From Agarophyton chilense (lineage: Eukaryota; Rhodophyta; Florideophyceae; Gracilariales; Gracilariaceae), in assembly GCA_030374765.1 (NCBI GenBank), contig JARGXX010000098.1, forward strand, positions 992,001 to 1,056,000: DNA of 64,000 nucleotides. The letters run 5' to 3'. The position numbers and the translations under genes were made by a program. Every line of letters starts with the position of its first letter. Within the stretch, counting starts at the first letter, position 1. The notes under the pieces are model-generated. The model worked only from the letters and a program-made list of their open reading frames with translations, was not told the DNA's origin and ran no database searches. Positions 1 through 64,000 of this stretch are shown one piece after another.

Positions 1-1461
1 ATGAAAAAGCAAGGTACCTTTTCATCGAGTACTTCTTGGGTTTCGCCAGATGTCTTGAGTCGCGATAGCACATTAGCTTCGACATTAGCCAATCCCTTCT
101 TGTAATTCACTTAAAAATGGAATTCAGAAAGGCGTAGGCGCCATCGTGTGAGACGAACTGATCGGTCAGTGATTGACGAAAACCATCACAGAAACGAATG
201 ATACGTATTGAAAGTAAAACCTTCTCCCTCTAGATACTATCTCAAAGTGGCTAGGGCCCAGACGACTACAAGGCAATAATTTCTTGAATCTGGAAATTTC
301 CTTTCATCTGTGTTCAGCGATCTTGACCGGTATTCATTGGGGTTGCATTCACAATCATAGCGTGTTTGCAAGAGGTAACACCCTACTTGGTAGTCGATAG
401 AGTCAATAGCCATTGAAAATGGTAGGTTAGAGATGGACAACGCCAAGACGGGAGCTGCAATAACCGTGGTTTTCGGTAAATCGAACGCTTCCCATTCAGG
501 CGGTCTAAACTGTTTCAGCAGTATCGGATGTCTCTTACGAAACTTTGCGTTGAGCTGTGTCCTTTATGCAAGTATCGCAGTAAGAATAGTCAGTAGACTT
601 TGAAAAAGCCTAGGAAAGGACCGAATCGTTTCTTTGTATACGGCGGCTGAACCTCGCGAAGAGACGCTGTTCGTACTTCCTGAATAGCGATTTTTTCCGG
701 CTTGATCAACTGTCCCAAGTACTTGACGGTGCTAGCGAACTATTCGAAGTTTTTGAAATTCAAGGTGATACCTACGGTCTGCAGTACTTTGAGAATATCT
801 TCGACATATCGTAAATGGCGTTCCACATCTTGGTAAAAGATGATCAAATATTTCAAATAGACTAAAAACGTCTTTTACTTACAACTTCAGAGCAATATGT
901 CCATGGTACGCTGGACAGTAGCTGTTGTGTTCGTTACGCCATAGGTTATTCTTTTGAAACGGTGGAGACCCGCGTGTCACACAGATGCGGTCCTATTCTA
1001 GTTTTACTTCGCAACAGCCACCGGCCGATAGCCAGGGCTGGCGTCCAACGTGGTTAAATCATTCTTTTCTCGTGATTTGTCAATATATTCGGCCATGCGA
1101 GGCAACATCAATGGGTATGTATCACGAACTGTAACTGCGTTCAGATTTCGATAGTAGATAGAGAATCGTAAAGAATCTTCCGGTTTTGGAACCAGAACTA
1201 CTTATGAGGCCTAAGCATATTGAGCTGCTTCTATAACCCCCTTTTTCAGAATTTTTTGACGCTTTCCCCCTGTATTTGACGACTATGCAACCACGCTATG
1301 TAGGGTGGTTGTACTATGGGGCGAGACCCTAGAACTGAGTCTATGTGATGTTTCGTAGCAGATATCTCGCCTAACTCTCCACTCAATGTAGAGGCGTCCT
1401 TCTTCAGCATTGATAAGATCTTTGTTCTGTAGTGTTCCGATAAATGTGCTAAATCTGGCAC
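1..1461 (-). pseudogene. Decayed Ty3/gypsy reverse transcriptase, cut by window edge
   Basis: Reading the minus strand from 1461 downward gives a recognisable gypsy reverse transcriptase across several frames. First comes the pre-RT segment with KHHID and an R-P-I-Q-PPY-like stretch (1461-1250). Then VVLVPKP, a LRFSIYYRNLNAVT stretch, TLDASPGY (the first catalytic Asp region, about 1050) and HAGLHRFKRITYG. Further down is a region matching the helical part before the connection domain, ending near KYLGQLIKP (about 700). Many stops and frame changes interrupt it, so it is inactive. RNase H and integrase, if present, lie beyond position 1. Order and polarity match the gag remnant upstream on the same strand. 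Confidence 0.8.
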
Positions 1462-3125
1462 ATCAACCAGGCTTTCTGGAACCTATGCAGCTTGGCAATG
1501 ATCTCCAGACGGAGGCTGCAGCTCTTCTTCTGTGTCACAGACATCGGTTAGTCCCAAAATTTTGTGGCAGAAAAATGAGTAGTGTCCACCATTGTGAGAT
1601 GAGACAAAGCTATGGAAACAACCAGATTCTTCGGTATCTGATGATCATTATCGATAAAGGCACTCAAGAGTATCCGAAGAATTCAAACGGGTTCTCCTGA
1701 ACAATGCACCTAGCGAATAGCAATCCACGCGATTTGTATACCCGATTGTTCGATTAAAATACCGCGAGCCTGTGTCGCTCTGTCGTTTGTTGTACCCACG
1801 TATGTTTGGGTCTGAGCTTTCAGTACTGCCCCCTTCGCAATCCGAATCTTCTGTAAGACACGTCCTTAAAGGTTACCATACTTCCCAGATGGTGGAAGAA
1901 GAGGTGTCTAAAGGCAACGACGCGGCTGCTTGCGAACAAATGGGACTGTGGATCCATCATCTAGTTCCAATAGTTTCCTTCGTGGACGAATTTATTCGAC
2001 AAACCGGTCGCAATATTCGCACCCCTGCCCCACGTAGGAGGCTAACGTCCTACAGACGACGAAGTCAACTAGGACTCAGAAGCATTCTAATCACACTAAG
2101 AGTCGAACTTTACCCAGTGTATTTAGAACATTCTTGTTGGCTTCCCGGATATCAGGTAACAGAGCTTATCGAATACATTTTACGTTACTAGGAGCAAGCT
2201 CCCACTCCTGTTTAAAGTCCAAGCCAACTCCTGTATCCAGGATGTTCAATCGACGAGTATCTAGATTCTTGTCGGAGCCGATGTCGGCATATACCTTAAA
2301 GTTTCTTTTGGACATTGCCATGAGGTAAATTTCTCGCGTTGAGAGGTGTACAATTTCCAGGGACGGTATAAGTAACAGTCAAACTGCACTCCTTTTCCGA
2401 AAGGCGGATTACTTCCGTTCGGCGGGCATTTGGTATGTCTTGAGAGAATCTTGGGCTAAAAAATGCGGGAGCGGGGAGACGAGCTCTCCTTAAAAAGCAC
2501 TAAGTGATTGACTAGTCCATACCCGTTTAGGGCTCCCTCACTTCGTTTTCCGGCTGCGCCGACTCATTCACCTCAAGGGTGCCTCTTCCCACCGGGATAC
2601 TGGTTGTATAGCTTCAGCAATTTGAACAAAAGGCGGATCTGAGCGGGGCATTTAAGCCTGAGAAAACCATTTTTTGGTGTTCGAATACCTGCCTGCCCGT
2701 ACGAGACTCCTCTCTTTTTCCGAGAGCGCTCCATAATTTTGTACGATACATTTCAGATGTTTTGCAAGAAAAGTGCACTTAGCACTCGAATGGTGTTTTC
2801 CGAAGGACTAATAGCGTATTAAACTGTCACGACAGAGGATCGACATATTTGTTGAACGGCTAACTGTGCAGATATCCACCCATCCGAGTTTCCGGCTCTT
2901 AAGTCTGCCCCGTTGGGACACCATATACGGACAGTACAGATGGCGAAGGCTTCCACAGCTATTGGGGCTTCTTCGTCCTGAGATTCCGAGCGTGGTAGGT
3001 ACACTTTTGGTACCGATGAGTCCAGGGATTCCATTAAACGGACCACTTTTTCGTATGAATTAACCCCTCGGGGTGCTGACGATGAATCTCATGAGGCTAT
3101 TAAATATTCCAAATGTAGCTATTTC
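1462..3125 (-). other. Decayed gypsy interior between gag and RT
   Basis: This stretch lies between the gag-like and RT-like remnants on the minus strand, where protease and the Pol N-terminus are expected. I could not identify a D-S/T-G protease motif. All open frames are short (under 140 codons) and none resembles a host gene. It is assigned to the element by position only. Confidence 0.4.
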
Positions 3126-4502
3126 TTATGCGGCTTGAATATGGAGGAGCTTTTTCATTACCCATAACGGTATCAAAAGCCGTTGAGCGGCGAAAATACC
3201 AAGCGCTCGTGCCTCGTCCACTAAAGCTTGAACAAACTGAAAGAACTCCAAAAATAGGACTCTTCCGTGCCTTTTACGATATCTACACACCAACGACTTG
3301 ATACTCGGGTCCAACCCGTCGAAGTACAATTTCATCTTGTCCACTGTCGACTGAACATTTCCACAGCGAACTGAAGCTTTGGTAAGCCTTGAGCTTTACC
3401 CAGGTTTGTCTTCATCAGACTTCTGGGTCACGTCTCTTAGGTCCAGGATCGCCTAACGTATGGGTTTTGAAGTCTTGTAACTGCGCAGCAGATACTTTCC
3501 CGCTCTGGCCAGGAGCTAACGCCGCCTTCATCGGCTGTCAAGGCTCTGTTTACGGAACGATATCTCTCCAAAGCAAAGCATTTAAGGAAGTTTGGTAAAG
3601 AAACAAATGTCTGTGGCTCACTCATCTCGAGGTTGCCCGATTCGGCAACAAATCGAGATATAAACTCGACAAAGAGAATATGATGTTTCCCAATACTCGT
3701 CAAATCATTAAGGATGGTCTGCAATCGTTTAATGTGGCCCTTCAACTTCGCGGTTTCGTGTTCTGATCGCTTCTTTCTCTTCACCTTTAAATGGTAGTAC
3801 CCGTAATTCAGGAACGCTGCAGTAGATTTGGGCACGAGAGAACCTTCTGTAAGGCGAGCCTTTCTTCCTCATTAACCACGAAGACGTGTTCATCTTCCCA
3901 TATCGGGACTTTCGATGACCATCATCACTGTTGTCTTCATCTGGAGTAACTGAGTCATCAGAAGCCTCACTACTAGTACTGTAATATACTGTAGTAGATG
4001 ATTTATCGCTCGAATCAGGTGAAGGGATCCGCTTCCTACGTCGTGACTTTAACTTCTTCGAACGAGCTTCTTTCAAAGGAGCCCCTTCTTCTTCCAGCAT
4101 GAGTGATTCAGGCGTATCTCTGGTGGAAACTTCTGAATGCAGTCCTTCTAGACGAGGTCTGATTAGAGTGAGGACTTCCTTCGCGTTCACGGTTAGGCCA
4201 GGTATCGCCTCGGGCGTGTTCCTTTACCTTTTCATTAAATGGTTAAGCTCCTCACGTAGGGTTTTCAAAGATGCAGAGATTTGTTAACCATCGTCCTGAT
4301 GAACAAGTGCCTCTTGCGAAGTATGTGATTGTTCGATCTCAGCGATCAGAGAAGCAATCTTCAATTCCACAGTGTTCGTGCTCATGCGCAATGCGCTTGA
4401 ATCAGATCTGAGACGACGCACATCACTGCGCAAGGTATTCTCTTCTTGAGATCCGACGACTTCAGCATCAACCACGACTTCTGTAGTGTGCGTGACTGCC
4501 AC
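3126..4502 (-). pseudogene. Decayed Gag of the left-hand gypsy element
   Basis: Three successive minus-strand frames read as a degraded Gag. Frame one (4502-4284) is a hydrophilic, coiled-coil-prone N-terminus. Frame two (4190-3729) has a basic, serine-rich linker with many KSRRRK and SSD patches. Frame three (3835-3437) holds a helical segment containing FVEFISRFVAESGNLE and FVSLPNFLKCF, then 3344-3126 begins with MDKMKLYFDGLDPSIKSLV, typical of the C-terminal part of retrotransposon capsid domains. The frames are separated by frameshifts. No zinc knuckle was found. The same strand continues into a gypsy RT, which supports one element of which roughly 4.5 kb is visible. Confidence 0.55.
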
Positions 4503-5389
4503 TGTTACAGGGGCTGATACTTCCGAGATATCTCGTTCATCACATACAGAGCATGATTGTGAAATCGCCTGACCATACAGTGGCTCTTAGGCTTCAACAG
4601 ATGAGGCAAGCCTCGGTGTCGGGTGTGTTTCAGCAGGACCATGGCGACCAGTACTCGAATAGCTTTGGATATTTGGAATTATAGATCAAACCTGCGTCCA
4701 AGTTCTAAGAAAGGTGTCTTCGACTTCTCGACCACATGATCAATCACAATGAATTCTGTTTTTGTTGAAGGTGGTTCGATAAACAATACGAAAGTACGAT
4801 TCCACTCATTTCCAGTATCGATATCGATTCCACGTTCCAGGAACAAAACATTCAGTGCAACTGAGCACAGTGGTTCTTAGTCGGGAGACTACCTGTATTA
4901 TCCGCTCTTTCGGTAAGAGCAGACACTTGCGACAGAGTTTGGCCATACCTCCACTGGCTGGCGGTGCGTACGGACTACACGGAGGAGTATGAACCCCTTA
5001 AGGACGCCACTCACATGGAAATACTGCGAACGACCGCGCCGGTACACCGACCCTCACCTGGAAGTACTCCGCAAGGAGCTGCAGTGAGGAAAATTTTCGG
5101 ACGGCAGGTGTCGGCTCAAAATTATATCACCCACCGAATTGGTGCGCACGCCTGAGTTGAGAAAGGTACCTTGATATATCGCACCGGTTTGTACAGGGAG
5201 GATCTACGTTGAGAGACATGGCAGCCATTGGAGCACCTCATACGATCAGAAATGGCCCAATACCGACGCGACGCGGAAACCGTAAATCATTACACTCTGT
5301 TTAATGTCCATGTTGGATAAAGAAACCGAAACAGCGAGAAGGAGAGAGACAGAATGGAATAAAAATCGTTGGAAATGAAGAAGCATACA
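4503..5389. other. No gene recognised
   Basis: No open frame longer than about 70 codons and no recognisable domain on either strand. It may contain the 5' end or LTR of the left gypsy element. I found no direct-repeat partner inside the window, which is expected because the partner would be off the left edge. Confidence 0.4.
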
Positions 5390-6022
5390 TATAATGTTTT
5401 CTAGAATACGATATTCATGGCCGAGCCAAATAGACGATACAAACCTAGAACTTGATTGTTCGTATATCTACAATCACTCGGAGGATAACTTTTGCATTGT
5501 AGGCGTGCGAGAGCATCCCACATTTTGGAGAGGTTCCCGGAGTCTTTGTAGGCCCCCAATCTCACCTCGTTGAGGAATTGGGCTATCAAATCAACGCTAC
5601 TGGTAACCCTTTAAAAGATCTGGTTCCAGCGCCGCTATGAATTCACCATAACCTATTTTTTCGTGAGTAGGGTAAAGCTTCACATCACAAAATAGCCCTG
5701 GAGGGATCAAAAACTGGAAAGGCGTCCAGTCCTTTCCTTAATATGCAATCTGCATGAGCGCAGAATGTTCGGCTGCTAGAGATTCTTCTGCGTTGCGGCG
5801 TATTTGGTATGAAAGGATAACCTCATGGCTCATCCAGTATCAAGCAGGGATCAGGGCTGCTGAGAAATTCCCCGAAAGCGTATTTAATCCATCCGTATAA
5901 GCGGCCATCACTACCTCATAGAAAACGTCGAAGGGACAGAACCACGGAGCCCGCCGAATACAAAAGAAATTTACGTGTTTGGTCGGATTTAGCCCTATCA
6001 GGGAGTCGTACAAAGACCACAC
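5390..6022 (-). pseudogene. Decayed relative of the unknown 335-residue protein at 30.2 kb
   Basis: The minus-strand translation matches the intact ORF at 30209-31216 in order. First is an APWF...YTDG...LSG segment (5950-5850), against APWF...YTDG...LPG. Then a stretch with HEVIL, AEHSALMQIAY and FQFLIPPGL, against RRVAV, SAHAAFVLLGH and FEYPIPDGL. Then DVKLYPTHEKIGY, against DIRLYRIQGEIGY. Several in-frame stops and at least one frameshift show it is dead. Function is unknown. Its position beside mobile-element remnants suggests the family is carried by a transposable element. Confidence 0.6.
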
Positions 6023-9000
6023 TATAAGAAGATAAAGGATTAAAGGAAATGTAGTCGGAGGACTTGTTGGCTGCGGTTGAGAATAACAATGCGGGCAGAT
6101 AAATTTAGTGAGAGTCTTCTTGCTTTGAGGGAGAGTTCCCTCCCGGATCCCGGTTAAGAAACCGTTCTAGAGAAGAAATATTTGGTTTGAAATCGTGCTT
6201 GGAGTATCAATGATAGAAAAGCAAAGCGAAGAAACACACCGTAGCTCTGAAGGTTGTTTGCAGGTAAATAGTTGTTGCTCTATAGAAACAGGAAGCGCGT
6301 GATATGGCCTAGAGAAACGCACCAGCAATCCAGACAAACGCTCAACATTGAACTGTATACCCAAAGCCACTTTTCTTTTTCTGGGTACGAAAGCTCTTCT
6401 AACAAAAGACACATTTAGTGCAATGCCATCTGGCGAAACACAGAACACATTTTATTATTGGCACGGTAATACTTGCTTAAAGTAACAAAAAAGTAAACTT
6501 CATATCCATTCAAAGTAGTTAAAAGGCAGAAAGCGGGGTTTTATAAGCCAAGGGAACACAAGTGGTATGTATGATATCGAGATTTCCAGCCCAGAATAGG
6601 GCCAAGAAAAGAAGTCAAAGAATGAAGGTAGAAAGGAGGATTGTAATAGCTAGAGAGTGCAAATAATAAAATGAACAATTCATATGTGGCAGCCAGACGC
6701 AAATGTAAAAAGAGTTGATGAAATAAAAATGAATTTAGTGAAGGCCTATACCACTATGTAAACACTGGATGTATATATGGCAAATGTTCTAAAAAAACAA
6801 TGTTCTTCTTGCTGGTCCTAGCACGACTTCGAGGACTACTTTTGTAATGAAATTAGAGATCGAAAGCTTCGAGAAACCTGATATGTCATACACGGCATCT
6901 GAAGTTTCAATCTTTGTAATAAGCCCGTCGTAATGCGTTCTGGTGCTTACAACGGCCGTGGTGTACCGCTGAGTGACCTTGGCTTTGCACGTCGATTCTG
7001 CAGACGATACAGCGCTTCAGGAAGAGTTTAAAAATTAAAATACGGCGGAGATGCTTTTCAAGTTGAGAAACGACTCTAATGATGTGTTGCGGGCGAGAAT
7101 TGCTAAAGGGTTTTGAAGAAGGTGAAGAGTGAGTGAGGGATGCTTTTTTCTTGGTGAGGCCGATTGCTTCCACCTCCAATTTGGAACCTTGCACAGTTTC
7201 ACACGCCTGACAAATAGGTAGAAACTGAAAGAATTTAACGCACCGGTGACTCTCACTTCCCTTTTAGTATAGCTCACCCAGTATGGGTGTAAGTTCTAGA
7301 GCCCATCGTTTTTGTGGACTATTATACTACTCTTCAGCGAAATAACCTTTCCACGAGTGGTCAACAACCCTGCAAATGTAAAGAGGCTTATTATCAGGAG
7401 TGATTTTACCATTTGTTGTGTTTCTATCTTTTGTATTGTTTTTTGACGTCTTTGCTGTATTATCTCTACTCTCGTGAACATCCACCTTTTTTTCTGGTCT
7501 CGGTCTTATACTCGACTTTGTCTTTTGGTCTAAAAACGGACTCTTCCGCAGGATTTGCCCCGTGAGAGAAAGATCTCACACGTCTTCGTTTTTTTATCGA
7601 TATCTTGGCATTACACCACATCGTTTTGTCAATATTGCATATTTTCTTTGATCACTACAAATTGTATCGACACATGAAGTGAACCGCGCTGCATGTTCTA
7701 CATAGCTAGAGGCAGACGACTGTATGCTTTTTTTATATGTTTATATTGTATGTTTTCCTTGATCGATGAAAATTGTATCGATAGAAGTAGTGCACCGCGT
7801 TACATGTTCTACATAGCTAGAAATAGACCACACCGCAGCTTCGTTCCCATCTGGACTCCGCAGAAACTATTTTCGCACAAAAAACTACCTACTACAAAAG
7901 CATCTGACCTGTGTCCGGGCCCGCGTTTTTTCTCGCTCAAAGCTCCAGTGGGAAAGAAAGAGACTTCTGTTCCTTACTCAGAGAATCAAGTTTTGATTCT
8001 GTCGAGAGTATATTAGCTGATAGCCTTCATCCTGGTCTGAGAGAGCGGGCACATTTACTTGAAGATTCCACGACTGGTTTTTTTTGAGATTTTCGTCCAC
8101 GGATTCTGTGCCGTTTAGGCACTGCCCAAGTATTGTCGCATTTGGGTGTGGTGCTGAACAAGAAAGAAAAGGACTCAGCATTGGTCTTTGACAATTAAGG
8201 GCCAAAGATAGCCGTCTCTCTTAGGACTCAAAAACTCAAGGAAACTATGAGTATGATGAGTTGCGCTGGAACGCATTCAGAAGAAGAACCAGATACTGCC
8301 AGTGATGGATTATTTCGCGCAAAGAACCCTTTTGATTTAGGGTTAGGTTCGGGTTGAGTTCCGTTTTAGCCTTTTAGGGTTTTTTTCGAGTCGTATTTCA
8401 AAGGTTCTCATGCACTCTCTGAGAACCCTTGGTAAGGCTTTGTTCCTTTGATACGCTGGCGCAAATGCAGTGCGCGTGAATGTATCCTACATCGGAATAT
8501 ATTTTTCCGAGCGACAGAGATAAATACCCTGCTTAGAGCTTGGGCACTTCAGAAGAGAATGCCTCCCTGGCATTAGTGAAACAAATTGTCATATTATGGT
8601 TGGAACGAACGGTTGGTCGACCCTCTCTGAAGAGGTTGCTTTCGCGCCGAGTCTGGGCTCCCTGTCTTTTTTCCAGTCTTCGTATCTCTTAGTCAGTTTC
8701 CCTCTTGAGATAAAAATAAAATCGTAGGATTTATCTAGCTCCCTCGAGATTGAAGTGTGTCCATACTGCTGAGCGACACGATTGGAACAAGATCAGTGTG
8801 AACAGAAAATCGACAGTACTTAAGTTACAGGGAAGTATTGTATGTAACATGTTTCAAGCTTTTGCTGCAACATGCACTATGACGTAAACTCCGGATTGGT
8901 GCGGACAATTCCCTTCCATTAGTGATGGTCGAATTCTCCTTATAATAGAGCACTTGCATTCTTGAAAGAGCGTGTCACTGTCCGGAACTTATTTCAATTG

Positions 9001-10044
9001 ATTTCAAAGATTTTGCCAAGTAGTTTTCAATCGCAAAATTATTTGGAATAACTGCTTCCGAGGATGGGGAAGGCAGGCAGAAGTAGACGAAAAGCGTTGG
9101 TTACACACTGCACCTGCCCATCTCCACTTCTGCGCTTTTCTGGGTCATATGAAACACACAGAGCGTATTCATTTCCATCTCGCGACTTCGACCTGATCCT
9201 CGTAAACAATGTAATTTGTATTTGGAACTCAGTATGACAGTCATGATAGCATGGTCATCACAAAGAGCACATGACATCTCTTCCGTTCCTTTCTCTTTTC
9301 TAACCGTTTTGACTTTTGTCGCCTGCCTCTCCTCGGGCTAGTCCACCATCAGTTCGCTACGAACTGTTTGTTGTGTTTGTATGGGCTCGCGTCAGAGTGA
9401 TCGACTAGACATCCTCACAAAACTGTCCGTTATGGTAGGTAGACTCCCTTGTCTTTTCCCCTAACGCAGCAGATTGTTCATTTCTTTGGACCTACCGTTC
9501 ATGAGTCACCCGCATTCTCTGGTAAAGATACCAAATGCCTTCTGGATAGTTTTATTGTGGCTGTTTGGCTATTTCTGTTTGGTTATTTGTTGTCTTTTGA
9601 GGCTTGGGCAGTGTCTATCTGCTCCATTCATTCCGCCTGGGTATTTTTTGTCGTATTACACTTTGTACCCATTTATCTTAAAATAATTTCACTGCTACTC
9701 CGCGTTTATAGATTATGTATCACTTTACTTTTCCCGAGAGCTTCAATTTTCCTCCATCAAGAGAGTTCTCCCAGTCAGGTTGGCTATCACGAGCAAGTTT
9801 TTTGAATATTGGCATCAAGCCCGGTCGTTTCTGTATTAGTCTTTTCTTGTTGAGACCGGGGGTGTCTACACCGGTGTATCCAAAGTCGCTCTTGCAGCGC
9901 TTTTCAACGTGGGAGCTTCTCGTTTTCGTCGATAAGATTGTTTCGTATTTTTTTTGGTCTTGCACTACTGTTGTGTTACTACATTGCACGCGTGGCATTG
10001 TCGTCCCCTTCTTCTTTCTCACCGTTCTCTGAATATAATCCAAG
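6023..10044. other. AT-rich intergenic or relic DNA; no gene recognised
   Basis: Open frames are short (118 codons or fewer) and show no family signature. The stretch contains one tandem duplication (7628-7840, listed separately). The last few hundred bases lie upstream of the CBM20 gene and presumably include its promoter, but no convincing core element could be singled out. Confidence 0.4.
7628..7840. repeat. Tandem duplication, ~110-bp unit, two copies
   Basis: Two adjacent diverged copies share the order 'tattg.atattttc.ttgat', 'aattgtatcga', 'aaccgcg.t.catgttctacatagctag'. The landmark 'catgttctacatagctag' occurs at about 7692 and 7802, giving a period near 110 bp. No coding potential is evident. 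Confidence 0.7.
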
Positions 10045-11253
10045 ATGAAAAGTCTGCTTTTGCAGAGAGTCGTGAGATTATTAGAATGCTCTTTTGGAAG
10101 TCATTCAGCACATCTGGTTCCCCCTTTTCCGAAAGCTGCTCTCTTTCCAGGGCTGAGCGATACCTCTCAATCTACCTTCATCTCAAAATTATCGTCTTCG
10201 ACGCACTCTCCTGTGTCGTATCATGCGACGGTGAAAAAAGAACCGAGTAACAACCGCACTGGCACTGTCTCCCGCTTTGGCTATTCTCATATAGATGATG
10301 CCGGCTCAGATGTGAGTGGCTCTATGGTATCAAGTTGTGTAACATTGCCAGCCCTTCCTGAAACGATCCCCGAACTTAAAGAACCTGTTCGAACACAGGG
10401 CTATGTGATGAGGCTTGAAGACTTAGAAAAGAGAGAGCACAAACTGGAAAGGACGATCGATTCACTATTTCGTCGATTTTGTTACGAACAAGCGGTGGTG
10501 ATCGGGAAGCTTCCCACGTTCTCTCCAGATGGACAAATATTTGTTATCTCGCAGGACCAAGATGTGCCGCCATACTGCAGTCGGGTGCAATGTAGGCTAC
10601 GACCAGACGAGTGGCCTACAGCTCTTGCGCTGATGGGGTTTGATTGGCGCGAGAGCACAGCGTGGCTCTTGCGGTTGCAAGGAGCGTCTGATAGTACTTT
10701 GTTGCAACAGCTCAAGGCAGTGGCAATGATGAGCGCACCTTGCAGCGTTGTTCTGTTGTTATCGTGGTCGCCAATGGCGGTGGAAGTGGCCGATGATGCC
10801 GGATTCTCAATGGATGTGGTTCAGTATGGTGCACCTTTGTACCTTTTGAGAAGGAAGGAGCGCCATGCGCGTTGTGACGAGACGGAAAGTCCGTACACTT
10901 CTCCGCCATACAGTCCACCACCTGAACCGGCATTTGATGGATGGTTGGTGCGATTTGGTCTTGTAGAGAATGAAATGCCTCACGAGGTTCGGGATAAAAT
11001 GATGGGGGGGTGTGTTAAGGTAGTAGGCAATAGCAAGGCTCTGGGAGGCTGGAATGTGGGGCGTGGTGTACGTCTGAAATCTATAGAAGGTATTCTTAGC
11101 GCTGATATACTTATCGAACAAGAGAAAGGCCTGGAATACAAGTACGTTGTACAGGGCCAAGATGGCACCGTGCTTTGGGAACGTGGCTGGAACAGGTGCT
11201 TGTCTGGTGTGGATGAGATTTGTATTTGCTTGGAAGAGCATTGGAGAGTCTGA
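10045..11253 (+). CDS. CBM20 starch-binding domain protein
   Basis: A 402-residue protein starting at ATG 10045 in one exon. Residues about 301-385 form a CBM20-type carbohydrate-binding domain: VRFGLV, then a KVVGNSKALGGWN strand-turn, then YKYVV and a WERGWNR-like end, matching the conserved G-W-N, feYKyv and WE.g.NR positions. Residues about 118-150 are helical and charged (possible coiled coil). A proline-rich linker (SPPYSPPPEP, about 287-296) precedes the CBM20. The central region (150-275) is unrecognised, and no glucanotransferase, phosphatase or dikinase catalytic motif is visible, so this looks like an accessory or scaffold protein binding alpha-glucan. The N-terminus has some basic and hydrophobic residues, but a transit peptide is not certain. 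The domain call is firm; the biological role is inferred. Confidence 0.8.
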   Translation: MKSLLLQRVVRLLECSFGSHSAHLVPPFPKAALFPGLSDTSQSTFISKLSSSTHSPVSYHATVKKEPSNNRTGTVSRFGYSHIDDAGSDVSGSMVSSCVTLPALPETIPELKEPVRTQGYVMRLEDLEKREHKLERTIDSLFRRFCYEQAVVIGKLPTFSPDGQIFVISQDQDVPPYCSRVQCRLRPDEWPTALALMGFDWRESTAWLLRLQGASDSTLLQQLKAVAMMSAPCSVVLLLSWSPMAVEVADDAGFSMDVVQYGAPLYLLRRKERHARCDETESPYTSPPYSPPPEPAFDGWLVRFGLVENEMPHEVRDKMMGGCVKVVGNSKALGGWNVGRGVRLKSIEGILSADILIEQEKGLEYKYVVQGQDGTVLWERGWNRCLSGVDEICICLEEHWRV

Positions 11254-11627
11254 CAAAGTTAAGTAAGCCAAAAGTCAACTTCTCAGAGGGTGCGATAAGA
11301 CAATAATAGAATAGAGGAGGTGCAAACAGCTTTGGAGAAATTGAAAAAGTTTTGTTGATAGAGGTTGTCCCGGCGTCAATTTAAAGATGCTTAAGAATCG
11401 TAAATAGGGCTGAAGAGAGAAAAATTGTATGGTAGACTGTCCAAAACCATGTGTTTGAAGTTTCTTTGCGAAGTGGGAAAAAAGAATTCTGGATTTTCTC
11501 ATTAAAGATCAAGAGCATTCATTTGAGATTTTGGAGAAATGAAGAGCTTCCTGCCCTTCGTTGTACGTCATACTCGATCTATCGATCTAATATTCTCAGA
11601 TGAAGAAAAAGGGATGGAGAACGAGAG

Positions 11628-11663
<36 letters not shown>

Positions 11664-14113
11664 ATCCACTTCACTCGACTCGCGCGAGTCCTCCAGTGTT
11701 TTTTGCCCTTAAAAGAAGTGGAGCGTTGTGTTTTCTCCTTGAAGAATTTCTCCGTGTCCGTCACAAGTATAAGTAGAGAACTAAAGAAACCAACTGCAAA
11801 TAGTTTGCTGAACGCCACCTTTGTGTATTCTTGATATGCCTCCCATCCCTTGGTATTTAGATTGCATTGAAACTGTACTTTGTCGAAAATTTAGTCTTCT
11901 ACTTTGCTGCTCATATCCTCTATGCAGATGACAACTTTTATTGCACTTGTTTATAAATTCTACTCTCAATCGCTCAAAACTTCGGCCTTGTGTACTACGT
12001 AGAATTGTTTTGCACCCGTCGCTTTATGTCATATTTTTTGCTTCTTTGTTGATGTCCATTCTTCGGGTTTGCGGTAGATTCTTTTTCTTTCCAGTGTCAT
12101 TCATCTTTCTATTGTGCTTGTTCCTCTGGCTGAGATTATGAGAGAGGTGATAATTCTTCTTTCATGTCAACGACTTTTTTCTTTCCTTCTTTTCTATTCA
12201 TTGTTTTTCGCTCTTTTGTCCATTTCAACTTTGAAAAAAGACTCTATCAATTTCTCAAAAAGAGAGTTTTCTAAATATTTCCAAAGTATCAAATGCACCT
12301 TCGAAGAAAACCTAGCCACTCGCTGCAATTGAAACACCACATACAAACAAACTATCTTTATCGTTACTGAGAAAAAAATCGGATCTTTTCTTTACTATCA
12401 ACCGCATGAGAATATGACCAGCGATGCAAATGGATCCGACTCGCTTCGGACACTATATGACGATGATTTGTATGTAGTCGGAAAGTGTTTCCAATTCTGG
12501 ACCAGCTATTCTCAAAGCCTTCATCTCTCCCAAATTATAAACGGCTATTGAGGACACGAAAGATTCTGTCTTCGTTAAGCCGACGTCTTGTGGTGGATTG
12601 CACTGAGTGCAATGCCTTGGGAAGATTATTGTATGAGAACGCTATCTCGACTAGAGGAGGGAGCTTTCTACCACTTTCTACCCTCGTGAACTTTGGATTG
12701 AGAAATTTGTTTTCTAGGGCATATCTATCCTTTTTCTAATCACGTCTTCAGTTTTAAATAGATCTTTCTGTCTGATCTATGGTATCGCCAAAAAAACAGT
12801 GAGGTCTGTGGAATCCATTTTGCACAACCAACAATTCCACATTACATTACTATTCTCCACACCGCTTTTCTATTATAGACATCACAGCTTTAACCTCGCC
12901 AGGTTCGCATCAAAGTCCAGGGCAAAAGGGTTGGAAACTTTCACAAGATTCAGAAGGGCCATCTCCCTGAAGTTGACAAGCGGTCTATGGGCAACTGTCA
13001 TAACCCTCGCTTCAAGCGCTCAAACAGCGCATGAAGGAGGCTACCGTTATAGATTTGCTACTTGCGGTACGTTTACGCATGCCATACTGTTGGATGGATA
13101 ATGAGCAGTGCGAGCTTTTCTATAGTTGTTGATCAACTGCTCGATGGGATTTGGAGTCCATTGGATCATGGGTTTTTAGCGCTAAACCGAAACTGCGAGG
13201 TTACAGGGGGGCCGATCTCGGTGGGGGGGGGGGGGGGGGAATGTAAGTCACTTTTTCTGCGACAGCCGCGTGTTGCGACAGCCGCTTGTCACGAAAGAGA
13301 CTAACTACCCTTCGTACTTAACCTTTTGACATTTGCAACAAAATGCTCTGTGAATACAGCGATATGATATGATCATGCAATAATTATACCAGCCAGTCCA
13401 TTTTGGACACGTCCTTGTTTTTGTCCCTAATAACCTAGGGTTGAGGGCCTCCGTTCGAAAGTCTAGCTGGAGAGTGAGAGGTATTTTAGAAGAACTGATT
13501 TGGTTTTTTGCCGACTGGACATCGTAGTCTCTTCGTCGTCTAGTCTCTGCTGGGCTCGATGAGGTTAGCAGTCCTACCCTCCCTCGATATTCTGCCTTCC
13601 AAGCTTGCTGTCTTGGTTGGAACGAATTTCCTGTGAATAGAGAGCAGATGGTCAAGAAAAAGAGGTTTATAATGGCACACGTGTTGACAGAAGATGTAAA
13701 ATTACATTTTAATGTACATACGGCTTGGTCTGACTGAGGACACTGGCCACCCTTTGTAGCTAGCTACGAGCCTTGTGGCAAAAGAGCGACATGGGTATAA
13801 AGATCAAGGCACTCAACTCAATTCACTTCTTCATTCGGTAGTTTATAGAAACAAAAACGACACCCGTTCATTCAATAGAATTCTCCAACGTCAAAACAAA
13901 AAAAAAGAACAAACGCAATCAGCATCAACACCGAAAATCGCTCACTTGCACAACATAGCCAATACTAAAACCGCGGACAGCGAAAAGGAATAATAGAAAC
14001 CCTCCATCGAGATAAAGCCGAAAAGTACAGGAAATAGAACCGTTGTCTAAACATATTCATATTCAAAAGAAATGTATCCAAACTCGACACATATGAACAA
14101 GGAAACCCCAAAC
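11254..14113. other. Intergenic, no gene recognised; simple repeats
   Basis: About 2.9 kb with only short open frames and no domain match. It holds a (GA)n tract (about 11626-11658) and a long poly-G run (about 13220-13240). It separates the CBM20 gene from the 3' end of the ANL-like gene. Some of it must be 3' UTR for both genes. Confidence 0.4.
11626..11658. repeat. (GA)n microsatellite
   Basis: An uninterrupted run of alternating G and A of roughly 30 bases. A similar, shorter run occurs near 60320-60345, in the 3' flank of the aldo/keto reductase gene. Confidence 0.9.
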
Positions 14114-16678
14114 TCAAGTGTTAACTCGACGATTCGCCTTGGGTTTCCACTGCGGACCCTTAACATGCTTCACCTCCGAGTACCCCGGAAACTGCGACAA
14201 ATCTTGCAGAAGCGGCGATTCCGCCAACTCTCTCCTGGAAAGTCCCACCGGCATCTGCGTCATATAGTAAAACTTCTTAGGAACCATAGGGGCAGGAAGT
14301 ACAGATTGTGCGTGAAGTTTGAGCCAGGGCTCGCTAACCCTCGCACCACGCTTCGGAACAATGGCACAAAACACTTCAGCTCCAAATCGCCTGTCCTTTC
14401 TGCCAAATGCCTTTGCAACATCTACGGCCGGATGATTTCTCATAGCAGCCTCTACATCATCAAGTGCTACACGCACAGTTTTCGTTAATGCACCTTGATC
14501 ACCAGTGCTTGCTTTGACTTCAACTGGTTGGCTGTGATTTGTTCCATATGTAGCATCCGCAACTTCTCGTGCAGCCTTGACAGCTTCTCTAGTATTGTTC
14601 GCCGACGACTCCGCACTAGCAGCAGCAGCCATGACAGCTGCTTCAAGTTCCTCCATACGCAAGTCGATCACCTTTCCGCCATCACTGTTCCCATTTGTAG
14701 CGGCACGTTCCGCTTCAGCTTCAGCATCGGCCACACGTCGTTTCATTTCCTCCAATTCTGCAGCATTTCTCATTTCAACATCCCTCTGTAGTCGGCGGTG
14801 ATTCTCTTCAATAGCTTCCAGCCGGGCCAGGATAGCATTGGCAGTTTCTTCATCTAGCTCATCGGGGTTCTCCACACCAGCGCGTACTAAAGCAGCCGAT
14901 CGTTCTGCTTGTTCCATCTTCTCTGCCGCCTTTTGAGCACGCGCAACCTCCTCCTCAGCGGCGCGCTGCATTGTGCGTTCCTCCTCCTCCTGGATGCGAC
15001 GCTCATCTTCGTGAAGTTGAAGTTCCTCCTTCTCAATTTTCTCTTTCTCTACATTAACAGCCACCAACACTCTCTGGCGTTCCGCCTCCTCCTTCTCTTC
15101 CTCTATTTTCTTTCTCTCCTCATTTGCTATTCTTTCCTCTTCCGAGCGGCGTTCTTCTTCAAGTTTTCGTTCGTCCTCTATACGCTTTTCCTCCGCAATT
15201 TGCTTCTCTTCTTCTTCTTTCCTCGAGGCTTCCTCAGCAGCAACCCTTTCAGCCTCTGCTTTGGCAAGCGCAGCAGCCTCGAATTCTCTGGCCTTCTTCT
15301 CCTCCTGCAATGCAATCTCTTCCTTTCTCAATGTACGGGAATCTCCGAATACTGTAAGCACTCCATCATCCTTAAGCGAACCATAATCCCCCGTGGAAAA
15401 CCACACAACGGGCGGGTCATCTGGGTTGGGTGCGGGCGTCTCGAAGATGGCGCTCTCCGTGGCAATATCGGAATCGTAGTACGAAGAACATACATGAGAT
15501 CCGGTTACGGCAATCTCACCGTTAACACCTGGCGGACACATTTCACGAGTGTCGTTGTTGAATACGGCAACTTCGACGCCATCAACAGCCTTTCCAACTG
15601 TACCGGCGTATACGGCATCATGTCGATTGGTGGTAGCAAAACCGCAAACCTCAGCAGTTCCGTATGACTCATACACCTTTGTTTTGAGACTCTTCTCCAC
15701 CTTCTCCAATAGTTCGGCCGCAATGCAAGATGTGCCGCTTGAACGAACAAAGGTGAGTAACTGCTTGCCCGATGAGGGTGAGGACTTTTCGTTCTCTTCG
15801 TAGAGGTCAAGAATCTGATCGGCCGACGCAGAAACCCATGTTATGTTATGCTTTTTGGCGAAATCCCAGAATTTGTCGGCCTCAAAGCCGCCGAAGCCGG
15901 GAAGCACTATATGGCCACCGGAATAAAAGGTAGCAATGAGAATGAGAATACCATGAATGTCGTGCAAGGGCGGTGCTAGCATAGTGGACATATTGACAGC
16001 GAGATTGTAGGTGGTGACGAAGGACTTGGCAGCTTCACACAATGCATAGTGAGAGAGAGGGACAACGGCAACGTCGGACTGTACATGAACGGCAATTTCG
16101 TCCGGATCAAGCGTAAAGTCTCCGGCACCTCCCGCCCAAGCTGCGCCAGTTCCCATGAATCTACCGTGCGTCTCCAAAACAACTCCCTCATTTATTGTGC
16201 GATGGATATGCCACTCCTTGACGTCGAGTTTATCACACGCAGCGGTACACTTGACAAAAAGGGGGTCATCATCATCTGCAAGCGGACTGACAAGCACTTT
16301 GGCTCCCGATCGTCGGACAGCGGCTTCGAATTGGTCGGAGTCCAACGAAGGGTCGATGGGGGCGGCGACGGCCGCGATCCACCATAAGGCGAAGAAGTAT
16401 ATGATGGATTCACACGACGTGGGTAGGGCAAACGCGCAGATAGTTCCGGGGCGAACGCCGGCCTCCCTCATTCTACCGGCGACGTTCTCAACCATCTTGT
16501 AGACCTCGATGTGCGAGAAGACGGCCTTGCGACCGCGGCGCGCATTGGGATAAGCAGTGACGGCGAGCTTGGTGGCATATCTGGATTTGGGAAGCTCCGT
16601 GAGGGTGGTAAGCTTGAGGAGTTCCTCCTTCTCCGAGCTGGGCAACGCGCGCAGAAAAGAAGCCGACGCCGGCTGCAT
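14114..16678 (-). CDS. ANL adenylation-like protein with coiled coil inserted at the hinge; probable pseudoenzyme
   Basis: An 854-residue protein from ATG at 16678. Residues about 1-445 follow the N-domain of acyl/oxalyl-CoA synthetases: the G-VRPGTICAFALP segment, HDIHGILILIATFYSGG, YESYGTAEVCG (A5-like, about 336-346) and FSTGDYGSLKDDG (A7-like, about 427-439). Residues about 735-818 match the mobile C-domain (ALDDVEAAMRNHPAV, GAEVFCAIVPK, LPAPMVPKKF). Between them, about 449-710 is almost entirely E/K/R/A-rich heptad-like sequence, a long coiled coil. Two catalytic features are absent: the Ser/Thr/Gly-rich ATP loop expected near residue 199 (IAVHVQSD runs straight into VAVVPLSH), and the terminal catalytic lysine (VGLSRREL replaces a TGK-I-R-type end). 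Adenylation activity is therefore doubtful and a scaffold role is inferred. It is divergently transcribed from the aminotransferase gene. Confidence 0.8.
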   Translation of the reverse strand: MQPASASFLRALPSSEKEELLKLTTLTELPKSRYATKLAVTAYPNARRGRKAVFSHIEVYKMVENVAGRMREAGVRPGTICAFALPTSCESIIYFFALWWIAAVAAPIDPSLDSDQFEAAVRRSGAKVLVSPLADDDDPLFVKCTAACDKLDVKEWHIHRTINEGVVLETHGRFMGTGAAWAGGAGDFTLDPDEIAVHVQSDVAVVPLSHYALCEAAKSFVTTYNLAVNMSTMLAPPLHDIHGILILIATFYSGGHIVLPGFGGFEADKFWDFAKKHNITWVSASADQILDLYEENEKSSPSSGKQLLTFVRSSGTSCIAAELLEKVEKSLKTKVYESYGTAEVCGFATTNRHDAVYAGTVGKAVDGVEVAVFNNDTREMCPPGVNGEIAVTGSHVCSSYYDSDIATESAIFETPAPNPDDPPVVWFSTGDYGSLKDDGVLTVFGDSRTLRKEEIALQEEKKAREFEAAALAKAEAERVAAEEASRKEEEEKQIAEEKRIEDERKLEEERRSEEERIANEERKKIEEEKEEAERQRVLVAVNVEKEKIEKEELQLHEDERRIQEEEERTMQRAAEEEVARAQKAAEKMEQAERSAALVRAGVENPDELDEETANAILARLEAIEENHRRLQRDVEMRNAAELEEMKRRVADAEAEAERAATNGNSDGGKVIDLRMEELEAAVMAAAASAESSANNTREAVKAAREVADATYGTNHSQPVEVKASTGDQGALTKTVRVALDDVEAAMRNHPAVDVAKAFGRKDRRFGAEVFCAIVPKRGARVSEPWLKLHAQSVLPAPMVPKKFYYMTQMPVGLSRRELAESPLLQDLSQFPGYSEVKHVKGPQWKPKANRRVNT

Positions 16679-17213
16679 GTCGGAGCGAAGCGGGCGGCGA
16701 GGAAGCGGGCGGCGGGGAAGCGAGTGGCGGGGCGAAGGCGCAAGAAGGGGCGCGATGATGGCCTGCGAGCGGCTAGTAGAGGACGGCGGGCGTAGCTGGC
16801 GACGACGTAGCTGGCGACGACGTAGCTGGCGACGACGTAGCTGGCGACAGCGGCAGCTAGCTGGTAGATAGCGGCGGTAGCTGGCGCGTAACGTTCAGCG
16901 TGATACCGAATGGCGCCTTAGCGCGCCACTAAAGCGGCAGCGTCGCCACGTCGCCCACGTACGACGCGCTGTCACTCGCAGACTCGCAATGCGGAAACGC
17001 CAGCAATGTGCCACGTGTGCGCGTGGCGCATTCAGCATTGCTCTTCCACTCGTGGCGCAACGCCTTTCTGTACAGCTGTGTGTGTGTGTGTGTGTATGAT
17101 GCCTGCCAGATTCACGCTCGAAGAAGATCGGTGTCTTACCCTAGCTAGGCGGTGAGAACGGCGGCGTCAGCATCAGCGCCGTCGCTTCGCGCAAAAGGCT
17201 CGCTGGCACAGCT
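16679..17213. promoter_or_regulatory. Divergent intergenic region (ANL-like / aspartate aminotransferase)
   Basis: 535 bp between two divergent start codons, so it should hold both promoters. It is GC-rich and contains a 15-bp tandem array (16792-16850) and a TG run (about 17077-17097). There is also a CCACGTG E-box-like site near 17010. No TATA box is obvious. Promoter function follows from position only. Confidence 0.5.
16792..16850. repeat. 15-bp tandem array, about 4 copies
   Basis: The unit gtagctggcgacgac is repeated nearly perfectly, followed by degenerate copies (ggcagctagctggtag). It lies about 115-170 bp upstream of the ANL-like start codon, within the shared promoter region. Confidence 0.9.
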
Positions 17214-18503
17214 ATGGCGCGTCTTGCTTGCCTCCGCCGTCTCTCCACGCTCGCTTCGCACGCCGTCAAGCCGGCCCCGCCCTCGCGCTTCGCCGCCACT
17301 CCCCGCGGCCCCGAGGATGCCATCCTGGGCGTCACGCTCGCCTACAACGCCGACCCCAACCCCAACAAGATCAACCTCGGCGTGGGTGCCTACCGAGATG
17401 ACGCCGGCCTTCCCGTCGTGTTGGACGCCGTTCGACAAGCCGAGTCTCGTATTTTAGACCGCTCGCTCGACATGGAGTATTTGCCCGTGGCTGGCAGTCA
17501 CACTTTCTTGCAACGCGCCATCTGGCTCGCCTATGGGGACGACCTTGTTCGCAGAATGAGCGGAAGGTTTGCTGGCCTGCAGACGCTTTCTGGAACTGGT
17601 GCTTGTCGCATGGCTGGCGAGTTGATTTCCAGATTTTTGGACTTTGCTCACCGCTCCGACAAGCCTTTGGTGTTGCTTCCGGATCCGTCCTGGGCCAATC
17701 ACCGTCCCATCTTCACCGATGCCGGATGTCACGTTGCGTCGTATTCCTACTATGATCCGCGCACAAACACTCTTGACATCGATGCCTGTCTGAATAGTTT
17801 GGCAAACGCCCCCAATGCAAGTGTCGTCTTGCTCCATGCTTGTGCGCACAACCCCACGGGAGTCGATCCCACTATGGAACAGTGGGCTGCTATAAGTAAC
17901 GTCGTCTTGGAAAAGTCACACTTGCCTTTGTTTGATATGGCTTACCAAGGCTTCACAAGTGGTGATATGGATGTTGACGCCGCTAGTGTCAGGCTCTTTG
18001 CCGAAGAGGGCCATAAAATTGTTCTTGCGCAGTCCTTCTCAAAAAACTTTGGCCTGTACGGACAGAGGGTTGGCTGCTTGTCCGTTATGACCGACAGTGA
18101 ACAAGAAACGCAAGCCATCAACTCGCAGCTCAAGATTATCGCCAGACCCATGTATTCCAACCCTCCAATAGCCGGCGTGAGACTGGTTGAGGAAATTCTC
18201 AATTGCGAAGACTTGCAGCACCTGTGGAGGAGCGAAATGAAGTCTATGGCCGAGAGGATTATGTCCATGAGACGTAGATTGAGAGAGCATCTGATTGAAC
18301 TCGGCAGTGAACAAAACTGGGATCATATTGTCAATCAACATGGCATGTTTTGTTTTTCGGGCCTTTCGAAAGAGCAGGTAGACAAATTGAGGCACAATTT
18401 CTCAGTGTATCTCACCTCTAACGGACGCATTTCCATGGCGGGTGTTACGTCGGACAATGTTGACTACTTGGCTGAAGCCATCCATCACGTCACCACTTCA
18501 TAG
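17214..18503 (+). CDS. Aspartate aminotransferase, mitochondrial type
   Basis: A 429-residue class I PLP aminotransferase that interconverts aspartate and 2-oxoglutarate with oxaloacetate and glutamate. Visible landmarks are LGVGAYRDD near the N-terminus, SGTGACRM (cofactor phosphate region), HNPTGVDPT, FDMAYQGF, the Schiff-base lysine in SFSKNFGLYGQR (K277) and the C-terminal GRISMAGV with its substrate-carboxylate arginine. The arginine- and serine-rich, acid-free start (MARLACLRRLSTLASH) resembles a mitochondrial presequence. Length matches the eukaryotic family. It is convergent with the EB1 gene, with 323 bp between the two stop codons. Whether it serves mitochondria or plastids cannot be settled from sequence. 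Confidence 0.95.
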   Translation: MARLACLRRLSTLASHAVKPAPPSRFAATPRGPEDAILGVTLAYNADPNPNKINLGVGAYRDDAGLPVVLDAVRQAESRILDRSLDMEYLPVAGSHTFLQRAIWLAYGDDLVRRMSGRFAGLQTLSGTGACRMAGELISRFLDFAHRSDKPLVLLPDPSWANHRPIFTDAGCHVASYSYYDPRTNTLDIDACLNSLANAPNASVVLLHACAHNPTGVDPTMEQWAAISNVVLEKSHLPLFDMAYQGFTSGDMDVDAASVRLFAEEGHKIVLAQSFSKNFGLYGQRVGCLSVMTDSEQETQAINSQLKIIARPMYSNPPIAGVRLVEEILNCEDLQHLWRSEMKSMAERIMSMRRRLREHLIELGSEQNWDHIVNQHGMFCFSGLSKEQVDKLRHNFSVYLTSNGRISMAGVTSDNVDYLAEAIHHVTTS

Positions 18504-18826
18504 ACATGTTGTGTTGTGCTCGGCGTAGTCCGTCGGTCAATACACTCTAGTCGTTTCGTGCCAAATGTAGATTGTTTTGTGTTCGCACGTAGAGAAATAG
18601 GAATATCTACTCTAAAATTAGAATAACATGTCTTGTTCGAGTGTTCCCGTCGTGGCGGCAATACCGACCGCAACAGTTTACTTTGCAATAAATTATCCTA
18701 CAGCAATATTCGAGACTGGGCAACAAGATAAACACCATTCCACCATTCCGCCGCCTTGGGTACGACCTCCCCCCCCTAAGCAAGCCACTCAAGCAGCGAG
18801 AAGAACAAAACAAAACTGCTCGCCGT
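18504..18826. other. Convergent 3' intergenic region
   Basis: 323 bp between the stop codons of the aminotransferase (+) and EB1 (-). It must hold both 3' UTRs. No further gene is seen. Confidence 0.6.
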
Positions 18827-19723
18827 TCAATGACGGCCATCCTCGATAGTGTCATCAAAATGGTCATCAAAACGGTCATCCAACGAGAGTTGTTCAGCTG
18901 CATCAATAATTGCATCTTGCTCTTGCTCGTCCTCCCGCAACTCATCATCGGCCACAGCATTTGCTTCTTCTTCATCAGCGTACAACACTGCCCTTATTTC
19001 ATCAAACACGGATAGGAAGTCGATTTTTTCGTGTTCATCTTCCTTAATCTTGCCAATAACACTCTGAATTATGATTTCAACATCTCTCAGTTTGTTGAAG
19101 TAAAACTCTCGATCGGTCTCGCAGTTGTCCATTTCGGTCTTGAGCTTTTCATTCTCTTCCTTGACGGCGTCAAACTCGGTACGCTTGACCATAGAAGACG
19201 CCGTACTGCGGGCACCATTGAGGCGTTTTGACGCCATTTCATGTGTGCGCGGGCGATTGGCAGCCAAAGCAGGTCGTGCGGCTGGACGGCTTATAGAGCC
19301 ATCCTTGGTCATTAGCTCCTCGCGACGGAGACGACCGTCATAGTTTAAGGCTTCCTCCGAGGCGTGCGCGTCGTAAAAGGCCTTGATCCATTGCATAAAC
19401 TCGAGATTGTCTTGATACTTTGCCTTGACCAACTTTTCCACATCGATACGTTTGCGAAGTTTTGCACGGTTAAAGGCAGCTTGTAGGATCTTGTAATTGT
19501 GCACGAATTCATGCGAGTGTTTTGCATTGAACTTGACCTTTTCAAATCGAATAAGCCCTGGATACAGGGCATCAAACACATGACAGGCAAACACACCAGA
19601 GGCGGTCTGTTCAATCTTGCTATAGTTGAGACCAGTAAGTTCGTTAATCCAACGCAGTAGCTGGTGTCGGCCGACAAAATAGGCACCGGCCATCATACCG
19701 ATAGAATCTCCCGTGACTTCCAT
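18827..19723 (-). CDS. EB1: EB1-family microtubule plus-end protein
   Basis: A 298-residue protein starting at 19723. Residues about 15-125 are the EB1 calponin-homology domain that binds growing microtubule ends (GRHQLLRWIN, LNYSKIEQTASG, HEFVHNYKILQAAF, KLVKAKYQDNLEFMQWIKAFYD). A basic, Ala/Ser/Pro linker follows (about 140-185). The EB homology dimerisation domain is at about 186-250, with the FYFNKLRDVEIIIQ signature that lines the SxIP-partner pocket. The acidic tail (about 250-298, D/E-rich) ends in EDGRH and lacks the EEY/F terminus that recruits CAP-Gly proteins in animals and fungi. Single exon. The family call is very secure. Confidence 0.95.
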   Translation of the reverse strand: MEVTGDSIGMMAGAYFVGRHQLLRWINELTGLNYSKIEQTASGVFACHVFDALYPGLIRFEKVKFNAKHSHEFVHNYKILQAAFNRAKLRKRIDVEKLVKAKYQDNLEFMQWIKAFYDAHASEEALNYDGRLRREELMTKDGSISRPAARPALAANRPRTHEMASKRLNGARSTASSMVKRTEFDAVKEENEKLKTEMDNCETDREFYFNKLRDVEIIIQSVIGKIKEDEHEKIDFLSVFDEIRAVLYADEEEANAVADDELREDEQEQDAIIDAAEQLSLDDRFDDHFDDTIEDGRH

Positions 19724-20067
19724 TTGTGCAAGGCGTGCAAAACGAGGGGGCAGCAGCGAGCAAGACGGCCACTAAAGGAAACAAAGAAAGGTGCGGCAGG
19801 GGCGGAGTGGCACAGCGAACGTTTGGTGCGCTGCACAAGGGGCGGTGGGGCTACGGGAGGGCGGAGGGCTCAGAACTGGACGACTGGCACGCTGGCGAGA
19901 TGCGATGCGGGGCGGCAACTGCAGCAGAAGCGCAGGCAGGGCGCCACGCCAAGCCAAGCCAAGCCACGTCGTTTCGAACTTTTGAAAAACGGCGCAAAAG
20001 CGATTCAAATTTGAAAATCAAAAAAAAAAAAAGAACCTACGTAACGAAAACATGTACACTTGATCAA
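19724..20067. other. EB1 5' flank and kinase 3' flank
   Basis: 344 bp between two head-to-tail minus-strand genes. An A-run near 20018-20030 lies just past the kinase stop codon on its 3' side. No gene of its own is recognised. Confidence 0.6.
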
Positions 20068-20411
20068 CTACAGATCCCCCGGCACGACGAAGGCAGCGCC
20101 ACTACTGCAATACGCGTAGCCGACGATGAGGCGTTCATCGTCGACGATTTTCCGCCGCGCCTTGGACACGGGCCACAGCGCGTGGTCGCCGTAGTTCACG
20201 TCATCGTAGTCCTGATCGACGCTTATCTTTCCCCATTCGCTCATGTCGAAGTTGCGCAAGTCGTCTTGCTCAGCCGACGCCGCCTTCATGCGTTCCCTCA
20301 GGCTGCCGTGCTTGGCGCCACTCTTCCCACTGGGCGCGCGCCGCGCCGCATTGCCACCGTTCCCTCCGCCGTCGCCGCCTCCATCGCCACCCTCATCACC
20401 ACCATCGTCGC

Positions 20412-20442
<31 letters not shown>

Positions 20443-22041
20443 TCCGGCCAGTGCAATCGGCTCTGCGTTGATGACGGCTGCCGTGGTCTGCCCTTCGTCC
20501 AGCGCGTCCATGTGCGCGTACTCGTCCGTCACAACGAGCGTACCCGGCGTGTCCCCAGCCTCGTTTGCGGCGTGTGCCGCCGCGCACGACCCCAAGCCGG
20601 GGGGCGGCGCGGATGTGGCCGCGTCAGACGCAACGCGCGACGCGGCGTCAGTAGTAGCAGCGCGCGGTAGATTGTTCACGTCCGAGTCATTGCGCGCAAG
20701 GCGCCGACGTTCAACCAGGACAGGCTCGGAGGTGTGTGTCATGTACACTTTTCGCCAGTCGGTGCCGTGGAAGAAGGGATGTTCCCTGACCTCGGCGCAC
20801 CCAGTGGGTCCACAGCCCAGCCGCGTGTCCGGGTTCCAGTCCAGCAGGCGCTTGACCATGTTGACGAGTTCGCCCGACGTGCTAGACGAAAAGCGGATGC
20901 GACGGTTGTTCATGTTTGCAATGACCTGATCCAGCTCTCGCGCTTCATACGGTGTGCGGCCTCTCAACATGTGGTACACAAACACACCAAAGGCCCACAG
21001 ATCGACCGACTTGCCGTAGTTTCGCACGGAGAGCATCTCCGGGGCGGCGTAGGTGTGCGTGCCACAAATAGAGTTTGTGAGGGTTCGATCCGGCAGAAAC
21101 TTGCACAAGCCGAAATCGGCGAGACGCACATGGCCGTCCGAATCCAGCAGCACGTTCTCCGGCTTGAGGTCGCGATACACAAAGCCCAGGGCGTGCAGAT
21201 GCTCAAGCGCCAGCAGCACCTGGGCGGAGACGGTCCTGACCTGCGGCTCCTTCAAGCGGCCGGAGTGGGTCTTGAGGTACTGATAGAGATCGCCGCCGTC
21301 GTAAAAGTCGATGGCGAGGTACAAGTAGGAGCGGGTCTGAAAGGCGTAGCGCAGACGGGAGAAGAAAGGGTGACCGTCGACCATCTGCAGGGCGAGACGC
21401 TCATCCAGGGCGTGTCGCAAGGTGGTGTTGGACTCGAAGACCTTGTTCTTGTCCAGCACCTTGAGGGCGAGCTTGCGACGGGTCTTGCGGTCTGCGACAA
21501 GGAAGACCTTTCCACTGGCGCCCTTGCCAATGGGGCTGATGAACTCAAAGTCGGAGATGGCGACGACGCGCTGTTGAGCGGCATTGACAAGGGCCTTTTC
21601 CCACATATCGGTGGCGCGTTCATCGTCAAAGCGAATCCACACGGCATGGGCGCTGGACGGACGCGAAATCTTCAAGAGCGGAGCGGAAAGCTTCCTACTG
21701 ATGGTACAAGCGTGAACAGAAAACAAGGAAACAAACTGGCCATTGTCGGCGGTGGCCAGCACGACTCTGGCACGCAACTCAATCCACAAGCGCTGATACT
21801 TTGCCATGAAGGGATATCGCGCGCACTTGATCAACGCAGAGGCATTGGCAGTAGGCGGAATTCTCTCGAGCAAAGCCAAAGACTCATTACGCACGACACC
21901 GACTGACGGGGCATTATACACGCGCGTGCGCAAGGTAAGCGAACGTCGGGCATGACGGGCGGGGCCAGAAGGCGGCAAGGACGAAGCGACGGGCGGCGCA
22001 GGGCGCTCTCTCACGACGGAGCGCGGTAGCGACGACGCCAT
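20068..22041 (-). CDS. AGC-family Ser/Thr kinase with N-terminal PH-like domain
   Basis: A 657-residue protein. Residues about 70-155 look like a PH domain ending in a WEKAL helix, suggesting phosphoinositide-dependent membrane recruitment as in PKB/Akt-type kinases. The kinase domain spans about 164-425: GKGASGKV glycine loop (172-179), LALKVLDK lysine (K194), FVYRDLKPEN catalytic loop, ADFGLCKF magnesium loop, and activation segment TNSICGTHTYAAPE with the AGC-type T-x2-C-G-T pattern. The C-terminal tail is long. It has a low-complexity Ala/Thr region, an uninterrupted Gly run (about 533-544) followed by GGD repeats, then an acidic end. I see no clear FxxF-S/T hydrophobic motif. The HRD His is replaced by Tyr (YRD), as is common in AGC kinases. 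Confidence 0.9.
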
Positions 22042-23089
22042 CCATCAACGGCGGGCGGACGCACACGGGGGCTACGGCGCAGCGCGCGTGTGTGTGTGTG
22101 TGTGTGTGTGGCGCGTTGCTCTTTGTATCGCTGTAACTATCTACTAGCTAGAGAGACACTCGTCTAGAGCTAAAGAGAGAACTACGCGCCGCGCGCGCCC
22201 AAGACGTGCCTCTGGGGCGCGTGCGGGTGCGCCCGACAAGCTGTGCTGCTGGCGCGCGCGCGCGGGCCCCCTCCGCGCTCCCGCCGTGGCGCCTTACAGC
22301 GCGCTTACAGCGCGCGTGGTGGCGTCGTACGCGACGGCGGCGTGGCGTGTGCTCCACCGGCCTACGCTGCGACGCTTTTTAAGCATCGCGTAGTGCTCGC
22401 ACAGCGCGCCTCGATTGAAGATGCGCCTCCCTCGATGCCGAGGCCCCCCCTCGCGGTTCACGCGGTCTTGTAGGACGGTCGTGGACGCGACGACAACCGC
22501 GCGCAGCGAGGCGTTCGCCACGCGGCCGGCGCGTCGCGGCGCGGCGTCGATTGCGTGCGATCGTCGGGCGAGATGACACGGCATGGTCGCGTTGAAACCA
22601 TATATATACGCTTACAGACTGGGGTGACTCACCTTGCCATGGTGACGGCCACTTTACCGACGATGCCATAACAAACGAGCCGCCAGGCGCGCAGCATGCC
22701 CGACCTCCATGGGCTACGCAGCGCGTCACCGGCGCAACACACCCCACCGCGGGCAGCTTAGCGTTCTTTCGCCCACAAAGATACACATTACGAAGGGTAA
22801 CAAGTTTTACCAACGTAGCGCCGCCAGCTCCTCGCCTCGGTGCGCCCGTCGCGGGCGCAGCTGTGCGGCCCATCGCGCGCCGCCGCCATGCGCAAACCGT
22901 GTGTGCCACGCGTGAGCCGTGTGCACCGCGTGAGCCGTGTGTGCCACGCGTGAGCCGTGTGCGCCGCGTAAGACGTGTGCAACACATAAGGCGTGTACAT
23001 CGCGTAAGCCGTGCACCACGCGTGCCACGTCTCGAGCAGCTCTGAGCTCGCGGGTGCGGAGCGCTAGCTCGCGGCCGTGTGAGACGCGC

Positions 23090-23121
<32 letters not shown>

Positions 23122-23187
23122 CCCCCCCCCCCCCTCTCCCCACGCCACGCCGAAGGCGTCGTCGCCACGCAGCCCTTTCCGCGCACA
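22042..23187. promoter_or_regulatory. Divergent intergenic region (kinase / lumenal protein), very GC-rich
   Basis: 1.15 kb between divergent start codons. It contains a TG run (about 22088-22110), an 18-20-bp tandem array (22899-23030), a CGCA tetranucleotide run with a poly-C tract (about 23088-23134), and one TATATATA-like sequence near 22602. The open frames crossing it are repeat-rich and unlikely to be genes. Promoter function is inferred from position. Confidence 0.45.
22899..23030. repeat. 18-20-bp tandem array, about 7 copies
   Basis: The core cgcgtgagccgtgtg recurs about every 18-20 bases with drift to cgcgtaagac and cgcgtaagcc. It lies 160-290 bp upstream of the lumenal pentapeptide protein start codon. 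Confidence 0.85.
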
Positions 23188-23313
23188 ATGGCCGCTGCCA
23201 TCGTCGTTGCCCCCGCGCGCACCGCCTTCGTTGCCAACCCTGCCGTCTTCGCTCGCGTGTCCGTCGCGCCGTCGCGCGCAAAGACGCCCGTCGCAGTCGC
23301 CGTCACGATGACA

Positions 23314-23350
<37 letters not shown>

Positions 23351-23925
23351 TGCAGCGCGCGCGCGCCACGCTGGCCGCACTGGCGCTGTCGGCCGCGCTG
23401 TTGACCGCGCCGCCGGCGCACGCCGTCACGTCCACGCTGCGGCTTCCGCCCATTGATCGTGCCAACGCCGCGCGCTGCACGCCCACCTCCTCCGCCATTG
23501 GACAGGCCAACGCCGCGCGCGACACGCTTCTCGATTTGCGCGAGTGTGACCTGCGCGGTGCCGATCTTTCCTCCTTTGACTTGTCTGGCGCCATTGCAGC
23601 AAACGCCGATTTATCTGGCGCCCGTCTCGTCGAAGCACAGTTGTCCAAGACGTATGCGCCGGGTGCTTCTTTCCGCGGCGCCGACTTTACCAATGCTGTG
23701 GCCGATCGCGTCGTGTTTGACGGCGCTGATCTTAGCGGTGCTGTGTTTGCCAACGCTGTGCTCAGCGACTCCTCCTTTGAGAACGCCAACCTGGAGAACG
23801 TCGACTTCACCGACGTCTACATCGGCGACTTTGCGCAGCGCACCATGTGTCGCAACCCCACTCTACGCGGCGTCAACCCACTCACGGGCGCCCCCACGCG
23901 CGACAGTCTAGGCTGTCGTCGCTAG
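23188..23925 (+). CDS. Thylakoid-lumen pentapeptide-repeat protein
   Basis: A 245-residue protein. The first ~55 residues are Ala/Val/Ser/Arg-rich without acidic residues, as in a chloroplast transit peptide, and include a Ser-Pro run coded by a GTCGCC-type microsatellite. A hydrophobic stretch follows (LAALALSAALL, about 62-73), ending in APPAHA with a predicted lumenal cleavage near residue 79. Residues about 117-214 are pentapeptide repeats of the A(D/N)Lxx type (LRGADLSSFDLSGA, ADLSGARL, FRGADFTNA, FDGADLSGAVFANA, FENANLENVDF), forming a right-handed quadrilateral beta-helix. It resembles the lumenal TL15/TL17 proteins of plants. Exact function is unknown. It is good evidence that the organism has a plastid with thylakoids. 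Confidence 0.9.
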
Positions 23926-24099
23926 CGACCGTCGTCCATACACACTCAACGCCCAGTAAAAAAAAAAAAACATCAAGTCAAACAAAACAACAGTCGAAGC
24001 GCGTCTGCCGTTTACGCATGCTACGGTTAGTAGCAATCTCCCTACCCAACCGTCCCGACGCCAGTCCACGCGCAACGCTGCAAAACACGCGCCCTCCGC
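23926..24099. other. Short convergent 3' region
   Basis: 174 bp between the stop codons of the lumenal protein (+) and the carrier (-), including an A-run at about 23957-23970. It serves as the shared 3' end region. Confidence 0.6.
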
Positions 24100-24110
24100 C
24101 TACTGCCCAC

Positions 24111-24148
<38 letters not shown>

Positions 24149-25563
24149 CCGTGCTGGCCGCCGTGCTGGCCGCCGCGGCGGTGCACCAGCGAGCTGGACA
24201 GCGAGAGCGGCGGCGTGGCCGTCGCCAGCAGATACGAGCTGTGCGACGCGCTGCCCACCGTCTGCCCGTAGTACGAGCCACCCAATCCTTCCTCCTCCCC
24301 CTCCTCCCCCTCATCCTCCTCCCACTCCTCATCGCCGCCCACAGCTAAAGGCACGGCCGCAAACGCCTTCTTCCGCTCTTCCATCACCTCCATCGCCCCG
24401 TACTCGCCAACGCTTACCACCTCCATCTCCGGCACCGTCGCCAACACGCGCACATGCTTCTTGGCCCGTCTCTTGTCGTAGTCCGCCTTGAGGTTGTCAA
24501 AGTTGTACAGAATCGTGCCCATCACCAGCACGCAAAACCCCAACAGTTGCAGCCACGAGTATTGCGTCAGCGGCTCGCCGAGCGTGCGCCCGGATATCAA
24601 GTAGAAGATCACCAGATCCGCGATCCACACCGCCAGCGTGCGCAGCGTCTCGATCACCACGCGGTGCACCGCGCTCAACGAGTCGGTCACCTCCATGCCG
24701 AACACGTTGTAGAACAGCATCATGGTCATGTCGGTTAAGATAATGCCCGCCACTGCCCACGAATGCGTCAGCATGTAAAACGCGTCCAACACGTCTTCCA
24801 GGTGGCCGTGGTCGCCTCCAGGCAGAAGGTACACGATGGGGAACACCCACAGTAAACAGTGCGCCATACCAAACAGCCCCTCCCACGCCACCACTCTCAC
24901 CGACGACATTTGCAGATCCTGAAGCAAAAACTCTTCCATCACCGTTTGCGCCGCCTGCAGCACCTGCCCCACGAGAATCACCGTGATGCCGAAGATGATC
25001 TCGTTTCTAGATGCCGACGACTGCTCCACCCAGATGTTGGCCAGCCCGACCATGACAATACCCACCACGCACAGCACGATGCCGGCATAGTTGAGCGTGG
25101 TGAGGCGGCGCTTGAGGAACACGATGGACAAGATGGCGGTCCAAACGAGCATGGCGCCACGCAACATCTGATACACGGAGACAGTGGTGTATAACAAGCC
25201 GGTGGTGCCGCAAGCGGTAGCAAACAAGTCAAACAGAGTTGGGATGCTAATAATCCACACCGATGCCGGTGGCTTCTGGGCGTCCGGCGAGTGCGCCACC
25301 AGCAGCAGCCGCTCTTCGGTGGGCGTGGCAGGCGTGTCGGCGGCGGGCTGCCGCGCGTGTGCTCGGCGACGCGGAAGATCGAGCAGAATGCAGATTGACA
25401 TACCCGTGAACATGGCCAATACTTGTAGCCAAGGCTTCTCGTAGTTCGATTGGCCGCCGTAAATGTTGGGCGCTTGCACGGAGTAGATGAGTTTTGCGAG
25501 CAGCGAGCACGCGGTGCCGAAGACAATCATGCCGCCGACGGCGGTGGGCGTAGATAGCTTCAT
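24100..25563 (-). CDS. SLC35F6-like multi-spanning carrier
   Basis: A 487-residue membrane protein of the drug/metabolite transporter fold. About nine to ten hydrophobic segments are visible. Family-like landmarks are KPWLQVLAMFTGMS, YQMLRGAMLVWTAILS, FLKRRLTTLNYAGI, GQVLQAAQTVMEEFLL and VWIADLVIFYLISGR. These match SLC35F6/C2orf18-type proteins, which sit in endolysosomal or mitochondrial membranes in animals; the substrate is unknown. The soluble C-terminus (about 375-487) is acidic, then Ser/Thr-rich, and ends in a run of about 11 threonines coded by a GTC-type microsatellite (about 24116-24147). Single exon, ATG at 25563. Confidence 0.85.
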
Positions 25564-26649
25564 GGTGGGCGATGGCGGGAGATGGAAGGAAGGGCGGAAT
25601 GGGGATGGAGATGGGGATGGAGACGCTTTTCACGAGAGTGCTATCGAGCGCGACGCTATCTGGGGGAGGTGGGGCGGCCGACGAGATCGCGCGCCGCCGC
25701 CAGTGCGCCTTTTGGCTGAAGAGGAGCGCGGGCGTGCGTGTCAGCGCGCGGAGCGCGCAGCGAGCGCAGCGCGCTGAATTCACACCGTTGCCAAAGCAAT
25801 TGGTGCGCATTTGCGCCGCCCACCCGTCGATTGATTGCTCCTTGCGCGCCCCGTCATGCATTGACAATGCTCTCTCCGTTCTCCTTCCCGAAACCCGCAA
25901 ATAATCTGCGCGAGAGAGAAACGCTCTTTCAGGTCGACGACACACACTACTCATACAAAAGTGGGGGGGAGATATGAGCGCGGGAGACAGCATTTCGAGA
26001 GCGATTCCAACACGCAGCACGGACGGTCGACTTTCGTTCGATATATCAACATCTGTTTTCCAAGCTCGTAGACAATCACCGTGGCTTCCGCAGCCAGATC
26101 GAGCGGAGAGGCCAAGTGTTGGTACACTGGGTGACCAGTGACGATTTCCACAGCCCACAAACTCGCGGGCAACGCCCCGTGGTGACATCATCTTCACACG
26201 GATGGAAGCGGCGGCACAAGGGTGTGAAACAGTGCGTACATCAGTGACGCGTCGACTCCCACACAACCTCACAGAATTCAGGAAACCCGTTTCTAAGTAT
26301 GCACCATCGCTCGCCCATTTAATCTGCCCATCGGTCGAATGTTTCAAGATAAGTTGAGCTTGATGGGGCTGACTTCGTTTTTTATGAAGCCAGCCGCTCT
26401 TTCTCTTTTTATACACTCATTAAAACGCATAGTTCGCAGTAATACGCTAACTTCTATGATCAAAAAACGATCTCCCAAACTAAACCTGAATTGCTACATT
26501 ATTTCACCCTTTTTGTAGAAGTGTCGACTATATGCAAAGAACTAGAACAATAACCCAATTTAATCAAACACATCATAATAATATCTAAAACGCAATTGAT
26601 CCCAAACTGCACAACAAACCAATTTTTGCACAAAGATCATCTTATTACA
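25564..26649. other. Carrier 5' flank and transition to AT-rich DNA
   Basis: Upstream region of the minus-strand SLC35F6-like gene. GC-rich close to the start codon, turning AT-rich beyond about 26,300, where the transposon block begins. A 389-codon minus-strand open frame crosses the carrier start in another phase but has no recognisable domain (see rejected items). Confidence 0.5.
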
Positions 26650-27745
26650 CTGATCACGAGAAATTGTTCGGGTTAATATTTGGATTCCATACGTCTTTGA
26701 GGTTTCTCTCTATACTTTTGTTGCGCCATTTTTCGCTCTCTCCCCATTTCCTCACCAATTGCATATAATCGATTTATAATCCGATTATAATGGAGACCAT
26801 CTTCAGCCCCAAGTGGATGCCACTAAGCATGCGCGTTTGTCATGGACACACAAAAAAAAACTAGTTTATCATAAGACTTCTTACTCACTTAGAATTTTGA
26901 CTCTCTAACATTCCATAACTGTGTTAATCGGCCAATAAATTTTTCCACAATAATTTTATCCGAAGAAATCTTTTGAATATTATTAACTTCTGATTGAGAT
27001 AATATTTCCTACATCGACGTTTGCTTCGGTTGAACTGCACTAACATGCTCTGAAGCACCTTGGAATCCGTTATCAATTGAGACCTTCGAATGATCGGGAT
27101 AGTTTTCTAATAAACATCCAGTGTCCATCGTATAATGATGTCCTTTATCGTCTCTCTTCTTCAACATAGTTTTGTGATTCTGTAAATTTTTATAAATAGA
27201 TGAATGTCTGTTTCTGAGCTAAGATCATGTGGAAAAGTATTAATTTCCATTCCATTTGAAAGTACAGAGACTTCCGTTTTATAACCATGAAGCTTATTTT
27301 TGCCGCTAAAATACTATTTGCCTTCGGCCATGCCATCACTTGAACGAGAAGATTGTTTAAAGATAAAACCTGTCGAGTATCTTCAGAAATTAAAAAAAAC
27401 TTTTATTCCCAAACCGCGGCGCAAAATACGCTTCACTTTCCAAAGCCCATCAATTTCATCGACATTGTTATCGTATAATAAATAGAAAACAGAACGAATA
27501 AATTTCATTATCAACCTCTCAAATGTAGCCCCGTAGATGTTCAATAGTTTGCCAAGAAAGTCTCTTTTTCCTCCATGACTGTAACAACTTGCACCGCGTA
27601 AGCAATATATTTGGTCGTATATATAGCTCCGCAGCTTGGTCTTTTTGAACTGTGGGTCAAGGGATTTGAAGAAGTCATATGCGACTGCACAGACCATTTT
27701 GTCTGAATTAGGTCCCAAGTGATTACGGGTGCACGCGAAGTGCAT
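26650..27745 (-). pseudogene. Decayed PIF/Harbinger-type transposase (DDE_Tnp_4)
   Basis: The minus strand begins with an open frame (27745-27383) containing GGKRDFLGKLLNIYGATFERLIMKFI, resembling the region before the catalytic core. After a frame change, a frame near 27,370-27,240 reads DGMAEGK, stop, YFSGKNKLHGYKTEVSVLSNGM. This is the characteristic EGK.YFSGKHKLYGYK.EVSV block of Harbinger-type transposases, followed by an ETDIHLF stretch (usual S-D-I-x-I-F position). Stops and frameshifts continue to about 26,650. The element is dead. No terminal inverted repeats or 3-bp target duplication were resolved. Confidence 0.65.
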
Positions 27746-28089
27746 TACTTAGTTCCCAGTCCGTTCAAGAAGACTGAATACACTCAAAACGATAGTTTTT
27801 GTCCCAATTAGTCTTCATTGAGGCATGCAAAAGAGAAAATCGTTCTCCGTTCTTCTCAGATGAGTTTTCTCTTGAGACGTTCATGGACATTTAAGCTGTT
27901 GTCACCTTTATAAAAAGCAGCACCGCGATGGGTCTAGAAAAAGAGGGACAAGACAAAGGACCTCCTTAAACAGCAAACTGTGTGGGTGTTTTAGCCAAGC
28001 TTCGCCCTTCTTGCCAACAATTCTCTTCATGCAGAGTTTCTTTCCTTCTTCGTCGCATAAACACATTTCTGACCAATTGTCACCACAAT
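27746..28089. other. No gene recognised
   Basis: AT-rich spacer between the Harbinger-like remnant and the dispersed repeat. No open frame or motif of note. Confidence 0.4.
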
Positions 28090-28530
28090 AGCTAGATGTT
28101 TATTTGGTACGATACCCGTACAGTGGTTTGCCTTGGTGGATGACGACCGGGTATTATTTACATATTATTTTGGACCCCATCCTAGTACAGAGTACATTTG
28201 GTACCGGAGGTAGACTCCGACTCCAAAGAAATGGAGACTACATGGTTTTCTTAACTTCTCCGTTCCTAGATAAGGACTATTTTTCAAGAGATCCCGAGGA
28301 GTTATATTGGGGAGTCAGACCATAACAATCTCTCGAACCACCTCGTTGAAAACGTTTTATACGCATTTTATAGTGTAATTCTCACTCTTGCTGGCGAGTA
28401 CTGGTCGTACAACCTACATCCATGTCTCTGGTGTTGTATCTTTACCACTCCTTTTTCCTTCGCCGCAAGCAATACATCGGCGTTCCGAACTCTATCGCAG
28501 GTGTCTACTCTCATCGTAGGAATTGAGACT
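28090..28530 (+). repeat. Dispersed ~450-bp repeat, copy A
   Basis: Same-orientation partner of 42028-42490. Shared blocks in order: 'acagtggtttg', 'gggtattattta', 'gactcca', 'ctggcgagta.tgg', 'tctctggtgttgta', 'ccttcgccgcaagc', 'cgcaggtgtct'. Similarity by eye is roughly 75-80 percent with small gaps. No protein is evident. It could be a solo LTR or the terminal region of an unknown element. Confidence 0.75.
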
Positions 28531-30208
28531 ACACCATACTTGAAAACTCAATTTCCAGTGCAGGTTATTTTGGTAGCTACTACATACAAAGTGTTTAAAA
28601 CACTTCCTTAGAATGTCAGGCTACCTTGTAAAAGGTATTCTTATTCTATTTGTTGTGTTGTTGGTTCTGCATTCACTTTCAAACGATGAAAAGCATGAAG
28701 GGTGAATTTGGAACTGATTTTATCCTATCAAGACTTCAAAGTCATAAGGTTGTTGGTGCTTTTTAACTCCATCATGATCAGCTACGACGAGTCTATCACA
28801 GGATAAAAATCGGCTTCAACATATCGAGAAAAAACTCATTTTGGACATCGCTATCGAAGCCATGAAAGACATAATGAAAGTTTAAGGACTGATTCCATCT
28901 TTCCTTTTCTGGAATGTTACTATGCTTTAATGGTACTAATACCAACTAAAAAGGCCAAAAAGATCACATATAAGCCCGTGCTCTTGATCCAAAAGAGAAA
29001 ATTTATACATATGGGATCAGACTCAAACGAGTTGTTGAGTCTCGCTTACGTAAATCCATTCATTACGGCTCTATTTCAAGTCAAAAAGTGATAATTTATT
29101 TAAAAAAACATTTTTCTCGTTGAAACAGACCTTTCGATGTGTGTGGTATTCAACTAAAGACTGTAGAAGTCTCGGTGCAGTGGGTATCCACAGAAATATC
29201 TGAGAAGAGCTACTGTCGCCTTGCGAGCGACGGTTCTTAGATAAAAAGAGAGTGTGCGGGAAGCGGCCATGTGTGCCTGAACGATGCAGATAATACGTGT
29301 ATTCGCGAGGCGGATTTCCAGATGGCTCGGTATGTGATGCACGCGAGATCGGCTCGACAACTTTTTTGACAACACAAATTGTATTGCAACGCCAAGGGCG
29401 GCGGAAACACACGAAGATGTCCGAGTCTTCCTCCAAGGAGTGTAGCACGGCGACGGAGCCTCTCCGGAGTGAACACGACTAAGTCGGGGTGTAAGTCCGA
29501 GGTTCACCGGCACCCGAAGCGGGGAGAGTGCGGGATGCTAGAAGGGAGCCGACCAGGTATGAGCTGTATTCCACGGGAGTGGGCAAGTGATAAAGGAGGG
29601 ACCACCCAGTTGGGGCGATCGGGGGCATGGGCCACGAGAGCCAAAAGAAATATGTATCAAACCCAATACTGGAGCGAGAACACGGCAGTGGTATGAAAGA
29701 TATACACTCTAACAGCAGTGAGTCTCCTGTTGACGCAGGGTGGATAAGTCTACCGTTAGTAACGCGGCTTCACCTCCGTAGAGTGTGGAAGACTCGCGAA
29801 AGCGGAAAAAGACTTATAGCCAAGAACCCTGGTTGGGGAGGTTTACTGAGTGTCAGGGCGAGATCGCTTTGGCACTATATAGTGTAGACTACTGTAGAGA
29901 GCTCCCTAACCTAGTGTAATAAAGCTAAATAAATAGAGAAATATCCAGCTATGCTGTGCCAACCTGTCCTAGGCCACCCGTGGTACACGTGGGTAAGTCA
30001 CACCCGAATCGGGGCCACGGCGCACGGCCGCCGGTGCACTTCGCGTACAACGCGTATACACCTGGATACGCCAGCCCGCTAGTAGCGGTATTACTCATAG
30101 ATCTCACAAGTATCGCCCGAGGCGGAAAAACAACCAAGTCCTGGAAAACGGCCCTCACGAGGGTTGCACTTCATATCCCCCTCCTGAGGCGCGAGTACGA
30201 CATCCGCG
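28531..30208. other. Unassigned AT-rich then GC-richer DNA upstream of the 335-codon ORF
   Basis: 28,531-29,070 shows nothing recognisable. From 29,070 to 29,520 there are minus-strand frames up to 125 codons without a known family. Base composition rises toward 30.2 kb. No RNA gene could be supported. Confidence 0.35.
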
Positions 30209-31216
30209 ATGGTGGGCGACGCGCCGAGACGAATGCATAAGAGTGCAACCAGCTCGCTGGGATCCACTTCATCCGGTGCCAAGAAACGCAGTGCGGCAAA
30301 ACTCCAGTCTCCTGGCAACAACCGTTCTCAACGTTCCATCTCAACCGAATCCGCATCCTTGCGTGCCAGTCCTCCGATTCCTCGGCATCGTCTCCCGCTT
30401 CGCCGGTCTCCTCTTCCGGTCATCCGGCCTCTTCGCTCACCGATGAGCAACCAAAACAATCAACCCAACCGTCTCCCTGCGGGGTACTTCTCCGGCTTCC
30501 TGTCCGTTCCGCTTCCGCAAAGCGCGTCATCGGCTGCGCCGCAGATTCCTATCGCGAACGCGGCTGCTGCTCCGTACGGAATGTTCCCCCCGAGAGGGTG
30601 GCCGCCATACGACATGCTTGTCGGGCGCCATCCTGGGCATCATGCGTCCGTTCTCCGGCTTGCGCCGTGGTTCCACCCAATTGCGGTGTTAAAAGAAGCG
30701 CTCATAGCGATGTACACCGATGGAAACGGGATGCTTCCGGGCGATATTCCGGCCGTTACGACAACTTCGTTGGATTGGCAACGCCGCGTAGCGGTTCCGG
30801 TCCACGCTGTGGCGCGCCGGGGTAGGGAAACCTCGGCTTCCGCTCATGCGGCCTTCGTCCTTCTTGGTCATCAACGGCTTCGCCGGGCTCCTTTCGAATA
30901 TCCCATCCCCGATGGTCTCGGCACCGACATTCGGCTTTACCGCATTCAAGGTGAGATTGGTTACGTCGACCGCCTGGCGGGTTTGGAAACACTCTCGTGG
31001 AGGGGCATCCCGATAGCACGGCAAGAGGCCATGTGCTGGACGCGACCGATTATCCGGGCAGAATTCCGCTACATGCGTCGACTTGCGCGGGCCAACTTCC
31101 TCGCCCTGATCCGCTTCGAGCGTCGAGCACGATCCCGAATCGGGTATTTGGTCCCGTATCAGAACGTGGAGATCGAACGCCTTCGCGTGGCCGACCGACG
31201 GGGTCGCTATGCCTAA
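30209..31216 (+). CDS. Intact ORF of an unrecognised dispersed family, 335 residues
   Basis: A full-length ATG-to-stop frame of 335 codons, GC-rich amid AT-rich relics. The first ~100 residues are basic, Ser/Pro-rich and look disordered (RRMHKSATSS, RHRLPLRRSPLP). Residues about 105-335 look globular, with landmarks MFPPRGWPPYDM, APWF...LKEALIAMYTDGNGMLPGD, SASAHAAFVLLGH, FEYPIPDGLGTDIRLYRIQ and a basic C-terminal half ending RVADRRGRYA. I do not recognise it. A decayed homologue lies at 5390-6022 (minus), and a weaker possible one near 41453 (minus). Dispersal and company of mobile elements suggest a protein encoded by a transposable element, perhaps nucleic-acid-binding or Gag-like, but that is inference. 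Confidence 0.6.
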   Translation: MVGDAPRRMHKSATSSLGSTSSGAKKRSAAKLQSPGNNRSQRSISTESASLRASPPIPRHRLPLRRSPLPVIRPLRSPMSNQNNQPNRLPAGYFSGFLSVPLPQSASSAAPQIPIANAAAAPYGMFPPRGWPPYDMLVGRHPGHHASVLRLAPWFHPIAVLKEALIAMYTDGNGMLPGDIPAVTTTSLDWQRRVAVPVHAVARRGRETSASAHAAFVLLGHQRLRRAPFEYPIPDGLGTDIRLYRIQGEIGYVDRLAGLETLSWRGIPIARQEAMCWTRPIIRAEFRYMRRLARANFLALIRFERRARSRIGYLVPYQNVEIERLRVADRRGRYA

Positions 31217-32330
31217 TTAAAATTTTCCTGTCCCAACCTTTCCATGAAGTAATTCTTCTCGTAACTTCTCGTAATCGAGCACAGCCCAAGCAATAGCTTA
31301 TGAATGCCGTATCGCGACTTCGTAGTATTTTGATTGGTCGAGCTCTGGTGCACCCAGAATGCTACAGTGTGACGAAAATTATTAGGAAACAAGTTTTTGT
31401 GAAAATGAAAAATGATGAAGAAGTTCAACATAGAATCACACAAGCTAAGAAAATTCACCAAAAATCTTCAGTTGAATCAAATTCTTAAGATTAAAAATCA
31501 ATTCCCCATTGTTTTGAAAAAATCATTAGTACGATTTCAACAACTTGAAAAAGTACAACAATGAAAAATATCGAGAAACGGAAATAATGAAATAAACTAC
31601 TGAAACTTTAAATCGCCGTGACCAACATGTAAACCCCCCCGAATTCTTGAAAGCGAAAGAGAGGGAATTAAAAGGAATCATCAAATGAGATACTTGGAAG
31701 ATTGTCTCACGAAAGGAAGTACCTGCGTTTGCAAACATAATTGGATCAAGAGTTTTTCTTGCTATCGAAACCCCCCCCAAAAAAAAGAAGTGTAAAAAGC
31801 TAGACTGGTTGTTCAAGGTTGTTGTACAAAGAAAAGCACTACTTAGTTCAAAACGTTATTACTGTAAGAAACAAAGCCATTTGTGTGATCATGTTCCCAA
31901 CTGCATCTTTCAACTACAAAGAATGGATGTATGATGTAAGACGAGCATTACTCTGGGTACTGTAGTCCCTTTATTAGAGGAATGGAACGGTGGAAGGCAT
32001 TGGTTCTTTAAATCAAGGCATTATTTGTCGCAAAGTTCAACTTTATTTACTAAAATATGTATCTATCCTTTGATTTGTGCATGCCGGCTGTACTTTGGAG
32101 CTTCTCGGAGCGCAATAAACTACGCAGACGCGTTTTAAGTGCCAAATCAATAGTCTCCTCTCCTTCTAGCATTCACAGCACAATATATATCGCTTGGATC
32201 TTTCTTCTGACGATAGCTGCGTGGGTTCCAACTCTTCCTCCTCATCAGACTCAACCCCGTCTAAAGCTTTTCCTGAGCTGCCCAAAACATCAGCCACTCC
32301 AGACACCATTTCGTCATGGCCTAGATCTTC
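31217..32330. other. No gene recognised
   Basis: AT-rich stretch between the 335-codon ORF and the pogo-like remnant. Short frames only. It may contain the transposon end on the 3' side of the pogo-like gene, but terminal repeats were not identified. Confidence 0.4.
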
Positions 32331-33546
32331 TTATATATCATCATTGTCACCATTCAGAAGTTTTAAAAAAGACATTCTGCGTTGGAGGTGTACGAGACTG
32401 GCAAAAACTGAATGAAGCAAAGCATTTTCTTCCGCAGAGCCTTCATTTCCGGTAGTAACCTGTTCAGAAAGGTAAGACGGTTCACTAGACGTTGCTTCAA
32501 TCAGGCCAGTAGAACACCAGCATTTCTGAAAAACTTGAGAAGGGATACCATTCCTTACAGTTTTTAGAATATTTATAAAAATCAGTTGATCATTTTCGTA
32601 GATCTCTTCCTCCGAACTATCTAAAACATCGAGTGCTCTATTGTAATGGACTGTCCTATATCTTGTTTTTAGGCAGGCAATAATTCCGGAATCCATAGGT
32701 GGCAGCTTAGAGGTTGTGTTGGCTGGTAGAAGCACAACCCGAACAGCCGTTAAACCGGGCATCGTCTCAAATTTTTGTGTACAGAGAAACTTTCCAATAA
32801 CAAGAGCCCATTGCGACTAGCCCTTTTCCGTTTATAAGCATCAAATCTCAGTAGCCAATCATAAAATAGAGATGTGTCATCCAAGCTTTCTTGATAGCCC
32901 AGTTGTCAAAAACATGATCTTTGCCAAATTTGTTCTGAAAACACCGGAAACGTTGTGCGTTTCCTATTATCTAAAGAGGAAATTTATCTGATTCTGAACT
33001 GTTCGCACAGCAAACGATGGTTATTCTTCTTTTATCCTTTTTTCTTTCAGGAAGTGGATGAGAAGTGATACTACGGTATTGTGCCATAGCGTAGTTGCAA
33101 CCTGTGTCATCAGCGTTCCACACGTTATTGGGGTGAAAGGTCTTGCAGAGCGCCCTTAAGCCTGGAAAAGCTTTCGCAAGAGCTGCAACATTGGCTTTCG
33201 CAGCCTCTCCGTGCAACTTTCGAGTTTTCAGTTTCCACCGACGCCGGAAATTTCAGAGCCATCCAGCCGAAAAATTCAATGATATCTTCTTCTCTTGTCC
33301 GAGAACGAGGTTACCATCTCGAAGCAGACGCCTCCCCCTCTCCCTGATCATGTCACTAGAAACACGGTGTCCACTGGTAGTTTGATTCTGAAACCATGCT
33401 GCAAGTCGTTCCTCGATTGCCAGCTGCGATCCTCGCTTGTTCTGTTTTGCCATGTTATCGGGCAAATTTGATAAATCATTGTTTGCTAAACGAGACCATG
33501 CAGCCATCGAAGGGTAGAATTTGAGCTTCAAATGCTTTTTGCCCAC
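32331..33546 (-). pseudogene. Decayed pogo/Tigger-type transposase
   Basis: Three minus-strand frames line up with a CENP-B/pogo-type DDE transposase. 33546-33253 resembles the helix-turn-helix CENP-B DNA-binding domain (QLAIEERLAAWFQNQ, GHRVSSDMIRERG). 33216-32971 matches the catalytic core start (FHPNNVWNADDTGCNY, then KDKRRITIVCCANSS), including the N-A-D-x-T-G first catalytic Asp motif. 32762-32331 matches the core end (VVLLPANTTSKLPPMDSGIIACLKTRYR), equivalent to LPPNTTS.LQP.D.GII. Frameshifts and stops separate the pieces. It belongs to the Tc1/mariner superfamily and is inactive. Confidence 0.8.
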
Positions 33547-35334
33547 TGCGCCACGTCAGTAAGGCGCGAGGATTAGCTTCCTTGCAGGCGCTTTCGAATT
33601 TCTGTTTGGATGCAAATTTTCTGCCTGTTCGTTAAAAGTTTTCGAGTCATGGTGGTTGGGTGCGAGGATTTTTTAAGAGGGAACCTTGAGCAAGGCCTTT
33701 TAAAAATTGCACATTCACTCAATCGTCTGTTTTCAGGAAGAGTTCCTGCACACTCGTGAAGGGCATTGAAAAATAATTCCGTTAAGATTTGAATTAAGGA
33801 ATGATTAAAAATAAGATAGATTTGGTACGTTTTCTTAAACTGGATTTGGAAATGACTGTTTCGGCAAACGAGATAAAAAACAAGCCGCTCTTAACAGGCT
33901 GATATGAGAGTAACGAGCACGGAAGAAGGAATATCATTCCTTGTATCGAGGAATTCATTAAGCCAAGGTTCCTCTAGTCGAGGGATTACTGTATCTAAAA
34001 CTTGTCTCGGAGGGTACAATAAAACCTCCAAAAAGGTATGGGTAGTCCTTAGGACTCGTTACTACTCCTGTTAAAACCAATTTGTAAACCGTCGGAAGCA
34101 TGTGATTATTGGAATATTACAATCAGGAGCCATCTCCGCAACGAGTATGAATGACCTCATTCAAAGGAGACATATCATGTTTTTACAAGAAATCAGTGAA
34201 AACTTTTAAATAACAAATTGTTTCATAGATGGGCGATTCAAGTACAACCGGCAAAGAATCATTCATGAATAATATAGATCGCACAATAAAACTCTTTGAA
34301 TCAAGGAAAGAGTTGTTGGAGTATTCATATTTGGAGGTATGCAGATATTGACAGAAAAGGGAAATTATGAAACTTATCAAGCTCAGTTCATTCGAAGAAT
34401 CGATCTCATAGAAATACTTCTGACTTTTCAGAATTCAGATATAAAAGAGCTCAACAGGGCTCAATAACACGGTTCCAAAAAATATCTTTCTACGTTAGCG
34501 AAATGACCGGGGTATCAGAAAACGTTTTACAGAAGTCTCATGGAAATAGAATAAATAATATCATTCGATAAACCGAAAACCAATTGATGAACATGAATTT
34601 CATACAACTAGATCCTGAATTGTTGTGCACCCGAGCCTATTGTGACCCGTTTTTTGCACATAATGAAGATCATACCTCTCAGTTCGGCTCCCTTTTCATG
34701 GCTGATCGTTTCAAAAGATGCAACATAATTCAATACAAGATCTATCAAAGTCACTGAGTAGAAAGATACGTACCTGGCGGTGAATTTCTTGCATTTGCAG
34801 AGTCATTAGAGTTCTCGCACACTTTCAATTCGGTTTGGAATCAATTATTGAAAATATAGTATCTATAAAAATGTTCCCGAATTTCAAAAACCCTATTTTA
34901 TAGTATTATAGAGGCTTTTTCTACTGACGAAAAACGTGTATAAGTCGAAGTTTTTGCTGACTGAGAAGCTGTTGAAAAGAATGAAATTTGAGATGGCGGA
35001 TTTGTTAAATCTGAAAACACTGCAGATGTATTTTCAAAATGACAGAGATCAATCGAAGTCTTTATTCAAATCTATGTAACAAACCGCTGTGATCACAAAT
35101 ATTAAAATGGATTATTCGAAAAGAATCTTGAAAATTCGGGTTTAAAAAGTCAAAAAAGTAAGAGTGTTGTGAAAAACGTACTAGTTCGAGGATAAGTTCG
35201 CACATCAGGAATTCATGATTATGTATTCGACGGTATTTCCGTGGGCCGAGAAGCGTTAAAGTTATGTTTCCGAGGTCTATACCGAATAAACAAAAAGAAT
35301 AGTTTCCTGGAGATGCTGGTTTTTTCTTTGTAGT
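33547..35334. other. AT-rich, no gene recognised
   Basis: About 1.8 kb with no open frame longer than 72 codons and no domain signature. The first copy of the GTAGT target duplication of copia element 1 is at 35330-35334. Confidence 0.5.
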
Positions 35335-35632
35335 TATTAATATGACGACCGGTCATATTTTGAATGGCTTTGTAATTCTTGTTGTCGAGCTGCTTAATGA
35401 TGCAACCTTCTGTTTGTCTTACTATTTTACATGGCACCCGTTTATGTCTCTCGGGTGCTGTAGTTTGTATCTCTATGCTTCGTATGTATTGTTGTTTGCT
35501 ACTTAAGGTCTATCCGAGTCTTGATTGTAAAACCACGAGAGAACGCGCGCGCGTGCTTGTGTGTACTTTGTTCTACACCTTGTTTGTGTTATCGACGTGT
35601 ATCGATTTCAGGTTACAGCCCAACTATTCTTA
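35335..35632 (+). repeat. 5' LTR of copia 1
   Basis: Begins TATTAATATGACG and ends CTATTCTTA. Start and end were fixed by comparison with the 3' LTR and by the flanking GTAGT duplication. It contains the palindrome GACCGGTC near its start and a CG-alternating run (cgcgcgcgcg) near 35545. Confidence 0.9.
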
Positions 35633-35646
35633 GTTATGGGCCCAGC
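35633..35646 (+). other. Primer binding site of copia 1 (anticodon-arm, initiator tRNA-Met)
   Basis: GTTATGGGCCCAGC directly follows the 5' LTR. It is the reverse complement of GCTGGGCCCATAAC, the anticodon-arm sequence of eukaryotic initiator tRNA-Met. Internal (half-tRNA) priming of this type is established for Drosophila copia and yeast Ty5. The ATG of gag (35636) is inside it. Confidence 0.85.
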
Positions 35647-38600
35647 GTTCTAGTCAAACCTGCCGTCACGGCCTAAATTCTCTTGGGTTGCAATATCACC
35701 TCCTTGGACCGACGGCAAAGGTGACCAAGAAGAATTTCGCGATGCTGTTCGTTTATGGAAAATGTTCTACAATGCACTACCCGACTCTAACAGCAATAAA
35801 ATTCCTACTACTCTTCAAGCTATTTGTCTAAAGTCTCAACAGTTCGGACGTGCCGAAGACCTTTGTTCTGGAATTACGAACCAGCAGTTGACTGCCGATG
35901 GAGCTGTACAACTGTTAGTTGGAAAAGTCTATCAAAGAGATTCCTTGACTGTTGTTAGTGAATCATATCGTGCTTTCAACGCTCTCTGGAATACTCGTCG
36001 TGGAAACACTGAAAGTATGAAGAACTTTGAGTCTAGGTTCTCTGCACAGGTTGCAAAATTCAACTCCATTTCCACAACAACGAAGCTTCCGGAATGTATC
36101 ACAGCTCTCATGCTGCTATCTAATTATTCGATTGATGACTCACCGCGAGTATCAGTACTAGCATCAGCTGCACCAGCTGCTGAGAACTTAAATGCACAGT
36201 CATCCAATGATGAATTTCTGAGTGCAATAACATACCAGTCTGTATCCTCTGTCATCAAGCAGTGTGACAAGTCTGCACCTGCAATAGGTTCTATGGATGC
36301 CCTTACTGCTAGTTCTGCTGGAACTACGATTCATGGGAAAGGGCACTACAATGGAAACAATATTACAATGAAGTTTCCTTGTGAAAAGTGTGGAAAGTAT
36401 GGTCATTGGAAAAGAAACCATAAACCTGATGGATCCTTACCATCACACGTGAAGTCGTTTGACGCACCTCAGAACGGAAACTCACGAAATGCTCGTGACG
36501 GATCTTCATCTACCTCGGCCTATGCATCTACCGGTTTCGATAAGGGTAAGAAGAAAAGTGTTTCTTTTAATATGGCTACAGTTTCCGGATCTTCAGCATC
36601 ATTGCCTGCATTAGCTCAACCTGGACCGTTAGTTGATGACGGAGCACCTTACTCGGCAATTGGACAGGTCGAAATGAACCTTCTCATCGGAAATGCTGGA
36701 CTTCAGACCAATAGGAAGCTGGATAAAATACCTAAAGCCCTCAATGGTCACACACACTGGCAGTATGGTACAGGAAAACATGCCAGTCCAGCTCGTCGCA
36801 TTTTAGGATCCACTGTGCTCACAACAAATTCTGACAGTGGAAGTTCTGTCAACATAACACATCTAGTCCTTGAAGGCTTATCGCAGTGGGTAATTGGCAG
36901 AAATGTTACAAGGAAGGCCAACATAGAACACCTTGAAAGAAATGCTCTAGCATTTGTCATAGATGCAAGTGTCGACCATATCTCCATGGTTGACCATGAG
37001 TTCTTAAGCTATGTACCACTGGATAGTTTCATCGAAAAGGAAAAGGGTACATCAACTTTGTCATGTCTAAGTGCTGTAACTTTAGACAAGATGCGATGGA
37101 AGGAACTCAAGAAGATAATCGATAAAGTTCACAAGCATGTATGTGGACAGGCAAGTTTTACGGATTATAAGCTTCTTTTGGAAAGGAACAACCTCTGGAA
37201 TGAAACAATAGCCTTCTATGTTACAAGAACCATGGAAGAGTGCACAGCTTGTCGTTGCACTGCTGTACCGCAACCTAATAGGAAGGTCTCGATCAGCTCT
37301 TTATCAAAGAGTTTCAACGAAGTCTTGTGCGTGGATCACTTCAATCTGGATGAAATTCTCCTCATGCACTGCATGGATCTCATTTCGAGATGTTCAACGG
37401 CATACATTGTTTCTTCTACCAAGCTTTATGATGCAGTACTTGGATTTGAGGCCAGTTGGGTCAGTCAGTTCTGGTATCCTGATTCAATTCAAGCGGAGAA
37501 GGCTTTCCAAATGGGCGAGTTCAAAGCTTACGCTGACAAGATGGGTATTCAGATTCGTTCAGTTCCCCCTGGACGACACTCAAAGAACCCGATCGAGTCC
37601 AGACACAACATAATTCGCAGTATATATCTGCGACTGAAGGAAGCTGCTGGCTCAGAATTTGACTCTAAGCTTGCTGCACACAAGGCGGTTTCTATATCAA
37701 ATGATTTGTATGGTAATGACACTATGTCTGCTTTCGAATTAGCAAAAGGTTTCACCAACCCCGTTGCTTCTAGACCCCAGGATTGTACTGTACCTGATGA
37801 TGTTCTAGAAGCCCGTGAAAGGATGCAAGCTCGCCGTAAGTTAGCTCTTATTCTGCGATCAAAAGCAGTTCAAGAGTTACCTATTTCTGTTGGTGACCTT
37901 GTTGAGGTCTTCCAGAAGAAAGAGCACGAAAAGAGGGGCAAATGGTCAGTTGCTAAACCAATCCTATCTATCAATTACGATGCCCGCTCTGGCACTGTTC
38001 CTGGAAAGGCAGGACGCCAATTGTCTGTCGCTGTCGAAGACATTCGCCCTGCCATACCAAATAAGAGCCTTGCGCAATATTTGCAAGATGGTATTGACGT
38101 ATTAGATGAGCTCCTTCACGAAAAATATTATGGTGTCACGGATCATGATGTAAATGGCGCTGTAGAATCCTCTTATGAGGTTGAAGAACCTGTTGACGAT
38201 GATTTTTCAACCGAGACCTCGAAGCCAGAACCTGCACTTGGTGACAGAATCTCTGTTTTTTGGCCACTGGAAGGTCAGTTCTACGATGGTATCGTGCACT
38301 CTACAGCAGACGACGGACACCGAGAGATCCACTATGATGATGGTGACACAGAATATCTAGATATGACAAAGGAACATTGGAAATTTGCAAGTGCACTTCC
38401 TGCAAATGCTGGTAAAGTTTCAAGTGGTTTGGAGGTTACTAGTATTGAAAGCTCTGTGCTATCATCGATGCTAGACCACTTTGGTAACAAACCATTTCTC
38501 ATTCACCAGGCACAAGGATTTGATCAGTTTCCTCTTGTCAATGCTTACAGAACGGAGGAGGATACATTCCTGAAGACTGTGCGACCTCTGCCTAAGAGTA

Positions 38601-40065
38601 AGGTTCCATCTGCGTCTAATATTATAAACAGTCATACACTGTACAAGTTGAAAAAGAATGATGATGGTTCATTGAAGCTTAAAGCTCGCATAGCACCTCA
38701 CGGTAATGAAGACGATTTAAAGGACTCTCTAAGCAAAGACTGCAGCACATGCCCTCCTACAGGACTACGGATCCTCGAGTCCATATCTTCTCTCTTTGGG
38801 TGGACCCTGTACAAGGCTGACGTCAAGGCAGCATTTCTACAGACTGGAACAGCTCAGCGTGACGTGTACGTCAGACCACCGAGAGAGAGTGAGATGAAGG
38901 CGCCTCACCTTTGGCTTCTCTTAACTGCGGCGTATGGCTTGGTTCATGCTAACGCCAAGTGGCAAAATCAGTCTGACCAAGTAATGTGTGATATTGGACT
39001 CATGCAATCCACGCATGTTCCCCAGCTATTTTTCCAAAAGGAGAATGGAAAGCTTGTGCTAATCGTCGCGAAGATTGTCGACGACTTGAAGGCAGCAGGT
39101 GTAGGTGACCGGGCTATGGTTTTTCTAGACAAATTCAACAAAAAGTTTAAGTTTGGTGATGTTAACCTGGAAAACTTCGCTTCTTTGGTATTAATACAAC
39201 CCAGAACAGTGACTTTACCATAGAAACTGATGCAAATGATAAGCTTGATGGTGTTAGCGAATATCCACTCTCTACACACCGCCGAAAGGAGTATGAAGAG
39301 CCGGTGAAAAAGATAGAGAAGTCAGCATTTTCGTCTATCAACAGCTCGCTTGGATGGATAGGAACAGCTGCCTCTCCGTTTTGTTCAATCTACTCTAGCT
39401 ATCTCCAGCAAAAGGCACCGGAAACTAAAGTGTGTCATTTGGTTGAGCAGGTTAACATCCTCAGAAAGCTCAAGAAGCTTGGCACCACAATTTCATATCC
39501 AAGACCAACGGACAAATTGGAGCGAGAACTTTCTGTTCTTGTATTTTCTGATGCGTCAAGGATAGATGATAATGGTCAGTTAGGAGTGCTTACTGGCCTT
39601 TTGGTAGGAGAGATGAAGAGTAACGCAATTTATCATCCTATTTCTTGGATTTCTCACAAGTCTAAGAGGCCAGTGAAGAGTGTGCCTGCGGCAGAGATAT
39701 TGGCTGCTGGTGAGGGAATTGACGAAGGAAAGTTAATTGCCAGTGCTTACTCCCAGTTGTTGGACATGGATATCCGTATGAGACTCTGCGTAGATTCAAA
39801 GGATTTATTGACTTCGCTGTCAACTCAGAAAAACTCTATCGATAAGTCTATCAGGGGTGACGTTGGATGTATCAGGTATGAGTTTCAGACTGGTGCTGTA
39901 GAGAAGATATCCTGGATACCTGGAAGCACTAATCTGTCCGACCCTCTGACAAAGAAAGACAGTAGTCTTCCGGACGCCCTGCAACCGACACTTTTCACAG
40001 GTCAACTATCCATCGACCTAGACAGTGTCTCGGAAACAAAAAGTTCAGAGAAGAACTTCGGCTGA
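35636..40065 (+). pseudogene. Gag-Pol polyprotein of copia 1, two lesions
   Basis: The frame starts at ATG 35636, meets TAG at codon 6 (35651-35653), then is open from there to 39223. A small deletion near 39164 shifts the frame, which resumes to the stop at 40065. Domains in order: Gag with a zinc knuckle of C-x2-C-x4-H-x4-H form (36380-36421); protease with DDGAPYS (about 36635); integrase with HKHVC...CTAC zinc site (about 37130-37255) and core MDLISR...QAEKAF...NPIESRH; Tudor-like module (38235-38390); RT with KADVKAAFLQTG and IVDDLKAAG; RNase H with VFSDASR, AAEILAA and VDSKDLL, then a copia-type DPLTKKDSS end. The second core Asp appears as Glu (QAEKAF against RADKAF in copia 2), so integrase may be impaired too. 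Confidence 0.9.
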
Positions 40066-40076
40066 AAGGGGGGGAA
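40065..40076 (+). other. Polypurine tract of copia 1
   Basis: AAAGGGGGGGAA abuts the 3' LTR and overlaps the last base of the polyprotein stop codon. It primes plus-strand DNA synthesis in LTR retrotransposons. Copia 2 has an equivalent at 48646-48657 (AAAGGGGAGAAA). Confidence 0.85.
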
Positions 40077-40375
40077 TATTAATATGACGACCGGTCATAT
40101 TTTGAATGGCTTTGTAATTCTTGTTGTCGGGCTGCTTAATGATGACAACCTTCTGCTTGTCTTACTATTTTACATGGCACCCGTTTATGTCTCTCGGGTG
40201 CTGTAGTTTGTATTTCTATGCTTCGTATGTATTGTTGTTTGCTACTTAAGATCTATCCGAGTCTTGATTGTAAAACCACGGGAGAACGCGCGCGCGTGCT
40301 TGTGTGTACTTTGTTCTACACCTTGTTTGTGTTATCGACGTGTATCGATTTCAGGTTACAGCCCAACTATTCTTA
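40077..40375 (+). repeat. 3' LTR of copia 1
   Basis: Matches the 5' LTR except for five substitutions and one extra base. It is followed immediately by the GTAGT target duplication (40376-40380). Confidence 0.9.
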
Positions 40376-40489
40376 GTAGTCTTGTCGTGCAGAGGAAAAA
40401 AGCATCAAAGTTGTTCGAAAGGTTTTAGATGCTGGAGGGACGGCATGAATCCGAAAGCTTCATCATGGAGTATTTAGAAGGAGGCTTTG

Positions 40490-40870
40490 TGCAGTAAAGG
40501 ATTGGATTTAAACTCGGCTTCGTGAACGGCATTTTCCAAGTGTTCATCTGGGAGGATGTATTTGGTGGACTATAGAGAATCCGGCTAAGGCCATAATGGT
40601 GTGATTGATGTATTCCGTGATGGAGTCTTGTTGAGGGCTGTACGGAATGGAGGTGAAGTGATTGATTCCGTTAATTGTTTAGTATCCAGAGATGGCGTTG
40701 GATATATATTCAGCACCGTTTTCTGCCTTTAAAGATACCGATATTTTCCGGTTGTGTTTTATATGTGGTTGAAAAAATACTTTATGAAGTGTGGGGTTTA
40801 TCGGCAGATAGTTCCAAAGTCGAAAAATAGATAGCGAGAAGAAACCTCGAGGAGTAAAGTAAATCATTCA
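40490..40870 (-). pseudogene. Integrase scrap of a third, different copia element
   Basis: The minus strand reads VSLKAENGAEYISNAISGY, a stop, then INGINHF, SIPYSPQQDSITEYINHTI, MALAGFS. This follows the copia integrase core (D-N-G-x-E-Y, then PYSPQQNG..ER.NRTI), with the second core Asp position mutated to Glu. The sequence is clearly a different lineage from copia 1 and 2, whose equivalent reads GRHSKN.IES.H. It is a short, dead fragment with no LTRs found. Confidence 0.7.
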
Positions 40871-41452
40871 TTCTTTGTTTTAAGGTTCTTCGTAGAAGGA
40901 CACAGATGCCAGACTTTTCTTCCTTACCAAGCTGGTATATTTGTGGTTTTGGCTTGTGTTTACTGGGGTTACTTTACCTTATAGGCAGCCGCTGCAACTC
41001 AGAGGGTTTGTTGTTATATCAGTTGATGAGATGTGCCTAAGCTCCGGAATGGCTATTTGGCGGAGGTTGTGCTGATTTTAGTGGTTTAGTGTAGATTGCC
41101 ATTTGTGTGTCGGTGAAATTCAATGAGTGGTGGGTCAGCGTACTGTTCTCAACAGGTGGTAGCGTGATAGAGCGGGGCTTAAGGTTCGTATCCTTGACGG
41201 CGGAACTCCCAGAGTACTTGGTGCAATGGGCTGGCGTTTACTGCGTAGTCCTACAGGTTGGAACTACGGAATCGATGGCTTGAGATCAATTGGTGGAACT
41301 AATGTACCGAGGAGGGTAATTTAATATCTTAACGGTGCCTCCCGTACTCTAAGGGAGAAGCGTTACTCGAGCCAAGTAAATAACAATGGCGAGGCGCTGG
41401 GATCTCCCTGCCATTGTAATGCTAATATATTACACTAATTAAAAGAAACAAT
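40871..41452. other. No gene recognised
   Basis: Relic DNA between the copia scrap and the possible 335-family fragment. Probably contains more of the third copia element on the minus strand, but I could not follow it. Confidence 0.35.
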
Positions 41453-41800
41453 CTAAATGAGCCCAGCTGAGGTCAGCACGTCCACGTATCGCCTGTAAGA
41501 TACCTCAGGCCCCGGCAGCTTATAAGGCTCAACCGTTATCGTTGCTCCTTCACACAAAGGACCCTGCCGCTGAGTCCCACTCTTCAAGGAACGGTACTCG
41601 GAAATCCAATCTTCACGCTTACGAAGCTTTTTGTACAAAAATGCCTACGGAAAGGGCCAGAGAGTGCACGGAAAGTAAAATTCTATGTATATCTTTGTAG
41701 ATGAGGATCTTTGTTGATGAGAGTGAATAGTTCCCACATGTTGTAGAGCACTGGGTATCCGTGCAAAGGAGACGGCCTGTGGGAATATAAAATATCATAC
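41453..41800 (-). pseudogene. Possible distant fragment of the 335-residue family
   Basis: The minus-strand frame 41638-41453 contains ITVEPYKLPGPEVSYRRYVD, which resembles DIRLYRIQGEIGYVDR of the 30.2-kb protein in spacing (Y-K/R-L/I-x-G-x-x-x-Y). Upstream in another frame GYPVLYNMWELFTLINKDP faintly resembles the HPIAVLKEALIAMYTDG segment. The resemblance is weak and could be chance. Confidence 0.25.
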
Positions 41801-42027
41801 ATTAGTGTAGTATTCTACTATGTCGGGGAATCCGATAGGATGATTTTTCGCGAAGTCGCGGTTGGAACTCATAAGTGAGTGATGTCATCAAACTTGTGAT
41901 ATTAAACGGCACACCGCGTAGGATGCCAGGAGGCAGGGTACATTAGGGGAACACTTGGTATCACGAGTGGACTGGCTTGCAACGGCGCATGTAGTGGCGA
42001 TCCACGTGGCAGGTTTTACTACCCTTT

Positions 42028-42490
42028 GTAGCTAGACGTCCATTAGGGACCATACCCATACAGTGGTTTGGCTAAGTGGCTAACCGCTGGGTATTATTTA
42101 TGTATTTATTTGGGCACTCACCCTGGCACACAGTATATAGTGCACCAGAGGTGAGCGCCGACTCCAAGTAAAGGTGACAACATGGGCATCATGACTATTC
42201 TGTTCCTCGCTTAGGATTCCTTAACCGGAGATCCGGACGAGCTATAATAGATATTCAGCCCCCAACCACTTCACGAGCCGTCTCGTACCTACGTTCCTTC
42301 AACGTTTTACAGTTGCACTGTTCACTCTCGCTGGCGAGTAGTGGCCTTACACCCCACTTCCAGCTCTCTGGTGTTGTAGCTATACCACCCCTTTTCCTTC
42401 GCCGCAAGCGACCCATCGGCAGTCCGAACGCTGTTGCAGGTGTCTGCTCTCTCCGTTAGAGCGGATACTACAATGAGACACTAGCCATAG
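42028..42490 (+). repeat. Dispersed ~450-bp repeat, copy B
   Basis: Partner of 28090-28530 in the same orientation, with the same ordered blocks. The two copies are 14 kb apart and flank the 335-codon ORF, the pogo remnant and copia 1. Confidence 0.75.
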
Positions 42491-43645
42491 ATTTTTGATC
42501 TTTAGGCTATTGGAAAGTAAATTTTGCTTCGAGAATTTCGAGTCGACCTTGCAGCATTAACACATCCTAACGATTTAGTGTTCGTCGGGATTGATTGGAT
42601 TTGGTGAGGTCGACAAGATCCTTTTTTGAAGCACCATAAGAGACCTTTAGGATTGGAAACCTAGGACTCCATAGAACGGTGAGAGCCAGTTATGTTTGGC
42701 CTTTTTCTGCTTTGAACTGTTGCCAGAGATGGGAAAAGCTTTTGTTTTGTTGATCCTTAACGCGCGCATTTCTCGTTCGTAAAATTTGCTTAAGAAAAGA
42801 TGTTAGGAAGCGTTTTGACCACGAAGAACTTAGAAGGTTTGAGAATATATAAATTGTTTGGCAGAATCGTGCGAGAACGGGATCCAGGCTAAGTAGAACC
42901 GTTTTTGCGGGAGCATTGCTCTGGTGATCACGATGGTTATGCATGAATGGTTTCCATAACCTGTGAGCCGGTCGAAGGAGTGGTCGGACTCTAGCCATCT
43001 TGTGCGGGATCACGACGGATTAATTGCGAGACGTCAACCATACTTGTACTGCCACACTATGCGTGGCAACAGTGACAGAACCTTACTTGCCCGAAGTTTT
43101 ACCTACATAAATTTAGTTTTCATCAGTCTTCTATGAGGCTGAATCTGAAAAGTGAGCATTTCCAAATTAACGACTACTTTGACTGCTTTCAAAGTTCGGC
43201 GACCAAACAGTTACTGAAACACCCATGCCAAAATCAAATCGGATCATTCGGCCTGATAATACGATGGTACGACCTACTGTTGTAGATGTGCGATTGAATC
43301 GTCGAGCAACTGTCCACCGATCAGGCTGGCTGCCACGCAGAATCCGCATGCAGACATAGCTCAAGCTCCCCAAAAAATACCCTCGATCTCTCTCGTTCTT
43401 CTTCTTCTTCTTCTTTTTGAGCGCCGGAGCAGCCATAGAAAGACAGATTTCCACCAATATCTCTCTGCCACTGGTTTAAGGTGGCGTGATCGTCGAATAA
43501 CACGTAAAGCTTTACTGCAGACAAATGAATTTCCTTTAACGTTTCTATTTATTAAAGCTTGCGGCCAGTCTTTGATTACCTTGACTGGTTTTGACCATCA
43601 TTTTTATCAGTATCTTTGTTTGTTTTTTAAATCACACTACTGGGG
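42491..43645. other. No gene recognised
   Basis: Relic DNA with short frames. A TTC/GAA microsatellite lies near 43397-43420. It may include the 5' part of the Harbinger-like transposase gene into which copia 2 inserted, but no motif supports this. Confidence 0.35.
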
Positions 43646-43845
43646 ATGCACACCGTATTCGGGAAATTTTGTTACACCTTTTCTATCTATAAGACTACGG
43701 CGTCTTGGATAAACTCGATCCCTATACTTGATATGAGGATTAGGATGTGTGCTTTCTTGGCACCCGAAAAGGGGGTCTACAATGAATCAGTGTGTGCAAG
43801 TTTAATCTTGCTTTTCGGGCGTCGCCTTTTGCTGAAGGCCCTGAT
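43646..43845 (+). pseudogene. Harbinger-type transposase, upstream part (split by copia 2)
   Basis: The frame running into the copia 2 insertion site ends ...FGRRLLLKAL and continues in phase after the second CTGAT copy (48938) as ITDADAVIRIPAKQSLENA. This resembles the stretch before the DDE core of Harbinger transposases, with a vI.wP-like motif. The match is weaker than for the downstream part. Confidence 0.4.
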
Positions 43846-44126
43846 TATGAGAACCATCATTGATGGAAGTCGATCGTCTACAAATACGCCCGCTCAATGC
43901 TTTGTATTTTGAACACTTAATTGTCGTTGCTATGAGTCATCATTCGTACCACATGGCAACCTCTTATATCATGTATTACGCCCGTTAATTATGTTGTAAT
44001 GTACTCTATTTATACATCTATGTACCTCATGTTCGTAAACAGCGGCGACCCCGCTCTGTGAGCAATTGTGTACTCTGTCCTACACTGTGTGTACCTAGTT
44101 CTACACCGCAAGTCTAATCATTCTTA
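43846..44126 (+). repeat. 5' LTR of copia 2
   Basis: Begins TATGAGAAC and ends AATCATTCTTA. It shares little sequence with the copia 1 LTR except the TAT...TTCTTA ends and general layout. Confidence 0.9.
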
Positions 44127-44140
44127 GTTATGGGCCCAGC
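44127..44140 (+). other. Primer binding site of copia 2 (anticodon-arm, initiator tRNA-Met)
   Basis: GTTATGGGCCCAGC, identical to the copia 1 site although the surrounding sequences differ. The gag ATG (44130) lies inside it, so the start codon is the copy of the tRNA CAU anticodon. Confidence 0.85.
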
Positions 44141-47100
44141 GCCCCAATCCAATCTGCCGTCCCGGCCCAAGTTCTCCTGGGATGCCAAGTCTCCTCCATG
44201 GACTGATGGCAAAGGTGACCAGGAAGAATACCGTGATGCTGTGAAGCTCTGGCAAACGTTTCATAACGCACTACGAGGTTCGAACAGCAACAAGATTCCA
44301 ATTGCACTTCAGGCTATATGTCTTAAGTCGCAACCGTATGGCCGTGCAAAGGACCTTTGCCCCGGAATTGCTGATGGCCAGTTGACGGAAGATGGCGCTG
44401 TGGATCATCTGGTAGGAAAACTTTACCGGAAGGACGCTCTCTCTGTAGTCAATGAGGCTTATCGCGATTTCAACCAACTCTGGAATACTCGTAGAGGCAA
44501 CACAGAGACTATGAAGAACTTCCAATCCCGTTTCTCCGCGCAAGTTGCAAAGTTCAACTCCATCTCTGCAACGACTAAGCTTCCAGAGTGTATTACGGCG
44601 CTAATGCTGCTATCCAACTCTGCAATTGACGACTCTAAGCGAGTCTCTGTCATGGCAGCAGCTGCACCTTCCGATGAGAACCTGAATTCTCAATCGTCGA
44701 ATGATGAGTTTCTGAGCTCTATCACGTATCAGTCAGTGGCCTCGGTAATAAAGCAGTGCAACAAGACTTCTCATGCCCTGAGTGGTACTGTACCGCTTAC
44801 TGCTAGTTCGGCTGGCACCATGCAACACCGCGAACAACATCGCTATAGCAAGAACAGTTCTGATTACCGTTACAAAGGACAGTCTCCTTCAATGAAATAT
44901 TCTTGTGACATATGCGGCAAATACGGTCATTGGAAACGTAACCATAACCCTGACGGCTCACTACCTCATCATGTCAAGTCGTTCGATGCACCAGCTACAT
45001 CATCTGCTTCGCGAGCTCCTGGATCGCGCCCTGAACATGATCAAGAAAGGAGATACAAGTCGCAAAGGAAGACAGTGTCGATTAATATGGCAACTCTGAC
45101 TAGTTTATCAGCTAGTACCGGCAAGTCACCTGTCGAAGTTGGACCTCTACTTGACGACGGAGCACCGTACTCATCAATTGGCTTTATCGAACTGAATCTA
45201 CTTGCTGACCATATAGGGATATCGCTCAATCCCAAGCTCGATGCCATTCCCAAAGCACTCGATGGACATACACATTGGCAGTATGGAGTCGGTGAACACT
45301 CCAGTCCGGCACGCTGCATCATAGGATCTATTGTCATCACTGCGACATCTGACCAAGGTAGACCAGTCCGTATCACCCAACTTGTCCTGGATGGATCCTC
45401 TCAGTGGGTCATAGGAAGAAATGTAACTCGCAAGGCCAAAATCGAGCATATTGGAAGAAATGCATTGGTCTTCCTGGCTGACGGTCATAGAGACCATATA
45501 TCTATAATCAATGAAAGTTTCTTAAGCTACATAGCTCTAGATCGGTTTACCTCTCATTGTAACAATGGTTCTACACTGTCATGCCTCTCAGCAGTCACTC
45601 TCGATAATGCACCATGGCTTGAGGTCAAGAAGATTATAGACAAAGTCCACAAGCACGTTTGTGGTCATGTAAGCTATACAGACTACAAGCTCCTCCTCGA
45701 GAGAAACGGATTTTGGAATGAAACCATAGCTCATACCTCACGGACATGGTCAATCACTGCACGGCTTGTCGGAGCACATCGGTCCCGCAGCCCAGTCGTA
45801 TGGTTTCAATCAGTTCTCTGTCAAAGAAATTCAACGAGGTTCTCTGTGTCGATCATCTCTATCTGGATGAAATACTACTAATGCATCTGATGGATCTCAT
45901 CACACGATATTCGAGCGTCTATGAAGTTACCTCGACAAATCTCTCAGAAGCTGTTGTTGGCTTTGAAGTTTCATGGGTATCACAATTCTGGTACCCTGAC
46001 TCTATTCGTGCAGACAAGGCATTCCAAATAGGTGCATTCAAGAACTACACCAAGAAGCTTGGAATCCCAATTCACCCAGTGCCTCCTGGTAGGCACTCCA
46101 AGAATGCAATAGAGTCTAAACACAGCATCATCCGTAGCGTCTTTATTCGTCTAAAAGAAGCTGCTGGCGCGGACTTCGATCCAAAGCTCGCAGCATACAA
46201 GGCTGTGTCAATCTCAAATGACCTCTATGGCAACGACACTATGTATGCATTCGAACTAGCCAAAGGCTTTTCTAGCCCTATCGTGGCAAAGCCTATCGAA
46301 ACTGTAATCCCGGTTGATGTGGTCAATGCTCGTGACCAGCTTAAAGCTCGTCGCAAACTGGTGCTTATTTTGCGCTCGAAGGCAGTGACCGAAGTGCCAA
46401 TTGCAGCTGGTGATCTTATAGAAGTATACCAAAAGAAAGAATTTGAGAAGAGAGGAGAATGGTCCGATCCCAAACCGGTCCTCTGTATCAACCAGCATGC
46501 ACGTTCAGTGACTGTACCAGGACGCAAAAATCGAGAAATCACTGTTGCATTTGAAGATACTCGCCCAGCGCTGCCTCAAGAAAGCTTCGCCCAACTAGTA
46601 CAAGATGGTATTGACTCGATATCGGAGATTTCAAGTGACCACTGTACTGCTTTAAAGGCACAGGCTGAAATGAACACAGATGTCAACTTTGAATGCTCTG
46701 TACCAAGTGACACTGCTGTTGACTTATCTCAAGGTTTGTATGATATCAACAAACCTGTTGATGCACCTGTTGATGATGACTTTTCTACTGAATCCTCAAA
46801 CGTTGAACCCTGTGTAGGAGACAATATCTCTGTTCTCTGGCCCCTTGAAGAACAATGCTTCCCTGGCACTGTCCACTCGGCAACAGAAGATGGTCGTCTA
46901 AACATACACTATGATGATGGGGATGTAGAACAACTTTAAATGGAGAAGGAGGTATGGAATTTTACTGAAACACTCCCAGCCAGTTCTGGTACAGTGGCAC
47001 AACTGGAAGTCACAAGCACTGAGAACTCAGTCCTAGAATCGATTCTTGACCATTTTGAGAACAAACAATTTCTAAGACACCACGCACAAAGGTTTGACCA

Positions 47101-48646
47101 ATATCATTTAGTCAACGCCTAAAATGCAGAGAAAGATACATTTATCAAGACTGTTCGCCCGGTCACACACGAAGAAGTTCCTCCGAACTCCAGTATTATC
47201 AGCAGTCACACCTTATACAAAGTGAAGACAAATGATGACGGGTCTCTCAAGCTGAAAGCACGTATTGCACCACATGGGAACGAGGACGATTTGAAGAACG
47301 TCTTGAGCAAAGACTGTACCACATGCCCACCCACAGGACTTCGGATCCTCGAATCAATTGCATCTCTATTCGGCTGGATAATCCACAGGGCTGATGTGAA
47401 GGCTGCGTTTCTGCAGACAAGGGAGGCTCAAAGAAACGTCTATGTTCGCCCACCCAAAGAAAGCCAAATGAAATCGACTCATCTTTGGCTACTTCTGACA
47501 GCTGCCTATGGCCTTGTCAATGCAAATGCCAAGTGGCAGAACCAGTCCGATAATGTTATGTTTGATATTGGACTCAAGCAATCGACCCATGTTCCTCAGC
47601 TTTTCTTCCAGAAAGAAAACGGAAGGCTGGTATTAATTGTTGCTAAAATAGTTGACGACCTGAAAGCTGCAGGCGATGGCGACCGTGTGAAACGCATTAT
47701 GGAGGAGTTTGACAGACGATTCAAGTTTGGTGATGTGATGCAAGGACCAGGCAAACTCCGATTCTTTGGCATCAACACTGTTCAAAATGGCGACTTTACC
47801 ATTGAGACATATGCGGACGATAAGATGAACTCTGTATCTGAGTATCCGTTTTCTAGGCAACGCCGCAAGCATTTTGATGAGCAACTCAATCAGATTGAGA
47901 AGTCTGTGTTTGCCTCCACAAATAGTTCACTTGGATGGATCGGAACTGCGGCTTCACCATTTTGCTCATTCTATGCCAGCTACCTGCAGCAAATAGCCCC
48001 TGATCTAAAAGTATGTCACCTTGTTGAACAAGTGAATATAGTTCGCAAGCTGAAGAAGCTCGGAACAGCTATTGCTTACCCTAGACCAACAGACAAAAAT
48101 CAGTTTGAACTCAGCGTTCTAGTGTTTTCAGATGCGTCACGGACAGATGAATGTGGCCAACTTGGAGTTCTAACTGGTTTGCTTATCGGTGAGATGAAGA
48201 ACAACTCGATTTATCATGCCATATCGTGGTTGTCTCACAAGTCAAAGCGCCCGGTCAAAAGCATACCTGCTGCAGAGATTCTTGCTGCCTTGGAAGGGAT
48301 TGACGAAGGAAAGACAATCTCTAAGGCATACTCGGAGCTTCTTGGCATGGAAATCAAGTTGAGACTTGCTGTGGACTCTAAAGACTTGTTTACTTCACTA
48401 TCGACACAGAAGAATTCTATCGACAAATCGATTCGTGGTGATGTTAGCTGCATCCGTTTTGAATTTCAGACTGGTGCTGTTGATAAGATATCGTGGGTTC
48501 CCGGTCATTCCAACCTGGCAGATCCGCTTACCAAGAAAGACAGCTCTCTGACAGATGCTCTTCAACTGATTCTGTTCACTGGCAGACTTTGCTTCGATTT
48601 CCAGGACATTGCTGAGAAGAATCATTCGAAGAAAAACTTTGGCTGA
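44130..48646 (+). pseudogene. Gag-Pol polyprotein of copia 2, three lesions
   Basis: Frame one (44130-45881) holds Gag, the CCHH zinc knuckle (44904-44945), the DDGAPYS protease (about 45155) and the integrase zinc site. A one-base loss near 45748 shifts to the frame 45746-46939, which has the integrase core (LMDLITR, RADKAF, NAIESKH). A TAA at 46937-46939 cuts the Tudor-like module (46814-46970), and a TAA at 47120-47122 precedes RT. The final frame (to 48646) has RT (RADVKAAFLQTR, IVDDLKAAG) and RNase H (VFSDASR, AAEILAA, VDSKDLF). The lesions differ from those in copia 1. Confidence 0.9.
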
Positions 48647-48657
48647 AAGGGGAGAAA

Positions 48658-48937
48658 TATGAGAACGATCATTGATGGAAGTGGATCGTCTACAAATGCG
48701 CCCGCTCAATGCTTTGTATTTTGAACACTTAATTTTCTTTGCTATGAGTCATCATTCGTACCACATGGCAACCTCTTATATCATGTATTACGCCCGTTAA
48801 TTATGTTGTAATGTACTCTATTTATACATCTATGTACCTCATGTTCGTAAACAGCGGCGACCCCGCTCTGTGAGCAATTGTGTACTCTGTCCTACACTTG
48901 TGTACCTAGTTCTACACCGCAAGTCTAATCATTCTTT
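48658..48937 (+). repeat. 3' LTR of copia 2
   Basis: Near-identical to 43846-44126, preceded by a polypurine tract (48646-48657) and followed by the CTGAT target duplication. Confidence 0.9.
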
Positions 48938-49622
48938 CTGATTACTGACGCCGATGCAGTCATTCGAATTCCAGCGAAACAAAGCCTTGAGAATGCGAAC
49001 AAACCAAAGAAGAAAATTATCATTTCCTCGAAGGTGTTTATGCTGTTGAATACGGCCTAAAGCTTTTACAACAACAAAGCCGTGACTTTACCATTCAAAA
49101 ACGGTTCCACAATAGATGGACCCACAGTCATTGCGTTACTAATGTGTTGGTTTTTTCTCCCAGTGGGCTAAATATTGCTTGTGCTCTCAACGCCCCGGCA
49201 GTATGCCCCACTCATCCGCTTCATAATGGAGATGATTGTATGATATTCTTCTAGATCTTTATGAGAAGCATGGAGGTCGGTGCGTGGTGGACTCTGCTTT
49301 CGCTCCGGAGAAATACCCATTTTCGATAATATCGGCTCTAGATAAGACGAAAGCAAAAGATGTGAGAGAAATAATTATGATACGACAAGCAACGGCAGTC
49401 CCACAGGCCTCCAAATGGATCATACCGGCATTGAAAGGAGCTTCACCTCGCATAAAAGACGGAAGAAACGGGGAGAGACAGCGGAAGTTTTTATGTACCG
49501 TGCATTTGTTCAGTATGCCAATTCGGTTAGTGGGTACAACCAACCAGGTGCTTTCTACTTTTATGTCATATCTGAGCAACGACATAAATTATCCTGTTAC
49601 TAAAAAACATGTGTCTGATTAG
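48938..49622 (+). pseudogene. Harbinger-type transposase, downstream part
   Basis: After the copia 2 insertion the plus strand reads, with stops and frame changes, LLDLYEKHGGRCVVDSAFAP, EKYPF, then RQATAVPQASKWIIPALKGA, SPRIKD and GERQRKFL...RLVGTTNQVL. This follows the second half of the DDE_Tnp_4 core: GG.cvvDSAF, ATs.RQasEW.....l....PRlkd, GeR and a late vG.NQI motif. It is dead by decay and by the copia insertion. The minus-strand remnant at 26650-27745 is a second Harbinger-type gene. Confidence 0.75.
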
Positions 49623-50310
49623 TGCACGAAAAGAGTTTGGCCGGCAGGTGTGTCTAGAGTTTTTGACCCACCATTTTTGCGACTCCTGCAAAGGTTTTTA
49701 AGAAAAGATTTCCATAAATTGTTGAAAAAGCCTCAAATACTCTCTCCAACGCTTTCGCTCGTCGCAGCGATCCAAACCCCTCTTTTTTCATTCCTTTGCC
49801 TGCATTTGGACACACAGACGTTCGTTTTCTTCGCATTGGCGTTGTTAATTGACGACAACTAGCTCTATTGAAGTTGTTATACCCATTTCCAGTCCAAATT
49901 TGTGCTCTCGGACTATAACTGGCTGCGGCTGGGTTTAGGTTGAAGATGGTAGTTGAGGGTGTGCGGCGTCGCGCAGGTGAGGAGAGAGGGACGGCTTCAC
50001 GGACTAGAGAGTCCTTGTAAAGGAAAGGGAAGGGGAAAGGGACGGGGGAAGTGTGTGGGAGAGAACGATGGCGGGCAGAGCGCTTTCGTCTTTTACGACT
50101 CCTCAGTGCCTTGTGTTGGGATGAGGAGGAGAGAATGGTGACTACGAGTGGTTCAGGCCACCTTATCTACTACTCCTGGCCCATAGCACTACTCTACTTA
50201 CTTCCGTAACGGCTAAAGCTTGGAGATTAAAACCGTTAACGCCGAGGGTGGGGTTTCAAACCCCGTTTAGCTCTAGCGTTTCCCCGATTTTTTGGTGCGC
50301 AAACCTTATG
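49623..50310. other. No gene recognised
   Basis: Contains a G/A-rich tract (aaaggaaagggaaggggaaaggg, about 50017-50045). Otherwise nothing identifiable. It lies 3' of the Penelope-like fragment. Confidence 0.4.
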
Positions 50311-51078
50311 TTATTTTGGTATGGCGCTAATGACATTGCTTTTGACTGTATTACCCCGTTTGTATATCAGAGTTTGCGGCCATTTTCCTTGTATTCCATA
50401 TCGAGGTAGCTGGAAACTGATCCATTGTGCCAAATGTTTCCAGTATGTTTTAAGCCTTGGGTGGAATCTGCAGACTACGAAGCTTCCCAAGTTCGGTGGT
50501 TCGTTTTCCGCTTTTTCAAGGAATTTAGCTCTGTCTTTGTACTTCAAATATCCCATGGCCGTTCTTAGGTAGCTTGCTGTGTATCCTCGTTGGGCCAACA
50601 TACGGAATAAATGACTTATCTTCTGTTTCCACGTCCGTTCATCACTTGTGTTCCGGAGGTATCTGATCATTTCTCCTTTCACAACTCCAGTGAACGTGTG
50701 TGTGGGGTGGTTGGACTTGCCATGGAGGTAAAGAAATTTGGAAATAGGCTTGGTGTATACCTTTAGATCCACGATGTTCTCGAACAAGAACCTCCTTCCT
50801 TTGTATATCTCCAAGTCCAGGTACACTGCTTTCTTCTCACTTATATCCCATGTGAGCCTTAAGTTAGAGCAGCTGTTCAGCTTTTCCACGAGCTTTTCTG
50901 CAGTTTCCCTGTCCCGTAGTATGACCAACCTGTCATCTATGTATCGACGGTTTGTGATCACACTGCTGACATGGTCCATGAAGATCCTTTGGAACTTGTA
51001 AAACAGATAGAGATTGGCGAATGCAAGTATAATACTACATAAGATGAGTATAAAACATGGAGGTGAAGAAGAATTCAT
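50311..51078 (-). pseudogene. Penelope-like element reverse transcriptase, 3' fragment
   Basis: An open frame of 255 codons with the second half of a Penelope-type RT: ILAFANLYLFYKFQ, the RRYIDDRLVI active-site block (Y-I-D-D), NLRLTWDISEKKAVYLDLEI, KFLYLHGKSNHPTHTFTGVVKG, EMIRYLRNTS and LAQRGYTASYLRTAM. These match the order ryiDD..~i, l.~T.e.s....fLDl.i, yl...S.HP.h...gi..ge..R..r and RGY. The N-terminal RT fingers are missing, and no GIY-YIG endonuclease is seen after the RT. The start Met at 51078 is probably not a true start. Truncation at the 5' end is typical for such retroelements. Confidence 0.65.
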
Positions 51079-51246
51079 GCTACGGCAGGACGAAGAGGAT
51101 ATTGATGACTTAATCAGTGCAGAGACATCACCAGTAGGCTAAAGACAAAGAGATTCTCTCCTTTGTAATTTCATAAATCAACTATAAGAATAAAATCATC
51201 AATGATAGAGGTTTATAATCAAACGTCCAAGAACATTGCGCATATT

Positions 51247-51565
51247 TTACTTTCCCAAGTTACTTTTCTGAAGTTCGTAGGCCACTTTTGCATGCTGCTG
51301 CTCTTGCGTCTTAGTAAATTTCTGAATAATGGCGCTAGTTAAGCGCTTTATTCTTTTGCGAGAACTAGAATTGTCCGTCGAAATGATGGGTGGTGAGTCA
51401 TGGCGTGCTTTCCTTTCTTCTATTTCATGCATACGAGCCAAAAACTCAGGTGTTTCAAACAGTTTTTCATCGTCGCCGTCGTGCCCTCATTCGAAGAGCT
51501 TTGCTACGAATGCAGTGTACTCTTTTTTTATCCATGTGAATTTATTACGTCATCTTTTGGCTTCT
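51247..51565 (-). pseudogene. 3' part of an unknown minus-strand gene split by the gypsy element
   Basis: The minus strand reads TWIKKEYTAFVAKLFE, then after a stop GHDGDDEKLFETPEFLARMH, EIEERKARHDSPP and a basic tail with SSSRKRIKRLTS. It directly abuts the 5' LTR of the gypsy element. The W-x5-Y-x2-F pattern and basic tail recall Myb/SANT-like DNA-binding proteins that accompany Harbinger transposases, but this is only a resemblance. The presumed 5' part is at 57232-57610. Confidence 0.4.
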
Positions 51566-52044
51566 TGTTGTGTCGGCCGCACCGTCTTCGCGCATCTGCA
51601 CAACAAATGGTGCACTGTTGTCACTACAGTACAGTAGTGCTGTAACGTATTCGCAGGCACTGTGGGCGCATTTGAGATGGCTCACAAGCGGTGTGATGTC
51701 CTTACGATTTGTGTTGAACAAACCTGAGTTGTTCCGCAACGTCTAGCCGACTGCAGCGTCCTAGATTACAGAGAATAGAATTTAGCGATACTGATATGTT
51801 ATTTGCGCTTATAGTCTTTGTATGGACAATTCAGCAGAAAATTGAGTTGGCCGTGGGAAGCCATAAAAGCCCACCTGGAGCTCCCGGGTGGGAACTCACT
51901 GGACGAACATCACGACAGTGAGTTTGCCCGATCAGTTTTCTACTGTGCCACTTGTCTCAACTGCAAGTGTCGCACCTCTCTCCCTTCTTCAAAAATTTAC
52001 TGTACCCCGTCGACACCGTACAGCACGCAAGCTGACGACCAACA
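51566..52044 (+). repeat. 5' LTR of the gypsy element
   Basis: Starts TGTTGTGTCGGCCGCACC and ends GACGACCAACA, giving the inverted TGTTG/CAACA ends usual for LTRs. It aligns along its full length with 56753-57231. Confidence 0.85.
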
Positions 52045-52120
52045 ACAAAGCGCTTTGCTCGAAGAGTACGGTTGTTTTGGTTGTTTTGCGTCAAGTGTGT
52101 GCGCAGTACCACAACACAAC

Positions 52121-55100
52121 ATGACATCTTCCAACTATGGTGTTGTGTCCGTTACTCAGCCGCCGACGTTACGATCTGTGGATCAACATTCGCTCATCAA
52201 ATTAGAGACGGGCTACACGGCGTACCGTGCCAAAATCGAGGACGTCAATAAGGACAGGGATGCAGACTCCAAGCTCACACCAGCTTCTGTGAAAGACTGT
52301 GTGGATGCCGCCACTCTGCATGCCTTGTGTATGATTGGCGAAATCCAAGATTCGACGACGGTTGAAGAAGCTACGGCGAGTATGGTTCAATCGTGGTTCG
52401 ACGCAGCCTCTAGTTCTGCCCTGAAGGGTCTTTTTGAACGTATCGACGCCTCTATGGATCCGTAACGTTCACTTCAAACAAGGAAGATCCTGCTGGTGGC
52501 GGAGCCAACTTTATTATCGAAGTAATTACAGCTTTAGACCAGAACAACACATCAGAGTTTCTGCAGGATAAGGATATGGCGAAATATTTCATCAATAGAC
52601 TTGTAGGCAAGTTCCAACCAGACGTTCTGCAGGAGTGTATCAAGATGCTACGCCGAGGATGGAAAAAGGAGCAACCTGCAAGTATCAATCTTTTAAAGGA
52701 CGAAGAGTCTAACACAGGCTTGGAAATTTCTCTAACCGAAACCACTCGTGCTTGAGTCAATCTTCGTAAATCTAGTCAGTGCCGAGATCGAAGTGCCAAG
52801 AGCCAGGATCGCTCCAAGTCTGGAACGTCGGGAAACAGGGCTACATCGGACAAGAAGAACAACAACCGCGTTGGAGGCAAGCGCAAGGAGGCCGAGTGGA
52901 CCGAACCTTGCCTCAACGAAGAATGCGGTGGCATCCATCGCCTCGAGGGCTGTAGGAACACATCAAATGAACGCAAACAAGAACTTTTCGAAAAGTTTTA
53001 CAAGAAAAAGGGTGCAAAGAACGTCAAGACCGTGAGATCAAAACTGTTCATGGAGAGCCAGATGTCTGACGCTGAAGAGGGGCGTTTCCGCATTGCTCTT
53101 GATGATGCGATTTTGAAGTCATGCTAGGAGACTCTGGTTCTGATTTCAGCGCGATTGACACCTCGACTTTCGATAAGGTCATGAATTTTGTCCCGGATTT
53201 GGATGTGAAGTACTTTGATTCCCCCATACCACTTTTCGGTGCTTTCAAGACTGACGAAGAAACGAAGTTCTCGGCTTCTCGTTCAGTCGTGCTCACAGTC
53301 ACAATCAATCTACCTGGTTCGAACCTTTCTGTTCGTGTCCGTGGCATCCAATTCTACATCGTCGACCAAGGCATGGATGAAATACTTCTCGGTCGACCAT
53401 TCCTCAATGCTATCGGTTTCAACCTTAAGAGCCTCCTCATGCGTGTACATGATACTCTACACAACAAGCATCTTGACGAACTTGATCCCCAGGAAAGGAA
53501 GTACGCCGTAGTCAAATATCACGGCCTCTCGTACACATCTGCTGAAGACGACCAGGTTCAACTTCCCGAGTGTCTTGCCGCAGGCATCGGTAAGGACAGT
53601 AAGGAATCGATGAAGGATGCGTTCTCCGACATGGCCGACGAGGCCAAACACAATGGAATATCAGACAAGGGCTGTGCGCAAATCACCAACATGCTTGAGC
53701 AGTACAGTGAGATGTTCCGCATCAAGCTCGGCGCTGATCCACCCGTTGACGTTCCAACACCAACCGTCTCGCCTGTTGAAAATGGCAAGCCTTACCGATC
53801 GCCTCAACGTCGGTATGCGCCACAGCAGAGGGATTTTATCGCGCAAACCATTCGGAAACTAGAAGCCGTAGGCGCCATCTACAAGAATCCGTCCGCACGC
53901 TGGGCTTCACCCGCTCTCGCCGTTCCGAAGCCTGGATCGAGTAAACTGCGATTCACGGTGGATCTACGTGGCTCCAACGCGCGGACTGTACCGATCCAAT
54001 CTGCGACGCCTTACTTGCACTGCAAGGTTTAGTTCGTCGCAGGTAGCACTTGTTTTGCGAACATAGATCTGGCCCACGGCTATTGGCTAGTCCCGCTCTC
54101 ACCCGAATCGCAGGAGATGATGTTTATTCAAACTCCCCTTGGAGTATACTCCTCAAAGAGTTTACTGCAAGGCGGCAGGGGTTCCGGCAACCACTTCCAA
54201 GCAGTACTGTCTCATCAATTCGACGGATGTGTCGCAAAGATGCTGTAGTGGATAGACGAGATTTTCTTTTCTACGCGAAGAACGAAGGAGAGCTGTTGGC
54301 AAACATCGAATCTTTCCTTCGCGTCTGCAGCGAAATAGTATTGAAGGTCCACGCAGAGAAGTCGACTTTATTCGCACGTCAAGCCCAGTTCTGCGGCTAA
54401 ATCATCTCCGCTCATGGCATAAAGTACCATCCGCCACACTTCGAATCATCGGTTACAATGAAGAAACCCACCCTGGCAAGCGAGCATCAACAGTTCGTGT
54501 GCGCAACAAACTGGATGAGGAACTCCATCCCTTCCTACGCTGAGCGCATCGCCCCCCTTCACCAACTGCTGGAGAAATTCTACACGATGTCCGGAAAGCG
54601 CAAAAAGCACGCACTGCGATATCTCTCTTTCGCCAACTCTTGGAGCCTTCAACATGATGCCGCTTTCGCCGACATCAAGGATCAATTAGCCGCCTCGGTC
54701 AAGCTCGCACATACGAAGTCCGATCAACACATGTGTCTTTTCACCGACGCATCGGAGACTCATTGGGCAGCGATTCTCACCCAAGTACCTCCAGAAGACC
54801 GACGCAAGGTCATAGAGGAGCAACGTCACGAACAGCTCTGTTTCTTATCTGGCACCTTCTCAGGATCAGCTGCGAACTGGTCTGTACCCGAGAAAGAAGG
54901 ATACGCTATCGTGGAGGCTATGTGCAGACTAGACTACCTCGTCATAAGGCATGAGGTATTTATGTTATCCGATCATGCGAATCTTGTCTATCTCAACGAC
55001 CCTTACGACAAGAATCCCGGGATGTCGCGGCACATGGCCAGCAAGCTCATTCTCTGGGCCATTAAGTTTAGTGCATTCCTCAACGTTATCTAACACCTAC

Positions 55101-56740
55101 CAGGAGACCGTAATGTCTGGGCCGACATGCTGACTCGCTGGGCTGTCAGCCCCAGGTGTAAGGTCAGCGCTGCAAAGCTTCTGCGAGCTAAGTCGCTCAT
55201 GGCTGCTCCACTCAACCCTAGAGCGGATCCGAAGCTCTACTGGCCAAACCTCGAAGATATTAAGAAGTCACAGCTGTACTCGAAGAAGTCGCCTTCGAAG
55301 TCGTTCAGGAAAACTCAAGAAGGAATTAGAAACGCAGAGCAACTCCTGTGGATTCTTTCTGACGATGTGTCACTGCAGCTGAGAATAATTATCGCCGCGC
55401 ACACAGGGCACGGCGGGCACCGAAGTTCGAAAGTAACGCACACGACGGTAAACGCCCACTTTTACTCGGAACAAATGCAAGAGGGTATCAAATCGTTCGT
55501 CCATTCTTGTCTGCACTGCCTCTGCACTGAGTCAGGCAAGACCATGCCGCGTCCACTGGGGTCATTCTATTCATGCTTTCCAGCCGAAAGAACTATTTTA
55601 CTTCGACTTCTGCTATATGTCGAAATTCAAAGACGACTACCTGTATGTGCTGGTGGTCAAAGACGACTATAGTGGCTACGTGTGGCTCACACCCTTAACG
55701 GAAACCACTGCAGAGGTCTTTGCCGAAATTTAGATCTGGCGGTTTGTAGTTTTTGGTGTTGTAAGGGATTGGGTCTCGGACCGCGGGTCTCACTTCAAGA
55801 ACGAAGTAGTTGGATTGCTAAAGGAGAAAATTAAGTCATCTCATCACTTTACTTTAGCCTACTGTCCATGGTCCAATGGGACAGTCGAAGTAGTTTGTCG
55901 AGAAATACTTACAGCATCGCGTGCTCTCCTCTCATAATATCATCTGCCACACAGTTGCTGGCCTAGCATCATACCCGTTGTGCAGTCTGCCTTGAACAAC
56001 TCAGTATTAGACAGACTTGAAAACCGCTGTCCTCTAACAGTTTTCACGGGTCACAAGCAGGACTCATCAAATACAACGATTACGCGTACAGAATACACGA
56101 CTGTGAAAATTTTCCAGTTGGATAACATCCGCAAGGAGCAGTTCGAAAGAATCGAACGGGTACAGGACGCCCTAGGAATGATGAATAAAGATGTTGCTGA
56201 CCGCTCGTCGAAGAAACGTCAGCAGGAAGTGCAGTCTCACAACCGAAAAGCAAATGTGCGCCCCATAATTTTACCAAAAGAGATTTTGTCCTACGGCATC
56301 GCAAATGTTCTTGGAAGCCGTCTTTGAAGTAGATGGAACCTATTGCGTGATGGAATGCCGTTCGGAATACATTTTTCTCATCGAGTCTTTACTTAATACA
56401 AAAATGAAAGAGGTGCACGGACGAAGATTAAAATTCTTTCGCAACAAATAATTCGAAATCACTGAAAAACTCCTAGACTACCTTTGCTATCAGCAAGGCG
56501 AGTTGGTTGTCATCGACCACTTCATGGATATACGACGAAAACAAGGGACGATTGAGTTACTGGTTAAAAGGCGTGGGGTTTCCGCCCATGAAACCGATAG
56601 AGTGACACTGGCTTCTCTCCGCGACGACATCTCTACGCTCATCGATGAGTACATTTCCGAAGTCCCTCAGAACGAAACCCAGCGTCAGCGCTCCGTCGTT
56701 GCTTTCCTCCAATTGATTATCTATCGTTTCCACATTGGCA
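52121..56740 (+). pseudogene. Gag-Pol of the gypsy element with C-terminal chromodomain
   Basis: Gag starts at ATG 52121. A frameshift at about 52461, TGA at 52753-52755 and a frameshift near 53110 follow. Gag ends with a zinc knuckle variant, CLNEECGGIHRLEGC (C-x4-C-x3-H-x4-C). Protease has LGDSGSDFSAID (about 53125). RT has the DLRGSNA block, then after TAG near 54032 NIDLAHGYWLVPL, and W-I-D-E in place of the usual -DD. RNase H (about 54735-55000) has LFTDASETHWAAIL and LSDHANLVYL. Integrase has HTGHGGHRSSK and CLHCLC (H2C2 zinc site, about 55395-55515) and AYCPWSNGTVEV. A chromodomain-like end (56490-56710) reads VVIDHFMDIRRKQGTIELLV. There are at least eight lesions. Confidence 0.85.
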
Positions 56741-56752
56741 ATCATAGGGCAC

Positions 56753-57231
56753 TGTTTTGTCGGCCGCACCGTCTTCGCACATCTGCGCAACAAATGGTTT
56801 ACTGTTGTCATTACAGTACAGTAGTGCTGTTACGTATTTACAGGCACTGTGGGCGCATTTGAGATGGCTCACGAGCGGTGTGGTGTCCCTACGATTTTTG
56901 TTGAACAAACCTGAATTGTTCCGCAACGACTAGCCCACTGTAGCGTCCTAGACTACAGAGAATAGAATTTAGCGATACTGATATGTTATTCGCGCTTATA
57001 GTCTTTGTATGGACAATTCAGCAGACAACTGAGTTGGCCGTGGGAAGCCATAAAAGCCTATCTGGAGCTCCCGGGTGGGAACTCACTGGAAAAACATCAC
57101 GACAGTGAGTGTGCCCGATCAGTTTTCTACTGTGCCACTTGTCTCAACTGCAAGTGTCGCACATATCTCCCTTCTTCAAAATTTTACTGTACCACGTAGC
57201 CACTGTACATAACGCAATCTAACGACCAAAA
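56753..57231 (+). repeat. 3' LTR of the gypsy element
   Basis: Starts TGTTTTGTCGGCCGCACC, aligned along 479 bp with the 5' LTR. Its terminal bases have drifted (GACCAAAA instead of GACCAACA). Confidence 0.85.
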
Positions 57232-57610
57232 AACCGCTTTTTTCACTCCGTGATCTGCAGCAGCAAGATTTTTCGCCTTTGCAAAAAACTCGTTGAGAGA
57301 CGTGTATCGATGTTTAGTTTTTTTGTACCCGGCTTTAGTAATCATGTTAAACAGTATATTGAATGTGTCGATGACGTATTGTTGTGTTTTAGCTGAATGT
57401 TTTACCTTATTCTTTGGAGCTCTGGTCAGGAATACTCGAAATTGCAGCCTTGGTAGATGCAGCAGCGTTTTGTATTGGAATACTGTGAGTGTTTCTTGTA
57501 TTGACGACACTGGGGGTGGGATCCGTGATTTCATTTGGTTGGTCACCGACAGACATGTTGGAAGTTGTGGAACTGTTTGCCGGCCACGGTGGTGGGAGGA
57601 ACAGATGTAG
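57232..57610 (-). pseudogene. 5' part of the unknown minus-strand gene split by the gypsy element
   Basis: The minus strand offers a likely start near 57554 (MSVGDQPNEITDPTPS), then after a frameshift a helical region with KTQQYVIDTFNILFNMI, RYTSLNEFFAKAKNLA and ADHGVKKAVF, abutting the 3' LTR. Together with 51247-51565 it would make one gene of about 230 codons. I do not recognise the family. Confidence 0.4.
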
Positions 57611-58151
57611 ATCTACATGAAGTGGTTTTGATCTGTTTGAACTGCGCGTTTGACGGGAGAGGAAGCGATGGGTTATGTTTTCAGAAGCGGTGGTGTTTCG
57701 GTTGTAGAATGGCGCGAAAGCTTTCGGGTGTCATGTTTACTGCGCGCTTCTACACAGCACGCCCTCCGTCCGCGCCCCTGTCCCGTAGACAAAAAATGTC
57801 CTCCAGACATAAGAGCAGTTTTTCGTGTCCCCTAAGAAGCTGTCCCTAATCCGGTGTAGAAAGCCAAAATACCCAATTGAGGAGGACCATTTTGATATTT
57901 TGGATTTCCGTTTTGACCCATTTTTGTGAAAACCATGTGTACACGGGTTTACATGTTGTGGCCAGGTTTTTCATTGGAAATGCTCTATACGTCGGCGACG
58001 TTGAGTGTCTTAACGTCTTGCCGTCCAGCCCGCCTCTCTCTCGCTCCTCTGTCTTTCTCCCTCCACCGCCACCGCAACGAGTCGCAAGCGCGCCGAGACT
58101 TAACGACGCACTTGCTCTACAGAAACCTTAGCGCCCAAACCGAAGCTCAAA
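57611..58151. promoter_or_regulatory. 5' flank of the Mediator 27-like gene
   Basis: About 540 bp from the transposon block to the start codon. GC content rises and CT-rich stretches appear close to the gene (58030-58070). No TATA box is evident. Confidence 0.4.
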
Positions 58152-59201
58152 ATGGCCAGCAGCGGCAGCGGTGGCGGCAACAGCAACTACGCTAGAGTCG
58201 TTGCCAACATCGAGAAAGTGCGCCATGAATTCAACGTCTTCAAGGCGGAGCTCGCTCACATCCTGTCCGCTACGCCCAGCCTAGAGTCGCGAAATGCTGC
58301 ACGCGAGCTGCTCAGCCACATCAAGGCCAACGAAGCATTGCTCGAGAAGGCCGACGCCAAGGTGCAGCGTCTGCGCTTGGCAGGCCGCCTGCTGTCACGC
58401 TCCACTGTCCCCGTCCCCGCCTCCAAGAGAGCCAAGCGCGCGCTTTCCGTGCTCAACGCTGCCGACCCGCACCTGGCTAGCGCGACACGCTCGGTCCGTC
58501 GCAAGACGTCGCGCCCGCGCTATCTCACCCTGGCAGGCAAGAAACCCGCCACGCCCATTCGGGAAGACGAGTTGCAGCCGCTGATGGCGCGTGCTTCGGA
58601 GATTTCCTCCACCAAGCTGCTGTTGTTGAAGGATTATGGAGTCAGATTTGATTGGTGCCATATATTCAGCGCGTTCATTTGGTTCAAAGAAGTCCCGCCG
58701 CCAGACGATGCCAAGCCCAAAGCTGGCGGCAAACCCGCCGTGTACCTGGTCCCGGAGCATGTGGCTTGCTTTAGCACGGACGAAGCCGGCGCCGGACGAT
58801 GGTCACGGAGCGTCCACGCTGTGTTCAACATCATGACCGAGCGGGCACAGGCAGCCATTCGCTACTTTATGGCGCGCGAAGACACGGGAGAAGAGGCGTT
58901 CATCGAGCTCGTTTTATGGCTGGTGAAGCACAACAACATATTCAGCGCCAAGTGCGACGACAGGCGACTTGCGTTTGATGCTTCGAGGGGTATATTCCTG
59001 CCTCCTTGCGTGCATCCGTTTGATGGATCGGGTCCGGCCAGGTTCACCAGGGGCACCATTCCGGTGCGGAGCGCGTCTGCCCAGCAGAGTTCCAGACCCG
59101 CACACAGCTCGCATGCAAGAAGTCAGATTTCGGCAGCCGCGCACGCCTCGCAAATGGCGAGGCACGAAGCGAGGATAGCAGCGCAACGACAGCGCGCATG
59201 A
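58152..59201 (+). CDS. Mediator subunit 27-like protein
   Basis: A 349-residue single-exon protein. The N-terminal part (about 14-90) is helical and coiled-coil-like, including LLSHIKANEALLEKADAKVQ. The C-terminal part (about 222-295) follows the Med27 signature: VFNIMTERAQAAIRYFM, ELVLWLVKHNNIFSAKC and IFLPPCVHPFD, matching plant Med27 order F..ite.a..al.yfl, ll.Wi..y..lF...C and lLPP.hrp. Med27 is a tail/core subunit of Mediator, which couples transcription factors to RNA polymerase II. The usual C-x2-C-G after LF is reduced to C-DDRRL, so the zinc site seems lost. A short Ala/Ser/His tail follows. The assignment rests on motif order without an alignment. Confidence 0.65.
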   Translation: MASSGSGGGNSNYARVVANIEKVRHEFNVFKAELAHILSATPSLESRNAARELLSHIKANEALLEKADAKVQRLRLAGRLLSRSTVPVPASKRAKRALSVLNAADPHLASATRSVRRKTSRPRYLTLAGKKPATPIREDELQPLMARASEISSTKLLLLKDYGVRFDWCHIFSAFIWFKEVPPPDDAKPKAGGKPAVYLVPEHVACFSTDEAGAGRWSRSVHAVFNIMTERAQAAIRYFMAREDTGEEAFIELVLWLVKHNNIFSAKCDDRRLAFDASRGIFLPPCVHPFDGSGPARFTRGTIPVRSASAQQSSRPAHSSHARSQISAAAHASQMARHEARIAAQRQRA

Positions 59202-60360
59202 GGTGATAGCACTGTGCCGAGAAAACCACAGCTGCAGTGAACACCGCTCGTTGTCGTCGCCGTCTGGGTTCAGCAAGCAGTATGTTGCCTATCTGCGTCG
59301 TTAACGCAGCATTGCAAGTGTCCCTTACCACACACGAGCGAAAGAGCCCGGCTCATCCCGCACCACGTGCTTCTCTTCCCCAATCGAGCTTTTGTGCATG
59401 TTTTGAAAGGAGTTGGCAGTTCCTAATGACACGTACAAACTGTACGGGCCCAGTCGTACTCATTGGTTGATTGTGAACAGTTGATGGATGGCATCTTCCT
59501 TCTTATTAACTCATCCCGAAGCTGAAATAGAAACATGGTTGTTGCACGCGTTTGCCCTCCTTCTTGACGAAGTGATGCATATCTTGAAGTTCTGGGGTAG
59601 CACCTCAGGGGTAAACAGGTTTGAATTTGAGCTGAGTTGTGATGAGTGACGGGCGCCTCATCCATAACCACAGCATGGTCGCTCAACAGCTCACACTCGG
59701 GGGCGCTTCACACCCCATTGCGATCACTTCGGTTTTTGGGATTCTGACAAATGGAGCGCCATTCTAGCCACGCGCATCCTAATGCTTTGACATGAAGTGG
59801 CTGCAACGCAGGGCGGGTTGATGAAGGTGTTGAGGATAGTCCCATACTTTTCGACGCCGCGCAGAGTCATCTCTTTGCAGACTATGACTACCTTTTGGTG
59901 TTTGCGTCTGATTCACATCAATGATAGGCACAAACTGAGAGACACCTCTGACTTTGATCCCTGGCACATACTTGACGAGTTTTTGCACCGGCTCCAATTG
60001 TCTCAGCTTTGGCGTATTGGCTTTATTTCTGTAAACGGGCGAATTGAAACAAGAGATGGGATTCAGGATTTTGCTTTGCAGGCTCGCCAAAAATCGTCAG
60101 AGCCTAATACATTCCTTTACACGCAGATGCAATCCAAGACAGAAACCAAGGCAGTTTAAAACGTGCGCGGATGCGAGTTTGCGAAGATCGGGGGCGGATG
60201 AGAGCGTTGCTCAAGAGTGGGGCGCGACAGCTGCCTGCTTCTACCTACAGGCCATGTACAGAGGAAATGGTACCAAATAATGGGCACGGTAAGCACAGCA
60301 CGTAACATTTACAAAACAAGAGAAAGAGAGAGAGAGAGAGAGAGCATGGGGCAAGGCGCA
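59202..60360. other. Intergenic, no gene recognised; (GA)n run
   Basis: Convergent region between the Med27-like gene (+) and the aldo/keto reductase (-). Open frames up to 120 codons exist on both strands near 59,780-60,160 without recognisable domains. A (GA)n run lies at about 60320-60345. Confidence 0.4.
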
Positions 60361-61497
60361 TCAGGCCATGACAGAAGCATCCAGATTATCGTTGTGAATT
60401 TCATCGATACGACGCAAAACATCCTCAGAAAGGTGGACATCAAAGGCGTCAATGTTTTCCTTGAGTTGGTGCATGTTAGTAGCGCCGATAATAGAAGATG
60501 GAATGTACCAACGACTGTTGCAAAAAGCCTGCGCCAAAGTAGCAAGCGACATGCCGACATCGCTGGCCAGTGCGGCGTATTTGGCGGTAGCGCGCGCGGA
60601 AGCGCCGTTGATATACCTTTCCATGAAGCCGGAGAATTTGACCATTCTGCAGTGGTCCAGCGACGAGTCGACGGGGCGGCCGTCGGATGCTACCTTGCCA
60701 AGATACTTGCCCGAGAGCGCGCCGCCGGCCAGAATGGACCACGGCAGCAAGCCGATGTTGAAGTTGGACGGGGCGCAGGCCTCAGCCAACTCGGCCTCGA
60801 AGCGACGATCCAAGAGACAGAAGGAATTCTGAATGGTTGCGGGACGCGGCATGGCGAGCTCATCTGCGATTTGCACAAACTGACACACGCCGAAGGTGGT
60901 TTCATTGGACAAGCCCCAGGCACGAATCTTGCCGGCGTCCAAAAGTTGCTTCAATGCGGTGAGGGTCTCGCGAATGTGGACGGCGTTTCTCTCGTTGTGC
61001 GGTTGGTACGCACGCTGACTCCACAACGGGACGTAGCGATCCGGCCAATGTAGCTGATACAGATCGATGTAATCGGTTTGCAGGCGACGCAAACTAGCGT
61101 CACAAGCGGCAAGGATGGAGGGAGCATCGAGACGGGTGGACGGGAAGGGCGGTTCGGAAGGCGGGACACAACGGTTTGCGGCAACGCGGGTGGATGAACG
61201 ATAACCAGCAACCTTTGTGGCGAGAACAATGTCGGCTCGGCGATGCGGATGATTGGCAAAATAACGACCGATGATAGTCTCGGTGTCACCGGGGTTCCAT
61301 TTGGGATACGAGGATGGTATGGGGTAAGTCTCGGCGGTGTCGATGAAGTTTATGCCGCGGCTGAGTGCGTAGTTTATCTGCTCGTGGGCTTCGACCTCGT
61401 TGTTCTGTATGCCCCACGTCATGGAGCCGAGGCAGACGGGCGACACGCGCAGCGCGGAGGCGCCCAGCGGCACCAGCTCCCTCATGGCGACGGGCAT
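60361..61497 (-). CDS. Aldo/keto reductase (Tas-like)
   Basis: An NADPH-dependent oxidoreductase of the AKR superfamily with a (beta/alpha)8 barrel. Landmarks are LGSMTWG near the N-terminus, INFIDTAETYP carrying the catalytic Asp and Tyr, VLATKVAG carrying the Lys, and YIDLYQLHWPDRY carrying the His. Later come AWGLSNETTFGV, LLPWSILAGGALSGKY and IPSSIIGATNMHQLKENI for the NADP-phosphate region. The open frame extends upstream to 61602, but that extension has no ATG and encodes a repeated V-H-V-H-D-R from a DNA repeat. The real start is therefore probably ATG 61497 or 61485, giving about 375 residues. The WGIQNNEVEAHEQINYAL segment resembles E. coli Tas and plant relatives. The substrate cannot be predicted. 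Confidence 0.9.
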   Translation of the reverse strand: MPVAMRELVPLGASALRVSPVCLGSMTWGIQNNEVEAHEQINYALSRGINFIDTAETYPIPSSYPKWNPGDTETIIGRYFANHPHRRADIVLATKVAGYRSSTRVAANRCVPPSEPPFPSTRLDAPSILAACDASLRRLQTDYIDLYQLHWPDRYVPLWSQRAYQPHNERNAVHIRETLTALKQLLDAGKIRAWGLSNETTFGVCQFVQIADELAMPRPATIQNSFCLLDRRFEAELAEACAPSNFNIGLLPWSILAGGALSGKYLGKVASDGRPVDSSLDHCRMVKFSGFMERYINGASARATAKYAALASDVGMSLATLAQAFCNSRWYIPSSIIGATNMHQLKENIDAFDVHLSEDVLRRIDEIHNDNLDASVMA

Positions 61498-61524
61498 GGG
61501 GAGGGCGGGGGTGTGTACTTTGGC

Positions 61525-61575
61525 GTGGACGTGGACGCGATCGTGGACGTGGACGCGATCGTGGACGTGGACCGG
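61525..61575. repeat. 18-bp tandem repeat (gtggacgtggacgcgatc)
   Basis: Nearly three copies, just upstream of the aldo/keto reductase start codon. Read on the minus strand they encode V-H-V-H-D-R repeats that extend the open frame artificially. Confidence 0.85.
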
Positions 61576-61580
61576 GGCAC

Positions 61581-61640
61581 CTCTAGACTCTACGAGAGTC
61601 AAGAGATCTAGAGTCTAGAGATGTAGAGTCTAGAGATAGC
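61581..61640. repeat. CTCTAGACTCTA inverted repeat with extra copy
   Basis: CTCTAGACTCTA at 61581-61592 is the exact reverse complement of TAGAGTCTAGAG at 61609-61620, with a 16-base loop. A further tagagtctagaga copy follows at about 61624. It could form a hairpin or present paired binding sites in the divergent promoter. Confidence 0.8.
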
Positions 61641-61940
61641 CTCGAGATGCGGCGCACTAGAGAGATGCGCCACGAAGAGATGCCGACGAGCGTGTGCGCT
61701 GGAGTGTCCCACCCCACGTAACACACGTTGCAAAAGAGCGACACGCGCGCGTCTTAATTACGCAATTGGGCGCGACGGCGCGCAATTGGGCGCCACGCGC
61801 GCGCGTGCGCAGCAGCGCGCACGTGCCACCGCTGCGCGGAGACGCCCCCCCCACAAGCGACGCGCCCATAAAAGCAACGCGTGGCGCGCGTGCGTTGCGC
61901 TCGACTCGGAGAGACGCGCGGTCCGGTCGTGTCGCGCACG

Positions 61941-61982
61941 ATGGGCGCGCCGCCGTCGCCGTCGCCACCGTCGCCACCGTCG

Positions 61983-62015
<33 letters not shown>

Positions 62016-63287
62016 GCGGCCCCGTCCCCGCTGCCGCCGCCGCCGCCGCCGCCGCCGGAGATGCGCATCGACGTCGCGCCCGACGGCCATGTGCAGCTGG
62101 CCGTGTCGCTGTCGTCCGCCGTCGACCCCGCGCTGGTGGCCAGCGTTGTCGCTGCCGTGCGCCACGGCATCGTGCACGCCTTGCCACCGCCGCCACCGCC
62201 GCCACCACAGCCGTCTTCCGCGAAGCCGGCGCCGTCGCGCGTCGTCGCTCCCGTCTCCGTACGCGACCGCGTGCGTCAGATCGATGCCCACCCCGCCGCC
62301 CACTTTGCGCGCGAGTTCGCGTCCTCACCCGCGCTCACTGCTGACGCAGCCTCCTCTAAGCCGCCGCCGCCGCCGCCGCCGCCGCCGCACTCCAAGCAAC
62401 ACCACCAATACTACCGCCGCCCCCACGCGCATCACCAGCAGCCCGCCCTCAGCGAACGCACCATCTCCATGCCTGCGCGAGCGCGCACTGACGCCCAATT
62501 CATGGTCGCCACGGCTGCTGTCGATGCCCGTCGCTCGTCGCCCACCTCTTCTCTGTCAAGCTCGTCGCCGCCCAGCACGCGTTCACTCTCCGACCTCACC
62601 GACGATGACGCGCGCGTCGCCGTGGCCTCGCGTCTCGCGCTGCCCGATGACGCTATGGCCGCCATCGTGCCCTCCTCGCCATACGTGCGCTCACACACCT
62701 TTGTGCGTGACGACGACGCAGATCATTCCGTCGAATACGTCGCCTCAGATCGATTTGCGCAGTGGGATGTCCCGAGAGATGTGCCGCCACGCTCCTCCCC
62801 CTGGCGTTTGCTTCCGTCTTGGGCCGCCCTGCGCGGAAAGCGACCACCGTTAGAACGTGCCGTTCATGACGCCACCTTGGCATCTGCCGCCCCCTCGCGA
62901 AAACGTGCGCGTCAACGCGCTCGCACTTTGTTCCTACGACCGTACGACACGCGTACGCACTGGATGGAGTTTTCATGCGCGCTCAGCGTGGAACGTGTGT
63001 TGGCGGAGGTGGCCTCTGTTGTAAAGACGCTACATTACGATGTTTGGCGTCGCGCAGGTGAGAATAAGTTGCGTTGTGTGCGTCGTATCTCGGATGCTCA
63101 TCATATGCACGTCGTTGTTGTCGTTGGTTGTGTCGCGCTGCCACGCGCGTCGCTCAGCGTCGTGCGTCTGCGTCGTGCAAAGGGAGACCGCAATCGCACC
63201 GAACACTGGCGCTTTCAGGTGCTGTTTCGCGAGCTTGTCGACCGTCTACGCGCCAGCGGCGTCGACGTGCGCAGCGAACAGTCGTGA
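61941..63287 (+). CDS. KA1-like domain protein without a kinase domain
   Basis: The true ATG is at 61941 (the open frame extends to 61881 but begins there with GTG), giving 448 residues. The N-terminus is low complexity: Pro/Ser runs, three separate polyproline tracts and a His-rich segment (HSKQHHQYYRRPHAHHQQ). Residues about 215-270 are acidic and Ser-rich. The last ~110 residues match the kinase-associated KA1 fold: THWMEFSCALSVERVLAEVA, TLHYDVWRRAGENKLRCVRR, a beta segment VVVVVGCVALP, VVRLRRAKGD and WRFQVLFRELVDRL. KA1 domains bind anionic phospholipids and autoinhibit MARK/AMPK-type kinases, where they end a kinase polypeptide. Here no kinase motifs are present. Role is unknown; membrane association is inferred. 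Confidence 0.6.
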
Positions 63288-64000
63288 CGCCGTTGTTTCC
63301 AATTTGTTCCAAACTGCTTTGTATCCTAAGTTAATATTGAACCCATGCGTCTCGTGTGTTGCTTGCTTACTTGGTGCCTACTGCTTCGCTGTCCATCGCT
63401 CACCCTCACATAGTGTTTTCATCCCCCTCTCCGTCCGTTCCAATGCGTGCGTGCATTGCGCATCACGCTTGCCTGCTTGCCACTTCCACCCCTAACCTCA
63501 CCTGTCTCGAGATCGTTTCTCACCGCTCATACCAACAAGCGCCAACACTTCTCGTCTGTGTTACTGTCCCCGCGCCCCATTTAGTGTTTTCTTTCTCCCT
63601 TTTGTGCTTGTACCAACGCCACAAAACGTCGCGTCCTCCACGCCTCGCGTCGCACGCGCTGCGCAGCATCACCGACACATGCCGAAATGCTCGCAGTGGG
63701 GGCAGTGAGTCATGTATGTTTGCCGGGAGCGTCAAACAGAACGTAATCTCTAGTCATACCACTCCTTGACAGCCGTCCGTCACGTTGCGCTTGCGTGTGG
63801 TTGCACTCTTTTCCACGCTCAATCAGTACGCTGGCGCAAGCTTCGTGTGCTTGTCGTCAATATCCAGGTCGCCTCCTCTGCGTATCATATAAAAAGCCAC
63901 ACTTGGCATTATTTAACCTTCAAAGACGGCTCGGCTCGCACACTGGTGGCGCCCATTAATTGCTGATATCACTATCAGCTACAGTGTGCGAGCGGCGGGC
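63288..64000. other. 3' flank of KA1 gene, right edge of window
   Basis: No gene recognised. A TATAAAA-like sequence near 63888 may belong to a gene starting beyond the right edge. The final 60 bases contain a short imperfect inverted repeat (tgatatcactatca). Confidence 0.4.

Follow-up and report, generated by a model that had tools for sequence, protein, structure and literature searches.

Gene and domain layout

The reverse strand of Agarophyton chilense contig JARGXX010000098.1 carries, at 14114..16678 of the window (the whole stretch of 64,000 nucleotides that was analysed), a gene whose product resembles an ANL adenylating enzyme split at its hinge by a long helical segment. The questions raised by this locus are whether such a protein is genuine and, if so, what an enzyme interrupted at this point could still do. 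The gene consists of a single ORF (-) encoding 854 aa, with an ATG start and an uninterrupted frame. Its start methionine is common to the window protein and the transcript-derived homologue P0002, and the two are colinear from there. Pfam and the homologues identify it as an ANL pseudoenzyme.

Pfam analysis showed an AMP-binding domain (PF00501, 132 bits) followed by an AMP-binding_C domain (PF13193) at residues 742-810 (29.6 bits against a cut-off of 24.5). The best match among solved structures is an oxalyl-CoA synthetase, which aligns in two blocks (residues 51-448 and 740-811). With both Pfam domains over their cut-offs and this two-block match, the landmarks of the N- and C-domains occur in order, as the initial annotation had described, and the protein is a member of the ANL structural superfamily. 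The N-terminal adenylation domain fold occupies residues 1-446 (15341..16678 (-); PF00501, AlphaFold2 model and Foldseek). The ANL C-terminal domain, which is without the A8 hinge and the A10 glycine-lysine, occupies residues 733-812 (14243..14482 (-); PF13193, pLDDT and identity) and is followed by a family-specific tail at residues 813-854 (14117..14242 (-); alignments). About 285 residues separate the two domains at the hinge. An alignment with the genome's own intact oxalyl-CoA synthetase shows these extra residues beginning immediately behind the hinge segment, where GDSRTLR pairs with GRIKELV; the C-domain is picked up again where KTVRVALDDVE faces GEKISPIEVD.

The surroundings of the gene were inspected by eye. 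An aspartate-aminotransferase-like ORF (17214-18503 (+)) is divergent to the pseudoenzyme gene, and further along lie an ORF whose translation resembles the microtubule end-binding protein EB1 (18827-19723 (-)) and a protein-kinase-like ORF, seemingly of AGC type, with a long poly-glycine stretch (20068-22041 (-)). Upstream of the start codon, at about 16792-16849, there is a tandem repeat of a 15-base unit (gtagctggcgacgac) in three copies and a partial one. Two similar retrotransposon-like sets in the same orientation (35762-40065 and 44130-48646 (+)) comprise gag-, integrase- and reverse-transcriptase-like ORFs, in an order which we take to be of the copia type. Further protease/reverse-transcriptase-like ORFs were recognised from their translations at 53121-55093.

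Homologues of the long protein

The long family has at least 61 members including the window protein, 54 from a first protein search and seven from a second (best 8000 and best 7994 candidates scored). Homologues with the same insertion position, which the initial annotation had proposed to look for, are represented by the 58 of these 61 that were aligned over the full layout; P0040, P0054 and P0079 were left out as truncated. P0003 of Gracilariopsis chorda is 81% identical to the window protein over 100% of its length, and other named long members are P0048 of A. chilense and P0054 of Gracilaria domingensis. A tree of the N-domain, built by a quick method, contains a clade A of 34 rows including the window protein and a clade B of 24 rows, and does not place P0052 in either. 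The family rows that carry a species name are all from red algae (Gracilariopsis chorda, Agarophyton chilense, Gracilaria domingensis and Hildenbrandia rubra; 7 rows). Most family rows carry no such name, and the family may be restricted to red algae.

A segment of this kind could be the product of a sequencing error, of two fused genes or of a retained intron. It is kept in frame in P0003 and in three relatives from transcript assemblies, namely P0002 and P0051 (Trinity names) and P0052 (MMETSP name). Transcripts that splice out the segment, which had been named as a finding that would overturn the reading of this locus, were thus not what the relatives' transcripts showed. The three transcript-assembly homologues make an artefact very unlikely, and the probability left for a retained intron, fusion or sequencing error is negligible, so that these were rejected.

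Loss of catalytic motifs

In the available portion of a published account of the ANL cycle, the phosphates of ATP are coordinated by the P-loop, and a conserved lysine and rotation about the linker belong to the same cycle (PMC6122825). In the window protein, the place of the A3 P-loop corresponds to residues 193-212 (16043..16102 (-)), where the canonical motif is absent. Neither a strict nor a loose P-loop pattern was matched by any of the 61 long members, and homologues with an intact P-loop, which would have suggested sequence error, were therefore not encountered among them. The strict and loose patterns catch 22 and 48, respectively, of 66 other ANL matches. Because they miss some of these matches, the aligned residues weigh more, and these agree with the absence of the P-loop (alignment blocks of 53 sequences; residue counts over 57). 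The P-loop reads TSGTTSRPKG in the genome's intact oxalyl-CoA synthetase, and some clade B members of the long family keep a Gly/Ser/Pro-rich loop at the former P-loop place. The earlier claim that the P-loop had disappeared without loss of its flanks was borne out for the P-loop itself; its flank, however, is altered, since some 19 conserved residues have been inserted immediately upstream of it.

The remaining motifs were counted in 57 aligned long members (34 of clade A and 23 of clade B). The A5 remnant YGTAE (residues 339-343, 15650..15664 (-); alignments) retains the glutamate, which is present in 57/57 and also in P0052, and has lost the threonine (0/57). The A7 aspartate is kept in 47/57 and is replaced in 8 of the 23 clade B members, and the A4 histidine is found in 27 of the 34 members of clade A. 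The A8 arginine is changed to N, D or S throughout clade A (34/34) and the long insertion then follows, where a short GR.KE hinge would otherwise be looked for. The A10 glycine has become arginine in 56 of the 57. In the A10 lysine column, which is ambiguous because of a three-residue deletion there, the window protein has arginine, while 7/34 (clade A) and 4/23 (clade B) have lysine in a context lacking the glycine. The replacement of the terminal catalytic lysine thus stands for the window protein, and is qualified by this ambiguity and by the lysine of 11 out of 57 relatives. Eight AMP-binding_C loci were identified in the genome, three of which are the pseudoenzyme family. The other five all keep the A10 glycine-lysine (two judged by eye), and a P-loop is visible in four of them within the stretch examined.

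From these sequence comparisons we infer that adenylation has been lost in the long family, with residual ligand binding being possible. Oxalate-dependent CoA ligation by the window protein is unlikely given the missing motifs. The proposal of a pseudoenzyme built on an ANL fold interrupted at the hinge has held up, this state being conserved over many homologues. The public names of P0003, P0054 and P0130 are peroxisomal-coenzyme A synthetase, acid-thiol ligase and oxalate-CoA ligase; as these proteins lack the catalytic motifs, metabolic reconstructions in which they are counted as enzymes could be in error.

The reading preferred here, which we regard as having about an even chance of being correct, is that of a catalytically dead scaffold derived from an oxalyl-CoA-synthetase-like ANL enzyme, in which a helix pair and the C-domain assemble and the N-domains are carried on variable tethers. 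Its main rival, possible and rather unlikely, is a metabolite sensor: the N-domain would still bind a ligand (acyl, CoA, AMP or oxalate-like) but not turn it over, and its bound state would be passed on by the helices to the C-domain or to a partner. The retained A5 glutamate, A7 aspartate and clade A A4 histidine favour such a sensor, and the invariance of the first together with the frequency of the second would fit residual binding of a nucleotide or acyl-adenylate, which counts against the scaffold. Against the sensor are the loss of the P-loop and of the A5 threonine throughout, the loss of the A8 arginine in clade A, and the replacement of the A7 aspartate in part of clade B.

Conservation of the N-domain and family signature

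A family signature region (GAAWxGGxGDF; residues 151-192, 16103..16228 (-)) was recognised from motif counts and alignment. The pattern W.GG[ASG].D[FY] is present in 61/61 long members and in 0/66 other ANL matches, and in the alignment the stretch is in part an insertion immediately ahead of the missing P-loop. Within clade A, mean identity is 71% in the signature stretch, 50-55% in other N-domain stretches and 40% in the first 50 residues. At 50-71% identity, these N-domain segments are not those of a decaying domain. This conservation, along with the confident prediction of the N-domain fold, is a further point in favour of a metabolite sensor. As far as the alignments can suggest, any new function of the N-domain would most plausibly reside in its signature region. 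Towards the other end of the protein, mean identity within clade A is 82% for the helix H2, 81% for the C-domain (residues 731-812; 62% between clades A and B) and 69% for the tail (813-845).

Predicted structure and the nature of the inserted helices

An AlphaFold2 model of the window protein, built on a 53-sequence alignment, has a mean pLDDT of 79.3 and a pTM of 0.58. Beyond residue 50 the N-domain mostly scores 88-96, falling lower at 171-190 and 301-310; the C-domain mostly scores 90-95, against 46-82 in the rod between them. Helices are modelled at residues 447-502, 517-599, 610-661 and 675-710, the first starting right behind the last strand of the N-domain, and linkers with pLDDT below 50 include 662-675 and 711-732. 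By block, H1 has mostly 73-86 and H2 is of low confidence (48-69). In a Foldseek search against the PDB, oxalyl-CoA synthetases ranked first (6qjz, E 5e-39; also 5ie2). The alignment to 6qjz extends over 812 columns with an rmsd of 27, which is expected if both folds are kept and the domains are displaced.

The initial annotation had placed a coiled coil of about 260 residues exactly at the hinge and A8 motif. The position of the insert is confirmed by the alignment and by the helix starting at residue 447; its description as a coiled coil was not upheld. Residues 447-600 (14879..15340 (-)) form a tether of variable length, rich in E, K and R, which resembles a single alpha-helix in its charge-pair and heptad scores. 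The excess of attractive over repulsive i/i+3 and i/i+4 charge pairs has a z of 5.6 in the window protein (median 3.8, range -0.6 to 6.8, over 53 sequences), and heptad periodicity in the same 53 sequences is at chance (median z -0.2). A custom periodicity test was used; as control served 15 segments of 100 residues, chosen for their low Gly/Pro content from four of the genome's SMC-type genes. These gave heptad z values of 0.2-5.7 (median 3.9, one being only 0.2) and charge-pair z values of -2.4 to 3.1. Two 100-residue segments of the tether gave heptad z values of -0.2 and 0.9 and charge-pair z values of 5.2 and 4.2. On account of the missing heptad periodicity and the excess of ion pairs, the tether looks like a charged single alpha-helix and not like a coiled coil. 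Taking the helix rise of 0.15 nm per residue, the tether of the window protein, at 154 residues, would span about 23 nm if fully helical.

The length of the tether is labile, at 49-421 residues (for 447-606) over the 58 aligned members, a value that depends on the alignment (40-294 for 450-600 over 53 rows). In P0053 its place is taken by a Ser/Gly-rich linker. Such many-fold variation and such a linker would make a poor relay, which speaks against the sensor. The two helices that follow differ from the tether in this respect. H1 (residues 610-661, 14696..14851 (-)) is defined by its length, by the model and by its occurrence in the small paralogue described below, and the Ala-rich H2 (residues 675-710, 14549..14656 (-)) by its length, hydrophobic periodicity, identity and the model. 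H1 (610-655) is 46 residues long in 58/58 members, H2 (672-712) is 41 residues long in 56/58, and the C-domain (733-812) has 75-80 residues over the same 58. Amphipathic periodicity in the two helices is moderate, with a best z for H1 and H2 of 1.8 and 2.8 in the long family and 2.8 and 2.3 in the small family. The H2 value of 2.8 is reached at 3.5 residues, whereas H1 peaks at 3.6 and not at 3.5. This moderate amphipathicity and the position of the H1 peak weigh against the scaffold reading, and any coiled-coil core would be putative.

A rod of some 260 residues, built as a coiled coil and separating the ANL domains, would agree with the run of modelled helices and with the amphipathic periodicity of H1 and H2. 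The contrast between the tether and the SMC-type control in heptad periodicity and the labile tether length both oppose it; it was disfavoured in the periodicity test and is now considered improbable. The fixed rod of the initial annotation is not supported, in view of the chance-level heptad score, the range of tether lengths and the linker of P0053. The constant lengths of H1 and H2 and the existence of a separate small protein fit a tethered assembly module better than a rod of set length with a domain at either end.

The small paralogue

The same genome (79.8 Mb searched) also encodes a second long paralogue, a small paralogue (L003) and an intact oxalyl-CoA synthetase (L004). The product of L002 is identical to A. 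chilense P0048, and the L003 ORF ends in a stretch identical to P0128, a protein likewise named as A. chilense. The product of L003 consists solely of the helix pair plus the C-domain, with no N-domain. A MenB-like ORF (naphthoate synthase/enoyl-CoA hydratase family, by eye) lies near the small paralogue, at 83-838 (+) of the L003 locus. A search with L003 returned a small family of 63 proteins including itself, which includes Hildenbrandia rubra, Gracilaria domingensis and Gracilariopsis chorda. P0163 (a fragment) and P0190 (weak and partly different) were left out of the alignment, and the 61 aligned proteins have 212-312 aa (median 248). The second half of the small-family profile matches ANL C-domains, and the helices weakly match 9bk7 (SHRT_binder). 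A search of a prokaryote collection with two peptide patterns gave 59 matching stretches, none of which could be confirmed as related to the small protein. The small and long families separate on one branch with a support of 69 and a very long outgroup branch, in a tree made without 9 rows lacking a pattern-detected module start; given this support and the long outgroup branch, no claim is made as to which of the two came first.

A free-standing C-domain raises the possibility of a split, trans-acting enzyme, in which the C-domain of the small paralogue would act as a lid on the N-domain of a long paralogue and chemistry would be kept. Most small proteins read TRKAL near the A10 site, offering a lysine, and the low-confidence linkers of the long model (662-675 and 711-732) would let a foreign C-domain dock. 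The small paralogue itself reads SGITRKALAE, without a glycine-lysine context, and the P-loop is missing in all 61 long members. On this evidence a split enzyme is improbable.

A proposed scaffold

We infer the assembly, partners, location and function of the family along the following lines. An oxalyl-CoA-synthetase-like ANL enzyme would have lost its adenylation chemistry and been retained as a scaffold. H1, H2 and the C-domain would form the assembly core, in which long proteins of clades A and B and the small paralogue might mix; being fixed in length, conserved and also encoded on their own, these three parts are the most plausible assembly module. The charged helix would serve as a length-tolerant tether presenting the N-domain, and, since it tolerates large changes in length, it would more probably extend the reach of that domain than fix a spacing. 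The signature region of the N-domain may dock a partner or hold a ligand in place of substrate turnover. In favour of the scaffold reading are the layout and motif losses shared across the long family, the conserved N-domain, the charge-pair-rich tether beside helices of fixed length, the stand-alone small paralogue, and the presence in the genome of an intact oxalyl-CoA synthetase and of five further AMP-binding_C genes with their glycine-lysine. The low confidence of H2 in the model, the Gly/Ser/Pro-rich loop of some clade B members and the lysine found at the A10 column in some long relatives and in most small paralogues count against it.

A more specific version of the scaffold would be a lineage-specific structural complex of red algae with three subunits (long A, long B and small), joined through the helix pair and the C-domain, with the N-domains as heads at the ends of charged tethers. 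Such a complex might belong to a cell structure specific to red algae, such as the plugs between cells; we consider this conceivable and rather unlikely. To our knowledge, the MMETSP red algae were not florideophytes, in which case P0052 would argue against a function limited to the plugs of florideophytes. The pit plug is described as mainly glycoproteinaceous in the portion available of one account (PMC10536634), and the parts consulted of the literature on pit-plug proteins gave no link to the pseudoenzyme family. If its subunits do assemble, the family would provide a scaffold open to experiment, in a lineage on whose structural proteins the literature searched offered little.

Comparison with known systems

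Oxalyl-CoA synthetase, or oxalate-CoA ligase, is the best match in sequence and fold over both domains (6qjz, 5ie0-5ie3 and 8aff, which we take to carry the name AAE3 and, for plants, to have that identity) and is the likely parent. The window family differs from it in having no P-loop, A8 hinge or A10 glycine-lysine, and in having a new signature and the long stretch between the domains. In the literature searched, which excluded most subscription papers, neither an ANL pseudoenzyme of such a layout nor such a red-algal protein was found. On sequence grounds, the window protein would thus be an ANL-fold pseudoenzyme with a layout matching no named family found, the nearest published idea found being DIP2. 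Like the window family, the FAAL-like domain 2 of DIP2 is an ANL-like domain with degenerate motifs that is kept in a conserved eukaryotic protein, according to the available part of its description (PMC9342972). The same text presents DIP2 as a tandem didomain in which FLD1 depends on its adenylation motifs, unlike the window family, and that part makes no mention of a helical tether in the hinge or of a paralogue consisting of the C-domain only (PMC9342972).

Single-alpha-helix regions such as those of Drebrin and myosin VI are described, in the portion available of a recent source, as charged helices with i/i+3 and i/i+4 ion pairs, and the Drebrin helix, once predicted to be a coiled coil, is monomeric (PMC12203971). 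Unlike these, the single alpha-helix predicted here sits in the hinge of a former enzyme. The hinge is a moving part of ANL enzymes; this family has filled it with a length-tolerant helix and also possesses a separate gene for the C-domain, so that the two domains appear to lead separate lives.
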